DNA of 64,000 nucleotides, from NCBI GenBank assembly GCA_016787445.1, contig JAEUTQ010000024.1, forward strand, positions 1 through 64,000, written 5' to 3'. Source of the DNA: Bacteroidia bacterium. GTDB lineage: Bacteria; Bacteroidota; Bacteroidia; B-17B0; Aurantibacillaceae. This document shows, piece after piece, positions 1 through 64,000 of this stretch. The notes beneath the pieces were generated by a model. The model was given only the letters and a program-made list of their open reading frames with translations, was not told where the DNA came from and did not search any database. The position numbers were made by a program, and so were the translations under genes. Position 1 is the first letter of the stretch. Each line of letters starts with the position of its first letter.

Positions 1-596
1 ATGGTTGCATTGTCTTTCGATTTTAATTTATTAACGCCATTCGCTACAATACGTAAAGCATCGATATCCAATCCGCTATCGGTTTCATCTAAAATAGCCA
101 GCTTCGGTTCCAACATAGCCATTTGAAAAATTTCGTTTCGCTTTTTCTCGCCTCCACTGAATCCTTCATTTACGCTACGGTTCGCTAATTTAGCGTCGAG
201 CTCAACCAGCTTTTGTTTTTCTTTTACCAATGCAAGAAAATCTTTTGCTGCGATTTCCTCCTTGCCGTGATAGGTGCGGATTTCATTTAAAGCAGTCTTT
301 AAAAAGTTGATATTACTCACACCCGGAATTTCTACCGGATATTGAAACGCTAAAAATAATCCTTCACGTGCGCGATCTTCAGGCGACATTTCCAAAAGAT
401 TTTTACCGTTGAAAGTAACTTCTCCGTCTGTTACATCGTAATCTTCCTTACCTGCTAAAACACCGGACAAGGTTGATTTTCCTGAGCCGTTAGGCCCCAT
501 GATCGCATGCACTTCGCCCGCTTTCACTTCGAGATTAATGCCTTTCAAAATTTCTTTATCGCCAACATTGGCATGCAAATTTTTAATTGTTATCAT
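1..596 (-). CDS. sufC: SufC, Fe-S cluster assembly ATPase (3' end cut by window edge)
   Basis: Cytosolic ABC-type ATPase that works with SufB and SufD to build Fe-S clusters. The first 198 codons are visible, starting with ATG at 596 (MITIKNLHANVGDKEIL). Walker A is GPNGSGKS at about residues 35-42. The ABC signature is at NEGFSGGEKKRNE, and Walker B with the catalytic Glu is at LAILDETDSGLD. SufC is usually about 250 residues, so roughly 50 C-terminal residues lie beyond base 1. The ATG lies one base after the stop of the upstream membrane-protein gene, so the two are almost certainly co-transcribed and translationally coupled. The signature and the SufC-typical DETDSGLD make this call secure. 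Confidence 0.97.
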   Translation of the reverse strand, partial: MITIKNLHANVGDKEILKGINLEVKAGEVHAIMGPNGSGKSTLSGVLAGKEDYDVTDGEVTFNGKNLLEMSPEDRAREGLFLAFQYPVEIPGVSNINFLKTALNEIRTYHGKEEIAAKDFLALVKEKQKLVELDAKLANRSVNEGFSGGEKKRNEIFQMAMLEPKLAILDETDSGLDIDALRIVANGVNKLKSKDNAT

Positions 597-597
597 T

Positions 598-2346
598 TTA
601 GTTGCTATAATTATAATTGTATACTTCTACTTTAAAATCATCTATGTAAAATTCTTTTTTCTCTTTATTCCATATGTAAATTACCAACTTGTCTTCAGCG
701 TCAATTTTACCATCCATGGTAACGGAGAATTTACGTTCTTTCCATTCACAGCAGTCAGAAGCTGGAACATCGTTTAATTTATATGCCTGATAACTTTTCT
801 TTTCGCCTGCCGAATTTTGTATATCTAATACCAACAAAGCTTTCTCCGAATTGTTTAGCTCAGCTTCTTTACGTTTAAATTTTACACGCACATAAATTTT
901 ACTTGTGGAGAATCCTAGTTTTTCCAAACGGTATTCAACACCAAATTCGTTTTCTTTGTAAGTGAAATATTCAGTTGAATCGAATTTATTCTCATACTTT
1001 ATACTTGCTTCCGGATGCTTTTTAGAATAAGGTCTTAAATCATTACATCCGCCTAATACACCGGCGTATTTTTTATCGGTTTTAAATAATACATATTTGA
1101 ATTTTTCAAAATTCATGCCGGCAGCCGGAATAATTCCGGCTTTGTATTGATAACAAATAAGCAGATTAAACAATGCTGCTAATGTAATTCCGGATAGCGC
1201 AACGGGCTTGATTTTTATTTCACTTACCTTTTTAATAAGCGCTACACCGGGTAATGCTAACACCGGGAGAAAATCAACAAAAGCACGAATACTTATTCCG
1301 TCAAAATAAGTGTAAGCCCAGTGTGAAGACAAAATGTAAAACACAAAAAGCAGGAAAACACTCAATACAAAAAATGAATAGCGTTGCTCTTTATACATAG
1401 GTATTAATCCAAATAAAAGTAATAAGCACAAAGGAGTATAAATGAATAATCCGCCATTAAAACCGAAAAGCATTTTAATCGGACTCGGATTAAACAGATA
1501 CAAACCGTTATCCTTATATGTATACTGCATCAACTTTCCATTTTGGAAATACCATATAAGCGACTGAATTGAAATAGTTAATTTAAAAACGGTACCGGCA
1601 GAAAACATTTTTAATTTATTATTCCATAAAATATCTTTTGTGCGGTAAATGAATTCACTCCATGAATCAGACCAGAGCGGAATAATAAATAAAATAACCG
1701 CATTGATTGGCCGCACCAAAATGATCAAACCAAATAAAATACCGGATGCAATAAAATAAGAAAGCTTATAGGTATTGAATACGCGATACGATGTGTACAT
1801 AAAAGCGGATATCAGCGCAAAGGAATACACATGCGACATGGTTGGTTCAGTGATAGTATAACTTAAAAGATGGGTGCCAAAAAAAACAAGCAGAGAAATT
1901 AAAGCAATATGTGTTTCAGAATATTCTTTCTTCAATAAAAGTTTGCGGATGAAATAAAAACCCATGATAGCATAAAACAGTGCGCCAATACTTATCATCT
2001 TCTGAAATGGTTCGCTGATACCATTGATTTCGTAACCGCCCATGTTTGCCCATCCATAACCAATGAGAAAAAAAGGCAATAACATCAGCGATACACCTAC
2101 AAAGTGAACATTTATTGTTCCGGTTGGTGTTTGAATAACATACCACGGCGAAGTATCCTGATGACCTAAATTATGGTCGATAAAGATGGCCATAAGATAA
2201 GAGTAGTAATCATTGCCATCACCGGCAATAACAGAACCGTATCCTATTGCATCTGTACGCCACACAAAAAAATAAATTAGCAAAAGACTGATGAAGCCAA
2301 TTGTATATAAACTTAATTTGGAATAATTATTTTGTAAAGCAATCAC
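598..2346 (-). CDS. Polytopic membrane protein, GT-C glycosyltransferase-like, inside the suf operon
   Basis: A 582-residue inner-membrane protein with about 10-12 predicted hydrophobic helices in the first 430 residues. A soluble, beta-rich C-terminal domain of about 150 residues follows. After the first helix comes an acidic loop, AGDGNDYYSYL, in the position where GT-C glycosyltransferases carry their catalytic acidic residues. The C-terminal part (EYFTYKENEFGVEYRLEKL... IYIWNKEKKEFYIDDFKVEV) resembles an extracytoplasmic beta-sandwich. It starts with GTG at 2346, overlapping the sufB stop by one base (TAGTG), and its stop lies one base before sufC. A sugar or lipid-linked sugar transferase role is inferred from topology and the acidic loop only; no family was recognised with certainty. 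Its position between sufB and sufC is unusual. Confidence 0.8.
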   Translation of the reverse strand: MIALQNNYSKLSLYTIGFISLLLIYFFVWRTDAIGYGSVIAGDGNDYYSYLMAIFIDHNLGHQDTSPWYVIQTPTGTINVHFVGVSLMLLPFFLIGYGWANMGGYEINGISEPFQKMISIGALFYAIMGFYFIRKLLLKKEYSETHIALISLLVFFGTHLLSYTITEPTMSHVYSFALISAFMYTSYRVFNTYKLSYFIASGILFGLIILVRPINAVILFIIPLWSDSWSEFIYRTKDILWNNKLKMFSAGTVFKLTISIQSLIWYFQNGKLMQYTYKDNGLYLFNPSPIKMLFGFNGGLFIYTPLCLLLLFGLIPMYKEQRYSFFVLSVFLLFVFYILSSHWAYTYFDGISIRAFVDFLPVLALPGVALIKKVSEIKIKPVALSGITLAALFNLLICYQYKAGIIPAAGMNFEKFKYVLFKTDKKYAGVLGGCNDLRPYSKKHPEASIKYENKFDSTEYFTYKENEFGVEYRLEKLGFSTSKIYVRVKFKRKEAELNNSEKALLVLDIQNSAGEKKSYQAYKLNDVPASDCCEWKERKFSVTMDGKIDAEDKLVIYIWNKEKKEFYIDDFKVEVYNYNYSN

Positions 2347-3797
2347 TATCCTACGCTTCCTTCTAAACTAATCGCTAATAATTTTTGTGCTTCTACTGCG
2401 AACTCCATTGGTAATTTATTCAACACTTCTTTGCAATAACCATTTACAATCAGTCCGATGGCCTTCTCTGTGTCGATACCGCGTTGCTTGCAATAAAAAA
2501 TCTGATCTTCCCCGATTTTACTGGTTGTAGCTTCGTGTTCTACAATTCCCGACTTATCTTTTATCTCAATGTAAGGAAAGGTATGCGCTCCGCATTTGTC
2601 ACTCATTAATAAACTATCGCATTGAGAAAAATTCCGTGCATTGCTTGCACCTTTACGAATTTGAACCAAACCGCGATAACTATTATTACTGAATCCTGCG
2701 GAAATTCCTTTTGATATAATTGTAGAGCGTGTGTTTTTTCCGATGTGAATCATTTTTGTTCCGGTATCAGCTTGCTGGTAATTATTGGTAACAGCTACCG
2801 AATAAAATTCGCCAACACTATTATCGCCCTTCAAAATCACGGAAGGATATTTCCAGGTAACAGCAGAACCGGTTTCCACTTGTGTCCAACTAATTTTTGA
2901 ATTAGCTTCTAAACAGATGCCGCGCTTCGTAACGAAATTGTAAACACCGCCTTTTCCGTCTTTATCGCCGGGATACCAATTTTGCACGGTGCTGTATTTT
3001 ACTTCTGCGTTTTTATGTGCGATAATTTCTACAACAGCAGCATGCAATTGATTTTCGTCGCGTGAAGGCGCCGTGCATCCTTCAAGATAAGAAACATACG
3101 AATCTTCATCGGCAACAATTAAAGTACGTTCGAATTGTCCGGTACCGGCTGAATTAATGCGGAAGTAAGTCGACAATTCCATAGGACAACGCACACCTTT
3201 TGGAATGTAGCAGAAAGAGCCGTCACTAAAAACCGCAGCATTTAATGCAGCATAAAAGTTATCAGTGTGCGGCACCACCATGCCCATGTATTTTTTTACC
3301 AATTCAGGATGTTCCTGAACAGCTTCACTGAACGAACAAAATATGACACCTTTTTCGGCCAGTGTTTCTCTGAATGTAGTTTTTACGGATACACTATCAA
3401 ATACAGCGTCAACAGCAATATTACTTTGTACTCCCGATAAACGTTTTTGTTCTTCGAGAGAAATTCCCAATTTTTCGAAAGTTTTTAAGAGTTCAGGATC
3501 TACCTGATCCAAACTTTCGAGCGTTGGTTTTACTTTTGGCGCCGAATAATAAATGATATCCTGAAAATCAGGTTTTGTATACTGAACATGTGCCCATTCA
3601 GGCTCCACCATATTCTTCCAGTGTTTGAAAGCTTTTAATCTATAATCCAATAACCAAGATGGTTCTTTTTTCTTTGCAGAAATAAAACGGATGATGTCTT
3701 CATTTAAACCTTTAGGTGCAGTGTCGGCATCAATGTTAGTTGTAAATCCCCACTTATATTCGGAATCGATGTGTTCTTTTAGAATTTCGTTTGACAT
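2346..3797 (-). CDS. sufB: SufB, Fe-S cluster scaffold protein
   Basis: Scaffold subunit of the SufBCD complex, which assembles [4Fe-4S] clusters in the cytosol. At 483 residues it is full length for the family. The usual core is present: [75 protein letters not shown], and the C-terminal [22 protein letters not shown], with the Glu and Cys residues implicated in cluster assembly. It starts with ATG at 3797, 75 bases after the sufA stop. A perfect 11-bp hairpin sits in that gap. Its stop codon overlaps the GTG of the following membrane-protein gene by one base. Confidence 0.98.
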
Positions 3798-3825
3798 TGT
3801 TATTTTAGTAAAAAGTGAAAAGTAG

Positions 3826-3867
3826 AAGGTTTAAAGCGTGACTATATTATCTTTCACTTTAAACCTT
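3826..3867 (-). promoter_or_regulatory. Hairpin in the sufA-sufB intergenic region
   Basis: An 11-bp perfect inverted repeat, AAGGTTTAAAG (3826-3836) and CTTTAAACCTT (3857-3867), separated by 20 bases. In the mRNA it lies between the sufA stop and the sufB start. There is no T-tract, so it does not look like a terminator. It could be an mRNA stability or processing element, or just one of the AT-rich low-complexity stretches common between genes here (a similar pyrimidine-rich stretch lies at 7073-7125). Confidence 0.4.
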
Positions 3868-3872
3868 TAACC

Positions 3873-4199
3873 TTATACTGAAAAAGATTCTCCGCATCCG
3901 CAGGTACGCGACGCGTTTGGATTTTTAAATACAAAACCTTTTCCGTTTAGTCCGCCCGAATATTCTAATTCAGTCCCTACTAAATACAAAAAGCTTTTAC
4001 GGTCAACTACTATTTTAATGCCTTTATCTTCAAAAGCCTGATCACCATCCTTCATGTTATTATCAAACTCTAACATATATGATAATCCGGAGCAACCTCC
4101 GCCTTCCACGCCAACGCGAATAAAAGTACCTTCCGGCTTACCGTCTTCCTTCATTAATTTAAGCGCATGTTCCTTTGCTGCTTCTGATACTGTAATCAT
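3873..4199 (-). CDS. sufA: SufA/ErpA-type Fe-S carrier protein (HesB family)
   Basis: A-type carrier that accepts Fe-S clusters from SufBCD and passes them to target proteins. It is 108 residues, the usual family length. The three cluster-binding cysteines are in the expected positions: GVEGGGCSGLSYMLEFD (one Cys near residue 36) and the C-terminal CGCGESFSV (two Cys). It is the first gene of the suf operon; sufB follows 75 bases downstream and a clear promoter lies 62-93 bases upstream. Whether it is the SufA or ErpA subtype cannot be separated from sequence, but context favours SufA. Confidence 0.95.
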   Translation of the reverse strand: MITVSEAAKEHALKLMKEDGKPEGTFIRVGVEGGGCSGLSYMLEFDNNMKDGDQAFEDKGIKIVVDRKSFLYLVGTELEYSGGLNGKGFVFKNPNASRTCGCGESFSV

Positions 4200-4260
4200 A
4201 ACTAATTGATTTTAAATTAATTATTATATTTTCTTATTTAGAATTAATCTAATTCCACTA

Positions 4261-4292
4261 CAAATATACCACATTTATGGTAGCTGGACAAA
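4261..4292 (-). promoter_or_regulatory. Bacteroidota-type promoter for sufA
   Basis: On the minus strand a TTTG box (4292-4289) is followed after 20 bases by TATATTTG (4268-4261). This matches the known Bacteroidota sigma consensus TTTG - N19-21 - TAnnTTTG. The predicted start is about 55 bases upstream of the sufA ATG. No IscR-like operator was recognised. Confidence 0.75.
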
Positions 4293-4417
4293 AAGAAAAC
4301 ACTGTTTTTTAATGCATAAAAAAGGTGTTTTTTCGGATCACCTTCGTGTTCACAACCTCTGATTTTTATCAAGCCTTCCATAATTAGTTTAGTTTACTTT
4401 TACAAAAAACAAATTCT

Positions 4418-5983
4418 ATGATAAAACGTTTACTCAATTACAAAAAACATTTAGCCCTGGCTGTTTTAGCTATTGGCTCTTACAACTCGTTGCAAGCACA
4501 ATGCTTGGGCCTAACGTGTTCTCCAAACATTACTGTAACGGCTGCTACAGGAACTTGCGGTGCTGTGGTTAACTATTCGGCTCCGGCGGTTACCGGAACA
4601 TGTTTGGCATCCACTTCTTCTACTTTCGCTTTCACCGGTGCGGCACAATCATTTACGGTTCCCGCAGGCGTTAACTCCATTACAATTGAAACTTGGGGTG
4701 CCCAAGGTGGTGCAAACTGGGTGAACAATACAAATTTTGGAGGTTATGCCAAAGGAACTTTTACGGTTACTCCGGGTGAAGTTTTAGCAATTTATGTTGG
4801 CGGTCAACCTACAACTGGAATTGTTGGTGGATTTAACGGCGGTGGAAACGGTGAAGCTGCCGGTAAAGGCGGCGGAGGCGGAACGGATGTTCGTCGCGGT
4901 GGTACTACTTATAACGATCGTATCATTGTTGCCGGCGGCGGCGGTGGTGCAGGTTATTGGAGCAGCTTACATGTTGTAGGCGGACAAGGCGGAGGATTAG
5001 TTGGTACAGATGGCTACCGCGATCCGAATTATGCTACAAATCCGGGCGGACAAGGTGCAACACAAACAGCCAGTGGATACGGTACATGTTCTACTTTTAG
5101 CGTTACTGCTATGGCAGGAGGTTTTGGTTTCGGAGGTTCTCCGAGTGGTTGCGGTTGCGAAGGTTATGGCGGCGGCGGCGGCTGGTATGGCGGAGCAGGA
5201 AGCGGAAACTGTCGCGGTGGCGGTGGCGGAAGTGGTTATTTATTACCAACAGCTACTAATACCATGTTTGCAACCGGAACCCGCACTGGTAACGGACAAG
5301 TTGTACTAACGTACGGCGTCCCTCCGACAGCAACTTTAACTGCAGGTTTACCTAGCGGTTCAGGATTCCCTGTTGGAACAACCGTGCAAACTTATTCTGT
5401 AGCTGATTCTTTCAGCAACACTGCAACTTGTTCTTTCTCTATAACAGTAATTGACGCAGAAACTCCAACTGTAACTTGTCCTGGTAATGTTACACAATGT
5501 ATTTCTGTTCCGGTTTCTTCAATTGCTCCGGTTTCTTCTTTTGATAACTGCTCTAGTCCAACTATTACTTATTCATTAAGCGGTGTGACTTCAGGAACAG
5601 GAACCGCAAATGCGAGCGGAACTTCATTCAATGTTGGTGTTACTAATGTAACCTATATTGCCACTGATGCAAGCGGTAACGTTGGAACTTGTACTTTTTC
5701 TGTTACTATTTCTGCATGTACAGGTATTGAAGCCATTGCTCCGCTTTCAGGTGTAAAAATTTATCCTAATCCAAACAATGGTGAGTTTGTAGTAAATCTT
5801 GGAACTTACAACAGCAACATGACACTAGAAGTTTACAATGTATTAGGTGAGAAAGTTGTAAGTGAAAAAATCACTTCTGAAACTACTCAAGTGAAATTAA
5901 ACAACAAGGCAAGCGGAACTTACATTGTGAAAATCATGCAAGACAATCAAATGATTTATAAGTCAAGCATCATTAAGCAATAA
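4418..5983 (+). CDS. Secreted glycine-rich protein with HYR-like modules and T9SS type A sorting domain
   Basis: A 521-residue secreted protein. A signal peptide (residues 1-27, ending SLQAQ) leads to a Cys-containing HYR-like module (CSPNITVTAATGTCGAVVNYSAP). Residues 65-290 form a Gly-rich domain (FTGAAQSFTVPAGVNSITIETWGAQGG, many GGGG runs) of a kind seen in Bacteroidota surface proteins. A second HYR-like module follows (PTVTCPGNVTQC... TYIATDASGNVGTCTFSVTIS). The end is a type A sorting domain (IYPNPNNGEFVVNLG... YIVKIMQDNQMIYKSSIIKQ), which directs export by T9SS and surface attachment. It stands alone and is followed by a strong terminator. Its substrate or ligand is unknown. Confidence 0.88.
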   Translation: MIKRLLNYKKHLALAVLAIGSYNSLQAQCLGLTCSPNITVTAATGTCGAVVNYSAPAVTGTCLASTSSTFAFTGAAQSFTVPAGVNSITIETWGAQGGANWVNNTNFGGYAKGTFTVTPGEVLAIYVGGQPTTGIVGGFNGGGNGEAAGKGGGGGTDVRRGGTTYNDRIIVAGGGGGAGYWSSLHVVGGQGGGLVGTDGYRDPNYATNPGGQGATQTASGYGTCSTFSVTAMAGGFGFGGSPSGCGCEGYGGGGGWYGGAGSGNCRGGGGGSGYLLPTATNTMFATGTRTGNGQVVLTYGVPPTATLTAGLPSGSGFPVGTTVQTYSVADSFSNTATCSFSITVIDAETPTVTCPGNVTQCISVPVSSIAPVSSFDNCSSPTITYSLSGVTSGTGTANASGTSFNVGVTNVTYIATDASGNVGTCTFSVTISACTGIEAIAPLSGVKIYPNPNNGEFVVNLGTYNSNMTLEVYNVLGEKVVSEKITSETTQVKLNNKASGTYIVKIMQDNQMIYKSSIIKQ

Positions 5984-6003
5984 TTTTTTCCTCAACTCTT
6001 TTG

Positions 6004-6036
6004 AAAGTCCGTTAATTAAAACTAACGGACTTTTTT
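6004..6036 (+). terminator. Rho-independent terminator after the glycine-rich T9SS protein
   Basis: Perfect 11-bp stem AAAGTCCGTTA (6004-6014) and TAACGGACTTT (6023-6033) with an 8-base loop, followed by a T-run. It lies 20 bases after the stop at 5983. Confidence 0.9.
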
Positions 6037-6070
6037 ATTTTGTTTCATAAAGATATTTAACTTCGTGGGC

Positions 6071-6652
6071 ATGATAGCTATTGGAAAAACTTTAATATCC
6101 GACGATTTACTCGATAAAAAATTTGTGTGCGACCTCAACGCTTGTAAAGGTGAATGCTGCGTGGCAGGAGATAGCGGGGCGCCTTTGGATAAAGAGGAAT
6201 TGCCGTTATTGGAAGAAGTATTTCCAAAAGTAAAACCTTACATGACTAAAAAAGGCATTAAGGCTGTAGAGAAGAATGGTCCGTGGGTAAAAGACAGCGA
6301 TGGTGATTACACCACCACTTTAGTAAGCGAAGGTGCCGAATGTGCATTTGTGTTTTTTGACGAAAATAAAATTGCCAAATGCGCCATTGAAGCCGCTTAC
6401 AACGACAAAAAAGTAAAGTGGCGCAAACCCATCTCTTGCTATTTATATCCGGTGCGTATTGATAAACACAAAACCTATGATGCCGTTAATTATCATCGCT
6501 GGAACATTTGTAAACCCGCTTGCGAATGCGGCGCCAAATTAAATGTACCGGTGTTTATGTTTTTAAAAGAACCCTTAACTGCAAAATACGGCAAAGAGTG
6601 GTTTAATGAATTACTGAAAGTTTACAAACTCAGAAAAGCAGAAGCAAAATAG
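6071..6652 (+). CDS. DUF3109 family cysteine-rich protein
   Basis: A 193-residue cytosolic protein of the DUF3109 family, whose members carry conserved cysteines likely to bind metal or an Fe-S cluster. Visible cysteines include FVCDLNACKGECCVAGDSGAPL (four Cys near the N-terminus), ECAF, KCAIEAA, ISCYLYP, and WNICKPACECG. ATG at 6071 is preferred over an in-frame GTG two codons earlier, because the protein then begins MIAIGKTLISDDL. It is a single gene between a terminator and a repeat array. Its biochemical role is unknown; the cysteine pattern resembles the YkgJ zinc/iron-chelating proteins. Confidence 0.85.
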   Translation: MIAIGKTLISDDLLDKKFVCDLNACKGECCVAGDSGAPLDKEELPLLEEVFPKVKPYMTKKGIKAVEKNGPWVKDSDGDYTTTLVSEGAECAFVFFDENKIAKCAIEAAYNDKKVKWRKPISCYLYPVRIDKHKTYDAVNYHRWNICKPACECGAKLNVPVFMFLKEPLTAKYGKEWFNELLKVYKLRKAEAK

Positions 6653-6655
6653 GTT

Positions 6656-7050
6656 TCCCGCGGATTACGCAGATAGACGCAGATATTTTTGTAAACAGAT
6701 TTCTCGCTATCGCTCGAAATGACAAATTAAAAAACAAGCGTCATTCCGACCAGAGGAAGGAATCTGTACCAATTAAGATTTCTGCTATCTTGAAATGACA
6801 AATTAAAAAACAAACGTCATTCCGACCGGAGGAAGGAATCTGTACCAATTAAGATTTCTGCTATCTTGAAATGACAAATTAAAAAACAAACGTCATTCCG
6901 ACCGGAGGGAGGAATCTGTACCAATTAAGATTGCTCGCTATAGCTCGAAATGACAAATTAAAAACAAGCGTCATTCCGACTGCAAGGAGGAATCTCCCGT
7001 TTCAATTTAGATTTCTTCCTTCTCACGATAGCTATCGGGACGAAATGACA
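6656..7050. repeat. Tandem intergenic repeat array, period 76-79 bp
   Basis: After a short CGCGGATTACGCAGATAG-type segment (6658-6685), a unit beginning TGACAAATTAAAAAACAAGC starts at 6720, 6796, 6872 and 6951. Periods are therefore 76, 76 and 79, with a last, diverged 95-bp copy ending near 7046. Each unit contains GTCATTCCGACCGGAGGAAG and ends in a CGAAATGACA-like motif, so it has weak dyad character (GTCATT... AATGAC). In the last copy a near-palindrome (GATAGCTATC core, 7023-7040) replaces the usual junction. This 450-bp stretch holds no credible gene. Confidence 0.9.
7023..7040. repeat. Short palindrome module, GATAGCTATC core
   Basis: TCACGATAG / CTATCGGGA, 8 of 9 base pairs matched. 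It sits in the last unit of the 76-bp array at a junction where the other units read TCTGCTATCTTG or CTCGCTATAGCTCG. The same core recurs at 13540, 15226 and 16048. Confidence 0.65.
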
Positions 7051-7103
7051 ATGCACTTCAATCATACATTCTCCTTATACTTCCTCCTTATACTTTACAC
7101 TTT

Positions 7104-7967
7104 CTACCTTACACCTTTAACCTTCCTTCTTCTAATCAACCAAACAATAAACCACCACACCAATCCGCCAACTAACCATAAAGGCCACAATTGCACCATA
7201 ATTATTAAGAACCACAAAAATCCGGTGCCGCCATTCTTTAAAGCATCGCCTAATTTGCCGCCGAAATTAAATCCGCTGCTGCGCTTCTCATAATAATGAA
7301 TAGTAAGTGTACTATAACTCACTTGATTGCTCAAATATTTTAATCGTCCTTCGGTCGACTCAATATCTTCGCGTATGTAACTGATCTCCTTCTCTATTCT
7401 CAAAATATCATCCATGTTATTGGCCTTAACTAATAATTCCTGATACTTCATTTCCAATTGTTTTTTGTTTTTTAAACGCGCTTCCATATCCACAAACTCC
7501 TCGCTCACATCTTGTATGTCGATGTTCTTTGAATCCAACTCATCCACACCCTCCAAAATTTTATTCAAAAATCCATCGAAATTTTTTGCCGGAACACGTA
7601 CTGTCAAATTCTCGGAAGGATTTTCGCTGTAATCGTAAGCATTTTCTTTAGCGACGTAACCACCTGCAGCCTTTAACGCTTCCGTGATTTGTTTTTTTGT
7701 TTCGCTTAAGCTTTTGGTTTTAAAAGAAACATCACCGGTTTTAATAAGCTTACGTTCAAAAACCGCGGCCGGCACTTTTTCTGTCACCGAACCCGCTTCT
7801 CCGCCTTTTTGCTCCTCGCCCGGAGGCGGTGGCGGAGCCGGTGCATTGAATTCCATTTGATCTTTAGCTAAAGTAGCTTCGCTAAGCGGACTACTCTCTT
7901 TATTGGCACCGCAGGCATATATAAAAAATATGGCGGCAGCTATTATTACTTTATTGAACTGATTCAT
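7104..7967 (-). CDS. DUF4349 domain lipoprotein with coiled coil and C-terminal membrane segment
   Basis: A 287-residue protein. The N-terminus MNQFNKVIIAAAIFFIYACGANKE has a lipobox-like Cys (YAC). It is followed by a Pro-rich linker (APAPPPPPGEE, near residue 45), then the DUF4349 domain (IKTGDVSFKTKSLSETKKQITEALKAAGGYVA... LTVRVPAKNFDGFLNKI). A long coiled coil (MEARLKNKKQLEMKYQELL... RIEKEISYIREDIESTEGRL) and a C-terminal helix (IIMVQLWPLWLVGGLVWWFIVWLIRRR) complete it. Having both a lipid anchor and a membrane helix is usual for this family. It is probably an envelope structural or signalling protein; its function is unknown. It is monocistronic and faces away from nrdB. Confidence 0.85.
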   Translation of the reverse strand: MNQFNKVIIAAAIFFIYACGANKESSPLSEATLAKDQMEFNAPAPPPPPGEEQKGGEAGSVTEKVPAAVFERKLIKTGDVSFKTKSLSETKKQITEALKAAGGYVAKENAYDYSENPSENLTVRVPAKNFDGFLNKILEGVDELDSKNIDIQDVSEEFVDMEARLKNKKQLEMKYQELLVKANNMDDILRIEKEISYIREDIESTEGRLKYLSNQVSYSTLTIHYYEKRSSGFNFGGKLGDALKNGGTGFLWFLIIMVQLWPLWLVGGLVWWFIVWLIRRRKVKGVR

Positions 7968-8355
7968 AGCTTATAGGTTTAGAGGTTGTTATTAATTGAT
8001 TCCGTTTTTAATTTTTGGTAACCTTTCGGTTTTTTGCCTTTAACTTTAATTAAGATGCCACTAACATTATGTTTCCATAATGTACTTAAAAATATTTCCT
8101 GCACTGCAAAACTTTTTTTGCCATTATTTTTTACTTTTTTTCATGTTGCCCTGCGGGCTTTGACTATCAAGGCATTCAGGGTTTTTCAACTTTTTTCGGT
8201 TAATTTCCCCATGTTAAAAAGTAGGCTCACGATGTTAATTTGTTGTTTCGTTTCCCCGCGCTTTATTTTCAATATTTGTAATCGGGTACTTCGCTAAAAC
8301 GGCGATTTAAACCTCTGAATTAAGACTATTATTTAAAACTATATATAAAAGCACT
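7968..8355. other. Intergenic region between the DUF4349 gene and nrdB
   Basis: 388 bases with the divergent promoters of both genes. No recognisable NrdR box, riboswitch, repeat or convincing small gene was found. An open frame at 8034-8297 has no signal of a real protein. Confidence 0.6.
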
Positions 8356-9327
8356 ATGAACGAACCCTTATTAGCCGAGAACAAAGACCGCTTTGTGTTA
8401 TTCCCCATCAAACACAAAGACATTTGGGAAATGTATAAAAAAGCTGAAGCCAGTTTCTGGACAGCGGAAGAGATTGATTTAGCTTCTGACATCACAGACT
8501 GGAATAATAAATTGAACGATAACGAACGTCATTTTATTAAACACGTATTAGCTTTCTTTGCGGCTAGCGACGGAATTGTAAACGAAAACTTAGCGGTAAA
8601 CTTCTTAAACGAAGTACAATCACCGGAAGCTCGTTGCTTTTATGGTTTTCAGGTGATGATGGAAAACATCCACTCTGAAACATATTCGTTATTAATCGAT
8701 ACTTATATTAAAGATCCTGCAGAAAAAGATAAATTATTCCACGCGATTGACACTGTTCCTTGCGTAGGTAAAAAAGCCGAGTGGGCTTTACGTTGGATTA
8801 ACAACGGAAATTTCGCTGAGCGTTTAATTGCTTTTGCTGCTGTTGAAGGAATTTTCTTCTCCGGTTCATTCTGCTCTATTTTCTGGTTAAAGAAGCGTGG
8901 CTTAATGCCGGGCTTAAGCTTTAGCAACGAGCTTATCAGCCGCGACGAAGGTTTACATTGCGATTTCGCTTGTTTATTATATACACAGTATATCAAAAAC
9001 AAAATGCCAATCGAGCAAATTACCAAAATCATCACCGATGCCGTAGCCATCGAAAAAGAATTCGTTTCTGATGCTATTCCGGTGAAGTTAATTGGAATGA
9101 ACTCTGATTTAATGTGCCAGTATATTGAATTTGTGGCCGACCGCTTATTAGTAGCATTAGGTTGCCCTAAGTTCTATAACGCTGCTAACCCTTTCGATTT
9201 CATGGAAATGATTTCGTTACAGGGCAAAACCAACTTCTTCGAAAAACGTGTTGCCGAATATCAAAAGGCGGGCGTTATGGGCAAGAAGGAGGATAACAAC
9301 GTATTTAAGCTGGACGAAGATTTCTAA
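8356..9327 (+). CDS. nrdB: Ribonucleotide reductase class Ia small subunit (R2), eukaryote-like
   Basis: Makes the tyrosyl radical used by NrdA to reduce ribonucleoside diphosphates. It has 323 residues. Diiron ligands by alignment with mouse R2 are D72 (ASDGIVNEN), E103 and H106 (MENIHSETY), E164 (AVEGIFFSG), and E198 and H201 (SRDEGLH). The radical tyrosine is Y110 in HSETY. The C-terminal tail VFKLDEDF ends in the aromatic-acidic peptide that docks onto R1. Much of the protein reads like the vertebrate enzyme ([32 protein letters not shown]), which is known for Bacteroidota. The large subunit follows 239 bases downstream. Confidence 0.98.
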
Positions 9328-9566
9328 GGAAAAATTCGTCGGCTAAAAATCCCGATTAAACAATTGAAGTACAATGTTTAACAAGGTCAAAATCTTGTAT
9401 GGGACTTCTAGCCTCTAAACTTAAAAAAATAATTAACCGCCAAATTGTTGAAATCAAATTGAAGCGGAAACAAAAAAAGGAAATTATAGTAATAACTTGT
9501 AGATACTAAAAAGAGACTCAAAAAACTCAAAAAACCAAAGTAAAAACCAATTAATCCCCAGGGCGT

Positions 9567-11987
9567 ATGTTCGTAATTAAAAGAGATGGCACTCGTGAAT
9601 CAGTGAAGTTCGACAAGATCACTGCACGTATTCAAAAATTAAGCTACAGCTTAGATCCTACCCACGTAGATCCTATTCAGGTTGCTAAAAAAGTAATCGA
9701 TGGCGTTTATGATGGCGTTACCACCAGTGAATTAGATAACCTTGCCGCTGAAACTGCTGCATCGTTAACAGTTCGTCACCCCGATTATGCTTCTTTAGCA
9801 TCGCGTATCGCGGTAAGTAACTTACACAAAAACACCATTAAGTCATTCTCGAAAACAGTTGAAGCCCTTTACAACTATATCGACCCTAAAACAAATTTAC
9901 GCGCGCAATTAATTGCCGACGATGTGTATGAAATCGTTCAGAAGAACGCTTTATTATTAGACTCGTCGATTATTTACGATCGCGATTTTGGTTACGATTA
10001 TTTTGGTTTTAAAACGCTTGAACGCTCTTATTTATTAAAAATGCACGGACAAGTTGCTGAACGCCCTCAGCACATGTTAATGCGTGTTGCCGTTGGTATT
10101 CACAAAGAAGATGTGGAAGCTGCCATCCAAACTTACAACTTAATGAGCGAACGTTGGTTTACACATGCAACACCAACTTTATTCAACGCCGGAACTCCAA
10201 AACCTCAAATGAGCTCTTGCTTCTTATTACAAGTAAAAGAAGACAGCATCGATGGTATTTACGATACATTAAAAAATTGCGCTAAGATTTCTCAAAGCGC
10301 AGGCGGAATCGGTATCAGCATTCACAATGTGCGCGCTACAGGTTCTTATATTAAAGGAACTAATGGTACTTCAAACGGTATCATCCCAATGTTAAAAGTT
10401 TACAACGAAACTGCACGTTACGTTGATCAAGGTGGTGGAAAACGTAAAGGTTCTATCGCCGTTTACTTAGAGCCATGGCACGCGGATATTTACGAATTCC
10501 TTGACATTCGTAAAAACCACGGTAAAGAAGAAATGCGTGCGCGCGATTTATTTACCGCACTATGGATTCCGGATTTATTCATGAAGCGTGTAGAAGCTGA
10601 AGGTGATTGGAGCTTGATGTGTCCGAATGAGTGTCCGGGCTTGAGCGATTGCCACAGCGAAGAATTTGAAAAATTATATACTAAATACGAAAGCGAAGGA
10701 AAATTCCGCAAACAAATTAAAGCACGCGAATTATGGGCAGCCATCATCGACGCGCAAATTGAAACCGGAAATCCTTACATGTTATTTAAAGACGCTGCTA
10801 ACTCAAAATCTAACCAAAAGAATTTGGGTACCATTAAATCATCTAACTTATGTACTGAGATTATCGAGTACACCAGCGCTGATGAAGTAGCGGTATGTAA
10901 CTTAGCATCGATTGCTTTACCTCGTTTCGTAGATGAGAAAACAGGAACTTTCGATCACCAAAAATTATTTGACATTACTTACGTTGCAACGAAAAACTTA
11001 AACAAGATTATCGACCGCAACTACTACCCGATTCCGGAAGCGCGCAAATCAAACATGCGTCACCGTCCGATTGGATTAGGTGTACAAGGTTTAGCCGATG
11101 CATTTATTTTAATGCGTTATCCGTTTGAAAGCGAAGAAGCGAAAAAATTAAACGCTGAAATTTTCGAAACAATTTATTACGCGGCCTTAACAGCAAGTAA
11201 AGATTTAGCGAAGATTGACGGACCATACGAAACATTTGCAGGTTCTCCAATCTCTCAAGGTATCTTCCAACAAGATATGTGGAATGTAACACCAAGCTCT
11301 CGTTGGGAGTGGGATGTGTTACGTGAAGAGATTAAAAAGTTTGGTGTACGCAACTCATTAATGTTAGCACCAATGCCAACAGCAAGTACATCTCAGATTT
11401 TAGGTAACAACGAATGTTTTGAGCCATACACCAGCAACATTTACACACGCCGTGTATTAAGCGGAGAGTTCGTAGTAGTAAACAAACATTTATTACGCGA
11501 CTTAGTGAAATTGGGTATCTGGAATGATAATTTGAAAAACAAAATCATTGCAGCCAACGGTTCGGTACAAAACATCGATGAAATTCCTGCAAACATTAAG
11601 GAGATTTACAAAACCGTTTGGGAAATTAAACAACGTACCATTATTGATATGGCTGCCGATCGTGGTGCTTATATCGATCAGTCACAATCTTTAAACTTAT
11701 TCATCCAGGATGCGAACTTCGCGAAGATGAGTTCAGCTCACTTCTATGCATGGAAGAAAGGTTTAAAAACAGGTATGTATTACTTACGTACTAAAGCAGC
11801 TGCTGACGCTATTAAGTTTACTGTTGACCAAGGTGCATTAGCAAACCCTGCAGTGCAAGTATTAGGCAACGAAGACCAATTATTAGTAGAGCGCGGACAA
11901 ACACATGTATTGAGTTATGAAGAGCAACAAGCGCAATTAGCTTGCAGCTTAGATAACCCGGATGCATGCGAAGCTTGCGGATCTTAA
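9567..11987 (+). CDS. nrdA: Ribonucleotide reductase class Ia large subunit (R1), eukaryote-like
   Basis: Catalytic subunit that converts NDPs to dNDPs. It has 806 residues. An N-terminal ATP-cone ([21 protein letters not shown]... VSNLHKNT) is the dATP/ATP activity switch. Active-site cysteines are C218 (SSCFLLQ), C429 (SNLCTEI, thiyl radical) and C444 ([10 protein letters not shown]). A C-terminal redox pair, C801 and C804 (CEACGS), takes electrons from thioredoxin. The N-terminus is close to human RRM1. The gene is followed by a copy of the GTCAGTTCGAGCG repeat fragment and then a terminator, so nrdB-nrdA is probably a closed two-gene unit. Confidence 0.98.
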
Positions 11988-11995
11988 AAACAAAT

Positions 11996-12020
11996 GTCAG
12001 TTCGAGCGTAGTCGAGAACG
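11996..12020. repeat. Single fragment of the dispersed GTCAGTTCGAGCGTAGTCGAG repeat
   Basis: Begins GTCAGTTCGAGCGTAGTC and is identical over its first 23 bases to the start of units in the tandem array at 53970-54252. It lies between the nrdA stop and its terminator. Confidence 0.8.
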
Positions 12021-12047
12021 AGACGCGAGAATAATTAATAAATAAAC

Positions 12048-12076
12048 AAAAGCCCTGCAGAAATGTGGGGCTTTTT
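12048..12076 (+). terminator. Rho-independent terminator after nrdA
   Basis: Stem AAAAGCCC (12048-12055) and GGGCTTTT (12068-12075), followed by T. It lies 61 bases after the nrdA stop. Confidence 0.85.
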
Positions 12077-12090
12077 AATAAATTTTTACA

Positions 12091-12567
12091 TTGGCTAAAT
12101 TCCTTATTATTGGCCCAAGCGGCGTTGGTAAGTCCTCTGTAATAAACTCCATCAAAGAGCTTAGACTTATAGAGGTTCTAGATCTTGACAGTATATTACA
12201 TGGAACTCCGTTTCCTGAGTATTTTACAAAAGGTAAAGAATATATTGAATCACTAGAAAATTCAAAAGATATTTTAATTGCCGTAGGTGCCGGGTGTACC
12301 TTCCCTGAATTCGGACATAAATGGTTTACTGAGCAACTAACCATTGTGTTAACCGGAAATCCAAAACATATTTTTAATCGTTCTGAAAGGCTACAGAAAA
12401 CTTATAATGGTAATTATGAACATTACTTTTCTGTTGAGTTTTCAAAAGCTAAAGAGTTACTATATAAGAGTTGTCCTTATTTGATAAACACTGAAAATAA
12501 ATGTATCAATCAAGTAACAGGATCTCTTATTGAAATAATAAAGAGTGATACTAAATTTAAAAATTAA
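12091..12567 (+). CDS. Small P-loop NTPase, shikimate/nucleoside-kinase-like
   Basis: A 158-residue soluble protein with Walker A GPSGVGKSS at residues 8-16. It also has an acidic motif, EVLDLDSILHGTP, where small kinases bind substrate, and a possible sensor segment, IVLTGNPKHIFNRSERLQKT. It resembles the P-loop kinase fold (shikimate or adenylate kinase type), but the shikimate-binding residues are not evident, so no aroK name is given. The only sensible start is TTG at 12091, immediately after the nrdA terminator. The gene is more AT-rich than its neighbours, which may mean it was acquired. Substrate unknown. Confidence 0.7.
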   Translation: MAKFLIIGPSGVGKSSVINSIKELRLIEVLDLDSILHGTPFPEYFTKGKEYIESLENSKDILIAVGAGCTFPEFGHKWFTEQLTIVLTGNPKHIFNRSERLQKTYNGNYEHYFSVEFSKAKELLYKSCPYLINTENKCINQVTGSLIEIIKSDTKFKN

Positions 12568-12705
12568 AACTAGTATAACTGCAGTTAGCAAGCTATTGTA
12601 ATCTACTACTGTTTGAAATGCTTAAACAACACTTCATCAGCTCAAATTAGTATAAATTAACACACGTACGTTTCTAGTTTTTCTACATTAGCCAAAACTG
12701 CTGAA

Positions 12706-13515
12706 ATGATGCGTATACAAATATTACCTGTTTTACTGCTTTTTGTTTTCCACTTACAAATCAGAGCTCAAATTGCGTGTAAATCAGTAACCGTTTCGGC
12801 ATGCATTGATTTAAAGACCGAATTACACATTCAATCAGGAAAACTAAAATGGGTACACAACGGCGTTGCTCCCGGGTCTGATCCAAATTGCCCTGGTTTA
12901 ATTACCGTTAACGATAAGGAGTGGAAAGACTGGAATATACCATTTCCCTTAGGTTTTAATACCTATTCTTGTAGTGTAAAAGGAACCCCCCTACTCACCA
13001 ATGAGATTTCCAAACTTCAGCAATTTCCACAAGAAAAAAATAATTTTGAAACCATTTGGTTCTTTGGTGATCCTGAATCACCGGGAGCTCATCGCTATAT
13101 AGTAGCGCTGGAGTTTTGTCCTTTAAAAGCAACAAGCAAAACTCTTGAATCAAACCAGAAAACTGAAATCAAAAAAGAAGACGATAAGAAATCAAATAAT
13201 ATTAAGGATCTCCAAACATACTCTTACTCTATATTATTTACTTCTACAAGTAATAGTCTAACGCTACAAGCTAAAGCAGAACTTGATAAAGTTGTAAAAA
13301 CATTAGAATCGTCAAATGCTATTGCAGAAATTACAGATCACAGAAACAATGAATCAAAAAATAAGCTTTTTGAAGAAAGGGCATTCGTAATTTGTAATTA
13401 TTTAATTAGCAAAGGTGTTGAACAGAAAAAACTACACTACATTTCATATGGTGAAACTAAACCCATAACAACTGCTGCCTTAAAAAAAATCGAAATCAAA
13501 ATCGAGGAAAAATAA
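12706..13515 (+). CDS. Secreted protein with degenerate OmpA-like C-terminal domain
   Basis: A 269-residue protein. Its signal peptide ends near residue 22 (HLQIRAQ). A middle region of about 125 residues has four or five cysteines (IACKSVTVSACIDLKTEL... DPNCPGL... YSCSVKG) and an unrecognised fold. A charged linker (TEIKKEDDKKSNN) leads to a C-terminal segment like the OmpA peptidoglycan-binding domain (LTLQAKAELDKVVKTLESSN... RAFVICNYLISKGVEQKKLHYISYGETKP). The usual NTD...R signature is eroded (ITDHRNNESKNKLFEERAF), so cell-wall binding may be weak or lost. Start choice: the first of two adjacent ATGs. Function unknown. Confidence 0.7.
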   Translation: MMRIQILPVLLLFVFHLQIRAQIACKSVTVSACIDLKTELHIQSGKLKWVHNGVAPGSDPNCPGLITVNDKEWKDWNIPFPLGFNTYSCSVKGTPLLTNEISKLQQFPQEKNNFETIWFFGDPESPGAHRYIVALEFCPLKATSKTLESNQKTEIKKEDDKKSNNIKDLQTYSYSILFTSTSNSLTLQAKAELDKVVKTLESSNAIAEITDHRNNESKNKLFEERAFVICNYLISKGVEQKKLHYISYGETKPITTAALKKIEIKIEEK

Positions 13516-13526
13516 TTTCGTTCTTC

Positions 13527-13566
13527 CCCGATAGCGCAGTCCGGATAGATATCGGGATGTCATCCG
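13527..13566. repeat. Dispersed repeat with near-palindromic core, copy 1
   Basis: CCCCGATAGCGCAG followed by the near-palindrome TCCGGATAG / ATATCGGGA (13540-13557) and TGTCATCC. Related copies are at 15214-15250 and 16034-16072. Confidence 0.7.
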
Positions 13567-13621
13567 TACTTTGTTTAAATCAGAATCATAATTTTTCCTA
13601 TATTTAATTTAAAATACCCCT

Positions 13622-15100
13622 ATGGCATTTGGTGCTTCTCCTAAATTTGAAAAAGAGTTTCAGCTGGAAGAATTATCACAGCAAGAATTTTTAGTAATAG
13701 CCATTGAAGCTGCAAAAGAATTAAGCTGGAACATTGGCACCATTCACGAACATGGCTTTATTGCCTACTCCGGCTTTAGCATGCGCTCTTACGGTGAAGA
13801 AATTAAAATTGACATACAAGATAAAGAAGTCAAATTAAAAAGCGAGTGTACCAGCAGTCAGCTATTTGATTACGGCAAAAACAAAGGCAACGTTGAAGAT
13901 TTAATTTTAACCTGCAAACGCATTAAAGGGAATTTCACCAAAGAAGAGCTTGCCATTAAATATGAAGAGTTAAAAAAATCATTCCTTAGCGAAGAAGAAA
14001 AATTATTGAGTGAAGGAGCACTAAATGTCAAATCACAAAAAGGTAGTTTCTTTTCTCTCTTTGTGCCAAGTGAAGGTTACTCTGTAACACCTATTCTTGT
14101 TAATCTAAATATTCTCATTTTTATTTTAATGGTGATAACAGGTACAAATGTTTTTTTACCTGAAAATGAAGACTTATTGGCGTGGGGCGCAAATTTTCGT
14201 CCGATGACTTTAGATAATCAATGGTGGCGTTTGCTCACTTGTTGTTTTCTGCATATCGGGGTTTTCCATTTACTCATGAATATGTATGCACTTATTTACA
14301 TAGGTCTTTTATTGGAACCCATTTTAGGAACTACGCGTTTTTTGGCTGCCTATCTCGTAACAGGTATTGCTGCCAGTTTAACCAGTTTGGGCTGGCATGA
14401 TCTTACTATTAGCGCTGGCGCATCGGGTGCAATTTTTGGCATGTATGGTGTTTTTCTTGCCATGCTCACAACGAATTTAATAGAAAAATCAGCCAGACAA
14501 TCTCTACTCTCCAGTATCGTTCTTTTTGTGGGTTACAATTTGGTGAACGGACTTAAAGGCGGAGTGGATAATGCCGCACACATAGGTGGACTGTTAAGCG
14601 GAATGGTGGTTGGCTATATTTACTATCCGGCATTAAAAGATGCGGAGGCCCAAGTTTCAAAGAAAACCTCCATCATTTTAATAAGCGCAACAGTTTTACT
14701 TGCCACCGTTTTAATGTGCAGTTCCATTTCAAATGATGTAGCGATTTTTGATCAGAAAATGGAAGAATTTTCTAAGCTGGAATCAGAAGCTTTAGTAATT
14801 TATAATCTTCCGGATACTACTTCAGACGACTACTATTTGAAAAAAATACAAAATCCGGGAATCAGCAATTGGAAAAGATGTGTTGAGATAACGGAAGAAG
14901 TAAAACGATTAGACTTGCCGGAAAACATTATGGAAAGAAATAAGTTATTGAAATATTACTGCCGTTTAAGAATTGAATCTTATCGCCGATTTGCTGAATA
15001 CATCAAAGATACAACCCGCATCGAAAACAAAACAGAATTTGAAATCATCAATCAAAAGATTGAAAAAACGATTGAAGAGATTAAAAGAATAAGTGAGTAA
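13622..15100 (+). CDS. Rhomboid family intramembrane serine protease with N-terminal soluble domain
   Basis: A 492-residue membrane protease that cleaves transmembrane helices. Residues 1-150 are a soluble domain. The rhomboid core spans about 155-340: WWRLLTCCFLHIGVFHLLMNMYAL carries the conserved HxxxN-type segment, the catalytic Ser is S268 in GASGAIFG, and the catalytic His is H320 in NAAHIGGLL. One more helix follows (IILISATVLLATVLMCSS), then about 125 soluble, charged residues. The added N- and C-terminal domains are common in Bacteroidota rhomboids, but their role is not established. Substrates cannot be predicted from the neighbours. Confidence 0.93.
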   Translation: MAFGASPKFEKEFQLEELSQQEFLVIAIEAAKELSWNIGTIHEHGFIAYSGFSMRSYGEEIKIDIQDKEVKLKSECTSSQLFDYGKNKGNVEDLILTCKRIKGNFTKEELAIKYEELKKSFLSEEEKLLSEGALNVKSQKGSFFSLFVPSEGYSVTPILVNLNILIFILMVITGTNVFLPENEDLLAWGANFRPMTLDNQWWRLLTCCFLHIGVFHLLMNMYALIYIGLLLEPILGTTRFLAAYLVTGIAASLTSLGWHDLTISAGASGAIFGMYGVFLAMLTTNLIEKSARQSLLSSIVLFVGYNLVNGLKGGVDNAAHIGGLLSGMVVGYIYYPALKDAEAQVSKKTSIILISATVLLATVLMCSSISNDVAIFDQKMEEFSKLESEALVIYNLPDTTSDDYYLKKIQNPGISNWKRCVEITEEVKRLDLPENIMERNKLLKYYCRLRIESYRRFAEYIKDTTRIENKTEFEIINQKIEKTIEEIKRISE

Positions 15101-15108
15101 ACTGAAAA

Positions 15109-15131
15109 GGTTATCACAAAATGCGATAACC
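15109..15131. repeat. Palindrome with core TCACA-AAA-TGCGA (ORF6N-region family)
   Basis: GGTTATC / GATAACC arms around ACAAAATGC, nine bases after the rhomboid stop. The first 15 bases are identical to the hairpin at 16106-16128. Read on the minus strand it ends in a short T-run and sits where the terminator of the decayed DoxX copy would be. Confidence 0.75.
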
Positions 15132-15211
15132 TCTACCCAACATTTAGAATAATTTTTCTTAAGCGCTTTTGTTTCTTGTAAAAACTTGGCTTCATTTTCA
15201 GATAAACACCT
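15131..15211 (-). pseudogene. Decayed duplicate of the 3' end of the DoxX-like gene
   Basis: 81 bases matching 16911-16994, the last codons and 3' flank of the intact DoxX-like gene, in the same orientation and with only about ten differences. Both copies start with CTCTACC..AACATTTAGAATAATT and end with CAGATAAACACC. In this copy a base is missing at the CTGAAAATGAAGCC segment (intact: CTGAAAAATAAAGCC), which breaks the reading frame, and nothing of the upstream gene remains. The pair forms direct repeats about 1.78 kb apart, bracketing the ORF6N gene and the beta-barrel gene. Confidence 0.8.
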
Positions 15212-15213
15212 AA

Positions 15214-15250
15214 CCCGTTACGCAGTCTATATAGCTATCTGGATGTAACC
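15214..15250. repeat. Dispersed repeat with near-palindromic core, copy 2 (degenerate)
   Basis: CCCGTTACGCAG followed by TCTATATAG / CTATCTGGA (15226-15243) and TGTAACC. It is a decayed relative of the copies at 13527 and 16034. Confidence 0.55.
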
Positions 15251-15351
15251 CACCCTTATCTCTGTAATTTTTGTTCACTTCTTCTGTTTGCTATAATTTA
15301 TGGCAAGCAGCTTGCAGTTTTTGCCTATAGTTTTGCTGCAAAATATTTTAC

Positions 15352-15897
15352 ATGAAAAAAATTACGGATGAAATAAGTGTTGCTGACGAATTTGTATTAA
15401 GTAAAATTTACTTGCTAAGAGGGCATAAAGTAATGCTCGATAGTGATTTGGCGGGGCTTTACGGTGTTGAAACCAAACGATTAAAGGAACAAGTGAACCG
15501 GAATATAAAACGATTTCCTGCTGACTTTATGTTTGAAATGACTGAACATGAGTTAAAAATTTGGAGGTCGCAATTTGCGACCTCCAAATCACTAAAGATG
15601 GGTTTGAGAAGGCCACCATATTGTTTCACAGAACAGGGTGTAGCCATGCTTTCGAGTGTACTCAACAGCGAAAAAGCAATTGAGGTTAATATTATAATCA
15701 TAAGGGTATTTACAAAAATAAGGCAGACCATTATGGATGTCACACAACTTCGCTTAGCCTTTGAAGAAATAAAAAAGAAAACCGAAAACAACACCAAAAA
15801 CATTGAGGTGGTATTTCAATATTTAGATGAATTGCTTGAAAAAAACAAAAAGTCAGTAACACGCCAAAAAATTGGCTATAGGGTGTCAAAAAAATGA
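15352..15897 (+). CDS. ORF6N-domain DNA-binding protein
   Basis: A 181-residue protein. The ORF6N domain occupies residues 1-110 (IYLLRGHKVMLDSDLAGLYGVETKRLKEQVNRNIKRFPADFMFEMT... PPYCFTEQGVAMLSSVL), with a coiled-coil tail (AFEEIKKKTENNTKNIEVVFQYLDELLEKNKK). ORF6N proteins occur in phages and as stand-alone genes in many Bacteroidota and are thought to bind DNA. Codons 70-79 (IWRSQFATSK) are encoded by a near-perfect 29-bp palindrome. Related palindromes flank the gene on both sides. This makes self-recognition or autoregulation a possibility, though unproven. No phage genes are nearby. Confidence 0.88.
   Translation: MKKITDEISVADEFVLSKIYLLRGHKVMLDSDLAGLYGVETKRLKEQVNRNIKRFPADFMFEMTEHELKIWRSQFATSKSLKMGLRRPPYCFTEQGVAMLSSVLNSEKAIEVNIIIIRVFTKIRQTIMDVTQLRLAFEEIKKKTENNTKNIEVVFQYLDELLEKNKKSVTRQKIGYRVSKK
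15560..15588. repeat. 29-bp near-perfect palindrome inside the ORF6N coding sequence
   Basis: Arms TTTGGAGGTCGCAA (15560-15573) and TTGCGACCTCCAAA (15575-15588) around a single central T; all 14 pairs match. It encodes part of IWRSQFATSK in the ORF6N protein. Core TCGCA-ATT-TGCGA. Confidence 0.97.
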
Positions 15898-15934
15898 GTT
15901 CGTGTTGGTGGGATTTTAACCTATACAATTCCGG

Positions 15935-15966
15935 TTTTAATTAGGGCGAATTCGCCCTAATTAAAA
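15935..15966. repeat. 32-bp perfect palindrome
   Basis: Left arm TTTTAATTAGGGCGAA (15935-15950) is followed directly by its exact reverse complement (15951-15966). It lies 38 bases after the ORF6N stop. It could form a cruciform or, in RNA, a strong hairpin with an A-rich flank. Confidence 0.97.
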
Positions 15967-16021
15967 ATAAAGTCCCTGTAGCGGGATTTGAATCAGTTCT
16001 TTTACAACCCTAATTTTAAAG

Positions 16022-16037
16022 GGGTCGATTTCGACCC
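16022..16037. repeat. 16-bp palindrome GGGTCGA-TT-TCGACCC
   Basis: Seven matched pairs around TT. It resembles the GGTCG...CGACC arms of the ORF6N palindromes with the CA/TG centre missing. Confidence 0.85.
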
Positions 16038-16072
16038 GTTAGCGCGGTCCGGATAGCTATCGGGATGTAATC
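16034..16072. repeat. Dispersed repeat with near-palindromic core, copy 3
   Basis: CCCGTTAGCGCGG followed by TCCGGATAG / CTATCGGGA (16048-16065; 8 of 9 pairs) and TGTAATC. It is close to the copies at 13527 and 15214. Confidence 0.75.
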
Positions 16073-16105
16073 TGTTCACTTCATTCCAATTTTCATAATA
16101 AAAAA

Positions 16106-16128
16106 GGTTATCACAAAATGTGACAACC
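16106..16128. repeat. Palindrome with core TCACA-AAA-TGTGA
   Basis: GGTTATCACA / TGTGACAACC with one mismatch, loop AAA. It shares its first 15 bases with the hairpin at 15109-15131. If read as codons it would give RLSQNVTT, parallel to the RSQFATS encoded by the palindrome within the ORF6N gene. Confidence 0.85.
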
Positions 16129-16143
16129 TACGCGTATAAAACT

Positions 16144-16168
16144 TTGAGGTCGCAAATTGCGACCTCAA
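16144..16168. repeat. 25-bp palindrome with core TCGCA-AAT-TGCGA
   Basis: Arms TTGAGGTCGCAA and TTGCGACCTCAA around one A; all 12 pairs match. It differs from the palindrome inside the ORF6N gene mainly at the outer bases. Confidence 0.97.
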
Positions 16169-16290
16169 GTGTAGGCATAAAATAATTCCACATTCTCATT
16201 AGCACCACTTATTAGAGAGTTTCTGCCACTTATAAATAGCTTAGTAGCCTATTTAAATATTTTGTAAATTGTATTATCAATCGTTAAATC

Positions 16291-16887
16291 ATGAAAAATA
16301 TTTTTATCATATTGCTATGTTTATCGGGAGTACTGAAAGCACAAAATGAAATTCCAAAAAACGGATTTGAATTAGACGCTTCTTATTATAATTTACATAC
16401 CGGACATTCAGTAAATCTTGAAGTTCGTCGTACCTTTAAAAACCATAGTCTGCTACTTGGCCTTAGTTGTCATCTTAACCATTATATTCAAAATTCGCAG
16501 TACGCTTACTTAAAACAATTTTACGCTACTACGGCTTTTAACCGTTTCGGATTAACTGCAGGTTATGAATATAAAATCAAAGAGGTTAATCCTTATGTAC
16601 AACCTTATATTTTCTATAACGCCCAACTTACACACATGCCAACTTTACACCGCTATAACCTCACCGATTCTCTCGGCATGACTTATGTAAGCGAAGCTAA
16701 AATAAGCAAACCTATCACCGGACTTGTGAATACTTTGGGTGTTGGATTGAGAATAAAACTAAGCGAAAAACTTTACTTAAATCAAAGCATAGGCGGTGGT
16801 GTATTTCTGATTCATGACGCAGATAAAAATTACAAAGGATGGGAACTAGGTTATCAATGGCGAATGGGTCTTACGTATAAAATATAA
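16291..16887 (+). CDS. Predicted outer-membrane beta-barrel protein, unknown family
   Basis: A 198-residue protein with a signal peptide (MKNIFIILLCLSGVLKAQ). It has alternating amphipathic strands (LLLGLSCHLNHYIQ, FGLTAGYEYKI, PYVQPYIFYNAQL, LVNTLGVGLRIKL, LYLNQSIGGGVFLI) and a terminal strand WELGYQWRMGLTYKI suited to barrel insertion. The size suggests an 8-stranded barrel. No named family was recognised. It lies within the segment bracketed by the duplicated DoxX 3' ends and is convergent with the DoxX gene, with which it shares a hairpin. Confidence 0.72.
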   Translation: MKNIFIILLCLSGVLKAQNEIPKNGFELDASYYNLHTGHSVNLEVRRTFKNHSLLLGLSCHLNHYIQNSQYAYLKQFYATTAFNRFGLTAGYEYKIKEVNPYVQPYIFYNAQLTHMPTLHRYNLTDSLGMTYVSEAKISKPITGLVNTLGVGLRIKLSEKLYLNQSIGGGVFLIHDADKNYKGWELGYQWRMGLTYKI

Positions 16888-16911
16888 AAAGCCGGCGCCA
16901 TGGCGCCAGCC
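16885..16911 (-). terminator. GC-rich terminator of the DoxX-like gene
   Basis: A perfect 14-bp palindrome, GGCGCCATGGCGCC (16894-16907), is extended by further pairs. One of these works as G-U only in minus-strand RNA, and that RNA also has the T-run. It may also stop transcripts of the convergent beta-barrel gene. Confidence 0.8.
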
Positions 16912-16937
16912 TCTACCAACATTTAGAATAATTATTC

Positions 16938-17300
16938 TTAAGCGGTTTTTGCTTCTTGTAAAAACATGGCTTTATTTTTCAGATAAACACCTATCCAGAT
17001 AAGCGCGAGGAAAACAGCCGCTGTCGGAAATTGCCCGCCGGCCAGTTCCATACAAATTGCGCCGCCCAAATAAGAACACAAGAGAAGAAAACCAACTTTG
17101 TGTGCTTTTGGAATCCAGAATAATACAACTGCTAAAAGCTCTATAACAGCAATAAGATTTAAATAACCGATGAGTCCTGATTTGGTAAAGCCTTCCACAA
17201 TGGGTTGCGCTTGCGTGAATTTCATAATGGCGCTCATTAATAACATTGCTGATGGTAAAGCCATTAATACGATGGAAATAATGCGTGTAGTTTTTGTCAT
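16938..17300 (-). CDS. DoxX-like small membrane protein
   Basis: A 120-residue inner-membrane protein with four helices (IISIVLMALPSAMLLMSAIMKF, GYLNLIAVIELLAVVLFWI, VGFLLLCSYLGGAICMELAGG, AAVFLALIWIGVYL). This matches the DoxX-like family, including the conserved SAxMKF near the N-terminus. ATG at 17300 is preferred to a TTG nine codons upstream. It is divergent from an HxlR-type regulator 137 bases away, an arrangement often seen for redox-responsive pairs, so the regulator probably controls it. A decayed copy of its 3' end is found at 15131-15211. Confidence 0.85.
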   Translation of the reverse strand: MTKTTRIISIVLMALPSAMLLMSAIMKFTQAQPIVEGFTKSGLIGYLNLIAVIELLAVVLFWIPKAHKVGFLLLCSYLGGAICMELAGGQFPTAAVFLALIWIGVYLKNKAMFLQEAKTA

Positions 17301-17437
17301 GATTTTAGTTTTATAGATTGACAACAAAATTATGGTAACCCGCTTTACGTTTGTAACTACTTTCCCGGTGGAAACCGCTATACTTTAGGAAACCACTATA
17401 AAAAGGAAAGCTGATTATTATTTGATATCTTTACGGC

Positions 17438-17830
17438 ATGGAAACGTACGAGTACGATAAACGTAAATGTCCGACGCATGCCTCCGGTGAGCAATGCGCG
17501 AAATTACTTTTTCCCGTTAAAGACGCCTTAGATGTATTAAGCGGTAAGTGGAAATTGCAAATTATACTCTCGCTTTCCTTTGGCAAAAAACGTTTCAAGC
17601 AAATACAACGCGAAATTCCCGGACTCACACCTAAAGTTCTCTCTAAGGAATTAAAAGATTTAGAGATGAATGAATTGGTAGAACGCCATGTATATGATAC
17701 ATTACCGGTAAGCATCGAGTATGAATTAACCAATTATGGCACAACCATAAAGCCCCTACTCGGCGAATTACACAAATGGGGTTCTAAGCACCGTAAGCGT
17801 ATTATTGCGCGCAACGGAAGAAAGAATTAA
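17438..17830 (+). CDS. HxlR family winged-helix transcriptional regulator
   Basis: A 130-residue cytosolic DNA-binding protein. It has the HxlR hallmark CP...C N-terminus (KRKCPTHASGEQC, with C11 and C20) and the helix-turn-helix region DVLSGKWKLQIILSLSFGKKRFKQIQREIPGLTPKVLSKELKDLEMNELVERHVYDTLP with the VxYELT wing. In this family the N-terminal Cys commonly senses electrophiles or redox stress. It is divergent from the DoxX-like gene and only 14 bases ahead of a DsbA-type oxidoreductase, so a thiol-redox circuit is a reasonable inference. Confidence 0.94.
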   Translation: METYEYDKRKCPTHASGEQCAKLLFPVKDALDVLSGKWKLQIILSLSFGKKRFKQIQREIPGLTPKVLSKELKDLEMNELVERHVYDTLPVSIEYELTNYGTTIKPLLGELHKWGSKHRKRIIARNGRKN

Positions 17831-17844
17831 ATCTATAACTAAAT

Positions 17845-18585
17845 ATGAAAAAAATAACTCTCTTTTGTTTACTTCTTTGCAGTGTAACTGCTTTCTCGCA
17901 AACTAAAAGTGAGTCTGTAAAAAAAGATACCCTTATGAGCACTGCAAAAGTAAAAGTTGAAATTTGGTCGGATATTATGTGTCCGTTTTGTTACATAGGT
18001 AAACGCCATTTTGAAGAAGCCTTAAAACAACTGGAAAATAATAAAGACATAGAAGTGATATGGCACAGTTTTCAATTAGATCCTGATTTACCAAAGCCCG
18101 CAAGCAAATTAAATGCCTATCAATATTTAGCAGAACGCAAAGGCATCAGTTATGAAAACTCAGTAAGCATGCACGAAAACGTAGTTCAAATGGCAAAAAA
18201 TGCCGGATTGGATTATCATTTTGAAAAAGCGGTAGTGGCCAATTCGTTTGACGCGCATCGCTTAATTCAGTTTGCCAAAACAAAAGGCTTAGGAGATGAA
18301 GCTGAAGAGCGTTTGTTTAAGGCTTATTTTACAGAAGGAAAAAACATGTGTGATGCTCCTACTCTCTTACAACTCGCTAAAGAAATTGGTTTAGATGAGA
18401 AGGAAGCCAATGCAGTGATAAACAGTGATGCTTATGCAGCGGAAGTAAAAAAAGATATTGAAGAGGCTTATAAAATTGGGGTAACCGGTGTTCCTTTCTT
18501 TGTGTTTAATCGCAAATATGTGGTCTCAGGCGCGCAGCCAAGCAGTACTTTTTTTAATACGTTGAAGAGTTGTTTAGCGGAGTAG
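17845..18585 (+). CDS. DsbA family (FrnE-like) thiol oxidoreductase with signal peptide
   Basis: A 246-residue protein. The signal peptide (MKKITLFCLLLCSVTAFSQ) implies a periplasmic location. The mature part has the FrnE/2-hydroxychromene-isomerase-like fold: VEIWSDIMCPFCYIGKRHFEEAL with active-site C46-P-F-C49, an inserted helical domain, and the cis-Pro loop GVTGVPFFVFN. FrnE proteins are usually cytosolic, so an exported form is a little unusual. It follows the HxlR regulator by 14 bases and is probably in its operon. Confidence 0.9.
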   Translation: MKKITLFCLLLCSVTAFSQTKSESVKKDTLMSTAKVKVEIWSDIMCPFCYIGKRHFEEALKQLENNKDIEVIWHSFQLDPDLPKPASKLNAYQYLAERKGISYENSVSMHENVVQMAKNAGLDYHFEKAVVANSFDAHRLIQFAKTKGLGDEAEERLFKAYFTEGKNMCDAPTLLQLAKEIGLDEKEANAVINSDAYAAEVKKDIEEAYKIGVTGVPFFVFNRKYVVSGAQPSSTFFNTLKSCLAE

Positions 18586-18636
18586 AAAAACACCATCGAT
18601 TATACTTTCCCATTCTTAAATTCAAAATAATCAATA

Positions 18637-19308
18637 ATGAAAAATAATTTTCTGGTTATTAGCTTAGCATTCTTGCTTTCATGCTCTAACGAACACCATG
18701 ATTCTACTGAACACGAACATCATCATGGTCATGCTAATCATCACATGAATCAGCGTCCTTTTGAAGAACTTGTAGACCACTTTGAAAATCCGGAGCGCGA
18801 TAAATGGCAACAACCTGAAAAAGTCATTGCGTTTTTAGGTGATTTGAAAAACAAAACAGTGATTGATATTGGTGCAGGTACTGCCTATTTCGAGTCAAGA
18901 ATAAAAGAACCAAGCGCAAAGTTAATTGCCGCGGATGTTGACGATCGCTTTATTGAGTATATGAATGCGCGGATTAAGCGCAATAATTTAAGTAACCTCA
19001 GCACACGCAAAGCAGAATACGAAAATCCTCCGATAGAAACATCTGAAGCGGATGTTGTTTTTATGGTAGATGTATACCATCACATTGAAAATCGGGTGGA
19101 TTATTTTAAGAAAGTAAAATCCGGATTAAAACCTAAGGGACATTTAATAATTGTTGATTTTAAGAAGGGAGATTTTGAAGTTGGTCCGCCGGATGAAATG
19201 AAACTCGATGCCTTACAAATTATAAACGAAATGAAGGAGGCCGGTTTAAAATTATCTGAAATTGATAGTACTTCACTCAAGTTTCAATACCTGCTCAGGT
19301 TTGAATAA
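18637..19308 (+). CDS. Methyltransferase-domain lipoprotein with His-rich linker
   Basis: A 223-residue protein. The signal sequence MKNNFLVISLAFLLSCSNEHH has a lipobox (LLSC). A His-rich linker follows (EHEHHHGHANHHMNQ), then a class I SAM-methyltransferase fold from about residue 65: VIDIGAGTAYFESRI (motif I), LIAADVDDRFIEYM (motif II), DVVFMVDVYHHIENRVDYF, and LKPKGHLIIVDF. Such proteins occur in Bacteroidota, but a SAM-dependent enzyme outside the cytosol has no obvious cofactor supply, so the catalytic role is uncertain. The His run might bind metal. It is 51 bases after the DsbA-like gene. Confidence 0.8.
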   Translation: MKNNFLVISLAFLLSCSNEHHDSTEHEHHHGHANHHMNQRPFEELVDHFENPERDKWQQPEKVIAFLGDLKNKTVIDIGAGTAYFESRIKEPSAKLIAADVDDRFIEYMNARIKRNNLSNLSTRKAEYENPPIETSEADVVFMVDVYHHIENRVDYFKKVKSGLKPKGHLIIVDFKKGDFEVGPPDEMKLDALQIINEMKEAGLKLSEIDSTSLKFQYLLRFE

Positions 19309-19323
19309 ACAATCAATCGCTGC

Positions 19324-19725
19324 TCAATCGTTACTTAAAATCTGCTCCAGCCAAACTAAAGCTTCTTCTTTTGTTTCGAATAATTTAGTGGGTAAGCCGG
19401 GTTTATGAAAATTGATGAATATTCTACCCATCAATCGCACCGGCATGGAAGTAATAACAATAGCCTCCGCTACACGGCCTTCGGGAATGTTTTGAGATGA
19501 ATACTCGCGCGCTTCTTTAGTAGCGGTGGTATGTTGACCTGCAATAGCTAATACAGCATGCCTTTTGCCTCCTGTAAATTCATGAATGATACGTCGGTGT
19601 TCGATAACATCCTCCAACGAAATCTCAGTATCATTTTCCAATTCACTTATCACAATACTTTTTCCATCGAAAGAAATAGTCGCATGATTAGTCTTAACTA
19701 GTTTAGTCGGCGTTTGCTTTAACAT
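19324..19725 (-). CDS. STAS/SEC14-like protein, DUF7793-type
   Basis: A 133-residue soluble protein. The sequence ISFDGKSIVISELENDTEISLEDVIEHRRIIHEF... HAVLAIAGQHTTATKEAREYSSQ... AIVITSMPVRLMGRIFINFHKPGLPTKLFETKEEALVWLEQ is typical of small Bacteroidota proteins related to STAS/SpoIIAA-like folds. The C-terminal KLFETKEEALVWLEQIL helix is characteristic. Role unknown, possibly a regulatory partner protein. It is convergent with the methyltransferase lipoprotein gene. Confidence 0.7.
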   Translation of the reverse strand: MLKQTPTKLVKTNHATISFDGKSIVISELENDTEISLEDVIEHRRIIHEFTGGKRHAVLAIAGQHTTATKEAREYSSQNIPEGRVAEAIVITSMPVRLMGRIFINFHKPGLPTKLFETKEEALVWLEQILSND

Positions 19726-19828
19726 AAAGTAAGTCGAAGATACAATTTTTCTGTTTCTATCAAATCATCAACAACCTCTTGCATAATTAAAAAATTGTTG
19801 TAAATTGTATTAATCAAAACCAATTACC

Positions 19829-20248
19829 ATGAGAATTACTTTTGCATTATTGGTACTGGCATTTGCCTTTAGTAAGGCGCAAGATGCCCCCGGTGCAGCG
19901 CTAACCGCCGGCAGTGAGTCTTTACAAGCACAATCGGAAAATCAAAGCATCACTTCCAATCAACCTGCCAACGTTATCGACACATACGGTTATCAGGAAG
20001 TGTCGAATGAGCCCAAACTCAAACAAGCTAAACGAAACGCGCGCGTTGAAGAATCGCCGTTTAATTTCATTGCTTTGCTTGTTGCTTTTATTCTGAGTGG
20101 CATTGCGGTTTATTTTATCCGCACTAAAATCAAAAACCAAAACGCCGAGACCATTGCGTTTGAAACCGAAGAAGAAATTGAATTAAAAAAAGAAGTGTGG
20201 GAAAAACTGGCATCCGATACTACAGAAAAAAATAAAGACACCGAATAA
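19829..20248 (+). CDS. Small secreted or membrane protein, unknown
   Basis: A 139-residue protein. It has a signal peptide (MRITFALLVLAFAFSKAQ), a low-complexity Ser/Gln/Asn-rich stretch of about 60 residues (SLQAQSENQSITSNQPANV) and one membrane helix (PFNFIALLVAFILSGIAVYFI, about residues 77-97). An acidic C-terminal tail (FETEEEIELKKEVWEKLASDTTEKNKDTE) follows. No family recognised. It ends at a bidirectional terminator shared with the cold-shock gene. Confidence 0.6.
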   Translation: MRITFALLVLAFAFSKAQDAPGAALTAGSESLQAQSENQSITSNQPANVIDTYGYQEVSNEPKLKQAKRNARVEESPFNFIALLVAFILSGIAVYFIRTKIKNQNAETIAFETEEEIELKKEVWEKLASDTTEKNKDTE

Positions 20249-20253
20249 AAACA

Positions 20254-20281
20254 AAACCCCGAAGCTGCGCTCCGGGGTTTG
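20254..20281. terminator. Bidirectional terminator
   Basis: Stem AAACCCCG (20254-20261) and CGGGGTTT (20273-20280). T-rich sequence follows on both strands, serving the gene ending at 20248 (+) and the cold-shock gene ending at 20325 (-). Confidence 0.85.
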
Positions 20282-20324
20282 ATTTTTCACTTTAAATATA
20301 GAGTGAAAAAATGGTAAAATGCAA

Positions 20325-20513
20325 TTAAGCTAATTTTACATTAACAGCATTTAAGCCTTTCTTTCCTTCTTGAACTTCATAAACCACTTGATCGTTTTCA
20401 CGAATTTCTTCTTTTAATCCGGTTACATGAACAAAGATCTCTTGTCCATCATCACCTTTAATAAATCCGAAGCCTTTTACGTCGTTAAAAAATTTTACTG
20501 TTCCGTTTTTCAT
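20325..20513 (-). CDS. Cold-shock domain protein (CspA family)
   Basis: A 62-residue single cold-shock domain. RNP1 is KGFGFIKGDDG and RNP2 is EIFVHVTGL. It binds single-stranded nucleic acid and helps keep mRNA unfolded. The gene is 75 bases downstream of a DEAD-box RNA helicase on the same strand. This pairing is frequent and suggests a shared cold or RNA-remodelling role. Confidence 0.95.
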   Translation of the reverse strand: MKNGTVKFFNDVKGFGFIKGDDGQEIFVHVTGLKEEIRENDQVVYEVQEGKKGLNAVNVKLA

Positions 20514-20588
20514 TTTGTTTTGTTTTTTTGCCCCTCCTTAATAGAAAGAGCGGGTTATTATTTGTTTTATTTATTTATCAGTAAACCA

Positions 20589-21716
20589 TTAAGAGAACGG
20601 ATGCTTAGAAACAGCAATGCTCTTTTTAATTAATTTACTAATGTCTTTCATGTAACTTAATTCTTCCTGTGAGCAAAACGATAAAGCGGTTCCGCTTGCG
20701 CCGGCTCTGCCTGTTCTTCCGATACGGTGAACGTACGTCTCTGCTACTTCAGGAATTTCAAAATTGATTACATGTGATAATTTGTCTACATCAATTCCTC
20801 GTGATGCAATATCAGTGGCTACTAAAACACGAATGCTTCTGTTTTTAAATCCCTTCAAAGCACGTTCACGCGCTCCTTGTGATTTATTACCATGAATAGC
20901 TTCTGCTTTAATACCATCGTTATTTAAATCTTTTGCCACTTTATCGGCACCACGTTTGGTACGTGTAAACACTAATACGTGTTCAATCTCATTACTTTTT
21001 AAAACGTGTTTTAATAAATTACGCTTGTTTTCGCGCTTTACATAAAACACACTTTGGTCAACCAATGTTGCAGTTGATGAAACAGGACTTACCGCTACAT
21101 GCACCGGATTTTTCAAAATGGTGTTCGCCAGTTTCATGATATCAGGCGCTGCTGTTGCAGAGAAAAATAAAGTCTGACGTTTAGCCGGTAATTTTGCAAT
21201 TACTTTTTTCATGTCGTTAATAAAGCCCATATCTAACATGCGATCTGCTTCATCCAACACAAAATGTTCAACGCTGTTTAAATTAATAAAGCCTTGATTC
21301 ATTAAATCGAGTAAACGACCCGGTGTTGCAATTAAAACATCAACGCCGGCACGTAATGCTTTTGTTTGTGCTAATTGTGATACACCACCGAATACAGTTG
21401 TATGCGATAAACGTAAATTATAACCATAATCTTTAAAGCTTTCACTGATTTGCAAAGCCAATTCGCGAGTAGGCGCTAAGATTAATGCTTTAATAGAACG
21501 TTGTTTGTTGTTTTCTTTGTTGCTGTCTAATAATTGTAAAATCGGTAAAGCAAAGGCAGCAGTTTTGCCGGTACCGGTTTGCGCACATCCAAAAATATCG
21601 CGGCCTTCTAATATCGCCGGAATGGATTGTTGCTGAATGGGGGTGGGTGTTGTATACCCAATCTTATCTAAAGCCAAAACTAAAGGCTTGATAAGTTTTA
21701 AATCTGAAAAGGTCAT
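20589..21716 (-). CDS. DEAD-box RNA helicase, RhlE-like
   Basis: A 375-residue ATP-dependent RNA helicase of minimal length. The Q motif is TTPTPIQQQSIP, motif I AQTGTGKT at residues 45-52, motif Ia PTRELALQ, motif II VLDEADRMLD, motif III FFSATAA, motif V ATDIASRGID and motif VI HRIGRTGRAG. The C-terminus stops soon after the core (SIAVSKHPFS), without the basic tail many RhlE proteins carry. It probably acts in ribosome biogenesis or mRNA turnover. The cold-shock gene follows. Confidence 0.95.
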   Translation of the reverse strand: MTFSDLKLIKPLVLALDKIGYTTPTPIQQQSIPAILEGRDIFGCAQTGTGKTAAFALPILQLLDSNKENNKQRSIKALILAPTRELALQISESFKDYGYNLRLSHTTVFGGVSQLAQTKALRAGVDVLIATPGRLLDLMNQGFINLNSVEHFVLDEADRMLDMGFINDMKKVIAKLPAKRQTLFFSATAAPDIMKLANTILKNPVHVAVSPVSSTATLVDQSVFYVKRENKRNLLKHVLKSNEIEHVLVFTRTKRGADKVAKDLNNDGIKAEAIHGNKSQGARERALKGFKNRSIRVLVATDIASRGIDVDKLSHVINFEIPEVAETYVHRIGRTGRAGASGTALSFCSQEELSYMKDISKLIKKSIAVSKHPFS

Positions 21717-21943
21717 TAATTGTTTTTAAATAAATACTCGGTAATTGTACTAATACATTTATACCATTAATTGTGGCTAAGAAAAATGTAAAAAATACCG
21801 AATTGCACTGTGGAGCTACAAACTGATTGAGATACAATCTTCTAAAGACAGAGCAAATGTACGACAATAATACCCGGAAACCTAATTTATTATTAAAGGC
21901 TCCTAAATCGGCTTTAGATTTCGTGACGGTAAGGTGCTAAACG

Positions 21944-22336
21944 TTAGTTAGCTATGACTTTAATTTTGCTTGTTTGTAGTGATTTTACAACTTCCGAACT
22001 GACCTGCTTTGCACGTACATTCTCCAGAAAAAAATAATCACCGGCTTTTGATTTTAATAATTGTGCTAAGATTTCTTTGCTTAAAATACCATCAACCACA
22101 TAAAATTCTTTGATCACCTCTCCCACTTTGAAGCTAATTGAGGCGGAAAGAATCGTGTAGTTTTCTGAATCGGGTCCGGATAAAACAAGCTTCGTGCATT
22201 TTTCCAGATTACTTTTATTTACTTCCCTACTCGAATTAGCGCAATCCAAGCTGGCATAAAACGCAGGTGCAGGCTTGGTTTGAGAAAATAAATCGAATGA
22301 AAAAATTAAGAGAAAGGAAATAAATAAATTTTTCAT
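21944..22336 (-). CDS. Small secreted protein with a GldM C-terminal-like segment
   Basis: A 130-residue protein with a signal peptide (MKNLFISFLLIFSFDLFSQ). It is mainly beta (NYTILSASISFKVGEVIKEFYVVDGILSKEILAQLLKSKAGDYFFLENVRAKQ). The FKVG... SKEI... AGDYFFLENVRAK pattern is reminiscent of the C-terminal domain of the gliding/T9SS protein GldM, but similarity is weak and unverified. It begins one base after the stop of the upstream OmpA-family gene, so the two are translationally coupled and may work together at the envelope. Confidence 0.6.
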   Translation of the reverse strand: MKNLFISFLLIFSFDLFSQTKPAPAFYASLDCANSSREVNKSNLEKCTKLVLSGPDSENYTILSASISFKVGEVIKEFYVVDGILSKEILAQLLKSKAGDYFFLENVRAKQVSSEVVKSLQTSKIKVIAN

Positions 22337-22337
22337 C

Positions 22338-23594
22338 TTACTTTATAAATTTAAACTCCGTTCTGCGATTATATTCGTGTTCGTCGTCAAAACAAAGTAC
22401 ACCGTTTGTACAACGATTCCTGATTTCCATTTCACCTTTACCTAAAGACTTTAATCGCTTGGCTTTAATTCCTGCAGCAACAATATAATTTACAACAGCA
22501 GCAGCGCGTTGTTCCGATAATTTTAAATTAAACGCATCGTCGCCTTCCGCATCGGTGTGTGAAGTAATTTCCAATTGCACTTTAGAATTGTCTTTCAGAA
22601 TCTGAATCACTTTATCGATGGTAGGTTTTGACTCCGGACGAATATCACTTTTTCCCGACTCATAATAAATGGTTTGAATGGAAGTCATTTCCCCCTCATC
22701 CGATTCACTGAATTTACTGTAACGCTCGGTAATATCTTCGCTCGGTTCAAATTCAGACAAACGTGTAACCTCAGCTTGTAATAATTTATATTCAAATCCT
22801 GCCGGCGTGATATTGAATTTAGAAATTTCTGTTCCGCCACGAGTTAATAAAGAAACGTTGTTTACTTTTTGCTTTGGCGTTACTCGTAAGCTATAGCTCA
22901 TGTCTTTATCAGCCAAATAAATTTCGAAATCACCCATCGAATTGGTGTGAGTGCCCGCTAAAGTATCTTTCTTATAGCTGGAAACTACATGTACTGATGC
23001 ATCGTCTAACGGTTGCTTTCTTCCGTTTGTTTCGGTTACCAGTTTAGCACGTATGATTGTACTCTTTTTGGTATTATAATCAAATTTCCCAATGGAACTC
23101 GACCAACGCAATAAAGTGCCATCGGGAGCAATAATGGTAATTTTACTGAACAATTGTTTGCTGCGTAAATCACCTTTACTGTTATTGCCGAGATTATAAT
23201 AATCAACACGGTAGGTGGAATTTATTCTGAAAGGTTTTTTAGCTTTTAGATGCTCTTGCCACTTTGATAGATTTGGTCCGTAATCATAACTTAAGCAAAC
23301 AACTTTGATATTCTTAATTTTTGCCTGCAGTAATATTTCGATGATTTCAGTTTCGAGTTCTTTAATAGAATCGGCATTATCGATACCCTTTCCTTCATCC
23401 CGCCAACGGTATTTGTAAACGATTAAGTATTTATCCTCAGCGGGAATTTTAAAATCGACCTTGTTGCCATTTTCATCAATAACCTGTAAGGTTTCGTTAA
23501 TGACATCGCCGGGTTTTAAATCGGCAGAGGATTGCGAGAATGCGGAAATGGCAAAAGCGAATAAAAAAAGGAATGTGTACTTGAACTTGTTCAT
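22338..23594 (-). CDS. OmpA family protein with thioredoxin-like N-terminal region
   Basis: A 418-residue secreted protein. The signal peptide ends near residue 20 (FAISAFSQ). Residues 25-170 look like a thioredoxin/redoxin-type fold (LKPGDVINETLQVIDENGNKVDFKIPAEDKYLIVYKYRW... ITIIAPDGTLLRW) without a CxxC pair. Residues 175-260 look like a carboxypeptidase-regulatory-type beta-sandwich (RAKLVTETNGRKQPLDDASVHVVSSYKKD... GDFEIYLADKDMSYSLRVTPK). The C-terminal OmpA domain (IYYESGKSDIRPESKPTID... TSHTDAEGDDAFNLKLSEQRAAAVVNYIVAAGI... YNRRTEFKF) is intact and should bind peptidoglycan. The redoxin-like call is an inference. Confidence 0.82.
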   Translation of the reverse strand: MNKFKYTFLFLFAFAISAFSQSSADLKPGDVINETLQVIDENGNKVDFKIPAEDKYLIVYKYRWRDEGKGIDNADSIKELETEIIEILLQAKIKNIKVVCLSYDYGPNLSKWQEHLKAKKPFRINSTYRVDYYNLGNNSKGDLRSKQLFSKITIIAPDGTLLRWSSSIGKFDYNTKKSTIIRAKLVTETNGRKQPLDDASVHVVSSYKKDTLAGTHTNSMGDFEIYLADKDMSYSLRVTPKQKVNNVSLLTRGGTEISKFNITPAGFEYKLLQAEVTRLSEFEPSEDITERYSKFSESDEGEMTSIQTIYYESGKSDIRPESKPTIDKVIQILKDNSKVQLEITSHTDAEGDDAFNLKLSEQRAAAVVNYIVAAGIKAKRLKSLGKGEMEIRNRCTNGVLCFDDEHEYNRRTEFKFIK

Positions 23595-23672
23595 TAAACT
23601 AAATTTAAAAAAAATACGCGAAATGTAAGGCTAAAGAAATGAACAAAAAATCAAGACTCCTAAACTATTTAA

Positions 23673-23975
23673 TTAAAAATAAAAATTTCTAATGCTATAC
23701 CATTTAATTCCCTTTTAAATAATAAAAATCAGCAATGGCAAGTCTCCATTTTCCCTAATCCAGCTAGTGAAGAAATAAATATTTCATGTAGTGAGAATGA
23801 AAACCTAAATCTTGAGATAAGAGATGTTACAGGTAAAGTTGTTTTGAAGAAAGTGATAGTAATTGAGAACAACTTACACCAATTTAAGGTTGATTTGAAA
23901 TCAGGAATTTATTTTGTAAATTTAATAAATACAAATGGTCAACAATTTTCACAAAAACTCATTATTACAAAGTAA
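23673..23975 (+). pseudogene. Orphan T9SS type A sorting domain (3' relic of a lost secreted protein)
   Basis: An open frame of about 100 codons with no start codon. It encodes a linker followed by a recognisable type A sorting domain: VSIFPNPASEEINISCSENE... LEIRDVTGKVV... VDLKSGIYFVNLINTNGQQ... KLIITK, then TAA at 23973-23975. A stop precedes it at 23670. The body of the secreted protein it belonged to is missing. The relic lies directly upstream of an intact T9SS cargo gene in a different frame, suggesting deletion or replacement of a cargo gene. Confidence 0.82.
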
Positions 23976-23979
23976 GTTT

Positions 23980-25191
23980 TTGAAATACAAGCAGTATTAC
24001 ATTATAATAATATTGCTTGTATTAAAATATTACAATTTACATTCTCAAGTAAACTATGTAGGTAATCCAAGCTTTGAACAATTATATGATTGTATTGCAC
24101 CAAATTATGTTCCAAAAGCAAAATTTTGGAACTGTATAGATTCAGTAAAACCCGCATTAGCAGGTGAAAATTATAATACCTGCTATCCTAATGTACCACT
24201 TAGCGGTGTAACATATCAATGGCCTAAGACAGGAAATGGATTTATCAGAATGACGTTTTACTGCACAACAGTAACGTGTTTATATAATAATTCTAGAATT
24301 TATCCCAAAAACAGATTAGTCTCCAGTTTAACTTCAGGCAAAACATACTGTGTTAAAATGCATGTTAACCTTCAAAACACCTCTCCTTATGCAATTGATG
24401 CTTTACAAGTCTTATTAGCAGACGCATCGATTGATACAATTAAATATGTAAATACTCCGCTTACATATCTAACTCCTCAAATAACAAATACACTCGGTAT
24501 TATTAACGATACGCTTAACTGGATAAAAGTCGAAAACACTTTTGTAGCTAATGGTACTGAAAAATATTTAGTAATTGGTAATTTTAAACCTGATGCAGCT
24601 GTTAATACAGCATCTACTTGGGTTAGTTCTGGTGTTTGGAGTGAATATATGATCGATGATGTCTCAGTCATAGATTTTAATCTGCCTGCATTTGCAGGAC
24701 CTGATAAAAATATTAATCTTGGAGATAGCGCTTTTATTGGTCGTCCACCTGAGATAGGTTTAGAGTGTACTTGGGCTACAGGTACAACAACTATTGGTAC
24801 AGGAGGTGGTTTATGGGTAAAACCTACCAGCACCGGTACATTTAGTTATGTAGTTACACAAAACATTTGCGGCAATATTAAAACAGATACTGTAAACGTA
24901 AATGTGAGTCCGGGACTAGTAAGTGAAAATGAGTTATTCGCCAATAGTATTTCTGTTTATCCTCAACCTGCCAAAGATGTAGTAACAATTAGTTTGAGTA
25001 ATTACTACGAGTCTAGCATTGAGATAAAGATTTATGATTTAAATGGCAGACTAATAAAAAGTGAAGAAGGCATCGTGAAGAATGGACAAGTTACATTTAA
25101 TACAACTGAATTAAACAATGCTGTTTACTCCCTTCAATTCATAAATCATACAGGACAAATAGCCAACAAACGTTTGGTAATTGCCAGGTAA
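23980..25191 (+). CDS. Secreted T9SS cargo protein with type A sorting domain
   Basis: A protein of about 403 residues. TTG at 23980 is preferred because it gives a clean signal peptide (MKYKQYYIIIILLVLKYYNLHSQ). An upstream in-frame ATG at 23935 would overlap the relic sorting domain. The N-terminal half (VNYVGNPSFEQLYDCIAPNYVPKAKFWN... YMIDDVSVIDF) resembles Bacteroidota proteins with a carbohydrate-binding-like beta-sandwich. An Ig-like stretch (AGPDKNINLGDSAFIG... YVVTQNICGNIKTDTVNVNV) and a type A sorting domain follow (NSISVYPQPAKDVVTISLS... LNGRLIKSEEG... ANKRLVIAR). It is AT-rich. Ligand unknown. Confidence 0.85.
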   Translation: MKYKQYYIIIILLVLKYYNLHSQVNYVGNPSFEQLYDCIAPNYVPKAKFWNCIDSVKPALAGENYNTCYPNVPLSGVTYQWPKTGNGFIRMTFYCTTVTCLYNNSRIYPKNRLVSSLTSGKTYCVKMHVNLQNTSPYAIDALQVLLADASIDTIKYVNTPLTYLTPQITNTLGIINDTLNWIKVENTFVANGTEKYLVIGNFKPDAAVNTASTWVSSGVWSEYMIDDVSVIDFNLPAFAGPDKNINLGDSAFIGRPPEIGLECTWATGTTTIGTGGGLWVKPTSTGTFSYVVTQNICGNIKTDTVNVNVSPGLVSENELFANSISVYPQPAKDVVTISLSNYYESSIEIKIYDLNGRLIKSEEGIVKNGQVTFNTTELNNAVYSLQFINHTGQIANKRLVIAR

Positions 25192-25237
25192 GGTGTTTAA
25201 GTACGCTTTTCGGTTTTGATAATCCAAGAACAGATAA

Positions 25238-25613
<376 letters not shown>

Positions 25614-25646
25614 ATATTTTTAAAGAACAATTTTAATTCAACTCTT

Positions 25647-25701
25647 CAGTGACCCTCCCGACTTTTGTCGGGATGCTCTGAACCAGCTGAGCTAAGCTCC
25701 C
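25647..25701 (-). pseudogene. tRNA-Val relic 1: anticodon arm replaced by a perfect hairpin
   Basis: On the minus strand the first 28 bases are identical to the 5' part of tRNA-Val (acceptor, D-arm, up to GAGCA). The 17-base anticodon stem-loop is then replaced by TCCCGAC-AAAA-GTCGGGA, a perfect 7-bp hairpin, after which GGGTCACTG matches the variable region again. The T-arm and 3' acceptor are lost. It cannot be a working tRNA. Confidence 0.88.
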
Positions 25702-25708
25702 GAGTTTT

Positions 25709-25749
25709 GGTGCTTTGAACCTCCGCCGCGGCGGATGAGCTAAGCTCCC
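25709..25749 (-). pseudogene. tRNA-Val relic 2: D-loop bases replaced by a perfect palindrome
   Basis: On the minus strand GGGAGCTTAGCTCA matches tRNA-Val. The next three bases of the D-loop (GCT) are replaced by the 14-bp palindrome TCCGCCGCGGCGGA (25722-25735). GGTTCAAAGCACC then continues the tRNA sequence with one change. Everything 3' of this is lost. Confidence 0.85.
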
Positions 25750-25926
25750 ATTATTCATTGGGGCAGCAAATGTAATTACAGATTTTAAATTATGCAAATT
25801 TTTTTAACGTCAGTGTAACTGGCTAAAATAGAGCGGTTTCTATTGGTGATTTCAAGCCCATTCTCCTACCCTCAACTGGTCTTCGACCTGATATTTTAGC
25901 TATCTTTAAGAATCGAAAAATTAGTC

Positions 25927-26427
25927 ATGAAACTATTTAACTGCACTTTCCTATTCCTATTTATAGCCGTTGCCTGTATGGCACAAAAAGAGAGCTCTTC
26001 TGTCACTTACAAAAATTTACCGGTTAAGAAATTCTTTACAGCATTTACTGAAACAGCCAACGTGAATGGCAAAACCATTTACAAGGCGAATGGAAAAGAA
26101 ATTTCGAAAGATAAATATGATGTGATGATTGCTTCACGTTCATCCATTGCTGAATGCACTCCGTGTATGTTAGAAACCTATGACGAAAATGGCAAATTAA
26201 GTACGAAGGCTGTTCAATATAAAGATTGTTACGTAGGTTCATTTACCGCTTACTATCCAAATGGAAAAGTTAAAACACAAGGACACTATCGCGAAAATGA
26301 TACAGATGTTTGGGAACCGCTTTGGGATAATGGCTATTGCATAAAACACGGTACCTGGACCGAATACGACGAAAAAGGAAAAGTCATCAAAACTGAAAAT
26401 TACAACTTTGGAAATCTTAAAAAATAA
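25927..26427 (+). CDS. Secreted MORN-repeat-like protein
   Basis: A 166-residue protein with a signal peptide (MKLFNCTFLFLFIAVACMAQ). The C-terminal half has MORN-variant repeats (YVGSFTAYYPNGKVKTQGHYREN, IKHGTWTEYDEKGKVIKTENYNFGNLKK). Two Cys occur in AECTPCMLETYDENGK. MORN-type repeats form beta-hairpin surfaces, and their role here is unknown. The next gene (AI-2E family transporter) starts 17 bases downstream, so they are probably co-transcribed. Confidence 0.75.
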   Translation: MKLFNCTFLFLFIAVACMAQKESSSVTYKNLPVKKFFTAFTETANVNGKTIYKANGKEISKDKYDVMIASRSSIAECTPCMLETYDENGKLSTKAVQYKDCYVGSFTAYYPNGKVKTQGHYRENDTDVWEPLWDNGYCIKHGTWTEYDEKGKVIKTENYNFGNLKK

Positions 26428-26444
26428 TCTTTAAGATTGTATAA

Positions 26445-27488
26445 ATGTCAGCCGCTAATTCAGACAAAACTAATTCTTACTTCAAGTTTGAAAGCTCCAT
26501 TGTTTTTACAGGACTCATCCTCTACTTCGGAAAACCTTTTTTAATTCCGCTTGCTTACTCCTTCATGACGGCCATTGTACTTTACCCAATGTGTCGTTTC
26601 TTTGAAACGAAAGGCTTCGGAAAAACAATTTCAATTGCGATTCCCATTTTAATTGTGTGTTTACTGTTCGGTGGATTAATTACCGTACTCACTTACGAAA
26701 CCACTCTTATCAGCAGTAAATGGGCTTTATTGCATCAAAAAATAAATCCGCTCATGCAGCAAATTCAAAACTTGCTGGAAACCGAATTTGGATGGAGCAC
26801 CGAAGAACAAATGATTTGGGTAAGCGATACTTTACATTCTCTCAATGCAAATGCAGGACAAATTATTCAGGATACATCAAAGGCAACGTTTGAAGCCTTG
26901 TTGAACTTATTCATTATTCCGGTTTATATTGCTTTGATTTTAGTGTATCGCAAAAAACTGGTTAATTTTCTTTCACAACTCTTCCCAGATGATAAGCGTG
27001 ATCAATTATTTGCCGCACTTAATGATACCATTAGTATGTTCTCTAAATTCATTCGCGGCATGGTAATGGTTTATTTAACCGTTGGAATCTTAAACACGCT
27101 CGGACTCTGGTTAATTGGTGTGGAAAATCCACTTATGTTTGGTATGCTGACAGCCATCATGACCATTATTCCTTATTTCGGAATAGTAATCAGTGCTGTT
27201 CTTCCAATAACGCTAAGCTGGATTAACACAGGCTCGCTTTGGCAACCTTTAGGTGTTGTTGGTGTATTCTCTGTTGTACAATACTTAGAAGCCAATTTAA
27301 TTTTCCCATATATCGTTGGACGCTTTGTTAATCTGAATACCTTAGCTGCAATCATTGTGATTTTTATTGGCGCGCTTTTTTGGGGTGTATCCGGAATGAT
27401 TTTGTTTTTACCTTTTGCCGCAGCCTTCAGATTATTTGCCTCTCATTTTCCGGAGATGAAACATTGGTCGGATTTACTTGGAAAATAA
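26445..27488 (+). CDS. AI-2E/PerM family transporter
   Basis: A 347-residue inner-membrane protein with about eight helices in the AI-2E transporter family layout. There is an N-terminal pair (IVFTGLILYFGKPFLIPLAYSFMTAIVLYPMCRFFE), a soluble loop with coiled-coil features (residues 85-145), and the conserved C-terminal part (GMLTAIMTIIPYFGIVISAVLPITLSW, QYLEANLIFPYIVGRFVNLNTLAAIIVIFIGALFWGVSGMILFLPFAAAFR). The substrate is not predictable; members include autoinducer exporters and Na+/H+ antiporters. Confidence 0.92.
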   Translation: MSAANSDKTNSYFKFESSIVFTGLILYFGKPFLIPLAYSFMTAIVLYPMCRFFETKGFGKTISIAIPILIVCLLFGGLITVLTYETTLISSKWALLHQKINPLMQQIQNLLETEFGWSTEEQMIWVSDTLHSLNANAGQIIQDTSKATFEALLNLFIIPVYIALILVYRKKLVNFLSQLFPDDKRDQLFAALNDTISMFSKFIRGMVMVYLTVGILNTLGLWLIGVENPLMFGMLTAIMTIIPYFGIVISAVLPITLSWINTGSLWQPLGVVGVFSVVQYLEANLIFPYIVGRFVNLNTLAAIIVIFIGALFWGVSGMILFLPFAAAFRLFASHFPEMKHWSDLLGK

Positions 27489-27490
27489 TT

Positions 27491-28402
27491 TTAATAAAGG
27501 AATAAAATAGCGCCACTTTTTTTATCAAACCCTACAACACGATCTTTCTTTGCTTTAAACGCTAATAAAAGATAATCGCCTTCTTCTCTCCAATCGTAAA
27601 GCTTTATTCTGTTATCGTATTCCCTCTCGTGCTTTAATTTTAATTGCTGCTGGTTATAAGTCCACACTTCTTGTCCTTTTGAATTAACAGCTGTAACCCT
27701 TACTTCGGGATAGTCCATTATGGCCGTATCGTGAAGTATTACACCAATATTTTCATCACCTGAAACGACCTGTGCATTGATATACTCTTTGCTTCCTAGT
27801 ATTGGCTGATGGTTGTAATGTAAAACAAATGTTTCGTTCTGCTTATGCTTATATAAATTGAAATTTCCAATTGGATATTTCCTCTTCTCAATTTGCGGCT
27901 CCGTATTTTTTAGCTTCAAAATATCTTTCAGATAAACAAATAACTTTTTGCCATGACTCGTTGTGATATCAAACTTCCAGTCACCTTTTTGATACCTTAT
28001 TTCCGCAATTCCATCCTCCGAATCAAGCTTCAAATAATTTCCTGGCTGTCGTGTATTGAAACATTCTTCAAATGCCTCCGTGTCGAAAATTGAAAAATAT
28101 CTTCGCTCAAACTCCAATACTAAATATTTTTCAATCGGATATACCTCCTTAAGTTCCTGTTTAAATACTTTGAATTTCTTTTCCTGCGGACTCTTTAAAT
28201 CATACCCGGTAAGTTTTGTGTGGTAGAAAGCGTCGCCCTCCCCGCCACTGTGAATTATTGTTGTTATAATAACTGCCTTATCACTCATTATCTCCACAAA
28301 TTTCAAATCGCCATTCGCAATTTTATCGCGGACTTTTATCATATAAAAAGCCAAGGCCAGTATAACAACAAGTGATACAATGGTAATTAAAATGGTTTCC
28401 AT
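27491..28402 (-). CDS. Membrane-anchored beta-rich protein, unknown
   Basis: A 303-residue protein with a single N-terminal helix (ILITIVSLVVILALAFYMI). A long beta-rich domain with possible propeller-like blades follows (VRVTAVNSKGQEVWTYNQQQL, DYLLLAFKAKKDRVVGFDKKSGAILFLY, the latter PQQ-blade-like). No family was recognised. The upstream gene on the same strand ends six bases before its start, so the two form an operon. It is convergent with the AI-2E transporter, with a two-base gap. Confidence 0.6.
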   Translation of the reverse strand: METILITIVSLVVILALAFYMIKVRDKIANGDLKFVEIMSDKAVIITTIIHSGGEGDAFYHTKLTGYDLKSPQEKKFKVFKQELKEVYPIEKYLVLEFERRYFSIFDTEAFEECFNTRQPGNYLKLDSEDGIAEIRYQKGDWKFDITTSHGKKLFVYLKDILKLKNTEPQIEKRKYPIGNFNLYKHKQNETFVLHYNHQPILGSKEYINAQVVSGDENIGVILHDTAIMDYPEVRVTAVNSKGQEVWTYNQQQLKLKHEREYDNRIKLYDWREEGDYLLLAFKAKKDRVVGFDKKSGAILFLY

Positions 28403-28408
28403 GTTTAA

Positions 28409-29032
28409 TTATTTATTCTTTTTAAATGAAGGCGCATTCACTCCCGCGCCAAAAATAAAAGCAGCGGCTGTTTTTTCGTGATACATTACTGACGGATAAC
28501 TTAAATGCGAATAAACACTTACGCCTACATAAGTTCTCAATTGCACATAATTAAACACCTTAACATCCAATTCTGCACCTAAGCCTCCTTCCAAAGTAGA
28601 TAATAGGACTTTATTCCAGTCTTGCTTAATATCCGGATTCAACAATTCTTCTTCCACCACTCGCTTATAATTCATTTGTGTTTTGTCGATGTATTGAATA
28701 AATGCCATTAAGCTTACTCGCCATGATCCGTTACTGCTTTCTCTGAAATTGGCATGTAACATCTCCTCTGCATCCATTCCTGCCAATATATAAGAGTATG
28801 CCAACTTAGCTCCGGAAACTTTTAAACTTCGTTTGTGCACTAAAGGCCCAATTTTTAAATGATGTTTTGAGTGATTAAAACTTAAATGTCCGGAATAAAA
28901 CGCACCGTGGGCATTTGCCGAATAAAACATTTCTATACCGCCACCCCAAATAGGTTTTTCGCTTTTTGTTTCCTGACAAAAAAGTGGTAATGAAAAACAG
29001 ATAAATAATATAAGTGAAAAAAATTGTTTCAT
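28409..29032 (-). CDS. Predicted outer-membrane or periplasmic protein, unknown
   Basis: A 207-residue protein with a signal peptide (MKQFFSLILFICFSLPLFCQ). Amphipathic strands suggest a small beta-barrel (GGGIEMFYSANAHGAFYSGHLSF, HHLKIGPLVHKRSLK, WRVSLMAFIQYI, LLSTLEGGLGAELDVKVFNYVQLRTYVGVSVYSHL, AAAFIFGAGVN). No family recognised. It is the first gene of a two-gene operon with the membrane-anchored protein at 27491 and is divergent from the GreA-like gene. Confidence 0.6.
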   Translation of the reverse strand: MKQFFSLILFICFSLPLFCQETKSEKPIWGGGIEMFYSANAHGAFYSGHLSFNHSKHHLKIGPLVHKRSLKVSGAKLAYSYILAGMDAEEMLHANFRESSNGSWRVSLMAFIQYIDKTQMNYKRVVEEELLNPDIKQDWNKVLLSTLEGGLGAELDVKVFNYVQLRTYVGVSVYSHLSYPSVMYHEKTAAAFIFGAGVNAPSFKKNK

Positions 29033-29077
29033 AATAGAATATACTAAAAGTAATATTTTTTCGGATATTTATGAAGT

Positions 29078-29533
29078 ATGACTGATACAAGTTTAAAAGA
29101 GCGTTTGTTTTTGCATTGCAAAAATTTAATGGAAGAGAAGGTTCAATCACTCAAAGTTACGTTATCACATATTACCGAATCAGCCAACAATGAAACTAAA
29201 AGCAGCGCGGGCGATAAACACGAAACGGCCAGGGCCATGATGCAACTCGAACAGGAAAAACTGAGTCGTCAGATTAATGAAGCTTTACAAGTTCAATCAG
29301 ACTTGCTGGCCTTACAACTAAATGCAGCAACAACAGTTATAAAAGGCAGTTTAATTTCAACCAACCGTGGACAAATTTTCATTGCGGTGGCCTTAGGAAA
29401 AATCGAATTCGAGAAAAACACAGTGATTGCCATTTCCGACAAATCACCGCTGGCTCTAAAATTTATGGGACTAAAAGAAGGTGCTTCAATTGATTTTAAT
29501 GGCGTCGATTATCATATTACATCTATTCAATAA
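29078..29533 (+). CDS. GreA/GreB C-terminal-domain-like protein
   Basis: A 151-residue cytosolic protein. It has an N-terminal helical coiled coil with the conserved SSAGDKHETARAMMQLEQEK, and a C-terminal beta-rich domain like that of transcript-cleavage factors GreA/GreB (VIAISDKSPLALKFMGLKEGASIDFNGVDYHITSIQ). This Bacteroidota family is often mis-annotated as 3-oxoacyl-ACP synthase. It lacks the acidic tip of canonical GreA, so it is more likely an RNA-polymerase-binding regulator than a cleavage factor. Confidence 0.82.
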   Translation: MTDTSLKERLFLHCKNLMEEKVQSLKVTLSHITESANNETKSSAGDKHETARAMMQLEQEKLSRQINEALQVQSDLLALQLNAATTVIKGSLISTNRGQIFIAVALGKIEFEKNTVIAISDKSPLALKFMGLKEGASIDFNGVDYHITSIQ

Positions 29534-29553
29534 AAAAGCCCCTTGCGGGGCTT
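29532..29553. terminator. Terminator between convergent genes
   Basis: Stem AAGCCCC (29536-29542) and GGGGCTT (29547-29553), loop TTGC. The A-run on the left gives a good T-run for the minus-strand gene ending at 29556. Confidence 0.85.
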
Positions 29554-29555
29554 CC

Positions 29556-30047
29556 TTAATTTTTCTTTTTGTCATCATCGTCTTTGGTCGCTTCTTTTTC
29601 CAGAAACGCGCCATTTGCATCAAAAATCAAATCCTGCTTCTCAACTTCAGCTTCATACTTAACTGTACCATTCGCTTCTGTTATTTTACTTGCCTCCTTA
29701 ATTTTTTTGCCGGGATAATTTTTATTTACATACTCATTGATTGCGGCAGGCAAACTGACTACCTCCACTTCTTCTTCTAATTGAATCAATTCCCCGTTCG
29801 CCGTGTATTCAACAGATTTTTCAATCTCACGCTTCTTTCCTTTGCCATCCATTGGTACTTGAACCAATTCAAATTCGGCCTCATAATTACTCCCTTCTTT
29901 TTCCCAATCTACATCCTTAACATTTGGAAATTGCTTTTTAAAAGCTTCCTTAACGGCTACTGGAACTTCTGACTCCTTAATCTCTTGTGCGGAAGAACTA
30001 CCGTAAATAAACGAAAGAACTCCCATTGTAATCATTATCTTTTTCAT
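29556..30047 (-). CDS. PepSY-like secreted protein (DUF2874 type)
   Basis: A 163-residue secreted protein starting MKKIMITMGVLSFIYGSSSAQ (ATG at 30047, preferred to an upstream TTG). Two PepSY-like modules are visible: VPVAVKEAFKKQFPNVKDVDWEKEGSNYEAEFE and LPAAINEYVNKNYPGKKIKEASKITEANGTVKYEAEVEKQDLIFDANGAFL. The second has the typical FDxxGxFL end. The acidic C-terminus (KDDDDKKKN) is low complexity. Family members are periplasmic; function unknown, perhaps inhibitory or regulatory. Confidence 0.88.
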   Translation of the reverse strand: MKKIMITMGVLSFIYGSSSAQEIKESEVPVAVKEAFKKQFPNVKDVDWEKEGSNYEAEFELVQVPMDGKGKKREIEKSVEYTANGELIQLEEEVEVVSLPAAINEYVNKNYPGKKIKEASKITEANGTVKYEAEVEKQDLIFDANGAFLEKEATKDDDDKKKN

Positions 30048-30122
30048 AGTGTAATTTTTATTATACAATACTAATACCGGATTCTAAAGAAATTCTGTAA
30101 TTGATTTGATAATAGAAAAAGC

Positions 30123-30578
30123 CTATTTAGACTTATTTACTTCTTCCAAATACTTAATCAGCTCTGCGTTTCCGCTTGCCTTTGCTTCTGACATAACCGA
30201 TTTTCCCTTTCCATTATTATCATTCACAAAAGCGCCACTCTGTAATAATAACTTCACCATTTCTGTTTGTCCAGTTGAAGCAGCATAAATAATGGCAGAG
30301 CATTTCTGATCATCTTGCCAATTTACATCAGCTTTATTGCTTATTAATGCTTTTGCCATATCCAGGTTTTTATTAATAACCGCCGTGATTAACAAGCTCA
30401 CTGTTTTATATGGTGTACCGGTAACAAAATAATTGGCATCACCACCCGCTTTCAAAAGCGCGCTTGCCTTTTCAGTTTCATTATTCTGCACATGCGAAAA
30501 TAAAACTTCGTTTTTACTCTGGCTGTACAAACCATAATTGCTCAAGATGATAGCAAGAATTATAATTAGTTTTTTCAT
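30123..30578 (-). CDS. Ankyrin-repeat protein with signal peptide
   Basis: A 151-residue protein. The signal peptide is MKKLIIILAIILSNYGLYSQ, followed by about four ankyrin repeats (EKASALLKAGGDANYF, LDMAKALISNKADVNWQDDQKCSAIIYAASTGQTEMVKLLLQSGAFVNDNNGKGKSVMSEAKASGNAELIKYL). A periplasmic protein-protein interaction role is likely; partner unknown. It is 40 bases upstream of the end of the CHU_C adhesin gene, on the same strand. Confidence 0.9.
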   Translation of the reverse strand: MKKLIIILAIILSNYGLYSQSKNEVLFSHVQNNETEKASALLKAGGDANYFVTGTPYKTVSLLITAVINKNLDMAKALISNKADVNWQDDQKCSAIIYAASTGQTEMVKLLLQSGAFVNDNNGKGKSVMSEAKASGNAELIKYLEEVNKSK

Positions 30579-30617
30579 AGTCTTTTCTTATTTCGAATTT
30601 ATCAATTTTATTCTTTA

Positions 30618-33600
30618 CTATTTTATTAATGTTACATGTCCTTTTAACTCATGTGCTTTTCCAAACACATCTTTCGCATTGATTAACCAGGTATACGTTC
30701 CGTCCATAATGATTCCGTATTTCACATCATTTTTAGATTTACGGGTTCCGTTCCATCCTTCATTAAAATCATTGGTTTCGAAAATTTTCTCACCCCAACG
30801 ATCAAAAATCTGTAATTGGTAGTTAACAATACCAAAACCTTTAGGCTGGAATACATCATTCATTCCATCTCCATTTGGTGTAAATGCGTTCGGAACATAA
30901 ATGCCAAAGTCTTCGCCTACCTCAATTGTTTTTACAATGGTGTCTAAACATCCCTTATCGCTCTTCACTACTAAAGCCACAGCGTATAATCCCGGTTCTG
31001 TATAAACAAAAGTTGGGCTTTGCTGTGTTGATGTGTATTGCGCAGTATTCATGAAATACCAATTCCAAGCTACAATTGGCGCGCCATGCGATGCATCTGT
31101 AAATGTAACTTCAGGATCAATATTAATAATTGGCTTAATTGGTGCGTGATTATAATCAGCTACCGGCTGAGGATAAACCTCCACTGTATACGTTGCGGAG
31201 TTAGAACATCCGATTGCATCTGCAACTGTTAAGTTTACTGAGTAAACTCCTGTTGTACCAAAACATGTTTGCGGTTGAGCCGCAGAAGATGTAACTCCAT
31301 TTCCTAAATTCCAATTATAGGTAGCGATGGTTGCTGCACTGTTTGCATTGAAAGTTACACACAATGGTGCGCATCCACCTTTCACATTTGAATTGATAGA
31401 AGCGTTTGGCATTGGATTAACTGTAACTGCAATTACTGTTGAAGAAGAACAACCATTCGCGTCTGATACTGTTAAATTATAATTACCTGTGTAATTAGCA
31501 CTATTCGCTGTAAATGATGGGTTTTGTAATGATGAACTAAATCCGTTCGGACCTGTCCACTGATACGTTACACCTCCATTACCTCCTAAACTTAACTGTG
31601 TTCCTTCGCAAATTGGTCCGTTGCTTGTTGCTTGTGGATCTGGTAAAGCAAACACTTGCGCATTTGAAACAGCTGTATTACTACAACCTGCGGCTGTGGT
31701 TACAGTTACTGAATAGGCACCACCCATGGCTGCTGTTGCGCCCGTAATTACAGGATTTTGCACTGCTGAATTATAGCCTAACGGGCCGCTCCAAGCATAA
31801 GAACTTCCGCCACTCGCGATTAGATTTATGTTTTGTCCTGCACATGCCGTAGGGTTACTCACCGTTACGACAGGATTCGAATTCACTACTACATTAAATG
31901 TAACTGTATTGATACAGCCGTTTGCATCGGCAACTGTTAATGAACCTACTCCACTATTTGCTACAGAGGCAACTGTAATACCCGGATTTTGCTGATTAGA
32001 AGAGAATCCGCCCGGAATCGTCCAGGTGTACGTTGTTCCGCCTGAGCCGTTAAAGTTTAATGCATTGGTTTCACAAATCGGACTGTTCGATGTAGCTGTT
32101 GGACTCGGTAAAGCGTTTACTGTAACCGCAGTTGTACCGGAAGCAATACATCCGCCTGCATTTGCCACTGTCACAGAATAAACACCTGCACTTACTAATT
32201 GTGAACCTGAAATAGTAGGATTTTGCAAATTACTTGTAAATACATTCGGGCCGGTCCAAGTATAAGTTGAAGCGGCTCCAACCGATAATTGAATGGTAGC
32301 TCCTTCGCAATATGGTCCGCTATTTGTTGGAGTAATAACAGGAAGTGGGCTAATAACTACATTGGTTGTGTTACTGTTGACACATCCATTTGCGTTTGTA
32401 ACACTAACGGTATACACCCCTCCTTCTGCGGAAGTAACATTGGTGATAGAAGGGTTTTGTAAATTAGACGTAAATGAGTTTGGTCCGCTCCAGGAATAAG
32501 AAGTAGAAGCACCCACTGATAAATTTAAAACTCCACCTACACACACCGGTCCATTATTAGCAGGAGCAACAACCGGTAAAGGATTTACAGTTACACCAAG
32601 TGTGTTTGTACCAACACAGCCTGCTGTTGAAGTACCTGTTACTGTATAAATAGTTGAAGCGGCAGGGCTCACCGTTACAGTGCCGCCGTTTAATGCGCCA
32701 GGATTCCAGGTATACGTTGAAGCGCCCGAAGCTGAGATAGAAGAAGAATTACCAATACAAATGGCAGATGGTGTTGCCGCCACATTAACAGTTGGTAAAG
32801 GATTTACAGTAACCATAACGGTTTGCGTACCAAGGCATCCTGCTGTGTTTTTTGCATTTACTGTATAGATAGTTGTTGCAGTCGGTGTTACATTGGCAAT
32901 AGCAGTTGTTGCCGTACCCGGCGACCAAGTATAGGTAGCGCCACCACCCGCAGTTAAAGTTACAGGGCTTCCCGGACAAACACTTGTTGGAGAAGCAACC
33001 GCAGTAATAGTTGGATTAACACAACTTCCATAAGCAAAAATGGCTCCCCACGGATGATTATCGGTAGCGCTTGCGTTGGCATGTTGATGTGATAAGGTTA
33101 AAGTATTGCTATTGTTGGTTACTAAGGCTACGATGTTACTTAAAGCTTCGGGGCCGTTTACTGCTTGGTTAACGTTATCATCGCTTAAAGCTGTTAAAGT
33201 ATTGTTGCGGTAATAAAAACTTCCTACGGGACCACCACACATACCGGAGTTGATGTCTTGTCCCCATACAGTACCTAAATTTGTTCCATTTACAATCAAA
33301 CGTTCGCCATCAGCTGCGCTACACTCATAACCACCAAAAAATGAATAACCAATATCACCGGCTAAAGTATTAAAAGGATAGGTAAAGGTTAAGGTACCCC
33401 AGTTCATGACATTCGCTGAATTTTGATTATTTAAGAAGATAGCCGTTGCTACACTTGATAAAGTTGGATTATCATAAGAGATGTATAAATAAAAATCCTG
33501 ATAACGGTTAGACGTGCTTGCTTGTGTTGGTAAAGCCAAATTATATACGTTAACAGCTGGATTTACGATTGTTGTAACGTTGATAACATGTACACCGGAT

Positions 33601-33923
33601 GCGCCACCGTAAATAGTATTAAATGGTCCCGTTACCTGATTGGTTGCGTTAAAAGTAAGCGGCGTTCCGTTTAAAGTAACGTTTGTTGCAGGGGCATTGC
33701 CTAATCGTCCTGCAATTAAATAGGCACGTCTGATAGTACTTCCCGGAGCTATGTTTACAGTAATAACGCCTGTTATTGGTGCAGTTTGAGAATAAGCAGG
33801 AGAATATCCTGCGCCTGTTACGCCACCTAAAAATTGATCTTGGTAATAACTGGTTTGAGCCTTAGCAATATTGCAAATAGCAATGAGCATTACGAAACCA
33901 ATTAATCTTATTTGCTTGAACAT
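30618..33923 (-). CDS. Surface adhesin with Ig-like repeats, PKD domains and CHU_C (T9SS type B) domain
   Basis: A 1101-residue secreted protein. Signal peptide 1-22 (NIAKAQ). Residues 23-300 form a unique domain. Residues 300-880 hold about eight Ig-like repeats of about 75-80 residues with the motif N.GP.CEG....L.......Y.W.GP..F.S..QNP.I......G.Y.V.V....GC. Two PKD-like domains follow (GGCAPLCVTFNANSAATIATYNWNLGNG; VTFTDASHGAPIVAWNWYFMN). The type B sorting domain is FGIYVPNAFTPNGDGMNDVFQP... IFDRWGEKIFETNDFNEGWNG... LKGHVTLIK. The last 260 residues are paralogous to the protein at 42800. Probably cell-surface adhesion or gliding; ligand unknown. Confidence 0.93.
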   Translation of the reverse strand: MFKQIRLIGFVMLIAICNIAKAQTSYYQDQFLGGVTGAGYSPAYSQTAPITGVITVNIAPGSTIRRAYLIAGRLGNAPATNVTLNGTPLTFNATNQVTGPFNTIYGGASGVHVINVTTIVNPAVNVYNLALPTQASTSNRYQDFYLYISYDNPTLSSVATAIFLNNQNSANVMNWGTLTFTYPFNTLAGDIGYSFFGGYECSAADGERLIVNGTNLGTVWGQDINSGMCGGPVGSFYYRNNTLTALSDDNVNQAVNGPEALSNIVALVTNNSNTLTLSHQHANASATDNHPWGAIFAYGSCVNPTITAVASPTSVCPGSPVTLTAGGGATYTWSPGTATTAIANVTPTATTIYTVNAKNTAGCLGTQTVMVTVNPLPTVNVAATPSAICIGNSSSISASGASTYTWNPGALNGGTVTVSPAASTIYTVTGTSTAGCVGTNTLGVTVNPLPVVAPANNGPVCVGGVLNLSVGASTSYSWSGPNSFTSNLQNPSITNVTSAEGGVYTVSVTNANGCVNSNTTNVVISPLPVITPTNSGPYCEGATIQLSVGAASTYTWTGPNVFTSNLQNPTISGSQLVSAGVYSVTVANAGGCIASGTTAVTVNALPSPTATSNSPICETNALNFNGSGGTTYTWTIPGGFSSNQQNPGITVASVANSGVGSLTVADANGCINTVTFNVVVNSNPVVTVSNPTACAGQNINLIASGGSSYAWSGPLGYNSAVQNPVITGATAAMGGAYSVTVTTAAGCSNTAVSNAQVFALPDPQATSNGPICEGTQLSLGGNGGVTYQWTGPNGFSSSLQNPSFTANSANYTGNYNLTVSDANGCSSSTVIAVTVNPMPNASINSNVKGGCAPLCVTFNANSAATIATYNWNLGNGVTSSAAQPQTCFGTTGVYSVNLTVADAIGCSNSATYTVEVYPQPVADYNHAPIKPIINIDPEVTFTDASHGAPIVAWNWYFMNTAQYTSTQQSPTFVYTEPGLYAVALVVKSDKGCLDTIVKTIEVGEDFGIYVPNAFTPNGDGMNDVFQPKGFGIVNYQLQIFDRWGEKIFETNDFNEGWNGTRKSKNDVKYGIIMDGTYTWLINAKDVFGKAHELKGHVTLIK

Positions 33924-34088
33924 GGTAATTAATTTACAAGATTAAAAGTAGTCAATAAGCTGCCTAAAAGGCGTTTTTTCGCTCTTTAAAAGCTTATCCG
34001 GCTCATTTTCGCGGTAATTTCACTCAGTTTCGCTTAAAAGCGCTGAAAATTAGCCCATAAAAAGGCCTCATTATCAAGAATGAATAAA

Positions 34089-34718
34089 TTAAAGTAGATT
34101 GTTTTCCATGGCAAACTTCAATAAGCCTACCACAGATTTTGTGTTGGTTTTTCGGAAAATATTTTTGCGATGTGTCTCAACGGTTCTTTCGCTGATGAAA
34201 AGTTTTTCGGCAATTTGCGCATTACTGCATTCTTTAGCGATGAGTTGAATAATTTCCTTTTCACGCGCTGTTATATTGGGTTTATCCGGCCCTTCTTCAA
34301 TTGCTTTTTCGGCACGCTCCAATTCTTCTTTCACGGTTTGGCTGAAATATTCCTTTCCGCTTACAACCGTATTAATAGCATTTAAAACATCTTGTTTATC
34401 TGAATTTTTAAGAAGATAGCCTGAAGCGCCGGCACTAATCATATCGTTAATGTGACCCGCATCTCCAAACATGGATAGAGCAATGATTTTTGTATCGGGC
34501 AGAACACGCTTGATATTCTTTGCTAATTCAATGCCATTCATTTCCGGCATTTGAATATCGCTTAGTACGACTTGCGGTTTTAATTGTTTGATTTCATCGA
34601 ATGCCATCTGCGGATTGATGGATTTTCCCACCACTTTCAAGTTTGACTCACCACTTAACAATAAGCTAAGTCCGTCAACCAACATCCGATGATCATCAAC
34701 TATGTAAACAGTAACCAA
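34089..34718 (-). CDS. NarL/FixJ-family response regulator
   Basis: A 209-residue regulator. The receiver domain 1-120 has acidic pair D8 and D9, phosphoacceptor D54 (VVLSDIQMPEMNG), a Ser/Thr switch (ALSMFG) and a Lys (LLKNSDK). The LuxR-type helix-turn-helix is at 147-205 (NITAREKEIIQLIAKECSNAQIAEKLFISERTVETHRKNIFRKTNTKSVVGLLKFA). No histidine kinase is adjacent, so it is an orphan by position. Its stop is next to the small membrane-protein genes, which are upstream on the same strand with a six-base gap, so they may be co-transcribed. Confidence 0.94.
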   Translation of the reverse strand: MVTVYIVDDHRMLVDGLSLLLSGESNLKVVGKSINPQMAFDEIKQLKPQVVLSDIQMPEMNGIELAKNIKRVLPDTKIIALSMFGDAGHINDMISAGASGYLLKNSDKQDVLNAINTVVSGKEYFSQTVKEELERAEKAIEEGPDKPNITAREKEIIQLIAKECSNAQIAEKLFISERTVETHRKNIFRKTNTKSVVGLLKFAMENNLL

Positions 34719-34724
34719 GATAGA

Positions 34725-35276
34725 TTATTCGTCGTTCATGTGTTTTAAATTCAAGGCGTACATCACTATGAAGGCAATATCAAATACAAACATCAAAGCC
34801 ATCATAACAAGTCCTGCAGTTTTAGCCACACCGCCACCTGCTGCACCCATCATCGCCATGGCTTGTTTACCGCCAATAATTAATCCGATGTAAGGCAACA
34901 ACTCTCCTGCTAAATAAATATAAAAACCTTTTTTCTTCAATTTCCACATCATGAAAGCCCCCAAGAAAGAAAGTAAGATGTAAACAAAATTCAAGTAAGG
35001 AGCAATCTGAGTATAAACATCTTCTTGCATTAAAACCATTTGTTCTTCCATTTGATCCGCCATTTCAGGACTAACTGCACGCATTTGTTCAATGTTCTCC
35101 GCCATTCTTTCAGGTGTATTCATTACAATACTCCATAAACCGCCAATGAGAGACAAACCGCACATAACAAAAGTAAGTACACATAATACAGTTAAGAATT
35201 GCGGGCGTTTAGGCTCCATGTTCTCAATCGAGAAATTATTATCGATAGGTGTTTCCATGTTGATTTTTGTTTCCAT
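34725..35276 (-). CDS. Small polytopic membrane protein, unknown
   Basis: A 183-residue inner-membrane protein with four predicted helices (FLTVLCVLTFVMCGLSLIGGLWSIV, YLNFVYILLSFLGAFMMW, FYIYLAGELLPYIGLIIGG, AGLVMMALMFVFDIAFIVMYALNL). A Met/Glu-rich loop lies between helices 1 and 2 (MAENIEQMRAVSPEMADQMEEQMVLM). No family recognised. It lies between a terminator and the NarL-type regulator (six-base gap). Possible co-regulation with that regulator is inferred from spacing alone. Confidence 0.7.
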   Translation of the reverse strand: METKINMETPIDNNFSIENMEPKRPQFLTVLCVLTFVMCGLSLIGGLWSIVMNTPERMAENIEQMRAVSPEMADQMEEQMVLMQEDVYTQIAPYLNFVYILLSFLGAFMMWKLKKKGFYIYLAGELLPYIGLIIGGKQAMAMMGAAGGGVAKTAGLVMMALMFVFDIAFIVMYALNLKHMNDE

Positions 35277-35282
35277 AAAAAT

Positions 35283-35311
35283 AAAAAAAGCCGCTAAACA
35301 CTTAGCGACTT
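35283..35311 (-). terminator. Terminator of the DUF4190-like gene
   Basis: In minus-strand RNA GTCGCTAA-GTGT-TTAGCGGC (one G-U pair) is followed by seven Ts. It lies after the stop at 35337 and just before the ATG of the next gene at 35276. Confidence 0.8.
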
Positions 35312-35336
35312 CTTTATAAAAGGTTGTTAACCGTTA

Positions 35337-35729
35337 TTAGTGGGATTGTAATGAATCAGCAACCGCTTCGATAGCTTCATTTTTTGCGCTATCTAAAGCT
35401 GCTTTCATTTCAGTTGCAAATTCTTGTCCGATACCTTCTAAAGCTTTAACAGCTTCTGCAACTTGATAAACACGGTAGAATGATAATGCAGTAGCTACTA
35501 CACCTAAAATAATACCTGCCATCATCATACCTTTGTTTGGATTGTTACCGTTTTTAGCCATAACAAATCCAACGATACTTAATACTAAGCCTACAACAGC
35601 TAACCACCATGCGCCTGCACCTAATAGAGGAATAATAGCCCAAATTACGGCTACGATACCGATAACCATACCGGCTACGCCTAATCCTTTACCTTTTGTT
35701 GATGTTGCTGTGTTGTTTGTTTCTTCCAT
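35337..35729 (-). CDS. DUF4190-like small membrane protein
   Basis: A 130-residue protein with three helices typical of DUF4190-like proteins (GLGVAGMVIGIVAVIWAIIPLLGAG, WWLAVVGLVLSIVGFVMA, MMMAGIILGVVATALSFY). A short N-terminal Thr/Asn-rich tail precedes them and an amphipathic helix closes the protein (VKALEGIGQEFATEMKAALDSAKNEAIEAVADSL). Function unknown. It is followed by its own terminator. Confidence 0.75.
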   Translation of the reverse strand: MEETNNTATSTKGKGLGVAGMVIGIVAVIWAIIPLLGAGAWWLAVVGLVLSIVGFVMAKNGNNPNKGMMMAGIILGVVATALSFYRVYQVAEAVKALEGIGQEFATEMKAALDSAKNEAIEAVADSLQSH

Positions 35730-35825
35730 TTTAATTTTTTTTAATGATTAATAATATTCAAAAAAAAGGCATTTTTTTTGATTGACCAAGCTTATTACTT
35801 ATAGTTTATTAACATCGCGTTTTTA

Positions 35826-36182
35826 TTAAGCTGCTGGTGCATCTTCAATTTTCTTGTAAACCGAATCGTCAAATGCAAGAATTGCCCAGAAAACAATGCT
35901 TAGAAACAATAATCCAACTGTAAATCCTGCTCCCTTACCAAAGGATAAAGAAATACGATGAAGCATCATTATCGCAAACACAATATTTGCAATCGGAATT
36001 AAGAACATGAAAATCCACCACCAAGGTTTATTGGCGATTTTAAGTAAAATAAGAATGTTGTAAATCGGAACGATACACGCCCAACCGGGTTGCCCCGCTT
36101 TTTCAAACACTTTCCATTGTGAAATAATGACAAAAGCAATAATGCCCAGCCATAAAATGATGAAAACAATTAATCCTGCCAT
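35826..36182 (-). CDS. DUF5684-type small membrane protein
   Basis: A 118-residue protein starting MAGLIVFIILWLGIIAFVII (ATG 36182 chosen over a TTG nine codons upstream). It matches the DUF5684 pattern: WKVFEKAGQPGWACIVPIYNILILLKIANKPWWWIFMFLIPIANIVFAIMMLHRISLSFGKGAGFTVGLLFLSIVFWAILAF. Four membrane helices with the conserved AGQPGW and KPWWW. Such genes often lie near signal peptidase genes, but none is here. Role unknown. Confidence 0.88.
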   Translation of the reverse strand: MAGLIVFIILWLGIIAFVIISQWKVFEKAGQPGWACIVPIYNILILLKIANKPWWWIFMFLIPIANIVFAIMMLHRISLSFGKGAGFTVGLLFLSIVFWAILAFDDSVYKKIEDAPAA

Positions 36183-36242
36183 GTTATTTGATTTTATAGG
36201 TTTATACAACTAAATAAAATCATTTTGGCAAGAAAACAAAAT

Positions 36243-37967
36243 TTAATTTTCAATACCCAACCACTTTTTATAATTGATCTCCTGTTGCAAGGTTCGCTTA
36301 CTTAAAGCTGCAATTTTGTACTGATTAAAATAAGTAGAAGCACCACTCTTCATTTGAACAGTCTTTAGTCTGCCTTGTGAAGAAATGGTTAAGTTAATTT
36401 CATTCCCCTTAAAATAATTTAACCAATTGTTTAAATCGTTTTTGATTACAAAACCATTCACAGCTATAATATCATCGCTGGCTGATAAACCCGATTTCCA
36501 GGCTGGAGAATAAGGAGCAATTAAAGACACCTTTGTAACTCCGGGCTGCTCCACTACTTTAAAACCAAAAGTATTTTCATTGGTTAATACGCTTGGTAGT
36601 TTCTGCATTTCTATTCCCACGTAATTAAAACATTCATTTAAAACAGGCTCGAAATCTGAAGTTCCATAAACATAATTATCAAATATTTCCTGCAACGAAA
36701 CGCCGGCTGCTTCATTGCACAAACCGATTATATCCTTTTCAGTGTAACCGATTCCCTTTTTACCAAAATCATTATACAACTTCCGGCACACATCTTTTAA
36801 TGAGTTTTTATTTTGAGTATGCTTTAATATGGAAACATCTAATATAAACGCTACTAAATTCCCTTCATCGTATATCGATGTTTTACGGTAAGGTGCGCCT
36901 GGCACATAACCATCCAGCCAAGTCTCCCAACTACTTTGCGCTACCGACAAATTAAATCGTCCGTAATTATGAAAGTGCTTCATTAAGCGTTCTTCCAACG
37001 TTTCAAAATATTGCTGGTCATTAAACACATTGGATGCTCTCAACATCACATCCCCATAATAAGTTGTGAAACCTTCGTAAACGTAACCGGTCCTTGCATA
37101 ATTTTCCTTTGTAAAATCATACGGCATCATTTCAGCGGGACGAATATTTTTCACATTCCATGTATGAAATAGTTCATGTGAACTAACACCTAACAAATCT
37201 TCATACGTTTTGCCATTGTTTAAATCGTAAGCCGGACCTAAAACTATCATAGTGCTTTTCTCATGCTCCACACCGTGATAATATTTATTCGGTAACACTT
37301 GAAATAAAAAATGATATTCGTTTACCGGAAAGCCGCCAAAAAAATCGATTTGCTTTTTAGTAAACGCGCTGAAGTGCGTTTTAATTTTTGTAAAGTCAGG
37401 TTTACATTCACCATTAAAATGTAAATAGAACTTAATTCCATTTACTTCATACACATCACTTTTAATATTTGCTGAAGCAATAAATGGAGAATCGGCCAGT
37501 TCATTAAAATTTGTTGCCGTTAAGGTTTTACCTTCCACAGGCATCGAACAAGCAATTTTATAATCATCCGGAATTTCAAGCGTTACTTCATGCTTTTCAT
37601 TCATGCGATCCGGAACATACATACACACATGCACAGGATTCACATAGATTTGTGTTTCATCTGCAAAGCAAGCACCTGCATTCATTTCAAAAGCGAAATA
37701 CGAGTAAGTTACCTTTACTGCATTTGCACCATCCGTTTTAATTTGCCATTTATCCTTATTAAGTTTTGAATAGGATAAAGTATTTCCATTGGCATCAAAT
37801 GCATCAACACGCTTTATATTCTTAGCGAAATTCCCTAACTCATAGCGACCGGGTCGCCATGCCGGAAGTTGTAACTCTAAAAATTCAGTATTAATGTTAT
37901 CTATTTCCAGATCCACATAAATGTAATGCGCGGCCGGATTTTTGAGATATAATTTATATTTTATCAT
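36243..37967 (-). CDS. M61 family metallopeptidase with PDZ domain
   Basis: A 574-residue predicted zinc aminopeptidase (glycyl-aminopeptidase type). The N-terminal M61 domain has LPAWRPGRYELGNFAKNI. The catalytic domain has H264-E-L-F-H268 (SSHELFHTWNVKNIRP) and the third ligand E298 in YVYEGFTTYYGD. The C-terminal PDZ domain is APYSPAWKSGLSASDDIIAVNGFVIKN. The start was set at MIKYKLYLKNPAAHYIYV, typical for the family. Upstream in-frame codons (ATG at 37985, TTG at 38021) are possible, and the TTG would overlap the divergent gene. No signal peptide, so probably cytosolic. Confidence 0.92.
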   Translation of the reverse strand: MIKYKLYLKNPAAHYIYVDLEIDNINTEFLELQLPAWRPGRYELGNFAKNIKRVDAFDANGNTLSYSKLNKDKWQIKTDGANAVKVTYSYFAFEMNAGACFADETQIYVNPVHVCMYVPDRMNEKHEVTLEIPDDYKIACSMPVEGKTLTATNFNELADSPFIASANIKSDVYEVNGIKFYLHFNGECKPDFTKIKTHFSAFTKKQIDFFGGFPVNEYHFLFQVLPNKYYHGVEHEKSTMIVLGPAYDLNNGKTYEDLLGVSSHELFHTWNVKNIRPAEMMPYDFTKENYARTGYVYEGFTTYYGDVMLRASNVFNDQQYFETLEERLMKHFHNYGRFNLSVAQSSWETWLDGYVPGAPYRKTSIYDEGNLVAFILDVSILKHTQNKNSLKDVCRKLYNDFGKKGIGYTEKDIIGLCNEAAGVSLQEIFDNYVYGTSDFEPVLNECFNYVGIEMQKLPSVLTNENTFGFKVVEQPGVTKVSLIAPYSPAWKSGLSASDDIIAVNGFVIKNDLNNWLNYFKGNEINLTISSQGRLKTVQMKSGASTYFNQYKIAALSKRTLQQEINYKKWLGIEN

Positions 37968-38008
37968 GCGAGGATTATCTGCCATAAAATTATAAATTTG
38001 ATGAGGAT

Positions 38009-39100
38009 ATGCTAAGGTCAATTTTTCTTTTTCTTACCATTTCATTAACAGCACTGGGGCAAGACCCTGATACCTTATTATTCAGTTTACTCAAGCTGGA
38101 AAACGACACCGAAAAAGTTAACCAACTCTATAAACAAGGATTTTCATTGCGTAATACCAATCCGCAACTCGCCTATTTGTATGCGAAACACTCAGAAAAG
38201 GAAGCATTAGAATGCGGCTCACAAAAACATTTAGCTAAAAGTTATAATTTATTAGGAATCTTGTATTACAAAAAAGGCCAATACAAAACGTCGGTTAATT
38301 ATCATAGACATGCCTTGCAATTAAGAACGGATATAAACGATGTACTTGGAATTGCGCAAAGCCAACAGAATTTAGGTAATGTGTATTCGGAGATAAAAAT
38401 GATGGATAAAGCAGAGAAGGCTTATCTCGGCGCCATGAATGCTTATTATAAAATTGGATTAACTGAAAAAGCGCAAGAGTGTTTAAACAATATGGGCGTT
38501 ATCAAACATGCATTAAAAGAATACGATGCCGCCATTGAAAATTACAAAATGGCACTTACCATGTGTAATAAAAATGACTATGATGCTCAGGCACGGTATA
38601 TGAGCAACATGGGCGAAGCCTATCTTGGTAAACACGATACCCTCAAAGCCATTGCGTTAAATACCGACGCGCTTAAACTTCGTAGGATGTGTGAAAATGA
38701 TATGGAGGCCGGTGATAATTATGTAAATCTCGCAGGAATATTTATTGTAACGAAGGATTTTGACAAGGCCAAACGGTATTTACAAATTGCCGACAGCATT
38801 GCTAATCTTTATGATTACTTTGATTTGAAACTTAATGTATATAAAATTTCTGCTTTTTATCATGAAGCCGCTGGTAATGCCAAAGAAGGATTTGAATTAC
38901 TGGAAAACTATTATCACAAACGCGACAGTTTATTAGCTGCGCAACAAATGGCCACCTTACAATATGATTTTGAAGAGAATTTTTCGGAACCAATTAAAGT
39001 AAAAGCTTCTTTAAAAGACATTTCCAATAAATGGATGGCGATACTTTTAGTATTAATCCTTACCTTCATATCCTACTCTCTTTTTAAGAACAAACGATGA
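38009..39100 (+). CDS. TPR-repeat protein with signal peptide and C-terminal membrane helix
   Basis: A 363-residue protein. The signal peptide is MLRSIFLFLTISLTALGQ. About six TPR units follow (KHLAKSYNLLGILYYKKGQYKTSVNYHRHAL, GIAQSQQNLGNVYSEIKMMDKAEKAYLGAM, KAQECLNNMGVIKHALKEYDAAIENYKMAL, and so on), with a C-terminal helix (KWMAILLVLILTFISYSLF). This is the sensor layout of Bacteroidota TPR-type histidine kinases or regulators, but without an output domain, so it may be a truncated relative. Its stop overlaps the start of the SUI1-like gene (ATGA). Confidence 0.85.
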   Translation: MLRSIFLFLTISLTALGQDPDTLLFSLLKLENDTEKVNQLYKQGFSLRNTNPQLAYLYAKHSEKEALECGSQKHLAKSYNLLGILYYKKGQYKTSVNYHRHALQLRTDINDVLGIAQSQQNLGNVYSEIKMMDKAEKAYLGAMNAYYKIGLTEKAQECLNNMGVIKHALKEYDAAIENYKMALTMCNKNDYDAQARYMSNMGEAYLGKHDTLKAIALNTDALKLRRMCENDMEAGDNYVNLAGIFIVTKDFDKAKRYLQIADSIANLYDYFDLKLNVYKISAFYHEAAGNAKEGFELLENYYHKRDSLLAAQQMATLQYDFEENFSEPIKVKASLKDISNKWMAILLVLILTFISYSLFKNKR

Positions 39101-39438
39101 GCAAGAAAGATAAAAACCGCGTTAATGTTGTTTACTCGACCAACCCGAATTTTAATTACGAGTCGGAGAGCAATGAACAACATGAAACGTTGCCGCCTGC
39201 GCAACAAAACTTAAAAGTATACCTCGACAGATTAGGTGGTGGAAAATTATTAAGCCGTGTATCAGGATTTGTGGGCACCGAAAATGATTTAAATGATCTG
39301 GCAAAACTTTTAAAACAAAAATGTGGTGTTGGCGGGAATTCAAAAGACGGAGAAATTCTCATACAAGGAGATAACAGAGATAAAATAATTACCCTCTTAA
39401 CCAAAGAAGGATATAAAATAAAAAAAGCCGGAGGATAA
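39097..39438 (+). CDS. SUI1/eIF1-like translation initiation factor (YciH family)
   Basis: A 113-residue cytosolic protein. The SUI1 domain is at residues 30-110: QNLKVYLDRLGGGKLLSRVSGFVGTENDLNDLAKLLKQKCGVGGNSKDGEILIQGDNRDKIITLLTKEGYKIKKAGG. The GVGG..K.GEI.IQGD..D signature is complete. Bacterial YciH homologues can influence start-codon fidelity in vitro. The four-base overlap (ATGA) with the TPR gene implies translational coupling. Confidence 0.93.
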   Translation: MSKKDKNRVNVVYSTNPNFNYESESNEQHETLPPAQQNLKVYLDRLGGGKLLSRVSGFVGTENDLNDLAKLLKQKCGVGGNSKDGEILIQGDNRDKIITLLTKEGYKIKKAGG

Positions 39439-39453
39439 CCTTCGGCTTTTTGT
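39421..39453 (+). terminator. Terminator overlapping the SUI1-like stop
   Basis: AAAAAGCCG...CGGCTTTTT, about 13 bp including an inner GAGG/CCTT, with the loop at the stop codon. The T-run follows. Confidence 0.85.
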
Positions 39454-39474
39454 TTAATTAATTTATCACACTTT

Positions 39475-40230
39475 TTAGTCTAGTGAAATCTTTTTCACTT
39501 GTGTATGCTTTCCTTGAAGAATCTTTACAAAGTAAATACCCTTAGCATTACTGCTAATGTCGATTGGTTTATTATACTCCCCTTGAAAATTTGGTAATCT
39601 CTCGCTATAAACTTGTTTGCCTTGCATGTCATAAACTGTAATTTCTGCATCACCTTTATTCTTAAGGGTAAAGTTTAAATTAAACTTTCCGTTATTTGGA
39701 TTCGGATACAACTTCATTTCTTCCATTTCAAGTTTTTTATCTGAACTACTTCCTAATCGCTTTAACTCTTCATCACTGGCATCAGTTATATCGAGCTTTA
39801 CCATTACGATCTTAGTATAATGCTTTTCAGATTTCGTCTCATTGCCTGATTCTGAATCATGAATTACCATCACCTTTTTCATTTCCTTTCCATTCGCATC
39901 AACACCTGCTTCCTTAAGCGCCTTCTCAATCTCAGCGTTAATTTCGCTCTCGGTCATCATCTTTGTTTCTGGACCTACCTCATCAATTGTTACAATTTTC
40001 ATCACCTTTCCGTTTTCTGAGTTTACTTCGTTTATTTTGATGTTTCCATCCTTATCGCTCCATTTAAACTCTTCCGGATTACTGGTGGTAAAAGTAGTGT
40101 CAGTCACTTTCTCTACCCCATTAATGTTTTCAACCTTCTTAATTCGAATTGTTGCTTCCTTCTTTTCCGTTTGCGCATTAAGTGCCACACCTGTTAGCAT
40201 CAATAATGCTGTTACCACTGATTTTTTCAT
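39475..40230 (-). CDS. Secreted protein with T9SS type A sorting domain
   Basis: A 251-residue protein. ATG at 40230 gives the signal peptide MKKSVVTALLMLTGVALNAQ; 17 further codons are open upstream, but the signal peptide would then be internal. The middle part is charged and beta-rich without a recognised domain (KKEATIRIKKVENINGVEKVTDTTFTTSNPEEF... NAEIEKALKEAGVDANGKEMKKVMVI). The C-terminus is a type A sorting domain: MKLYPNPNNGKFNLNFTLKNKGDAEITVYDMQGKQVYSERL... GIYFVKILQGKHTQVKKISLD. Divergent from the histidine kinase; it might be its target, which is only inferred. Confidence 0.85.
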   Translation of the reverse strand: MKKSVVTALLMLTGVALNAQTEKKEATIRIKKVENINGVEKVTDTTFTTSNPEEFKWSDKDGNIKINEVNSENGKVMKIVTIDEVGPETKMMTESEINAEIEKALKEAGVDANGKEMKKVMVIHDSESGNETKSEKHYTKIVMVKLDITDASDEELKRLGSSSDKKLEMEEMKLYPNPNNGKFNLNFTLKNKGDAEITVYDMQGKQVYSERLPNFQGEYNKPIDISSNAKGIYFVKILQGKHTQVKKISLD

Positions 40231-40371
40231 AATTATATTTTTTAATTGATTTTCATGAAACAAAACTACCGCTACCATCAAGGCTGATCCGTTAAGGCGC
40301 GGTTAAACAGTGTTAAAGAAAGGTTAAAGTTGGCGGGAATGTGTTAAAGCCTCCCTAAATTTACCCATCGT

Positions 40372-41943
40372 ATGTCGGCACCGAAAAGATATATACCAAT
40401 TTTAATAGCAATTGCCATGTTTGGTTTAATTGCATTACAGGCTATATGGCTTTTTAATGTGTATCAATTCAAATCGCAAGAGTTAACCGACAAAACACGA
40501 GATGCTATTTTACAAACCATAAAACGATTGCAAAAAGAGGAAGACTCTAAATTAATTTTACAAAATATTGATTCGCTTCTGGTAACAGATAATATTATTG
40601 GCTCCGATACAAAATCGGATATGCGGGTGATTGTTTCCAACATTAAAAACAAAATAAAAATTGATACACTAAAATGGGAAGGTCATTCGGGAATCGACAA
40701 AAAAATAAAAATTGTATCGGATAGTGTGCGATCTACTACCATAATTAAAACCGGTAATGGTGATACCAACAAAGTCATTATCCATTCTGAATCCATCAGT
40801 TTCAATCACACTAAAAATAAGGCTAAGGAACTCGAAACACTTTTTCTTAAAATGGCTTTACGAAGCAGTGACCAGTCGCGCACGGTGCAAGAACGGATTA
40901 ACTTCAAACAAGTAAAACAATTTGTTAACGAGGAATTATTAAAACGCGGCATTCATCTTCAACCAAGTATATACATTTCATCGCGACTTACCGATACAAG
41001 CAAAGTAAAATTATTCTTCTCTAATCATAGCACTGAAAAACAAAATTTTTACAATAAGAGCTTTGTGAGTTTGCCTTTATACCCCTACGAGCCGGAAAGT
41101 AAAAATATTGTTTTGGAAGTTGGATTTGCATCCACCTTAAGCTTTGTTATTAAACAAATGGCAGGCTTATTGGTACTCTCTTTATTTATTACACTTTTAA
41201 TCGCCTATGTGATGATTTACACATTCAGACGAATGCTTAGTCAGGAAAAATTGAATAAAATTAAAAATGATTTTGTGAATAACATGACGCATGAATTAAA
41301 AACACCCATTGCTACCATGTCACTTGCGTTGGATGCTATTAGCAATAAAGCCATAAAGAATGATGAGCAGAAATTCGAAAACTATACACGTATATTAAAA
41401 GAAGAAAATAAAAAACTAAACAATCATGTAGAACAGGTGCTTCAGCTTGCGCTATTAGAATCAGGAAAGCTCGCTCTAAATAAACTAGCGGTTGACTTGA
41501 ACCTCTTGATTAAAAAAAGTATTCAAACGCATCAATTACAAATTGAAGAGAAAAAAGCAAAAGTAATGTATGAGGGTGAGGAGAATGCTATAGTTAATGC
41601 GGATGAATTTCATATGCAAAATCTGTTTAATAATATTATTGACAATGCTTTGAAATATTCAGCCAACGAATGCGTTGTGAAAATAAAACTTCAAAAGCGA
41701 GATAATTCAGTAATCATTTCAATTGCCGATAATGGCCCCGGAATAGATACGCATTTACATGAAAAGATATTTGAAAAATTCTTCCGTGTGCAAGGCGGCA
41801 ATTTACATGATGTAAAAGGCTTTGGCATCGGCTTAAGTTATGTAAAGTCGGTAATTGAAGCGCATAATGGCAGCATTACTTTAAAAAGCGATATTGGAAA
41901 AGGCTCTGAATTTATAATTAACTTTCCTTTACATGGGGTATAA
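40372..41943 (+). CDS. Two-component sensor histidine kinase
   Basis: A 523-residue inner-membrane kinase. Helices at about 7-30 and 263-285 bracket a periplasmic sensor domain of about 230 residues. The dimerisation box has phospho-acceptor H307 (NMTHELKTPIA). The ATPase domain has the N box (NNIIDNALKYSANECVV), G1 (IADNGPGID), F (EKIFEKFFRVQ) and G2 (GFGIGLSYVKS). No HAMP domain is evident. Its stop overlaps the response regulator start by 11 bases (ATG at 41933), marking a tightly coupled pair of the Bacteroidota RprX/RprY type. Signal unknown. Confidence 0.95.
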   Translation: MSAPKRYIPILIAIAMFGLIALQAIWLFNVYQFKSQELTDKTRDAILQTIKRLQKEEDSKLILQNIDSLLVTDNIIGSDTKSDMRVIVSNIKNKIKIDTLKWEGHSGIDKKIKIVSDSVRSTTIIKTGNGDTNKVIIHSESISFNHTKNKAKELETLFLKMALRSSDQSRTVQERINFKQVKQFVNEELLKRGIHLQPSIYISSRLTDTSKVKLFFSNHSTEKQNFYNKSFVSLPLYPYEPESKNIVLEVGFASTLSFVIKQMAGLLVLSLFITLLIAYVMIYTFRRMLSQEKLNKIKNDFVNNMTHELKTPIATMSLALDAISNKAIKNDEQKFENYTRILKEENKKLNNHVEQVLQLALLESGKLALNKLAVDLNLLIKKSIQTHQLQIEEKKAKVMYEGEENAIVNADEFHMQNLFNNIIDNALKYSANECVVKIKLQKRDNSVIISIADNGPGIDTHLHEKIFEKFFRVQGGNLHDVKGFGIGLSYVKSVIEAHNGSITLKSDIGKGSEFIINFPLHGV

Positions 41944-42616
41944 GCTATTATTAATAGAAGACGAAAAAAATTTCGGCATGGTGCTTAAAGACTATTTAAG
42001 CATGAATGGATATAGTGTAACGCTTTGTGAAAATGGAGAGTTAGGAATCGAAGAGTTTAAGAAAAACAATTTTGATTTATGTATCGTTGACATCATGATG
42101 CCTAAGAAAGACGGATTTACAGTGGCGGAAGAAATGCGTTTAATAAATAAACACACGCCTTTTATTTTTCTGACTGCACGCGGTATGCGCGATGATATAA
42201 TTAAAGGATACCGCCTTGGAGCCTATGATTATATCACAAAACCATTCGACTCAGAAGTGCTTTTATATAAACTCCAGGTTATCTTAAACAAGGCACAAAA
42301 GGAAAATGCAATTCAAAACGAATATAAAATAGGTAAGTACACTTTTCAGGTAAAAATGCGTATTCTAAAAAACGGAACGGATACAGACATCAAATTATCA
42401 CCAAAGGAAGCGGCGTTACTTCAACTGCTTTGTCAGCACCAGAACGATGTTTTACCCCGTGAGAAAGCATTGAAACAAATCTGGAAAGATGATAACTATT
42501 TTACTGCCCGAAGTATGGATGTATATATAGTTAAATTACGCAAACATCTTTCTTCCGACCCATCCATTGAAATAAATAACCTCCACGGAAATGGCTACAC
42601 TTTACTCAGCCGATAA
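41933..42616 (+). CDS. OmpR family response regulator (RprY-like)
   Basis: A 227-residue DNA-binding regulator, the partner of the overlapping kinase gene. Receiver: D10-E11 pair, phosphoacceptor D53 (LCIVDIMMPKKDG), T/S switch (FLTARG), K103 (DYITKPFD). The winged-helix effector (about 130-225) has IKLSPKEAALLQLLCQHQNDVLPREKALKQIWKDDNYFTARSMDVYIVKLRKHLSSDPSIEINNLHGNGYTLL, typical of OmpR/PhoB. Confidence 0.96.
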   Translation: MGYKLLLIEDEKNFGMVLKDYLSMNGYSVTLCENGELGIEEFKKNNFDLCIVDIMMPKKDGFTVAEEMRLINKHTPFIFLTARGMRDDIIKGYRLGAYDYITKPFDSEVLLYKLQVILNKAQKENAIQNEYKIGKYTFQVKMRILKNGTDTDIKLSPKEAALLQLLCQHQNDVLPREKALKQIWKDDNYFTARSMDVYIVKLRKHLSSDPSIEINNLHGNGYTLLSR

Positions 42617-42799
42617 AATTTTACTTACATTTTATTTCCATTCACTAAACAGATACCGCATTTTACCCAATTTAAACCCTTTTTAGGGGTTTCCCGACCG
42701 TTAGACGTTCACTCATTTCCATCGAATTCTTGCTCATTTACAAATTTGGACTCAAATATTACTTTTAATATTGCGTCAGATATCAGATAAACAAATTTT

Positions 42800-45655
42800 A
42801 TGAAACGCATTAGTATTTTAATCCTCAGCATCCTTTTCTTAGGTTTTTATTCAAACAAAACTGTAGCCTGTCACGGCTTACCTTTAGTAAATTACAGCTT
42901 TAACGTTGGCGCCACCGGCGTAACCGTTAACGGTAGTTCAAATGCAGCCACTTGTGGTTGCGGACCTTATTGGATGCAAGTTGAAGTTTCATGTTCGCCG
43001 GTATTTACTGGTAACATGCCAACCTGCTTAACAACTACATTAATAAACTGGAATGTAGCGAACGGAACAACTTATACAAGTTATCCTTATTACCAATCCT
43101 TACTTAATATTCCGGCTTATACCGGTCCGGCTTGGATGGATAATTGTGTTGTTGAACCTTATCATAGTGTTTTTATTCCATTCAATCAATTTTGTCCGGG
43201 CTCTACCATGTTTTTCAGGGCACGTGAAGTTATTGCAGGAGGTGGGCCGTCATTCGGACCATGGACTGCAGTTAGTCAGTTTGTAGTACCAGGAACATTA
43301 TTAACTCCAACATGTACACCAAACTTAACACACACTCCTCCTACGACTCCTGGATCACCGGCATGCGTAGGAACACCATTTGTATTAAACATTAATAATT
43401 TAAATTGCTTAACTACTTGCGGTGGAACTTTAGCGCCTTCTTGTGTGCCTACAACTACTGTATTCTATAAATGGCGTTCTAACCCTGCTAACCCTTCTAC
43501 TCCAACCATTACAAGCTTACCAACCTTAAACGTTCCGATTGTAAATACTACAACAACATTTTCAGTTTGGGCAATCGATTCATGTAGTGTACCGGGCGGT
43601 GCTTGCGCGAAGAAAAGTTTGTGTGTAAATACAAACACGGTTTGGCCTCTAACAACTACTATTTACATTAATAATGTAACTGTTATGGCATCCTTTCCTG
43701 CTCCACCGAATCAATGTTTGAATGGAAATAATTTCTCTTTTAATGCTGTAACATCACCTGGTACCAGTTACAATTGGAATTTTGGAGATGGAAATTTAGG
43801 AGCAGGAGCTTCAGTAAATCATTCTTATGCGGCACCTGGCACATACACGGTTTCACTTACTGCTTCTAATCCTGCAGCATGTGCACCAAATACAGTCACA
43901 CAAGTTGTAACAGTTTATCCAATACCGGTAATTACAGCAGGTAACAGCGGTCCTGTATGTGCAGGATTACCTCTTAACTTAACTTCAAACGGTGCAGTTA
44001 ATTACAGCTGGAGCGGTCCGGGTGGATTTAACTCAGCATTACAAAATCCAAGCATTGCTTCACCTGCAGTTAATCAATCTGGAATTTATACTGTAACCGG
44101 AACAGATGCTAACGGTTGTGTAGGCACGGCAACTACCAATGTAGTAATTAATCCGGGTGCTCCATTAAATATCAGCAATACCGGTCCTGTTTGTAGCGGA
44201 AACAATATTAGTATGTCAGTTAGCGGATCGAATACTTATACATGGAGCGGTCCCGGAAGTTTCACTTCTAATCAAAGTACTGTTACATTTAATAATGCGG
44301 CAGCAAGTGTAAGCGGAATTTATACGGTTAATGCTACCAGTGCAGGAGGTTGTATAAGTACTGCAACTACACAATTAGTAGTTAACCCTACTCCAACAGT
44401 TACTATTACTAATAGCGGTCCGGTATGTAACGGTAATACAGTTAATTTATCAGCGAATGGCGGCGGCACCTACCAATGGAGTGGTCCTGGTGGATTTACT
44501 TCTACGCAAGCTAACATCACCATTAACAATGCGACTTCAAATAATGCGGGAGTATATACGGTAACCGTTACCAGCACGGAAGGATGTACAAGTGTTGCAT
44601 CAACAACTGTTGTTGTATATCAAAAACCAAGCTGTAGTGTTACAGCAAGCTCACCGGTTTGTGTTGGTGATGAATTAAAATTCACAACAACTGAAAATTT
44701 AGCGAACACTTACAGCTGGTCAGGACCAAATGGATTTGTGTCGAATCAGAAAAATCCAAAAATTCCTGAATCAACTTTAAACAACAATGGTACTTATGTT
44801 TTAACTGTTACTTCCGACAAAGGTTGTACAGCTACAGCAAGTGTGAATGTGATTGTTAATCCATTACCTGATGTAAATATCACTGCAAAAAATACCAGCG
44901 GATGTGCTCCTCTATGTAATGTAGGATTTACCGCAACTTCATCTTCTAACATTACCAAATATGAATGGAATTTAGGAAATGGTACGACGTCTTCTAACAG
45001 TAATATCAATGATGTTTGTTTCTACCAGAGCGGACCATACTCACCTGCAGTAACTGTAGTAGATAATAACGGTTGTAGAAATACAATGGCAACTAACGTA
45101 CAAGTATTCCCTAAGCCGGTTGCAGATTATAAATACAGTCCGAACCCAATCAATATTTTGAATCCATTGGTAAACTTCACCGACATATCTTTCGGTGGCG
45201 ATATTAATACTTGGTTCTGGGCAATTAATCCGGGTAATTATGGAACATTTGCACAGCAAAATCCTTCAGTAACTTTCCAGGATACCGGTGTATATGCAGT
45301 ACATTTAGTAGTAACTAATACAAATGGTTGTAAGGACACTGTATCAAAAGCTATTTATGTATATGAAGACTTTATGTTTTATGTTCCAAATGCGTTTACT
45401 CCGAACGGTGATGGACAAAACGATGAATTTAAACCAATCATCACCAATGTAAGCAACTACCACATGATTATTTTTGATCGTTGGGGCAAGGAAGTATTTT
45501 CAACTAGAGACTTAAACAAAGGTTGGGATGGAAATGTAAAGAGTAAGATTAATAATAACGCTCCTACCAAACAAGAAGTGTATATCTGGCGAATAGAATT
45601 TAGCAGTAAAGGCAAAGGCGCGGTTCATACCGGACATGTCACACTGATTAAATAG
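42800..45655 (+). CDS. Surface adhesin with PKD/Ig-like repeats and CHU_C (T9SS type B) domain
   Basis: A 951-residue secreted protein. Signal peptide 1-23 (NKTVA). The N-terminal Cys-rich region (residues 24-290) is not assigned. A PKD domain follows (TSYNWNFGDGNLGAGASVNHSYAAPGTYTVSLTASN), then about four Ig-like repeats of about 78 residues (NSGPVCAGLPLNLTSNG... GIYTVTGTDANGCVG). A second PKD pair lies near GCAPLCNVGFTATSSSNITKYEWNLGNG. The type B sorting domain is YVPNAFTPNGDGQNDEFKP... IFDRWGKEVFSTRDLNKGWDG... HTGHVTLIK. It is paralogous to the adhesin at 30618 in its last 260 residues. It follows the two-component system by 183 bases. Confidence 0.93.
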   Translation: MKRISILILSILFLGFYSNKTVACHGLPLVNYSFNVGATGVTVNGSSNAATCGCGPYWMQVEVSCSPVFTGNMPTCLTTTLINWNVANGTTYTSYPYYQSLLNIPAYTGPAWMDNCVVEPYHSVFIPFNQFCPGSTMFFRAREVIAGGGPSFGPWTAVSQFVVPGTLLTPTCTPNLTHTPPTTPGSPACVGTPFVLNINNLNCLTTCGGTLAPSCVPTTTVFYKWRSNPANPSTPTITSLPTLNVPIVNTTTTFSVWAIDSCSVPGGACAKKSLCVNTNTVWPLTTTIYINNVTVMASFPAPPNQCLNGNNFSFNAVTSPGTSYNWNFGDGNLGAGASVNHSYAAPGTYTVSLTASNPAACAPNTVTQVVTVYPIPVITAGNSGPVCAGLPLNLTSNGAVNYSWSGPGGFNSALQNPSIASPAVNQSGIYTVTGTDANGCVGTATTNVVINPGAPLNISNTGPVCSGNNISMSVSGSNTYTWSGPGSFTSNQSTVTFNNAAASVSGIYTVNATSAGGCISTATTQLVVNPTPTVTITNSGPVCNGNTVNLSANGGGTYQWSGPGGFTSTQANITINNATSNNAGVYTVTVTSTEGCTSVASTTVVVYQKPSCSVTASSPVCVGDELKFTTTENLANTYSWSGPNGFVSNQKNPKIPESTLNNNGTYVLTVTSDKGCTATASVNVIVNPLPDVNITAKNTSGCAPLCNVGFTATSSSNITKYEWNLGNGTTSSNSNINDVCFYQSGPYSPAVTVVDNNGCRNTMATNVQVFPKPVADYKYSPNPINILNPLVNFTDISFGGDINTWFWAINPGNYGTFAQQNPSVTFQDTGVYAVHLVVTNTNGCKDTVSKAIYVYEDFMFYVPNAFTPNGDGQNDEFKPIITNVSNYHMIIFDRWGKEVFSTRDLNKGWDGNVKSKINNNAPTKQEVYIWRIEFSSKGKGAVHTGHVTLIK

Positions 45656-45666
45656 TAAAACAGCAA

Positions 45667-45702
45667 CGAAAAAAAAGCGGTTTTGTACCGCCTTTTTTTT
45701 TG
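45667..45702 (+). terminator. Terminator after the CHU_C adhesin
   Basis: GCGGT-TTTGT-ACCGC stem flanked by an A-run and a T-run of at least nine. It lies just after the stop at 45655. Confidence 0.8.
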
Positions 45703-45768
45703 AATATACCCACTAGCGGGTATTCGCTGATTTTATAAAGCCGCTTATTTTTGTTAAAAGAATTTTTT

Positions 45769-45993
45769 ATGAAAAAAGTGAGCCTCATCATTTTATTGGC
45801 AGCAGGAATTGCTTTCACTTCTTGCCAAAAAGAATACGTTTGCGTTTGCACGTATACCGATTCCGGAGAAAAATCGTACGGAGATAAAATGAAAGCCGGA
45901 CCGTTTACCAAAGCGGCTACAGAGCAGGGTTGCGAGAACAATGATGAATTATCGGGTGGCGGATTAAAAGACTGTCATTTGGAAGACGCTTAA
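45769..45993 (+). CDS. Small Cys-rich lipoprotein, unknown
   Basis: A 74-residue protein. The signal peptide with lipobox is MKKVSLIILLAAGIAFTSCQKEY, so the mature N-terminal Cys is probably lipid-modified. The mature part contains further cysteines (VCVCTYTD, EQGCENN, LKDCHL), an even number that could form disulfides. ATG at 45769 chosen over an upstream TTG. No family recognised. It overlaps the convergent 2TM gene by four bases. Confidence 0.75.
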   Translation: MKKVSLIILLAAGIAFTSCQKEYVCVCTYTDSGEKSYGDKMKAGPFTKAATEQGCENNDELSGGGLKDCHLEDA

Positions 45994-46280
45994 GAATTTT
46001 TCTGTTCCTCGCGCTTCTTTAACTTTTGATATTCACGTTCAACAGCTCCAACACTATCGCCACGTAAATACGTACCTGCAAAATGCCAAAACAATCCAAA
46101 ACCCCAGCCTAATGTTGGAAATATTGGCCACGGTAATCCATTATGGGTATCTTCTCCTTTTCCAAGAAACCACATTCCCCAAAAAAATATATTTACTAAA
46201 ATGTAGGTGATTAAATGATTTTTAAACCCTACGCGTTTTTTTGCTTCCTTCCAAAGCAACTTTTCTTTTTCTGTTTCCAT
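45990..46280 (-). CDS. 2TM domain protein
   Basis: A 96-residue protein of the 2TM family. A basic N-terminal helix (EKLLWKEAKKRVGFKNHL) is followed by two membrane helices (ITYILVNIFFWGMWFL; IFPTLGWGFGLFWHFAGTYL) and a charged tail (VEREYQKLKKREEQKNS). The fold is known from Bacteroidota, including as a domain attached to histidine kinases. Here it is the last gene of a three-gene operon with a winged-helix regulator and a polytopic membrane protein. Confidence 0.9.
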   Translation of the reverse strand: METEKEKLLWKEAKKRVGFKNHLITYILVNIFFWGMWFLGKGEDTHNGLPWPIFPTLGWGFGLFWHFAGTYLRGDSVGAVEREYQKLKKREEQKNS

Positions 46281-46283
46281 TAT

Positions 46284-46574
46284 TTATTTTGATTTAGTTA
46301 AATACTGCTTAATGTTTTTTACATATTCATCAAAAGCGTGAATACCTGCTGATGTAATTCTGCAGTTTGTTTGCGGGTAATTATCTTTAAACTTTTTCTC
46401 CACTTCAATGTACCCCGCTTCCTTCAACTTTTGAATTTGCACACTTAAATTTCCGGCTGTAGAATTTGTTTGTTCTTTCAAATAAGTGAATTCAGCTTCC
46501 TTCACAGAAACCAACAAAGAAACAATTGCCAATCGTAATTGAGAATGCAATATGGGATCCAGATCTTTAAACAT
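46284..46574 (-). CDS. Winged-helix transcriptional regulator (HTH_34 type)
   Basis: A 96-residue regulator: LDPILHSQLRLAIVSLLVSVKEAEFTYLKEQTNSTAGNLSVQIQKLKEAGYIEVEKKFKDNYPQTNCRITSAGIHAFDEYVKNIKQ. The helix-turn-helix with TAGNLSVQIQKLKEAGYI and the basic wing fit the HTH_34/MarR-like group. Its start overlaps the preceding membrane-protein gene by eight bases. It probably regulates this operon. Confidence 0.9.
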   Translation of the reverse strand: MFKDLDPILHSQLRLAIVSLLVSVKEAEFTYLKEQTNSTAGNLSVQIQKLKEAGYIEVEKKFKDNYPQTNCRITSAGIHAFDEYVKNIKQYLTKSK

Positions 46575-47148
46575 TCTCTGATTTAAATTTTAATCTAAGT
46601 AAATGACCAGGTATTACGTAACTACTAATAATTGCAACTGCAATTACTAACAACAAATCGGTTTCGTTGCAGAATACAGAAACAACAGCGCAGGCAAATG
46701 AAAACAGACTCCCAATTTTCAATGGCTTAAAATCTAATATCCCTCCGGAAACGAATGTAGCTATACCGTATAGCAACATTAGAAAAAAGTAGGTTGATTT
46801 AACGCCGTGCAATCCGATAAAAATAATTGTAAGAAATAAAGCAATGCCGAAAGCAATCCATAAAGCGCTAAGGTAGGAATCAACATATGTTTTAACTTTT
46901 ACTCTTTTGCTTTGACGAATTCCATACACGGCCGAAAATATTCCTCCAAAAGGCATTAAAGTAACCCAAACATATTGACCCCACTCTATTTGTAACTTAA
47001 TGCATACAAAATGAATTAAAGCTGATGCAGCCACAAGCCATCCCCAAAAAATTAAAAGGAAGCCATCATCCGCCAATTTATTTTTGGCCTTATTAATCAT
47101 GTTATCAATAAGCGCAAGACTTTGTTCCGGAGTTAAATTATTTTCCAT
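46567..47148 (-). CDS. Polytopic membrane protein, partner of the HTH_34 regulator
   Basis: A 193-residue protein. The N-terminal amphipathic segment (LTPEQSLALIDNMINKAKNKL) precedes about six helices (FLLIFWGWLVAASALIHFVCI, YVWVTLMPFGGIFSAVYGI, SALWIAFGIALFLTIIFIGL, TYFFLMLLYGIATFVSGGIL, IGSLFSFACAVVSVFC, LLLVIAVAIISSYVIPGHLL). This type of protein commonly precedes a small winged-helix regulator in Bacteroidota, suggesting a membrane-linked sensory pair. Mechanism unknown. Confidence 0.8.
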   Translation of the reverse strand: MENNLTPEQSLALIDNMINKAKNKLADDGFLLIFWGWLVAASALIHFVCIKLQIEWGQYVWVTLMPFGGIFSAVYGIRQSKRVKVKTYVDSYLSALWIAFGIALFLTIIFIGLHGVKSTYFFLMLLYGIATFVSGGILDFKPLKIGSLFSFACAVVSVFCNETDLLLVIAVAIISSYVIPGHLLRLKFKSENV

Positions 47149-47256
47149 TATTTGATGTATTTAATTTGACTTCACAAACATAAAGTAGTTTATATTATAA
47201 ACCAAATATATTTTACAAATAACTATTAATCAATAGTTTAAAATAATTTTATGTTT

Positions 47257-47898
47257 CTATTTTGGCAATTTTGATTTACAATCGGCGAGTTCGGTCTTCG
47301 CCATCGCTTCTCCCCAATCGGGCTCCGTATCATCTAACGGTTTAAAGGATTTGAATTTTTCCAATGATTTCTCATAGAATTTTAAAGCGAATTTTGGTCC
47401 GCCCCCCAATTTCGGCGGCGCATTCATCACTGTCTTAGCTTTAATTAAATAAGCGCGCGGATTATTCGAATTTAATGCAATGGCGCGCTCGGCATGTTTG
47501 TTTGCTAATGCTCCAAATTTAGTTTGACGTGTTGAAGGATCAACACCTATTTTTATTCCCGCACTCATTGATAATAGCACATGTATTTCCGAATTGTTCG
47601 GACTTAACGAATCTAACTTTTTTAAATATAAATCGGCGCGACGACAATAATCATCTACTTCGGTAGTGCCGCTCTTAATAGCCATTAATAAATTGGCTAA
47701 AGATGCATAATACAAAGATTGTTTCAGTTTTTTCTCCTCCTTCACCATGCCTGTTAATCCCTGCTCAATACGTTGAAGCGAACTCATACTTTGTACGGTA
47801 TCAAGTTCCTTTATCCATCTTTTAAACTGCTTATCGCTTTGGGAATAAGTAAGTAGTGCTGATAGAGAAAAAACAAATATGAATATGCGTTTTATCAT
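47257..47898 (-). CDS. TPR-like secreted protein, unknown
   Basis: A 213-residue protein with a signal peptide (MIKRIFIFVFSLSALLTYSQ, ATG 47898). Helical repeats follow (LKQSLYYASLANLLMAIKSGTTEVDDYCRRADLYLKKLDSL, EIHVLLSMSAGIKIGVDPSTR, HAERAIALNSNNPRAYLIKAKTVMNAPPKLGGGPKFALKFYEKSLEKF). The PPxxGGGxxxALxxYxKSLE segment is similar to proteins in the TatT-like TPR group. Periplasmic scaffold role inferred. Confidence 0.75.
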   Translation of the reverse strand: MIKRIFIFVFSLSALLTYSQSDKQFKRWIKELDTVQSMSSLQRIEQGLTGMVKEEKKLKQSLYYASLANLLMAIKSGTTEVDDYCRRADLYLKKLDSLSPNNSEIHVLLSMSAGIKIGVDPSTRQTKFGALANKHAERAIALNSNNPRAYLIKAKTVMNAPPKLGGGPKFALKFYEKSLEKFKSFKPLDDTEPDWGEAMAKTELADCKSKLPK

Positions 47899-47981
47899 GG
47901 ATAAATGCTTATACAAACATAAAATAGTTTAAGAGAAAAACCAGCGTTAATTTGTATCTGTTTGGTTTACAGAATGCAATT

Positions 47982-49784
47982 TTAGTTATGATAAAAATCC
48001 CAAACCAACTGCGCTTTTGCGGGTCCAATTACTGCTGCTAATTCCTCGAGAGAGGTTTCTTTTATTTGCTTCACCGATTTAAATTCGTTCAATAATTTGA
48101 GTGCAGTTACTTCACTGATACCTTTTATTAAACTCAATTCAGTTTTAATAGTTTCGCGACTGCGTTTACTGCGGTGATGCGTGATACCAAAACGGTGCGC
48201 CTCATCACGTATATGTTGTATCACCCGTAATGTTTCACTTCGCTTATCCAAATATAAAGGGATAGAATCTCCCGGGAAATAAATTTCTTCTAAGCGTTTC
48301 GCAATTCCTATAACGGGAATTTTGCCATACAAACCCAGCTTTTGTAAACTGTTGACAGCCGCGCCTAATTGTCCTTTGCCTCCATCAATCACAATTAACT
48401 GCGGTAAAGGCAATCCTTCTTCCAATACGCGAGAGTAACGGCGGTAAATAACTTCTTCCATCGTTGCGAAATCATCAGGACCTTCCACCGTTTTTACATT
48501 AAAATGGCGATACTCTTTTTTTGCCGGCTTACCGTCGATAAACACAGGCATTGCACTTACGGCAAAATTTCCTTGGATGTTAGAGTTATCGAATCCTTCA
48601 ATACGACGAGGCTCTTCCTTCAGATGCAAATCCTTCATCATTTGTTGCATGATGCGCGTGGTGTGGCGCTCCGGATCAGTTAAAGCAATTTGCTTCTCAC
48701 GCTCGCGTTTATGCGATAAGGCATTCTTTAAACATAAATCAAGTAAATGTTTTTTATCGCCAATTTTAGGAACATAATATTTTGTATCCGGAAATTTAAA
48801 CTCCGGTTCTTCCGCTACGATAATTTCTTTACTCTTGGAATTGAAACGCTGACGAATTTCGTTGATAGCGAACACCAACATTTCTTCCGGCGTTTCATCC
48901 AATTGTTTTTTCAATTCCAATATCTGCGCCTGCACAATAGCGCCGTTGTAAATTTTGAAATAACTAACGTAGGAAATACTTTCTTCGTGAATAGCCGCGA
49001 ACACATCAGTGTCTGTTACGCTAGGATGAACAATGGTTGATTTCCCTTGGTATTTTTCCAGCAAATCTATCTTCTGTTTCAGCTCCTCCGCTTTTTCAAA
49101 TTCCAAATTATCAGAGAACGTTTGCATCTCCGCTTTTAAATCCTTCAAAGCAAAAGCAAAATCGCCTTTAATAATTTTGCGGATTTGCTTCATGTTGTTA
49201 TCATACTCCTCGAAGCTTTGCTTCCCCTCACACGGACCTTTGCATTTCCCGATATGATAATCCAAACACACTCTGAATTTTTTCTTAGCAATATTTTGTT
49301 CCGATAAATCATAACTGCAAGTACGTAATGGAAACAATTGCTTAATTAAATCCAACAGAGCATGCATCACCAAAACGGAAGGATATGGACCGAAATACTC
49401 TGATCCGTCTTTAATTTGTTTGCGCGTGTAGAATATACGAGGGAATCTCTCATTCTTAATGATAATCCACGGATATGTTTTATCGTCACGCAGATTAACA
49501 TTATAACGCGGTTTTAAATTCTTAATTAAATTATTCTCCAGCAACAATGCATCCAGCTCCGTGTTTACTTTCACGGTTTTGATGTCGCTGATTTTTTTTA
49601 CCAATAAACGTAAACGCGCGTTATCATGCTCTTTGGTAAAATAAGAACTCACCCGTTTTTTTAAACTCTTGGCTTTCCCCACATACAATAAAGCATTCTC
49701 CTTATCGTAATACTGATACACGCCCGGTGTTTCGGGTAAGGATTTAATAATGGATTGGATATGTTCAGAAAAATCTTCTATCAC
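47982..49784 (-). CDS. uvrC: UvrC, excinuclease ABC subunit C
   Basis: Incision subunit of nucleotide-excision repair; makes both cuts around damage bound by UvrAB. It is 600 residues, full length. The N-terminal GIY-YIG nuclease is PGVYQYYDKENALLYVGKAKSLKKRVSSYF. The Cys cluster is CSYDLSEQNIAKKKFRVCLDYHIGKCKGPC. The UVR motif is FSDNLEFEKAEELKQKIDLL. The RNase H-like C-terminal nuclease has RIEGFDNSNIQGNFAVSAMPVFIDGKPAKKEYRHF and LIVIDGGKGQLGAA. Terminal helix-hairpin-helix near IKGISEVTALKLLNEFKSVKQI. Single gene downstream of asnS. Confidence 0.98.
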   Translation of the reverse strand: MIEDFSEHIQSIIKSLPETPGVYQYYDKENALLYVGKAKSLKKRVSSYFTKEHDNARLRLLVKKISDIKTVKVNTELDALLLENNLIKNLKPRYNVNLRDDKTYPWIIIKNERFPRIFYTRKQIKDGSEYFGPYPSVLVMHALLDLIKQLFPLRTCSYDLSEQNIAKKKFRVCLDYHIGKCKGPCEGKQSFEEYDNNMKQIRKIIKGDFAFALKDLKAEMQTFSDNLEFEKAEELKQKIDLLEKYQGKSTIVHPSVTDTDVFAAIHEESISYVSYFKIYNGAIVQAQILELKKQLDETPEEMLVFAINEIRQRFNSKSKEIIVAEEPEFKFPDTKYYVPKIGDKKHLLDLCLKNALSHKREREKQIALTDPERHTTRIMQQMMKDLHLKEEPRRIEGFDNSNIQGNFAVSAMPVFIDGKPAKKEYRHFNVKTVEGPDDFATMEEVIYRRYSRVLEEGLPLPQLIVIDGGKGQLGAAVNSLQKLGLYGKIPVIGIAKRLEEIYFPGDSIPLYLDKRSETLRVIQHIRDEAHRFGITHHRSKRSRETIKTELSLIKGISEVTALKLLNEFKSVKQIKETSLEELAAVIGPAKAQLVWDFYHN

Positions 49785-49801
49785 TTCAATAAAGTTAAAA
49801 C

Positions 49802-49832
49802 AAAAAAGGCAAAAACATTTGTTCTTGCCTTT
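49802..49832 (-). terminator. Terminator of asnS
   Basis: In minus-strand RNA AAAGGCAA...TTGCCTTT with an 11-base loop and a following T-run. It lies right after the asnS stop at 49841. Confidence 0.75.
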
Positions 49833-49840
49833 CGTGTTTT

Positions 49841-51274
49841 TTAGAATTCACAATTCTTAGGAGTTCTCGGGAACGGAATCACGTCGCGAATATTGGTCAT
49901 GCCCGTTACGAATAAAACTAATCGCTCAAAACCTAAACCAAATCCGGCATGCGGACAAGATCCAAATCGTCTGGTGTCTAAATACCAACTTAATTCTTCT
50001 GCAGGAATGTTCATCTCCTTCATGCGTTGTTCTAACAATTCCAAACGCTCTTCACGCTGTGATCCTCCTACAATCTCTCCGATACCCGGGAATAAAATAT
50101 CCATGGCTCTTACCGTTTTTCCATCGTCGTTCTGACGCATGTAAAATGCTTTAATGTTTTTTGGATAGTCAGTTAAGATAACCGGTTTATTGAAATGCTT
50201 TTCTACCAAATAACGCTCATGCTCACTTTGTAAGTCAACTCCCCATTCGTTCACTAAATACTGGAATTTCTTTTTCTTGTTATGATTACTCTCTCTTAAA
50301 ATAGAAATCGCTTCAGTATACGTTACACGCTCAAACTTATTGTTGATACAGAAATTTAATTTCTCCATCAAATTCATTTCGCTGCGTTCGTTTTGCGGTT
50401 TTTGTTTTTCTTCGTCTAATAAACGTTGCGTTAAAAACTCAATGTCTTCTTTGTTATGCTCCAGCGCGTAACGAATTACATAGTGTAATAGTTCTTCCGC
50501 AAGGTCCATATTGTCATTCAAATCATAAAAAGCCATTTCAGGCTCTATCATCCAGAACTCCGCAAGATGTCGCGCTGTATTTGAATTTTCCGCTCTGAAG
50601 GTGGGACCAAATGTATAAATATCTCCAAAAGCCATGGCGCCTAATTCACCCTCGAGCTGTCCGCTCACCGTTAGATTAGTTGACTTACCAAAAAAATCTT
50701 CTTTGTAATTTATCTCGCCTTGCTCATTACGCGGAATGTTATTCAAATCAAAATTTGTTACATGAAAAGTTTCGCCGGCACCTTCCGCGTCACTCGCTGT
50801 AATAATTGGTGTATGCAAATACAAAAATCCTTTATCGTTGAAAAACTTATGGATGGCATACGCTAAAGAATGACGAATACGAAACACTGCGCCAAATGTA
50901 TTGGTACGGAAACGTAAATGCGCAATCTCACGTAAAAATTCTAAACTATGTTTTTTTGGTTGCAACGGATATTTTTCAGCATCGCTGTCACCAATGACTT
51001 CAACTGTTTTTGCAACTAACTCTACGGTTTGTCCTTTACCCTGAGACGGAATTAAAGTCCCAGTAGCCGCAATAGCCGCACCGGTTGTAATACGTTTTAA
51101 AATTGTTTCCGGCGTATTATTAAAATCAACTACCACCTGTAAATTATTATTGGTTGAACCGTCATTCAACGCAATAAACTGATTGTTACGAAAGGTGCGC
51201 ACCCAGCCTTTTACTGTTATTTCCTGATTTTGAGGACTTAACCCTAGGATTTCTTTGATTTTAACACGTGCCAT
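49841..51274 (-). CDS. asnS: Asparaginyl-tRNA synthetase
   Basis: Charges tRNA-Asn with asparagine; class II, cytosolic. It is 477 residues. The N-terminal OB-fold is [33 protein letters not shown]. Class II motif 1 is in [25 protein letters not shown], motif 2 in [28 protein letters not shown], and motif 3 in [34 protein letters not shown]. The Asn type is indicated by the overall asnS pattern. Divergent from lepA, with a 98-base region between the two ATGs. Confidence 0.97.
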
Positions 51275-51334
51275 ATTTTAAATTTTGGGTTACAAAGGTG
51301 CAAAATTTTTCGATAATATAAGGCACTTTATTTG

Positions 51335-51342
51335 TATATTTG
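51335..51342 (+). promoter_or_regulatory. Candidate -7 box of lepA
   Basis: TATATTTG fits the Bacteroidota -7 consensus TAnnTTTG, 30 bases before the lepA ATG. No good TTTG -33 box is seen at the right distance, so support is moderate. Confidence 0.45.
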
Positions 51343-51372
51343 CTCTCTTATTTTTTTGAGTTTAAGCACATT

Positions 51373-53163
51373 ATGAAGAACATCAGGAACTTTTGCATTA
51401 TTGCCCATATCGACCACGGAAAAAGCACACTTGCCGACCGCCTATTGGAATATACAAACACCATTAGTAAACGCGAGATGCAAGACCAGGTTTTGGATGA
51501 CATGGATCTAGAGAAAGAGCGCGGGATTACCATTAAGAGTCACGCCATTCAAATGGATTACATGTACAAAGGCGAGAAGTATGTTTTGAATTTGATTGAT
51601 ACGCCGGGTCACGTTGACTTTAGTTACGAAGTATCGCGTTCCATTGCGGCGTGTGAAGGTGCTTTATTAATTGTAGATGCCGCACAGGGTATACAGGCAC
51701 AAACCATTTCCAATTTATATTTAGCCTTAGAACATGATTTGGAAATTATTCCTATCATGAACAAAATAGATTTACCAAGTGCCGAGCCTGAATTAGTAAA
51801 AGATCAAATTGTAGATTTATTAGGTTGTAAGCGCGAAGATATTATGTCGGCTTCCGGAAAAACCGGACAAGGCGTACATGAAATTTTAGAAGCGATTGTA
51901 GATAGAATTCCTGCCCCTAGCGGTGATGAGAATGGTCCGTTACAAGCATTGATTTTTGATTCTGTATTTAATTCTTTCAGAGGTATTATTGCTTACTTCC
52001 GTATTTATAACGGACAGTTAAAGAAAGGCGACAAAGTAAAATTTGTGAATACAGGCATGGAATACAATGCCGATGAAATTGGTGTATTACGTTTAAAACA
52101 AGAACCTCGTGATATCGTAAAAACCGGTGATGTAGGTTATATTATTTCCGGAATTAAAGAAGCGCGTGAGGTAAAAGTGGGTGATACGATTACCACTGTT
52201 GCAAATCCATGTAAAGAAGCAATTAAAGGATTTGAAGATGTAAAACCAATGGTATTTGCCGGTATTTATCCTGTAGATACTGAAGATTTCGAAGAGCTTC
52301 GTTACTCGATGGAGAAGTTACAATTAAATGATGCTTCATTGACCTGGGAACCGGAAAGCTCTGCGGCTTTAGGTTTCGGATTCCGTTGCGGATTCTTAGG
52401 AATGTTACACATGGAGATTGTACAGGAACGTTTGGAACGCGAGTTCAACATGACGGTTATTACCACTGTACCAAACGTAAGTTACATTGCATACAAAACT
52501 AACGGTGAGGTTATAACGGTAAACAATCCGAGTGACTTACCAGATCCTGCACTCATTGATTATGTAGAAGAGCCGTATATAAAAGCAAATATCATTACTA
52601 AATCAGAATTTATTGGTCCGGTAATGAGTTTGTGTATTGAGAAGCGCGGACAAATTGTTACTCAAAATTATTTAACTGCCGATCGCGTTGAATTAGTTTT
52701 TGAAATGCCATTAGGAGAAGTTGTATTTGATTTCTTCGACCGATTAAAATCTATCTCTAAAGGTTATGCTTCTTTCGATTATCATCCAATAGGCATGAAA
52801 CAATCTGACTTAGTGAAGCTGGATATTTTATTGAATGGCGAACAAGTGGATGCTTTATCTGCCTTAATACATCGCAGCAATGCCTATGAATTCGGTAAAA
52901 AGATTTGCGAAAAATTGAAAGAATTAATCCCGCGTCAGCAATTTGAAATTCCTATTCAGGCTGCAGTGGGCGCGAAAATTATTGCGCGTGAAACCATTCG
53001 CGCGATTCGTAAAGACGTAACTGCGAAATGTTATGGTGGTGATATCAGCCGTAAGCGTAAATTATTGGAAAAACAAAAAGAAGGTAAAAAGCGCATGAAG
53101 CAAGTTGGTAGTGTAGAGATTCCGCAAAGTGCCTTCATGGCTGTGTTAAAGCTAAACGATTAG
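51373..53163 (+). CDS. lepA: LepA, elongation factor 4 (back-translocase GTPase)
   Basis: A 596-residue translational GTPase that binds ribosomes and is linked to ribosome assembly and translation under stress. ATG at 51373 gives the canonical [24 protein letters not shown]; 11 open codons upstream are unlikely. G1 is [10 protein letters not shown]3 [12 protein letters not shown] and G4 [10 protein letters not shown]. The LepA-specific C-terminal domain is complete ([34 protein letters not shown]). The PorT-like gene follows after 36 bases. Confidence 0.97.
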
Positions 53164-53199
53164 TGTAATAAAATCATTATTTACACGTTATAAATTAAG

Positions 53200-53955
53200 T
53201 TGAGAGCAGTAAAATTCATAACGCTTTTTTTGATTGGCTTCCTTCAGAGCTTTAGTCAGCAAAGTGATGGAATGGGCACCAATCTTCGTAATTTTTACAA
53301 AGGAAAATTGCATTTTGGTTTTACCATTGCTGCTAATCACACCGACTTCAGAATTCATACCGTAAGTAACGCCGCCTTTCCGGATACTGTTATTGATGAT
53401 GTGCGTTATAAAATCAGAAGCGTTTACACCAAGGGCGATCCGGGATTTGCATTAGGTATTGTTTGTGATGTTCGCGTGCACGAATATTTACGCGCGCGCT
53501 TTACACCCAATATCAGTTTTGGCTCGCGCTCTTTAGAATACACCTTGCAAAATGCTAAACACGACAGCACCAAAATATTTATAAAAGGTGTTGAATCAAC
53601 CTTTCTGATTTTTCCGATCGAATTAAAATTACAATCCAAACGAATGGGTAATTTTGGCGCTTACGTTATTGGCGGCGGGGCTTATGCATTGGATTTAGCT
53701 TCCAATAAAAAAGCCGCAGCTGTAAGCAGTAATGCCAACCGATTAGACGATGCCGTGCGAATTAAGCGGGATGATTTTATTTACAGCGTGGGCGCCGGTG
53801 TGGATTTCTACCTGCAGTATTTTAAATTCGGAATGGAATTAAAAATAATGAATGGCACCAAAAACTTAATTTACCGCGATAACAATATCTTTGCAAAAAG
53901 TGTTGACAAGGTGAATTCGCGCATGGTCGTGTTTTCTCTTACGTTTGAGGGGTAA
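53200..53955 (+). CDS. porT: PorT-like outer-membrane protein (T9SS/gliding component)
   Basis: A 251-residue protein beginning at TTG 53200 (MRAVKFITLFLIGFLQSFSQ). The body is the PorT pattern: KLHFGFTIAANHTDFRIHTV... FPDTVIDDVRYKIRSVYTKGDPGFALGIVCDVRVHEYLRARFTPNISFGSRSLEYTLQ... ESTFLIFPIELKLQSKRMGNFGAYVIGGGAYALDL... FIYSVGAGVDFYLQYFKFGMELKIMNG. It has 8-stranded barrel character with a terminal strand ending SLTFEG. PorT is required for type IX secretion in related bacteria; the cargo genes in this window make that role fitting. The porT name is a family assignment by eye. It is 36 bases after lepA. Confidence 0.75.
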   Translation: MRAVKFITLFLIGFLQSFSQQSDGMGTNLRNFYKGKLHFGFTIAANHTDFRIHTVSNAAFPDTVIDDVRYKIRSVYTKGDPGFALGIVCDVRVHEYLRARFTPNISFGSRSLEYTLQNAKHDSTKIFIKGVESTFLIFPIELKLQSKRMGNFGAYVIGGGAYALDLASNKKAAAVSSNANRLDDAVRIKRDDFIYSVGAGVDFYLQYFKFGMELKIMNGTKNLIYRDNNIFAKSVDKVNSRMVVFSLTFEG

Positions 53956-53969
53956 AATAATTAGTAAGT

Positions 53970-54252
53970 GTCAGTTCGAGCGTAGTCGAGAACTTTAGTT
54001 AAGAGAAATCTTTTTTTAGATTCCTCCCTACGGTTGGAATGACAAAACGAGAAGAATGTCAGTTCGAGCGAAGTCGAGAACTTTAGTTAAGAGAAATCAA
54101 TTGAGAAGATTCCTCCCTACGGTCGGAATGACAAAATGAGAAGAATGTCAGTTCGAGCGTAGTCGAGAACATTCAATGTCAGTTCGAGCGTAGTCGAGAA
54201 CTTTAGTTAAGAGAAATCAATTGAAAAGATTCCTCTCTACGGTCGGAATGAC
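53970..54252. repeat. Tandem intergenic repeat array, period 88-89 bp
   Basis: Units begin GTCAGTTCGAGCGWAGTCGAG at 53970, 54058, 54147 and 54178. Periods are 88 and 89, then a truncated 31-base unit. Each full unit reads GTCAGTTCGAGCG, TTAGTTAAGAGAAATC, ATTCCTCCCTACGGTYGGAATGAC. The GTCAGTTCGAG and GGAATGAC parts echo the GTCATTCCGA and CGAAATGAC parts of the array at 6720, so the two arrays belong to one broad family. This is the 338-base gap between the porT-like and FAD genes; no other content is seen. Confidence 0.9.
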
Positions 54253-54293
54253 GAACGAAAGAAAAACTAAGGGATAAAAACCCTTCTTATAAC

Positions 54294-55871
54294 ATGAAAA
54301 AAACAATTCAACTGCAGCTGCCTGCAACAACAGCATTTAACGAGCAGCTTTTAAAAGAAGAAATTGCTACGCAACTTTCTTTAAATCCTGACGATACATT
54401 TTCTATTCAACCGGTAAAACGCAGCATTGATGCGCGGGGAAGAAACATTAAGATAAACTTAACTGTGGATGTTTACATTAACGAAAGCATTCCTGAATTT
54501 TCTTATACCCCCGATTACAAACACTGTACTCCCAACTCCGAACTCCGAACCATAATTGGCGCCGGACCTGCCGGATTATTTGCTGCACTGCGTTGCTTAG
54601 AATTAGGTTTAAAGCCTGTGATTTTTGAACGTGGTAAAGATGTGCAAAGCCGTCGCCGCGATTTAGCGGCCATTAATAAAGAACACCTTGTTAATCCGGA
54701 AAGTAATTACTGTTTTGGCGAAGGCGGTGCAGGAACTTACAGTGATGGTAAATTATATACACGCTCTACAAAGCGCGGTGATGTAGAAAAAATCCTTAAG
54801 GTTCTCGTTTATCATGGAGCTTCTACCGAAATATTGGTGGATGCCCATCCTCATATTGGCACGAATAAATTGCCAAAAATTATCGCCAACATGCGCGAAA
54901 CAATTTTAAAATTCGGAGGAGAAATTCATTTTGAACATAAATTAACGGATTTTAAAACAGATAAAAACTTACTGAAAGAAATCACCGTTTTGGATCTGAA
55001 AAGCGGAGAAGAAAAATTGTTTCCTGTCAACAAAATTATATTAGCAACCGGACACAGCGCGCGTAACATTTATGAATTATTGCACGCGAAGAATGTTTTA
55101 ATTGAAGCGAAACCTTTTGCGATGGGTGTCCGCGCCGAACATCCTCAGGAATTGATTGACCGCATCCAATATCATTGCGGTAGTTTGAATGAAGTGGTGC
55201 AAAAAAGAAATTATTTGCCGGCTGCCAGTTATAGTTTAGTACAGCAGGTGAATGGCAGAGGTGTGTATTCTTTTTGTATGTGTCCCGGAGGCATTATCGC
55301 GCCGTGCGCTACTGACCAGGAAGAAATAGTAACGAATGGTTGGTCGCCAAGTAAACGAAATAATCCTTACGCGAACAGTGGCATAGTTGTTGGATTTGAT
55401 CTAAAAGATTTTGAGCCTTACAAAAAACACGGTGCGCTCGCCGGATTGGAATTTCAAAAACAATTGGAACACACGGCATGGACAAAAGGCGGGAAAACCC
55501 AAACCGCTCCCGCACAACGTTTACAGGATTTTGTGAATAATAAATTAAGTAACACACTCCCCGATTGCTCTTATCAGCCTGGAATCACTTCGGTGATGAT
55601 GAATGAAGTGTTGGGAAGATTAATTGGTCCGAGCTTGCAGGAAGGTTTTAAATCTTTCGGCAATAAAATGCGTGGCTATTTAACCAATGAAGCTGTTATT
55701 GTAGGAGTAGAATCGCGCACCTCAACACCGGTGCGCATTCCGCGTGACAGGGAAACGCTAAAGCATCCGCAACTTGAAAATTTATTTCCTTGCGGTGAAG
55801 GCGCAGGATTTGCCGGAGGAATTGTTAGCGCAGCAATTGATGGAGAGAAATGTACTGAGGCTTCGAAATAA
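54294..55871 (+). CDS. FAD-dependent dehydrogenase (COG2509 type)
   Basis: A 525-residue flavoprotein. An N-terminal domain of about 85 residues carries a conserved basic stretch (VKRSIDARGRNIKINLTVDVY). The FAD-binding GxGxxG is at IIGAGPAGLFAALRCLELGLKPVIFERG. The typical family segments are FGEGGAGTYSDGKLYTR, HPHIGTNKLPKI, LATGHSARNIYELL, AKPFAMGVRAEHPQELID, SFCMCPGGIIAPCATDQEEIVTNGWSPSKRNNPYANSGIV and FPCGEGAGFAGGIVSAAIDG. The electron acceptor and substrate are not known. It stands alone after the repeat array. Confidence 0.9.
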   Translation: MKKTIQLQLPATTAFNEQLLKEEIATQLSLNPDDTFSIQPVKRSIDARGRNIKINLTVDVYINESIPEFSYTPDYKHCTPNSELRTIIGAGPAGLFAALRCLELGLKPVIFERGKDVQSRRRDLAAINKEHLVNPESNYCFGEGGAGTYSDGKLYTRSTKRGDVEKILKVLVYHGASTEILVDAHPHIGTNKLPKIIANMRETILKFGGEIHFEHKLTDFKTDKNLLKEITVLDLKSGEEKLFPVNKIILATGHSARNIYELLHAKNVLIEAKPFAMGVRAEHPQELIDRIQYHCGSLNEVVQKRNYLPAASYSLVQQVNGRGVYSFCMCPGGIIAPCATDQEEIVTNGWSPSKRNNPYANSGIVVGFDLKDFEPYKKHGALAGLEFQKQLEHTAWTKGGKTQTAPAQRLQDFVNNKLSNTLPDCSYQPGITSVMMNEVLGRLIGPSLQEGFKSFGNKMRGYLTNEAVIVGVESRTSTPVRIPRDRETLKHPQLENLFPCGEGAGFAGGIVSAAIDGEKCTEASK

Positions 55872-55872
55872 G

Positions 55873-56280
55873 CTATTGAACAATAATCGTCCAATTCAAT
55901 TTTTCTAATTCCTCCAAAGAATAAGAGTAAAGTCTATAATACTTTCGCATGGAGTTTAAGTCATTAACATCTTTATAGAGAGCTGCGAATTTTATCAAAC
56001 TATCTTTTGAATAAACGTACATAAATAATTTGCCGCTTTTACTTCGTTCAATTGAATGCTTCCATCCTTTCTGCCCGCTCATGTTTATTTCATTTACTGA
56101 ATCATTCATAGGAATGGATTTTCGCAAATAATACGCGAAATTATTTCGATCACCAGCCAAAGTGTCATAAGTAATTATATAACAAATTTCACTTGTTTTT
56201 TCATTTATAATTTTAAGTTTTCTATCATAAAACTCGCACGAAACAAATAATAGAAAACTATAATAAATTAACTTCTTCAT
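55873..56280 (-). CDS. Small lipoprotein, unknown
   Basis: A 135-residue protein starting MKKLIYYSFLLFVSCEFYDRK (ATG 56280). The Cys after VS gives a lipobox-like site. The mature part has no recognised domain (KIINEKTSEICYIITYDTLAGDRNNFAYYLRKSIPMNDSVNEINMSGQKGWKHSIERSKSGKLFMYVYSKDSLIKFAALYKDVNDLNSMRKYYRLYSYSLEELEKLNWTIIV). The GWKHSIERSKSGKLFMYVYSKDSL stretch suggests a beta-sheet domain seen in several unannotated Bacteroidota lipoproteins. An open extension upstream runs through a palindrome (56299-56321) and is not coding. Confidence 0.7.
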   Translation of the reverse strand: MKKLIYYSFLLFVSCEFYDRKLKIINEKTSEICYIITYDTLAGDRNNFAYYLRKSIPMNDSVNEINMSGQKGWKHSIERSKSGKLFMYVYSKDSLIKFAALYKDVNDLNSMRKYYRLYSYSLEELEKLNWTIIVQ

Positions 56281-56298
56281 ATTAATGTTTATCCCGTT

Positions 56299-56321
56299 CG
56301 CGCGGATTTGTAATCCGTGCG
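56299..56321. repeat. Palindrome CGGATT-TGT-AATCCG in an intergenic repeat
   Basis: The CGGATT / AATCCG stem with loop TGT is extended outward by a G-T and further C-G pairs. It lies 19 bases upstream of the lipoprotein ATG. The CGCGGATT motif also occurs at 6659 in the tandem array region. Confidence 0.75.
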
Positions 56322-56453
56322 CCAAAATGCTTATTTGTTTTAAAAAGTAAAATACTGTCCGTTTTTGAAAGAGTAGACTTTAATCTAAGTTATAAATAGT
56401 TTACTAATTTAAAAAACACAGTATACCATCAAAGCGCACAACATCCTAAAACA

Positions 56454-56483
56454 AAAAAGCCCGAACATTTGCCCGGGCTTTTT
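56454..56483 (-). terminator. Terminator of the SprB-repeat adhesin gene
   Basis: Stem AAAAAGCCCG (56454-56463) and CGGGCTTTTT (56474-56483). In minus-strand RNA a T-run follows. It lies directly after the stop at 56487. Confidence 0.9.
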
Positions 56484-56486
56484 AAT

Positions 56487-59400
56487 TTATTGCACTTTCT
56501 TTAATCGTGACAACAGAGTGACGTGACCAACATATTTGTGCTCATTACCTCCTAAATCCCTCACAATAATTTTATACACATAAACTCCATCCTCCACTGC
56601 CTTAGTACTTCCTTTCACAGTTCCATCCCAACCTTTACGGAAATTATCGCTGGTAAAGATCAACTCACCCCAACGATCGAAGATATACATCACATAATTC
56701 TCTTCATCAATACCAACACCTTTTGGCTGGAATACATCATTTAATCCGTTTTCATCCGGTGTAAATGCATTCGGAATATAAATCGCGTAATCAGGCGTTA
56801 TTTCTACGTGATGCATAACAGTATCCATACAACCTTTATCATTAATTGCTACCAAATACACTTGGTATACACCAATTAAATCATACACATGCGAAGGATG
56901 CATTACAGTTGAATTATTATTAGGCGCATTATAATCACCAAAATCCCAGAAGTACGTTACAGCTCCCGTAGAGGTGTTTGTAAACTGAATTTCCGGATTC
57001 AACATGGAAGTTGATTGCGGTGTTGGGAAAAACTCTGCAATCGGCTTAGGATATACTTCAATATAATTCATTACTGATGTATCTTTCTTACAACCGAACT
57101 GATTTACGATTGAGAAACTCACATTATAGAATCCTGCTTCCGGATAATACCATGTAATTGGACTGCCACCTGCTGTTCCGCCTCCACCATTACCTCCACC
57201 GAATGTCCAGGTATAAATATCTGTGTTCGATGTTGAAGTAGCAGTGTAGTTAACCGTTAGAGGCATACAACCTTTAACAACATCGGAGCTAAATGTACCT
57301 TGCGGTAACGGATTTACATTCACCGTAAATTGCGCTGTAGCACCCGGTACTGTACAACCATCGTTGATAGATACAGTGTAGATGTTAGGCGTGGTAAAGA
57401 AGTTAGCTGTTACCTGAGTAGCGGAACCTGTTGTGCCATTACTCCAGTTGTAAGTATATGGACCACCATTACCCGGACTTGTAATGTTAGGTGTTAAGGT
57501 TGCATTATCACCGTGACATTTAGTTACACTGAATCCACTTGCTAATAATTGCGGCTTCACATTGATATTAATGATTTTTGGTGAAGTCGAACAACCATTC
57601 GCATCAGTTAATGATACCATGTATGATGTGGTTACTGTTGGTGTTAATGCATGCGGACCACCACCGGATAAACTTGGTGTCCAGCTATACGTATAAGCAG
57701 GAGTACCGCCGCTACCGGCTGCATAAATCTGTGCAACTTGTCCATAACAAATGGTTGGGTCAGGACTCACATTCAATAATAAAATATTTGGTTGTGTTAC
57801 ATTCACAACACCACTCGCTGTACAACCATACACATCGGTTACAGTAGCTGAATAAACACCAGCGCCTACTCCATTTACAGTTTGTGTAGTAGATGCTGAA
57901 GGATTATTCCAGATAAATGTATATGGCGCTGTTCCTGATGAGAAGTTGATTGCCATTGAACCATTCTGCTGACCAAAACACAACGGCGCTGTGAAAGTCA
58001 TAGATGTTAAGTTTGGTCCCGGTGCATTTGGTACGTTTACTGATTGTGTAATCACGCAACCGTTAGCATCCGTTATTACCACATTCCAGTTATTAGAACT
58101 TAGGTTAGTCGCCACTGAAGTGTTTTGAGGTGTAGGCGTATTCCAGTTATAAGAATATCCCGGCGTACCACCACTAACAGAAACTGTTGCACTACCATTT
58201 GCATTTCCGCATGTAGCAGGAGTTGCCGTAGCTGAACTTAATAACTGTGTAGGCTGAGATATCACATATACACCGCTTGTTGTACACGATTTAGTATCGG
58301 TTACTAATAAACTATATGTTCCCGCAGCTAAATTAGTAATCACAGGATTTCCAGGTTGAGTTGGCGACCAAACTAATGTATAGGCAGGTGTACCACCCGT
58401 TATATTAGTAGTGATTTGTCCTGTATTATTATTAAAGCAAGTTAAATTAGTGACAGAGAAACTGTTTATCACCAATGGATTTGGTTGATTAATGGTTACT
58501 GTTTGTGAAGTAGGACAACCATTTGCATCCGTCACAAAACATGTATACGTACCAGGACCCATGCTCACTGCTACTGAAGAGCTTTGTGCGGTTGGCGTCC
58601 AGAGGTAAGTGTAACCCGGAGTACCACCGTTCAATAACATAGTTGCAGTTCCATTGCTGGCACCACTACAAGTTACATGCGTTACGTTTGTAATGGCACT
58701 GTTTAATTGCGGTGGCTGAGTAATATTTACTGAACCTGTTGCAATACAACCCGCGGCATCTGTTATTGTAATAGAGTGGAATCCTGCAGGTAAATTATTT
58801 ACGTTTTGTGTAGTTTGTGCAAGATAAGACCATAGAATACTAATTGTTCCGGTACCACCTGATATACTTGTTGTAGCAGAACCGTTATTTCCACCAAAAC
58901 AACTTACCGCCGTTGTATTTGTAACAACTAATGTTGGTCCTGCGATATCATTAATTAAAGCGACACCTGAAATCGTACAACCGTTCACGTCAGTTACTGT
59001 AACTGTGTAAGCACCTGCAGTAACACCATTAATACAAGAGTTGGTAAATAATGGATTGCTGGTCCATTGATAAGTATATCCACCTGCTCCACCACCAGCT
59101 AACACACACATGCTACCGTTTGCTTGTAAACAGTTAGAGTTCGTTGAACTCACCACTGCAGTTAAAGCTGCAGGTTGTGTAATAGTTGTTGTACGTGTAG
59201 TTACACAACCTAAGTTATCTGTAATCTGAACGGTATGCGTTCCCGGAGGTAATGTATTTACATTTGGTGTATTATTTAATGTTGGGAACCATAAGAAGGT
59301 ATAAGGGCCCGTTCCACCGCTATATGCTAAATTACCGATACCGTTATTTAATCCGTTACAAGTTACATTGGTACTGGTTAAGGTTGCTTGTAGTGGCGTT

Positions 59401-62400
59401 GGTTGAGTAATTGTTGCAACGGCTGTAGTGATACAACCCATCGCATCTGTAATGGTTGCGGTGTAATTACCTGCGGCAAGACTGCTTGATGTGGCTGCTG
59501 TTGCTCCCGATGGCGACCAGTTATAAGTATAACCCGGCGTTCCACCTGAAGGCATTACTGTTGCAAATCCATCTGTATAACCTGCACAACTTACATTTCC
59601 TGTAGCAGAGATGCTGGCCGTTAGTTGTGTTGGCTGAGTAATAATTACAGAAGCTGTTGCAGTACATCCGTTTTGATCAGTCGTAAATAAAGTATAGGTA
59701 CCAGGACACAAGTTTGTTACCGCTTGCGTGCTTAATGGTCCTGGACCACCCACCCAATTAAATATAACTGCGCCGATTGAGTTTGAAGTTGTTCCTGTCG
59801 CCATACCGTTACATGCACCAAAACAAGTGACATTGGTTGATGTAATTGCTGAAGTCATTTGCGCAGGATTCAATAATGTTGTAGAAGTTGTAGCTACACA
59901 ACCCATCGCGTCTGTTACAGTTACAATATGATTACCCGGACCGAGTCCTGTAGGATTTGCTAAAGTAGAACCGGAAGGCACCCAATTATAAGAATAACCC
60001 GGTGTTCCGCCTAATACACCTACATTGGCTGTACCGTTTGTTGCATTAAAACATAATGGATTCGTACCCGAAGCAGTTACTGTTAATGCAGGAGGCTGAG
60101 TTATACTTACGCTAACAGAAGAAATACAACCATTCACGTCTGTAACAGTTCCTGTATAAACACCTGCGGTTAAATTTGATGCAATACCTGTATTTTGTCC
60201 GTTACTCCATAAATAAATATATGGCGCATTACCACCACTAACTGTTGTGGTTGCAATACCATTATTACCACCAAAACAACTAACATTAGTTTGACTAGTT
60301 ACACTCATTACAGGTCCCGCCTGATTTGGAATAGAAGCAGCTGCCGTGGTAACACAACCGTTAGCATCCGTTACAGAAACTGTATACGTACCTGCTAAAG
60401 CATTACTGATGCTTGGACCTGTAGCTGAAGTGCTCCATACGTATGTATAACCCGGTGTTCCACCTGTTGCTGATATGGTAGCAGAACCGTTTGCTTGATT
60501 ACAATTAGCTGTAGTTACGCTTGAGGTTACTGTTACTGAAGTTGGCTGTGTAATGGAAGCTGTTGCAACCGCAATACAACCTTTAGAATCGGTTACTGTT
60601 ACGGTGTATGTTCCGGCCGGTAAATTTGGCGCGGTAGCAGTTGTAGCTCCACCTGCAGCCCATAAATAAGTTAATGGAGGTGTACCACCACCGTTATAAA
60701 TTGCAGTAGCTGATCCGTTATTGCCACCAAAACAACTTACTGCGGTTGTTCCTGTCATCACATCCAAAGGACCAGGCTCTGTTAGAGTTCCTGCCACCGA
60801 CGATGTACATCCGAAAGCATCCGTTAAAGTTACAGAGTAAGTTCCTTGTCCGAGGTTGGTAGCTGTTTGTGTATTTTGTCCGTTACTCCAGCTATAGCTG
60901 ATTGGAGCACTCATGGCTCCGGTAAATCCGGCCGTCATGCTTCCGTTTGTAAATCCGGCGCAGCTTGGGTTCAAACTAGCAGTAATAACTGCCGTTCCAC
61001 CCGGTGTTACGCCAATCACACCCACCGCAGTTGTTGTACAAGAATTAGCATCGGTAATTGTTACTGTATAAGTTCCTGCTACAAGAGGATTCGATTGCGC
61101 GTTGTTTCCTCCGCCACCACTCCAGTTAAAAGTATAAGCCGGCGTTCCACCGGATGCCGATACTGATGCCGTACCGTTCGCAGCTGTACAATTAGCATTA
61201 ACAGAACTTACAGTTGCAGTAATAGCAGTTGGCTGCGTTACTTGAACAGATTGAGTTAATGTACATCCGTTTGCGTCACTTACCGTAATATTGTAAATAC
61301 CCGCACCCTGACCGGTGAATGTTGTAGAAGTTTGGAATGGACCTCCATTTAATGAATAATTATAAGGACCTGTTCCACCTGAACCTGCCGCAAGTACGGA
61401 ACCGTTAGTTCCGGCATTACAGCTGGTTGGATTTGATGTTAAGCTTAAAGTTAATTGTGTAGGTTGATTAATGTTTACTGTAGCTGTTGTTACGCAACCT
61501 GCCGCATCCTTAACCAAAACAGTATATGGCTGGGAAGTTAAATTCGTAAATACACCTGAACCGCTGGTTATATTTCCGGGCGTTAATGTATAACTATATC
61601 CCGGTGTTCCACCGGAAGTATTCACTGTAAAGCTTCCATTACTTCCATTAAAACAACTTACTGCGGTTTGTCCGCCGATTAAGGCAACAGGACTTCCTGT
61701 ATTACCAATGGTATAGTTAACTGTTAATGTACAGCTGTTAGCATCCAGTACCGTTAAAGGATATGTTCCAGCTAGCTGACCAGCCGCAAAGGTATTGGTG
61801 CTAAACGGACTGCCATTAAATGAATATTGATAAGGAGCAGTACCACCGGTTACACCAGTTACTGTAGCACTTCCGTTAGCGTTACCGCAATTTGCATTTG
61901 TAGTAGATACACTTGCTGTAGCAGGACCGGTGATGTTTGCAATATTAAATGTGCCGGTAATAATACAACCATTTGCATCGGATACTTGCGCATTTTGAAC
62001 ACCGCTTGCTAAACCTGTTGCTGTATTCGATGAAGAAACAGAGTTAACTGAAAAACTATAAACCGGAGTTCCACCATTTACACCGATGGTTACACTTCCA
62101 ACTGAACCTGCACATGAATTAGGTGCCGTGGTGAAAGTAATTGCTAAAGGTGTTGGTTGTGTAATGACTGCCGTTTGCTGAGCAGTACAGTTATTATTAT
62201 CACGAACTACTACTGTATACGTTCCTGCTGTTAAACCAGTGAAGTTAGCACTCGCCTGGAATGGACCTCCGTTGATTGAATAATTATAACCCGGAATTCC
62301 TCCATTAGCAACTGAGCTGATTGATCCTGTATTTCCGGCATTACATAAAACATTTGAAGGTGTTATTGTTAATGTAACTGGCGTAGGTTGAATAATTGTT

Positions 62401-64000
62401 AAGGTCGCTGAAGTAACACAACCTACAGCATCACTAATGTTAACATTATAATTTTGCGCAGTTAATCCGGTGAACACACCGCTGGTGTTGGTTAAACCTC
62501 CCGGTGTTACAGTATAACTGTAACCAGGTGATCCACCTGTTGTATTTATTGTAAAACTACCATTAGCCCCACCAAAACAACTTACACTCGATGTACCCGC
62601 TACAGTTGACGTTGGGCTACCTGTATTGTTAATATTGAAACTAACGGTAAGCGTACAGCTATTTGCATCACGTACAATTACAGTGTGTGAGCCTGCTGAC
62701 AATCCACTTGTACTGTTTGCTCCAAACGGACCGCCATTAAATGAGTATTGATACGGCGCCAAACCTCCTGTAACAGCAGATACTGTAGCACTACCATTCG
62801 CGTTACCACAAGTAGCGTTTGATGTATTAACTGTTGCAGATGCAGGTCCTGTAATGATTCCGATATTAAATGTTCCGGTAATGGCGCAACCATTAGCATC
62901 AGTAACCTGTGCAGTTTGAACACCGGACGGCAATCCAGTTGCGGTTGAGCCGGATGCAGTTCCGTTTACTGAATAATTATATGCGGCAGTACCACCTGTA
63001 ACACCTATCGTTACACTGCCTGCAGCACCCACACAAGTATTTGGTGTGGTTGTAAAACTAATTGCCAGAGCAGGCGGTTGAGTTAAAGTGACTATTTGTT
63101 GTACCGTACAGTTATTATTATCACGAACAACTACTGTATACGTTCCTGCGCTTAGTCCAGTGAAACTTGAACCTAACTGGAAAGGTCCGCCATTAATGGA
63201 ATAGTTATAAGGAAGTGTACCTCCCCCGGATACCGCAGTAATAGAACCGTTAGTACCGGCGTTACATAAAATATTCGTTGGTGTTAATGTTAAAGTTAAT
63301 GCCGGTGGCTGTGTAATATTCACAGTGGTAGTTGTTACACACCCGGCAGCATCTTTTACAGTTACTGTATAAGGTTGTGCAGTTAATCCTGTAAAAATAC
63401 CAATACCGTTAGTGGCTCCACCCGGAGATAATGTATAACCATAAGCCGGTAATCCTCCCACTGTATTAACAGTAAAGCTTCCGCTTGTGCCCCCAAAACA
63501 TGGTATATTGGCAGAAGCGCCAATACTTGCAACCGGACTTCCTGTATTACTAATATTGAAGTTTATTGACAGCGTACAGCTGTTTATATCGCGTATCACA
63601 ACATTATGAATACCTGCAGGTAAACCAGTAATACTGTTTCCGCCAAAAGGTCCGCCGTTGAATGAATATGAATAAGGCCCTGTACCACCTGTTACACTTG
63701 TAACTGTTGCGGTTCCATTGGAATTACCACACGTTGCATTAGTAGTTGCTGTTGTGATAGAAACCGGACCAGTAACCATGGTGATGTTAAAATTAGCCGT
63801 AAGTGTACAACCGTTTACATCGCGTACAATTACATTATGAGTTCCTGCAGGTAAACCGGTAACAATGCTACCGGTTGCAGTTCCGTTTACAGAATAAGTA
63901 TACGCCGGAGTTCCGCCAGTTACATTCGTTACCGTGAACCCTCCCGTTGAGCCAACACAGGCTGTCGGAGAGGTGGTGAACGTTATAGAACTTGGGCCAG
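56487..64000 (-). CDS. Giant SprB-repeat surface adhesin with CHU_C domain (5' end beyond window)
   Basis: At least 2503 codons, open in one frame to base 64000, so the N-terminus lies outside. About 28 SprB-type repeats of roughly 75-80 residues are visible. Each has SCFG..NGS, VSGGT.PY.Y.W, AGTYTVTVTDANGC and I.QP motifs. Higher-order copies (about 920 bp) occur from 61.2 kb to the window end. The C-terminus has PKD-like domains (GCMPLTVNYTATSTSNTDIYTWTFGGG; FTNTSTGAVTYFWDFGD) and a type B sorting domain (YIPNAFTPDENGLNDVFQP... IFDRWGELIFTSDNFRKGWDG... KYVGHVTLLSRLKKVQ). SprB is the mobile gliding adhesin of Flavobacterium; whether this one moves is unknown. An internal ATG at 63779 is not a real start. 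Confidence 0.93.
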   Translation of the reverse strand, partial: GPSSITFTTSPTACVGSTGGFTVTNVTGGTPAYTYSVNGTATGSIVTGLPAGTHNVIVRDVNGCTLTANFNITMVTGPVSITTATTNATCGNSNGTATVTSVTGGTGPYSYSFNGGPFGGNSITGLPAGIHNVVIRDINSCTLSINFNISNTGSPVASIGASANIPCFGGTSGSFTVNTVGGLPAYGYTLSPGGATNGIGIFTGLTAQPYTVTVKDAAGCVTTTTVNITQPPALTLTLTPTNILCNAGTNGSITAVSGGGTLPYNYSINGGPFQLGSSFTGLSAGTYTVVVRDNNNCTVQQIVTLTQPPALAISFTTTPNTCVGAAGSVTIGVTGGTAAYNYSVNGTASGSTATGLPSGVQTAQVTDANGCAITGTFNIGIITGPASATVNTSNATCGNANGSATVSAVTGGLAPYQYSFNGGPFGANSTSGLSAGSHTVIVRDANSCTLTVSFNINNTGSPTSTVAGTSSVSCFGGANGSFTINTTGGSPGYSYTVTPGGLTNTSGVFTGLTAQNYNVNISDAVGCVTSATLTIIQPTPVTLTITPSNVLCNAGNTGSISSVANGGIPGYNYSINGGPFQASANFTGLTAGTYTVVVRDNNNCTAQQTAVITQPTPLAITFTTAPNSCAGSVGSVTIGVNGGTPVYSFSVNSVSSSNTATGLASGVQNAQVSDANGCIITGTFNIANITGPATASVSTTNANCGNANGSATVTGVTGGTAPYQYSFNGSPFSTNTFAAGQLAGTYPLTVLDANSCTLTVNYTIGNTGSPVALIGGQTAVSCFNGSNGSFTVNTSGGTPGYSYTLTPGNITSGSGVFTNLTSQPYTVLVKDAAGCVTTATVNINQPTQLTLSLTSNPTSCNAGTNGSVLAAGSGGTGPYNYSLNGGPFQTSTTFTGQGAGIYNITVSDANGCTLTQSVQVTQPTAITATVSSVNANCTAANGTASVSASGGTPAYTFNWSGGGGNNAQSNPLVAGTYTVTITDANSCTTTAVGVIGVTPGGTAVITASLNPSCAGFTNGSMTAGFTGAMSAPISYSWSNGQNTQTATNLGQGTYSVTLTDAFGCTSSVAGTLTEPGPLDVMTGTTAVSCFGGNNGSATAIYNGGGTPPLTYLWAAGGATTATAPNLPAGTYTVTVTDSKGCIAVATASITQPTSVTVTSSVTTANCNQANGSATISATGGTPGYTYVWSTSATGPSISNALAGTYTVSVTDANGCVTTAAASIPNQAGPVMSVTSQTNVSCFGGNNGIATTTVSGGNAPYIYLWSNGQNTGIASNLTAGVYTGTVTDVNGCISSVSVSITQPPALTVTASGTNPLCFNATNGTANVGVLGGTPGYSYNWVPSGSTLANPTGLGPGNHIVTVTDAMGCVATTSTTLLNPAQMTSAITSTNVTCFGACNGMATGTTSNSIGAVIFNWVGGPGPLSTQAVTNLCPGTYTLFTTDQNGCTATASVIITQPTQLTASISATGNVSCAGYTDGFATVMPSGGTPGYTYNWSPSGATAATSSSLAAGNYTATITDAMGCITTAVATITQPTPLQATLTSTNVTCNGLNNGIGNLAYSGGTGPYTFLWFPTLNNTPNVNTLPPGTHTVQITDNLGCVTTRTTTITQPAALTAVVSSTNSNCLQANGSMCVLAGGGAGGYTYQWTSNPLFTNSCINGVTAGAYTVTVTDVNGCTISGVALINDIAGPTLVVTNTTAVSCFGGNNGSATTSISGGTGTISILWSYLAQTTQNVNNLPAGFHSITITDAAGCIATGSVNITQPPQLNSAITNVTHVTCSGASNGTATMLLNGGTPGYTYLWTPTAQSSSVAVSMGPGTYTCFVTDANGCPTSQTVTINQPNPLVINSFSVTNLTCFNNNTGQITTNITGGTPAYTLVWSPTQPGNPVITNLAAGTYSLLVTDTKSCTTSGVYVISQPTQLLSSATATPATCGNANGSATVSVSGGTPGYSYNWNTPTPQNTSVATNLSSNNWNVVITDANGCVITQSVNVPNAPGPNLTSMTFTAPLCFGQQNGSMAINFSSGTAPYTFIWNNPSASTTQTVNGVGAGVYSATVTDVYGCTASGVVNVTQPNILLLNVSPDPTICYGQVAQIYAAGSGGTPAYTYSWTPSLSGGGPHALTPTVTTSYMVSLTDANGCSTSPKIININVKPQLLASGFSVTKCHGDNATLTPNITSPGNGGPYTYNWSNGTTGSATQVTANFFTTPNIYTVSINDGCTVPGATAQFTVNVNPLPQGTFSSDVVKGCMPLTVNYTATSTSNTDIYTWTFGGGNGGGGTAGGSPITWYYPEAGFYNVSFSIVNQFGCKKDTSVMNYIEVYPKPIAEFFPTPQSTSMLNPEIQFTNTSTGAVTYFWDFGDYNAPNNNSTVMHPSHVYDLIGVYQVYLVAINDKGCMDTVMHHVEITPDYAIYIPNAFTPDENGLNDVFQPKGVGIDEENYVMYIFDRWGELIFTSDNFRKGWDGTVKGSTKAVEDGVYVYKIIVRDLGGNEHKYVGHVTLLSRLKKVQ
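61000..64000 (-). repeat. Higher-order tandem repeats (about 920 bp) in the SprB-repeat gene
   Basis: The segment encoding TGP.....T..T.CGN.NG occurs with starts near 63766, 62844 and 61924 (plus-strand positions), 922 and 920 bases apart. Each block holds four SprB-type repeats in the same order (TGP type, SCFGG type, CNAG type, PNxC type). The copies differ at many synonymous sites, so the blocks are old. Confidence 0.85.

Follow-up and report, generated by a model that had tools for sequence, protein, structure and literature searches.

The 64-kb stretch of DNA analysed here (64,000 nucleotides, hereafter the window) carries an intact ORF6N gene of 181 aa at 15352-15897 (PF10543, E 4.3e-34, 117.1 bits against a cut-off of 27.8) and, just downstream of it, two palindromes of different sequence, which raises the question of what these structures are and how they relate to the gene beside them. 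All the features of the locus are given on the plus strand. The first palindrome is a perfect one of 32 bp at 15935-15966, TTTTAATTAGGGCGAATTCGCCCTAATTAAAA, with CGAATTCG at its centre, and the second, GGGTCGA-TT-TCGACCC, occupies 16022-16037, its last base standing 140 after the ORF6N stop at 15897. The original prediction had placed both of them within 140 bases of that stop, and their presence and coordinates have been borne out. Perfect palindromes with arms of at least 12 bases and a loop of 0-1 were found three times in the window (15559, 15935 and 16144), always in the ORF6N region, and never in 12 first-order Markov simulations of the window; the 32-bp palindrome is far beyond chance, and its 20-bp core exists as a single copy in the 3.77-Mb genome, with up to two mismatches allowed. 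With arms of at least 7 and a loop of 0-2 the window holds 26 palindromes against a simulated mean of 21 (15-29), so that GGGTCGA-TT-TCGACCC, taken alone, is not above chance. The original prediction was right in linking the palindromes to the ORF6N gene and in calling for either selection or a recent origin, and its claim of at least six strong palindromes within 1.1 kb stands in part: ten palindromes of the whole window pass the threshold, three of them in the 1.1-kb region, where weaker members join them and where one lies inside the ORF6N coding sequence.

Ordinary terminators, conserved at orthologous positions in relatives, had been named as the alternative, and here the outcome is mixed. 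A terminator scan (G+C-rich stem plus T run) returned neither 15935-15966 nor 16022-16037, and the terminator reading of the 32-bp palindrome was rejected on this ground; a homologous palindrome does occupy the orthologous place in a sister species, and two other members of the cluster, 16105-16129 and 16144-16168, are terminator-like on the minus strand, with T-rich stretches 3' of their stems. Rfam, at gathering scores, gave no family in the window except one tRNA.

As for the type of the two palindromes, they are the best matches in the whole window, on both strands, to the palindromes found inside KilA-N genes, with 31 identical bases out of 32 at 15935 and 26 out of 32 at 16014 (16014-16045), the next best reaching 22; judged by sequence, the 32-bp palindrome and GGGTCGA-TT-TCGACCC (compare AAGGGGTCGAAATCGACCCCTT in locus L289 and AAAGGGGTCGAATTCGACTCCTTT in L288) are KilA-N-type palindromes. 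Each of them lies within a probable decayed KilA-N fragment with a stop inside, fragment 1 at 15909-15971, reading WDFNLYNSGFN*GEFALIKNK, and fragment 2 at 16003-16080, reading YNPNFKGVDFDPLARSG*LSGCNLFT, where the in-frame NLYN.. and NPNF resemble KilA-N stretches such as WESIYNTDFNYGEFAIIKSQAG and NPDFKGVEIDPLLHE. A search with PF04383 gave no KilA-N match in the window's own genome, the frames of both fragments being interrupted by their stops. The orthologous locus of the sister species G008 contains an intact KilA-N gene between a rhomboid gene, 98% identical to the window's, and a DoxX-like gene; this KilA-N gene has TTTTAATTATGGCGAATTCGCCATAATTAAAA in its coding sequence and is preceded by a stretch orthologous to fragment 1, which reads NLYNSTFNYTEFGIIKE. 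Since no other place in the window matches as well as these two palindromes, since they stand in KilA-N-like frames, and since G008 has an intact gene with a relic beside it at the orthologous locus while the window's own genome gave no KilA-N match, they are read as remains of dead KilA-N genes, that is, most likely as the in-gene palindromes left from two such genes and not as free-standing copies.

The interpretation of the 32-bp palindrome as an operator in a KilA-N 5'UTR, drawn from the G008 match, was replaced once KilA-N-like frames had been recognized in both species. With KilA-N queries, tblastn gave E values of 0.002-0.004 for the relics against a 550-base target; against the whole window, a single query scored 0.02 or less at the relics, where no query attained 0.01, with chance hits elsewhere at 0.003, and as a proof of the relics this search was given up, its whole-window control not being above chance. 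At the DNA level, the 21-nt upstream flank of fragment 2 agrees in 15 of 21 positions (rank 113 of 63980), and that of fragment 1 in 12 of 21 (rank 5331 of 63980), which is not distinctive. The window species and G008 each retain one gene plus the palindrome of the other kind, since G008 has an ORF6N-type palindrome, an orphan, that shares 97% identity across 32 bases with the one inside the window's ORF6N gene. Two further features of the locus may be recorded. The 3' end of the DoxX-like gene (16928-17004) has a decayed duplicate upstream of the ORF6N gene, at 15149-15215, which the sister species shares, so that the ORF6N gene and an outer-membrane gene lie between direct repeats. Moreover, a separate recurring palindrome around GATAGCTATC (TCCCGATAGCTATCGGGA) is found at 16048-16065, and it occurs near genes in several genomes (L018, L019, L077).

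The intact ORF6N gene itself contains a perfect palindrome of 31 bp at 15559-15589, and its half-site, GGTCGCAA, is the one that the R..E helix of the encoded protein predicts under the code described below; the predicted recognition helix, TKRLKEQVNR (residues 41-50, from an AlphaFold2 model and covariation), is encoded at 15472-15501, and the protein is further predicted to have a long helix at its C-terminal end. The palindrome TTGAGGTCGCAAATTGCGACCTCAA at 16144-16168 is also of the ORF6N type, with a half-site equal to the in-gene one, and is possibly a second site or an ORF6N relic. In addition, two weak members were detected, AGGTTATCACAAAATGTGACAACCT at 16102-16132 (E 0.05), again terminator-like on the minus strand, and one upstream of the gene at 15105-15135 (E 0.004), which is conserved in the sister species.

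Such an in-gene palindrome is general among ORF6N genes. All four of those in the window's own genome have one of 29-33 bp at the same codons, with sequences that differ. ORF6N is present in 45 of the 61 genomes of the family, in up to 8 copies each, and 93 of its 96 full domains form at least 10 of 13 arm pairs, the centre falling at domain nucleotide 165 in 75 of them. When these 96 domains were recoded synonymously and scored alike, the mean was 8.1 pairs, and in 84 of the 96 genes the observed value was never reached in 200 recodings. Taking all sources together, 223 of 234 unique domains (242 domain hits minus helix-pattern failures and duplicates) carry the palindrome with at least 10 of 13 pairs. 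The addition made beyond the phylum set accounts for 116 domain hits (107 reach 10 pairs or more), and these come from records whose titles name other Bacteroidota, Omnitrophota, Planctomycetota, Nitrospinota, Elusimicrobia, Desulfobacterales and others, plus viral contigs; these phylum names are those of the record titles, many of which belong to metagenome bins and are possibly misassigned. The loci sampled were the best 80 of 587 genome loci, and the genome searches gave loci for the top matches alone, which biases the samples towards genes that match well.

Several individual ORF6N genes deserve mention. Two from the window's own genome (G000) run into contig ends (L001 and L002, at the ends of C45 and C66), and their near-identity around and after the palindrome suggests recent copies. 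Locus L009 (G007:C164) has three ORF6N genes in a row, no two of which agree in helix or in-gene palindrome. In viral contigs (L237, L238, L239, L204 and L206), divergent ORF6N domains have palindromes whose centres are not CAAxTTG, perhaps a second mode of recognition.

The way in which the arms change indicates the level at which the constraint acts. Among 43 diverse ORF6N palindromes (model R1; 60 were picked for diversity from 183, and 17 of these dropped by hand), 161 cells are changed on both sides, against 50 after shuffling, and out of 559 cells 3 are changed on one side only, to another standard pair, with 10 G-U in all. The arm mismatches of the 96 family domains comprise 10 G.T, 19 A.C and 32 others, with no preference for G-U, and both-sided changes without such a preference point to a constraint on double-stranded DNA. 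This bears on the explanation of the palindromes as RNA hairpins in the transcript, be it as an attenuator, a stability element or a terminator, which we consider very unlikely. Their hairpin potential is strong, and the T-rich stretches on the minus strand at 16105-16129 and 16144-16168 agree with it; nevertheless, a structured RNA should covary by way of G-U intermediates on the strand that is transcribed, and the ORF6N palindromes, with their 3 one-side against 161 both-side cells, behave otherwise. Neither the terminator scan nor the Rfam search speaks for a hairpin function of the 32-bp palindrome, and the helix code points to a reading of the DNA. For the KilA-N palindromes the mismatches (68 distinct palindromes) amount to 45 G.T, 17 A.C and 44 others, an excess of G.T over A.C which may mean an RNA-level component there, although 22 of the 45 G.T stand at the outermost pair. 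The hairpin formation considered in the original prediction is therefore disfavoured for the ORF6N palindromes and retains some ground for those of KilA-N.

The strongest regularity links the palindrome with the protein encoded around it. Palindrome bases are numbered outward from the centre (k4, k5 and so on), and domain positions 23, 24, 26 and 27, which in the window's protein are residues 42, 43, 45 and 46 (K42, R43, K45, E46), belong to the second of the two helices (30-37 and 41-50) that make up a helix-turn-helix predicted by AlphaFold2. The information shared between position 27 and k4 is 1.54 of 1.64 bits, and that between position 24 and k5 is 1.11 of 1.13 bits; the remaining columns among the first 52 share at most 0.53 bits with k4 and 0.43 with k5. 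In the family genes, residues 24..27 correspond to k5k4 as follows: R..E to CG (31 of 31), V..Q to CA (24 of 25), Q..R to GC (14 of 14) and N..K to TC (5 of 5); half-site classes other than the window's own include GGTCACAA, GGTGCCAA and GGTTCCAA. With the rule fixed on the family, residue 27 gave the correct k4 in 28 of 29 held-out genes from the rest of the phylum, and over all sources it predicts k4 in 217 of 220 cases, these being the ones among the 223 palindromes with E, Q, R or K as residue 27.

Comparison of closely related genes gives the same result. Among disjoint closest pairs at least 70% identical elsewhere that differ in the class of residue 27, k4 differs in 43 of 43, with both members as predicted in 42; at an identity of at least 50%, it differs in 102 of 103, with 100 as predicted. 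Pairs with equal residues 24 and 27 differ at k4 in 0 of 46 cases (30-70% identity) and 4 of 59 (at least 70%), and at k8 in 25 of 46 and 12 of 59, respectively. Along supported tree branches each test had 1-4 independent pairs, too few for significance, with none against the residue-27 rule; for residues 23 and 26 against k8 the outcome was mixed, again with 1-4 independent pairs each. The notion that paralogs avoid a shared specificity found no support: k5k4 is shared in 22 of 93 within-genome pairs and in 1100 of 4278 between-genome pairs (permutation fractions 0.38 and 0.72). Regarding the protein, the residues coded by the palindrome, 70-80, are modelled for ORF6N partly as a helix end and partly as a segment of lower confidence that precedes a strand, so a constraint on the DNA would spare the fold. 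Foldseek gave no match to this model at E of 0.001 or less; the best VIA-align match was a fragment of a Ski-like protein with a Z of 6.8, below the level that the tool takes as trustworthy, and Mbp1 was among the structural matches with a Z of 4.5. The sequence search of the PDB returned three matches at E 0.23-0.89, none of them relevant.

Most genes with a poor palindrome inside have a matching one upstream. Eight of the eleven (out of 234) with fewer than 10 pairs in the gene have a palindrome of 11-13 pairs out of 13 at -29 to -133 from the start, and in 8 of 8 it has the predicted k4; in the remaining three the in-gene palindrome, at its customary position, forms 9 of 13 pairs, a level which recoded genes also reach. 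Among the 213 genes with enough upstream sequence, the eleven included, an upstream palindrome was found in 42, with the predicted base in 31 and another in 11. For palindromes outside genes, the code of the neighbour is unmatched in 42 of 97, a set which includes the in-gene palindromes of neighbouring ORF6N genes.

KilA-N genes, to which the window's two palindromes are related, have their own palindrome and their own code. From several phyla and viral contigs, 109 of 112 genes show at least 10 of 14 pairs, with the centre 78 nt after the helix Trp codon in 107 of 112; 21 of the 133 hits were left out, having no helix pattern, and the viral loci were the best 80 of 141. The residue before the Trp is matched by T on both arms when it is Asn (62 of 64), by G when it is Asp (20 of 20) and mostly by C when it is Lys, Arg or His (both arms in 14 of 18), and for pairs of residues KN goes with GT in 31 of 31 and SD with GG in 18 of 18. 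Three KilA-N genes of viral contigs with an R-N-W helix (L397, L399 and L400) have no palindrome in the scanned stretch. Comparison across genes thus brings out, for these sequences, a definite palindrome type, a near-fixed place, symmetry, and a near one-to-one match of helix residues with half-site bases.

It could be argued that helix and half-site merely travel together, lying some 85-100 nt apart in one gene, and that their association involves no binding. The linkage is indeed close, and multiple copies together with horizontal spread would hold linked states together. Nevertheless, other nucleotides of the domain, even those nearer to the helix, are far less informative on residues 24 and 27 (their own codons aside), pairs with the same code often differ at k8 and rarely at k4, the upstream palindromes of the below-threshold genes match without exception, and a second family, KilA-N, follows the principle with other residues and other bases; this explanation is highly improbable.

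The distribution of the sites over genomes bears on a different possibility, namely that these are REP-like elements, mobile or repetitive, which happen to lie in these genes, the window's two being free-standing copies and not remains. In a covariance-model scan at E of 0.1 or less, in which up to 150 candidates were scored per genome, matches occurred in 10 of 10 genomes with ORF6N and in 0 of 10 without it. The 42 distinct sites of that scan (row count) comprised 23 within ORF6N genes, 10 within 300 bp of one, and 9 elsewhere, six of the latter forming one array (L274). In the window's own genome, of 3.77 Mb, there are 8 distinct ORF6N-type sites, 7 of them in or beside ORF6N genes and four of those 7 in the window. 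A genome-wide repeat was rejected on these copy counts, on the single 32-bp core and on the ten non-ORF6N genomes of the scan. REP/BIME repeats are clustered palindromic units in intergenic DNA, whereas the ORF6N-type palindromes are not spread over the genome and are mostly tied to ORF6N genes. Rickettsia palindromic elements likewise interrupt protein-coding sequence with palindromic DNA, but the genes that receive them are many and various, whereas those described here lie at one codon position of two families and fit the encoded helix. Additional copies and clusters beside ORF6N genes, and the undistinctive DNA flank of fragment 1, would be in keeping with elements of the REP kind; against the absence of genome-wide spread and the fit of the in-gene copies to the helix, this origin seems quite unlikely.

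Some palindromes lie outside ORF6N genes. Beside an rpoC-like gene (L274:3435-3950, G046 contig 31), seven different ORF6N-type palindromes occur without an ORF6N gene, in two tight clusters with 25-38 bp spacing within them and of types that, by eye, differ from those of the genome's own ORF6N genes. Downstream of ORF6N in L144, L149, L141, L100 and L114, 2-4 palindromes of different code classes lie in a row, and the spacing of about 42 bp seen between several of them gives the impression of stacking along one face of the helix. In the window's own genome (G000 C27:6628-6658, L277 near 6643), an ORF6N-like palindrome with an imperfect centre lies in a hairpin-rich stretch, with no ORF6N gene found nearby.

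A purely mutational origin of the symmetry has also to be weighed. At inverted repeats, one arm can be rewritten from the other by template switching, and symmetry could thus be kept mainly by mutation, without selection. The palindrome of G008 orthologous to the window's 32-bp one has 3 of 16 base pairs changed, on both arms, and the palindromes of the window stretch, the G008 relic and the intact G008 gene differ only at the same three adjacent pairs. A perfect 32-bp palindrome in a genome without KilA-N, together with these paired changes, suggests either a recent loss or an arm-to-arm correction by template switching. Of 20 ORF6N stretches that are partial or interrupted, 14 have a CA..TG-centred palindrome with 10-13 of 13 pairs; one more (L456) pairs fully, 13 of 13, around a different centre, and the last 5 lack a palindrome, their matches covering part of the domain or beginning after the site. 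Such retention in broken genes is compatible with selection as well as with template switching. Several facts are left unexplained if mutation is the main cause: the half-site bases track a helix encoded some 85 nt away, the palindromes keep a near-fixed place and length, and most below-threshold genes have a matching site upstream. As the main cause, template switching is rather unlikely; in addition to selection, it may well be at work, and such arm correction may help operators to change both halves at once.

The explanation that we find quite probable is that ORF6N and KilA-N proteins bind, and most likely repress, their own genes through the in-gene palindrome, the window's two palindromes being most likely the sites of dead KilA-N genes; physical binding, dimer formation and repression are what we infer from the comparison. 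As expected of an operator, the palindrome matches the recognition helix and the site lies inside or just before the regulator's own gene. The binding site would be the palindrome in the stretch coding for the part just past the recognition helix or, for a few ORF6N genes, one that shortly precedes the start codon. Presumably it is a dimer of the protein that would read this palindrome and, once bound, would lower its own transcription, either by blocking elongation or, where there is a second site upstream, at the promoter. The ORF6N gene with its palindrome at 15559-15589 would be the window's living example. Weighing against this explanation are the palindromes outside genes that miss their neighbour's code, the L274 array, the 4 of 59 same-residue pairs that differ at k4, the three viral KilA-N genes lacking a palindrome in the scanned stretch, the G.T excess of the KilA-N palindromes, and the perfect symmetry of the 32-bp palindrome in a genome with no KilA-N match.

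Known systems offer partial parallels. The auxiliary lac operator O2 lies in lacZ, where a helix-turn-helix protein reads a palindrome within coding sequence in a classic case of negative regulation; the ORF6N and KilA-N sites differ in that they belong to the sequence coding for the regulator's own domain, keep a near-fixed position across two families and several phyla, and co-vary with the recognition helix. A parS site lies inside spo0J (parB), so that the target of a DNA-binding protein is found in its own gene; parS is nearly invariant and serves segregation, whereas the ORF6N and KilA-N sites differ greatly among genes, together with the helix. The KilA-N/APSES DNA-binding domains, known from yeast Mbp1, are the domain family to which the window's palindrome type belongs. 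In the open-access titles and opening parts of abstracts that were covered, nothing was found on ORF6N palindromes, on an intragenic operator with autoregulation for them, on an in-gene palindrome or helix-to-site code in KilA-N/APSES proteins, or on an assigned DNA target for ORF6N or KilA-N proteins.

A further reading, which seems distinctly unlikely, sees these as self-addressed genes, in which binding to the own gene would, beyond repression, also favour its own copying or exclude incoming relatives of the same type. A stretch of about 120 bp would then hold both the reader (the recognition helix) and the target (the in-gene palindrome), so that one recombination event could swap the specificity with the match kept, and past occupants would have left their traces in the palindromes that outlive their genes and in the arrays made up of other types.

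ORF6N and KilA-N proteins are widespread in bacteria and phages. If autoregulation through the in-gene palindrome is true, the target of each such protein would be readable from its own gene, which would provide a natural protein-DNA recognition code with hundreds of examples, of use in predicting and engineering specificity. It would also mean that one coding sequence has been kept under two codes, that of the protein and that of the operator, across long evolutionary distances.
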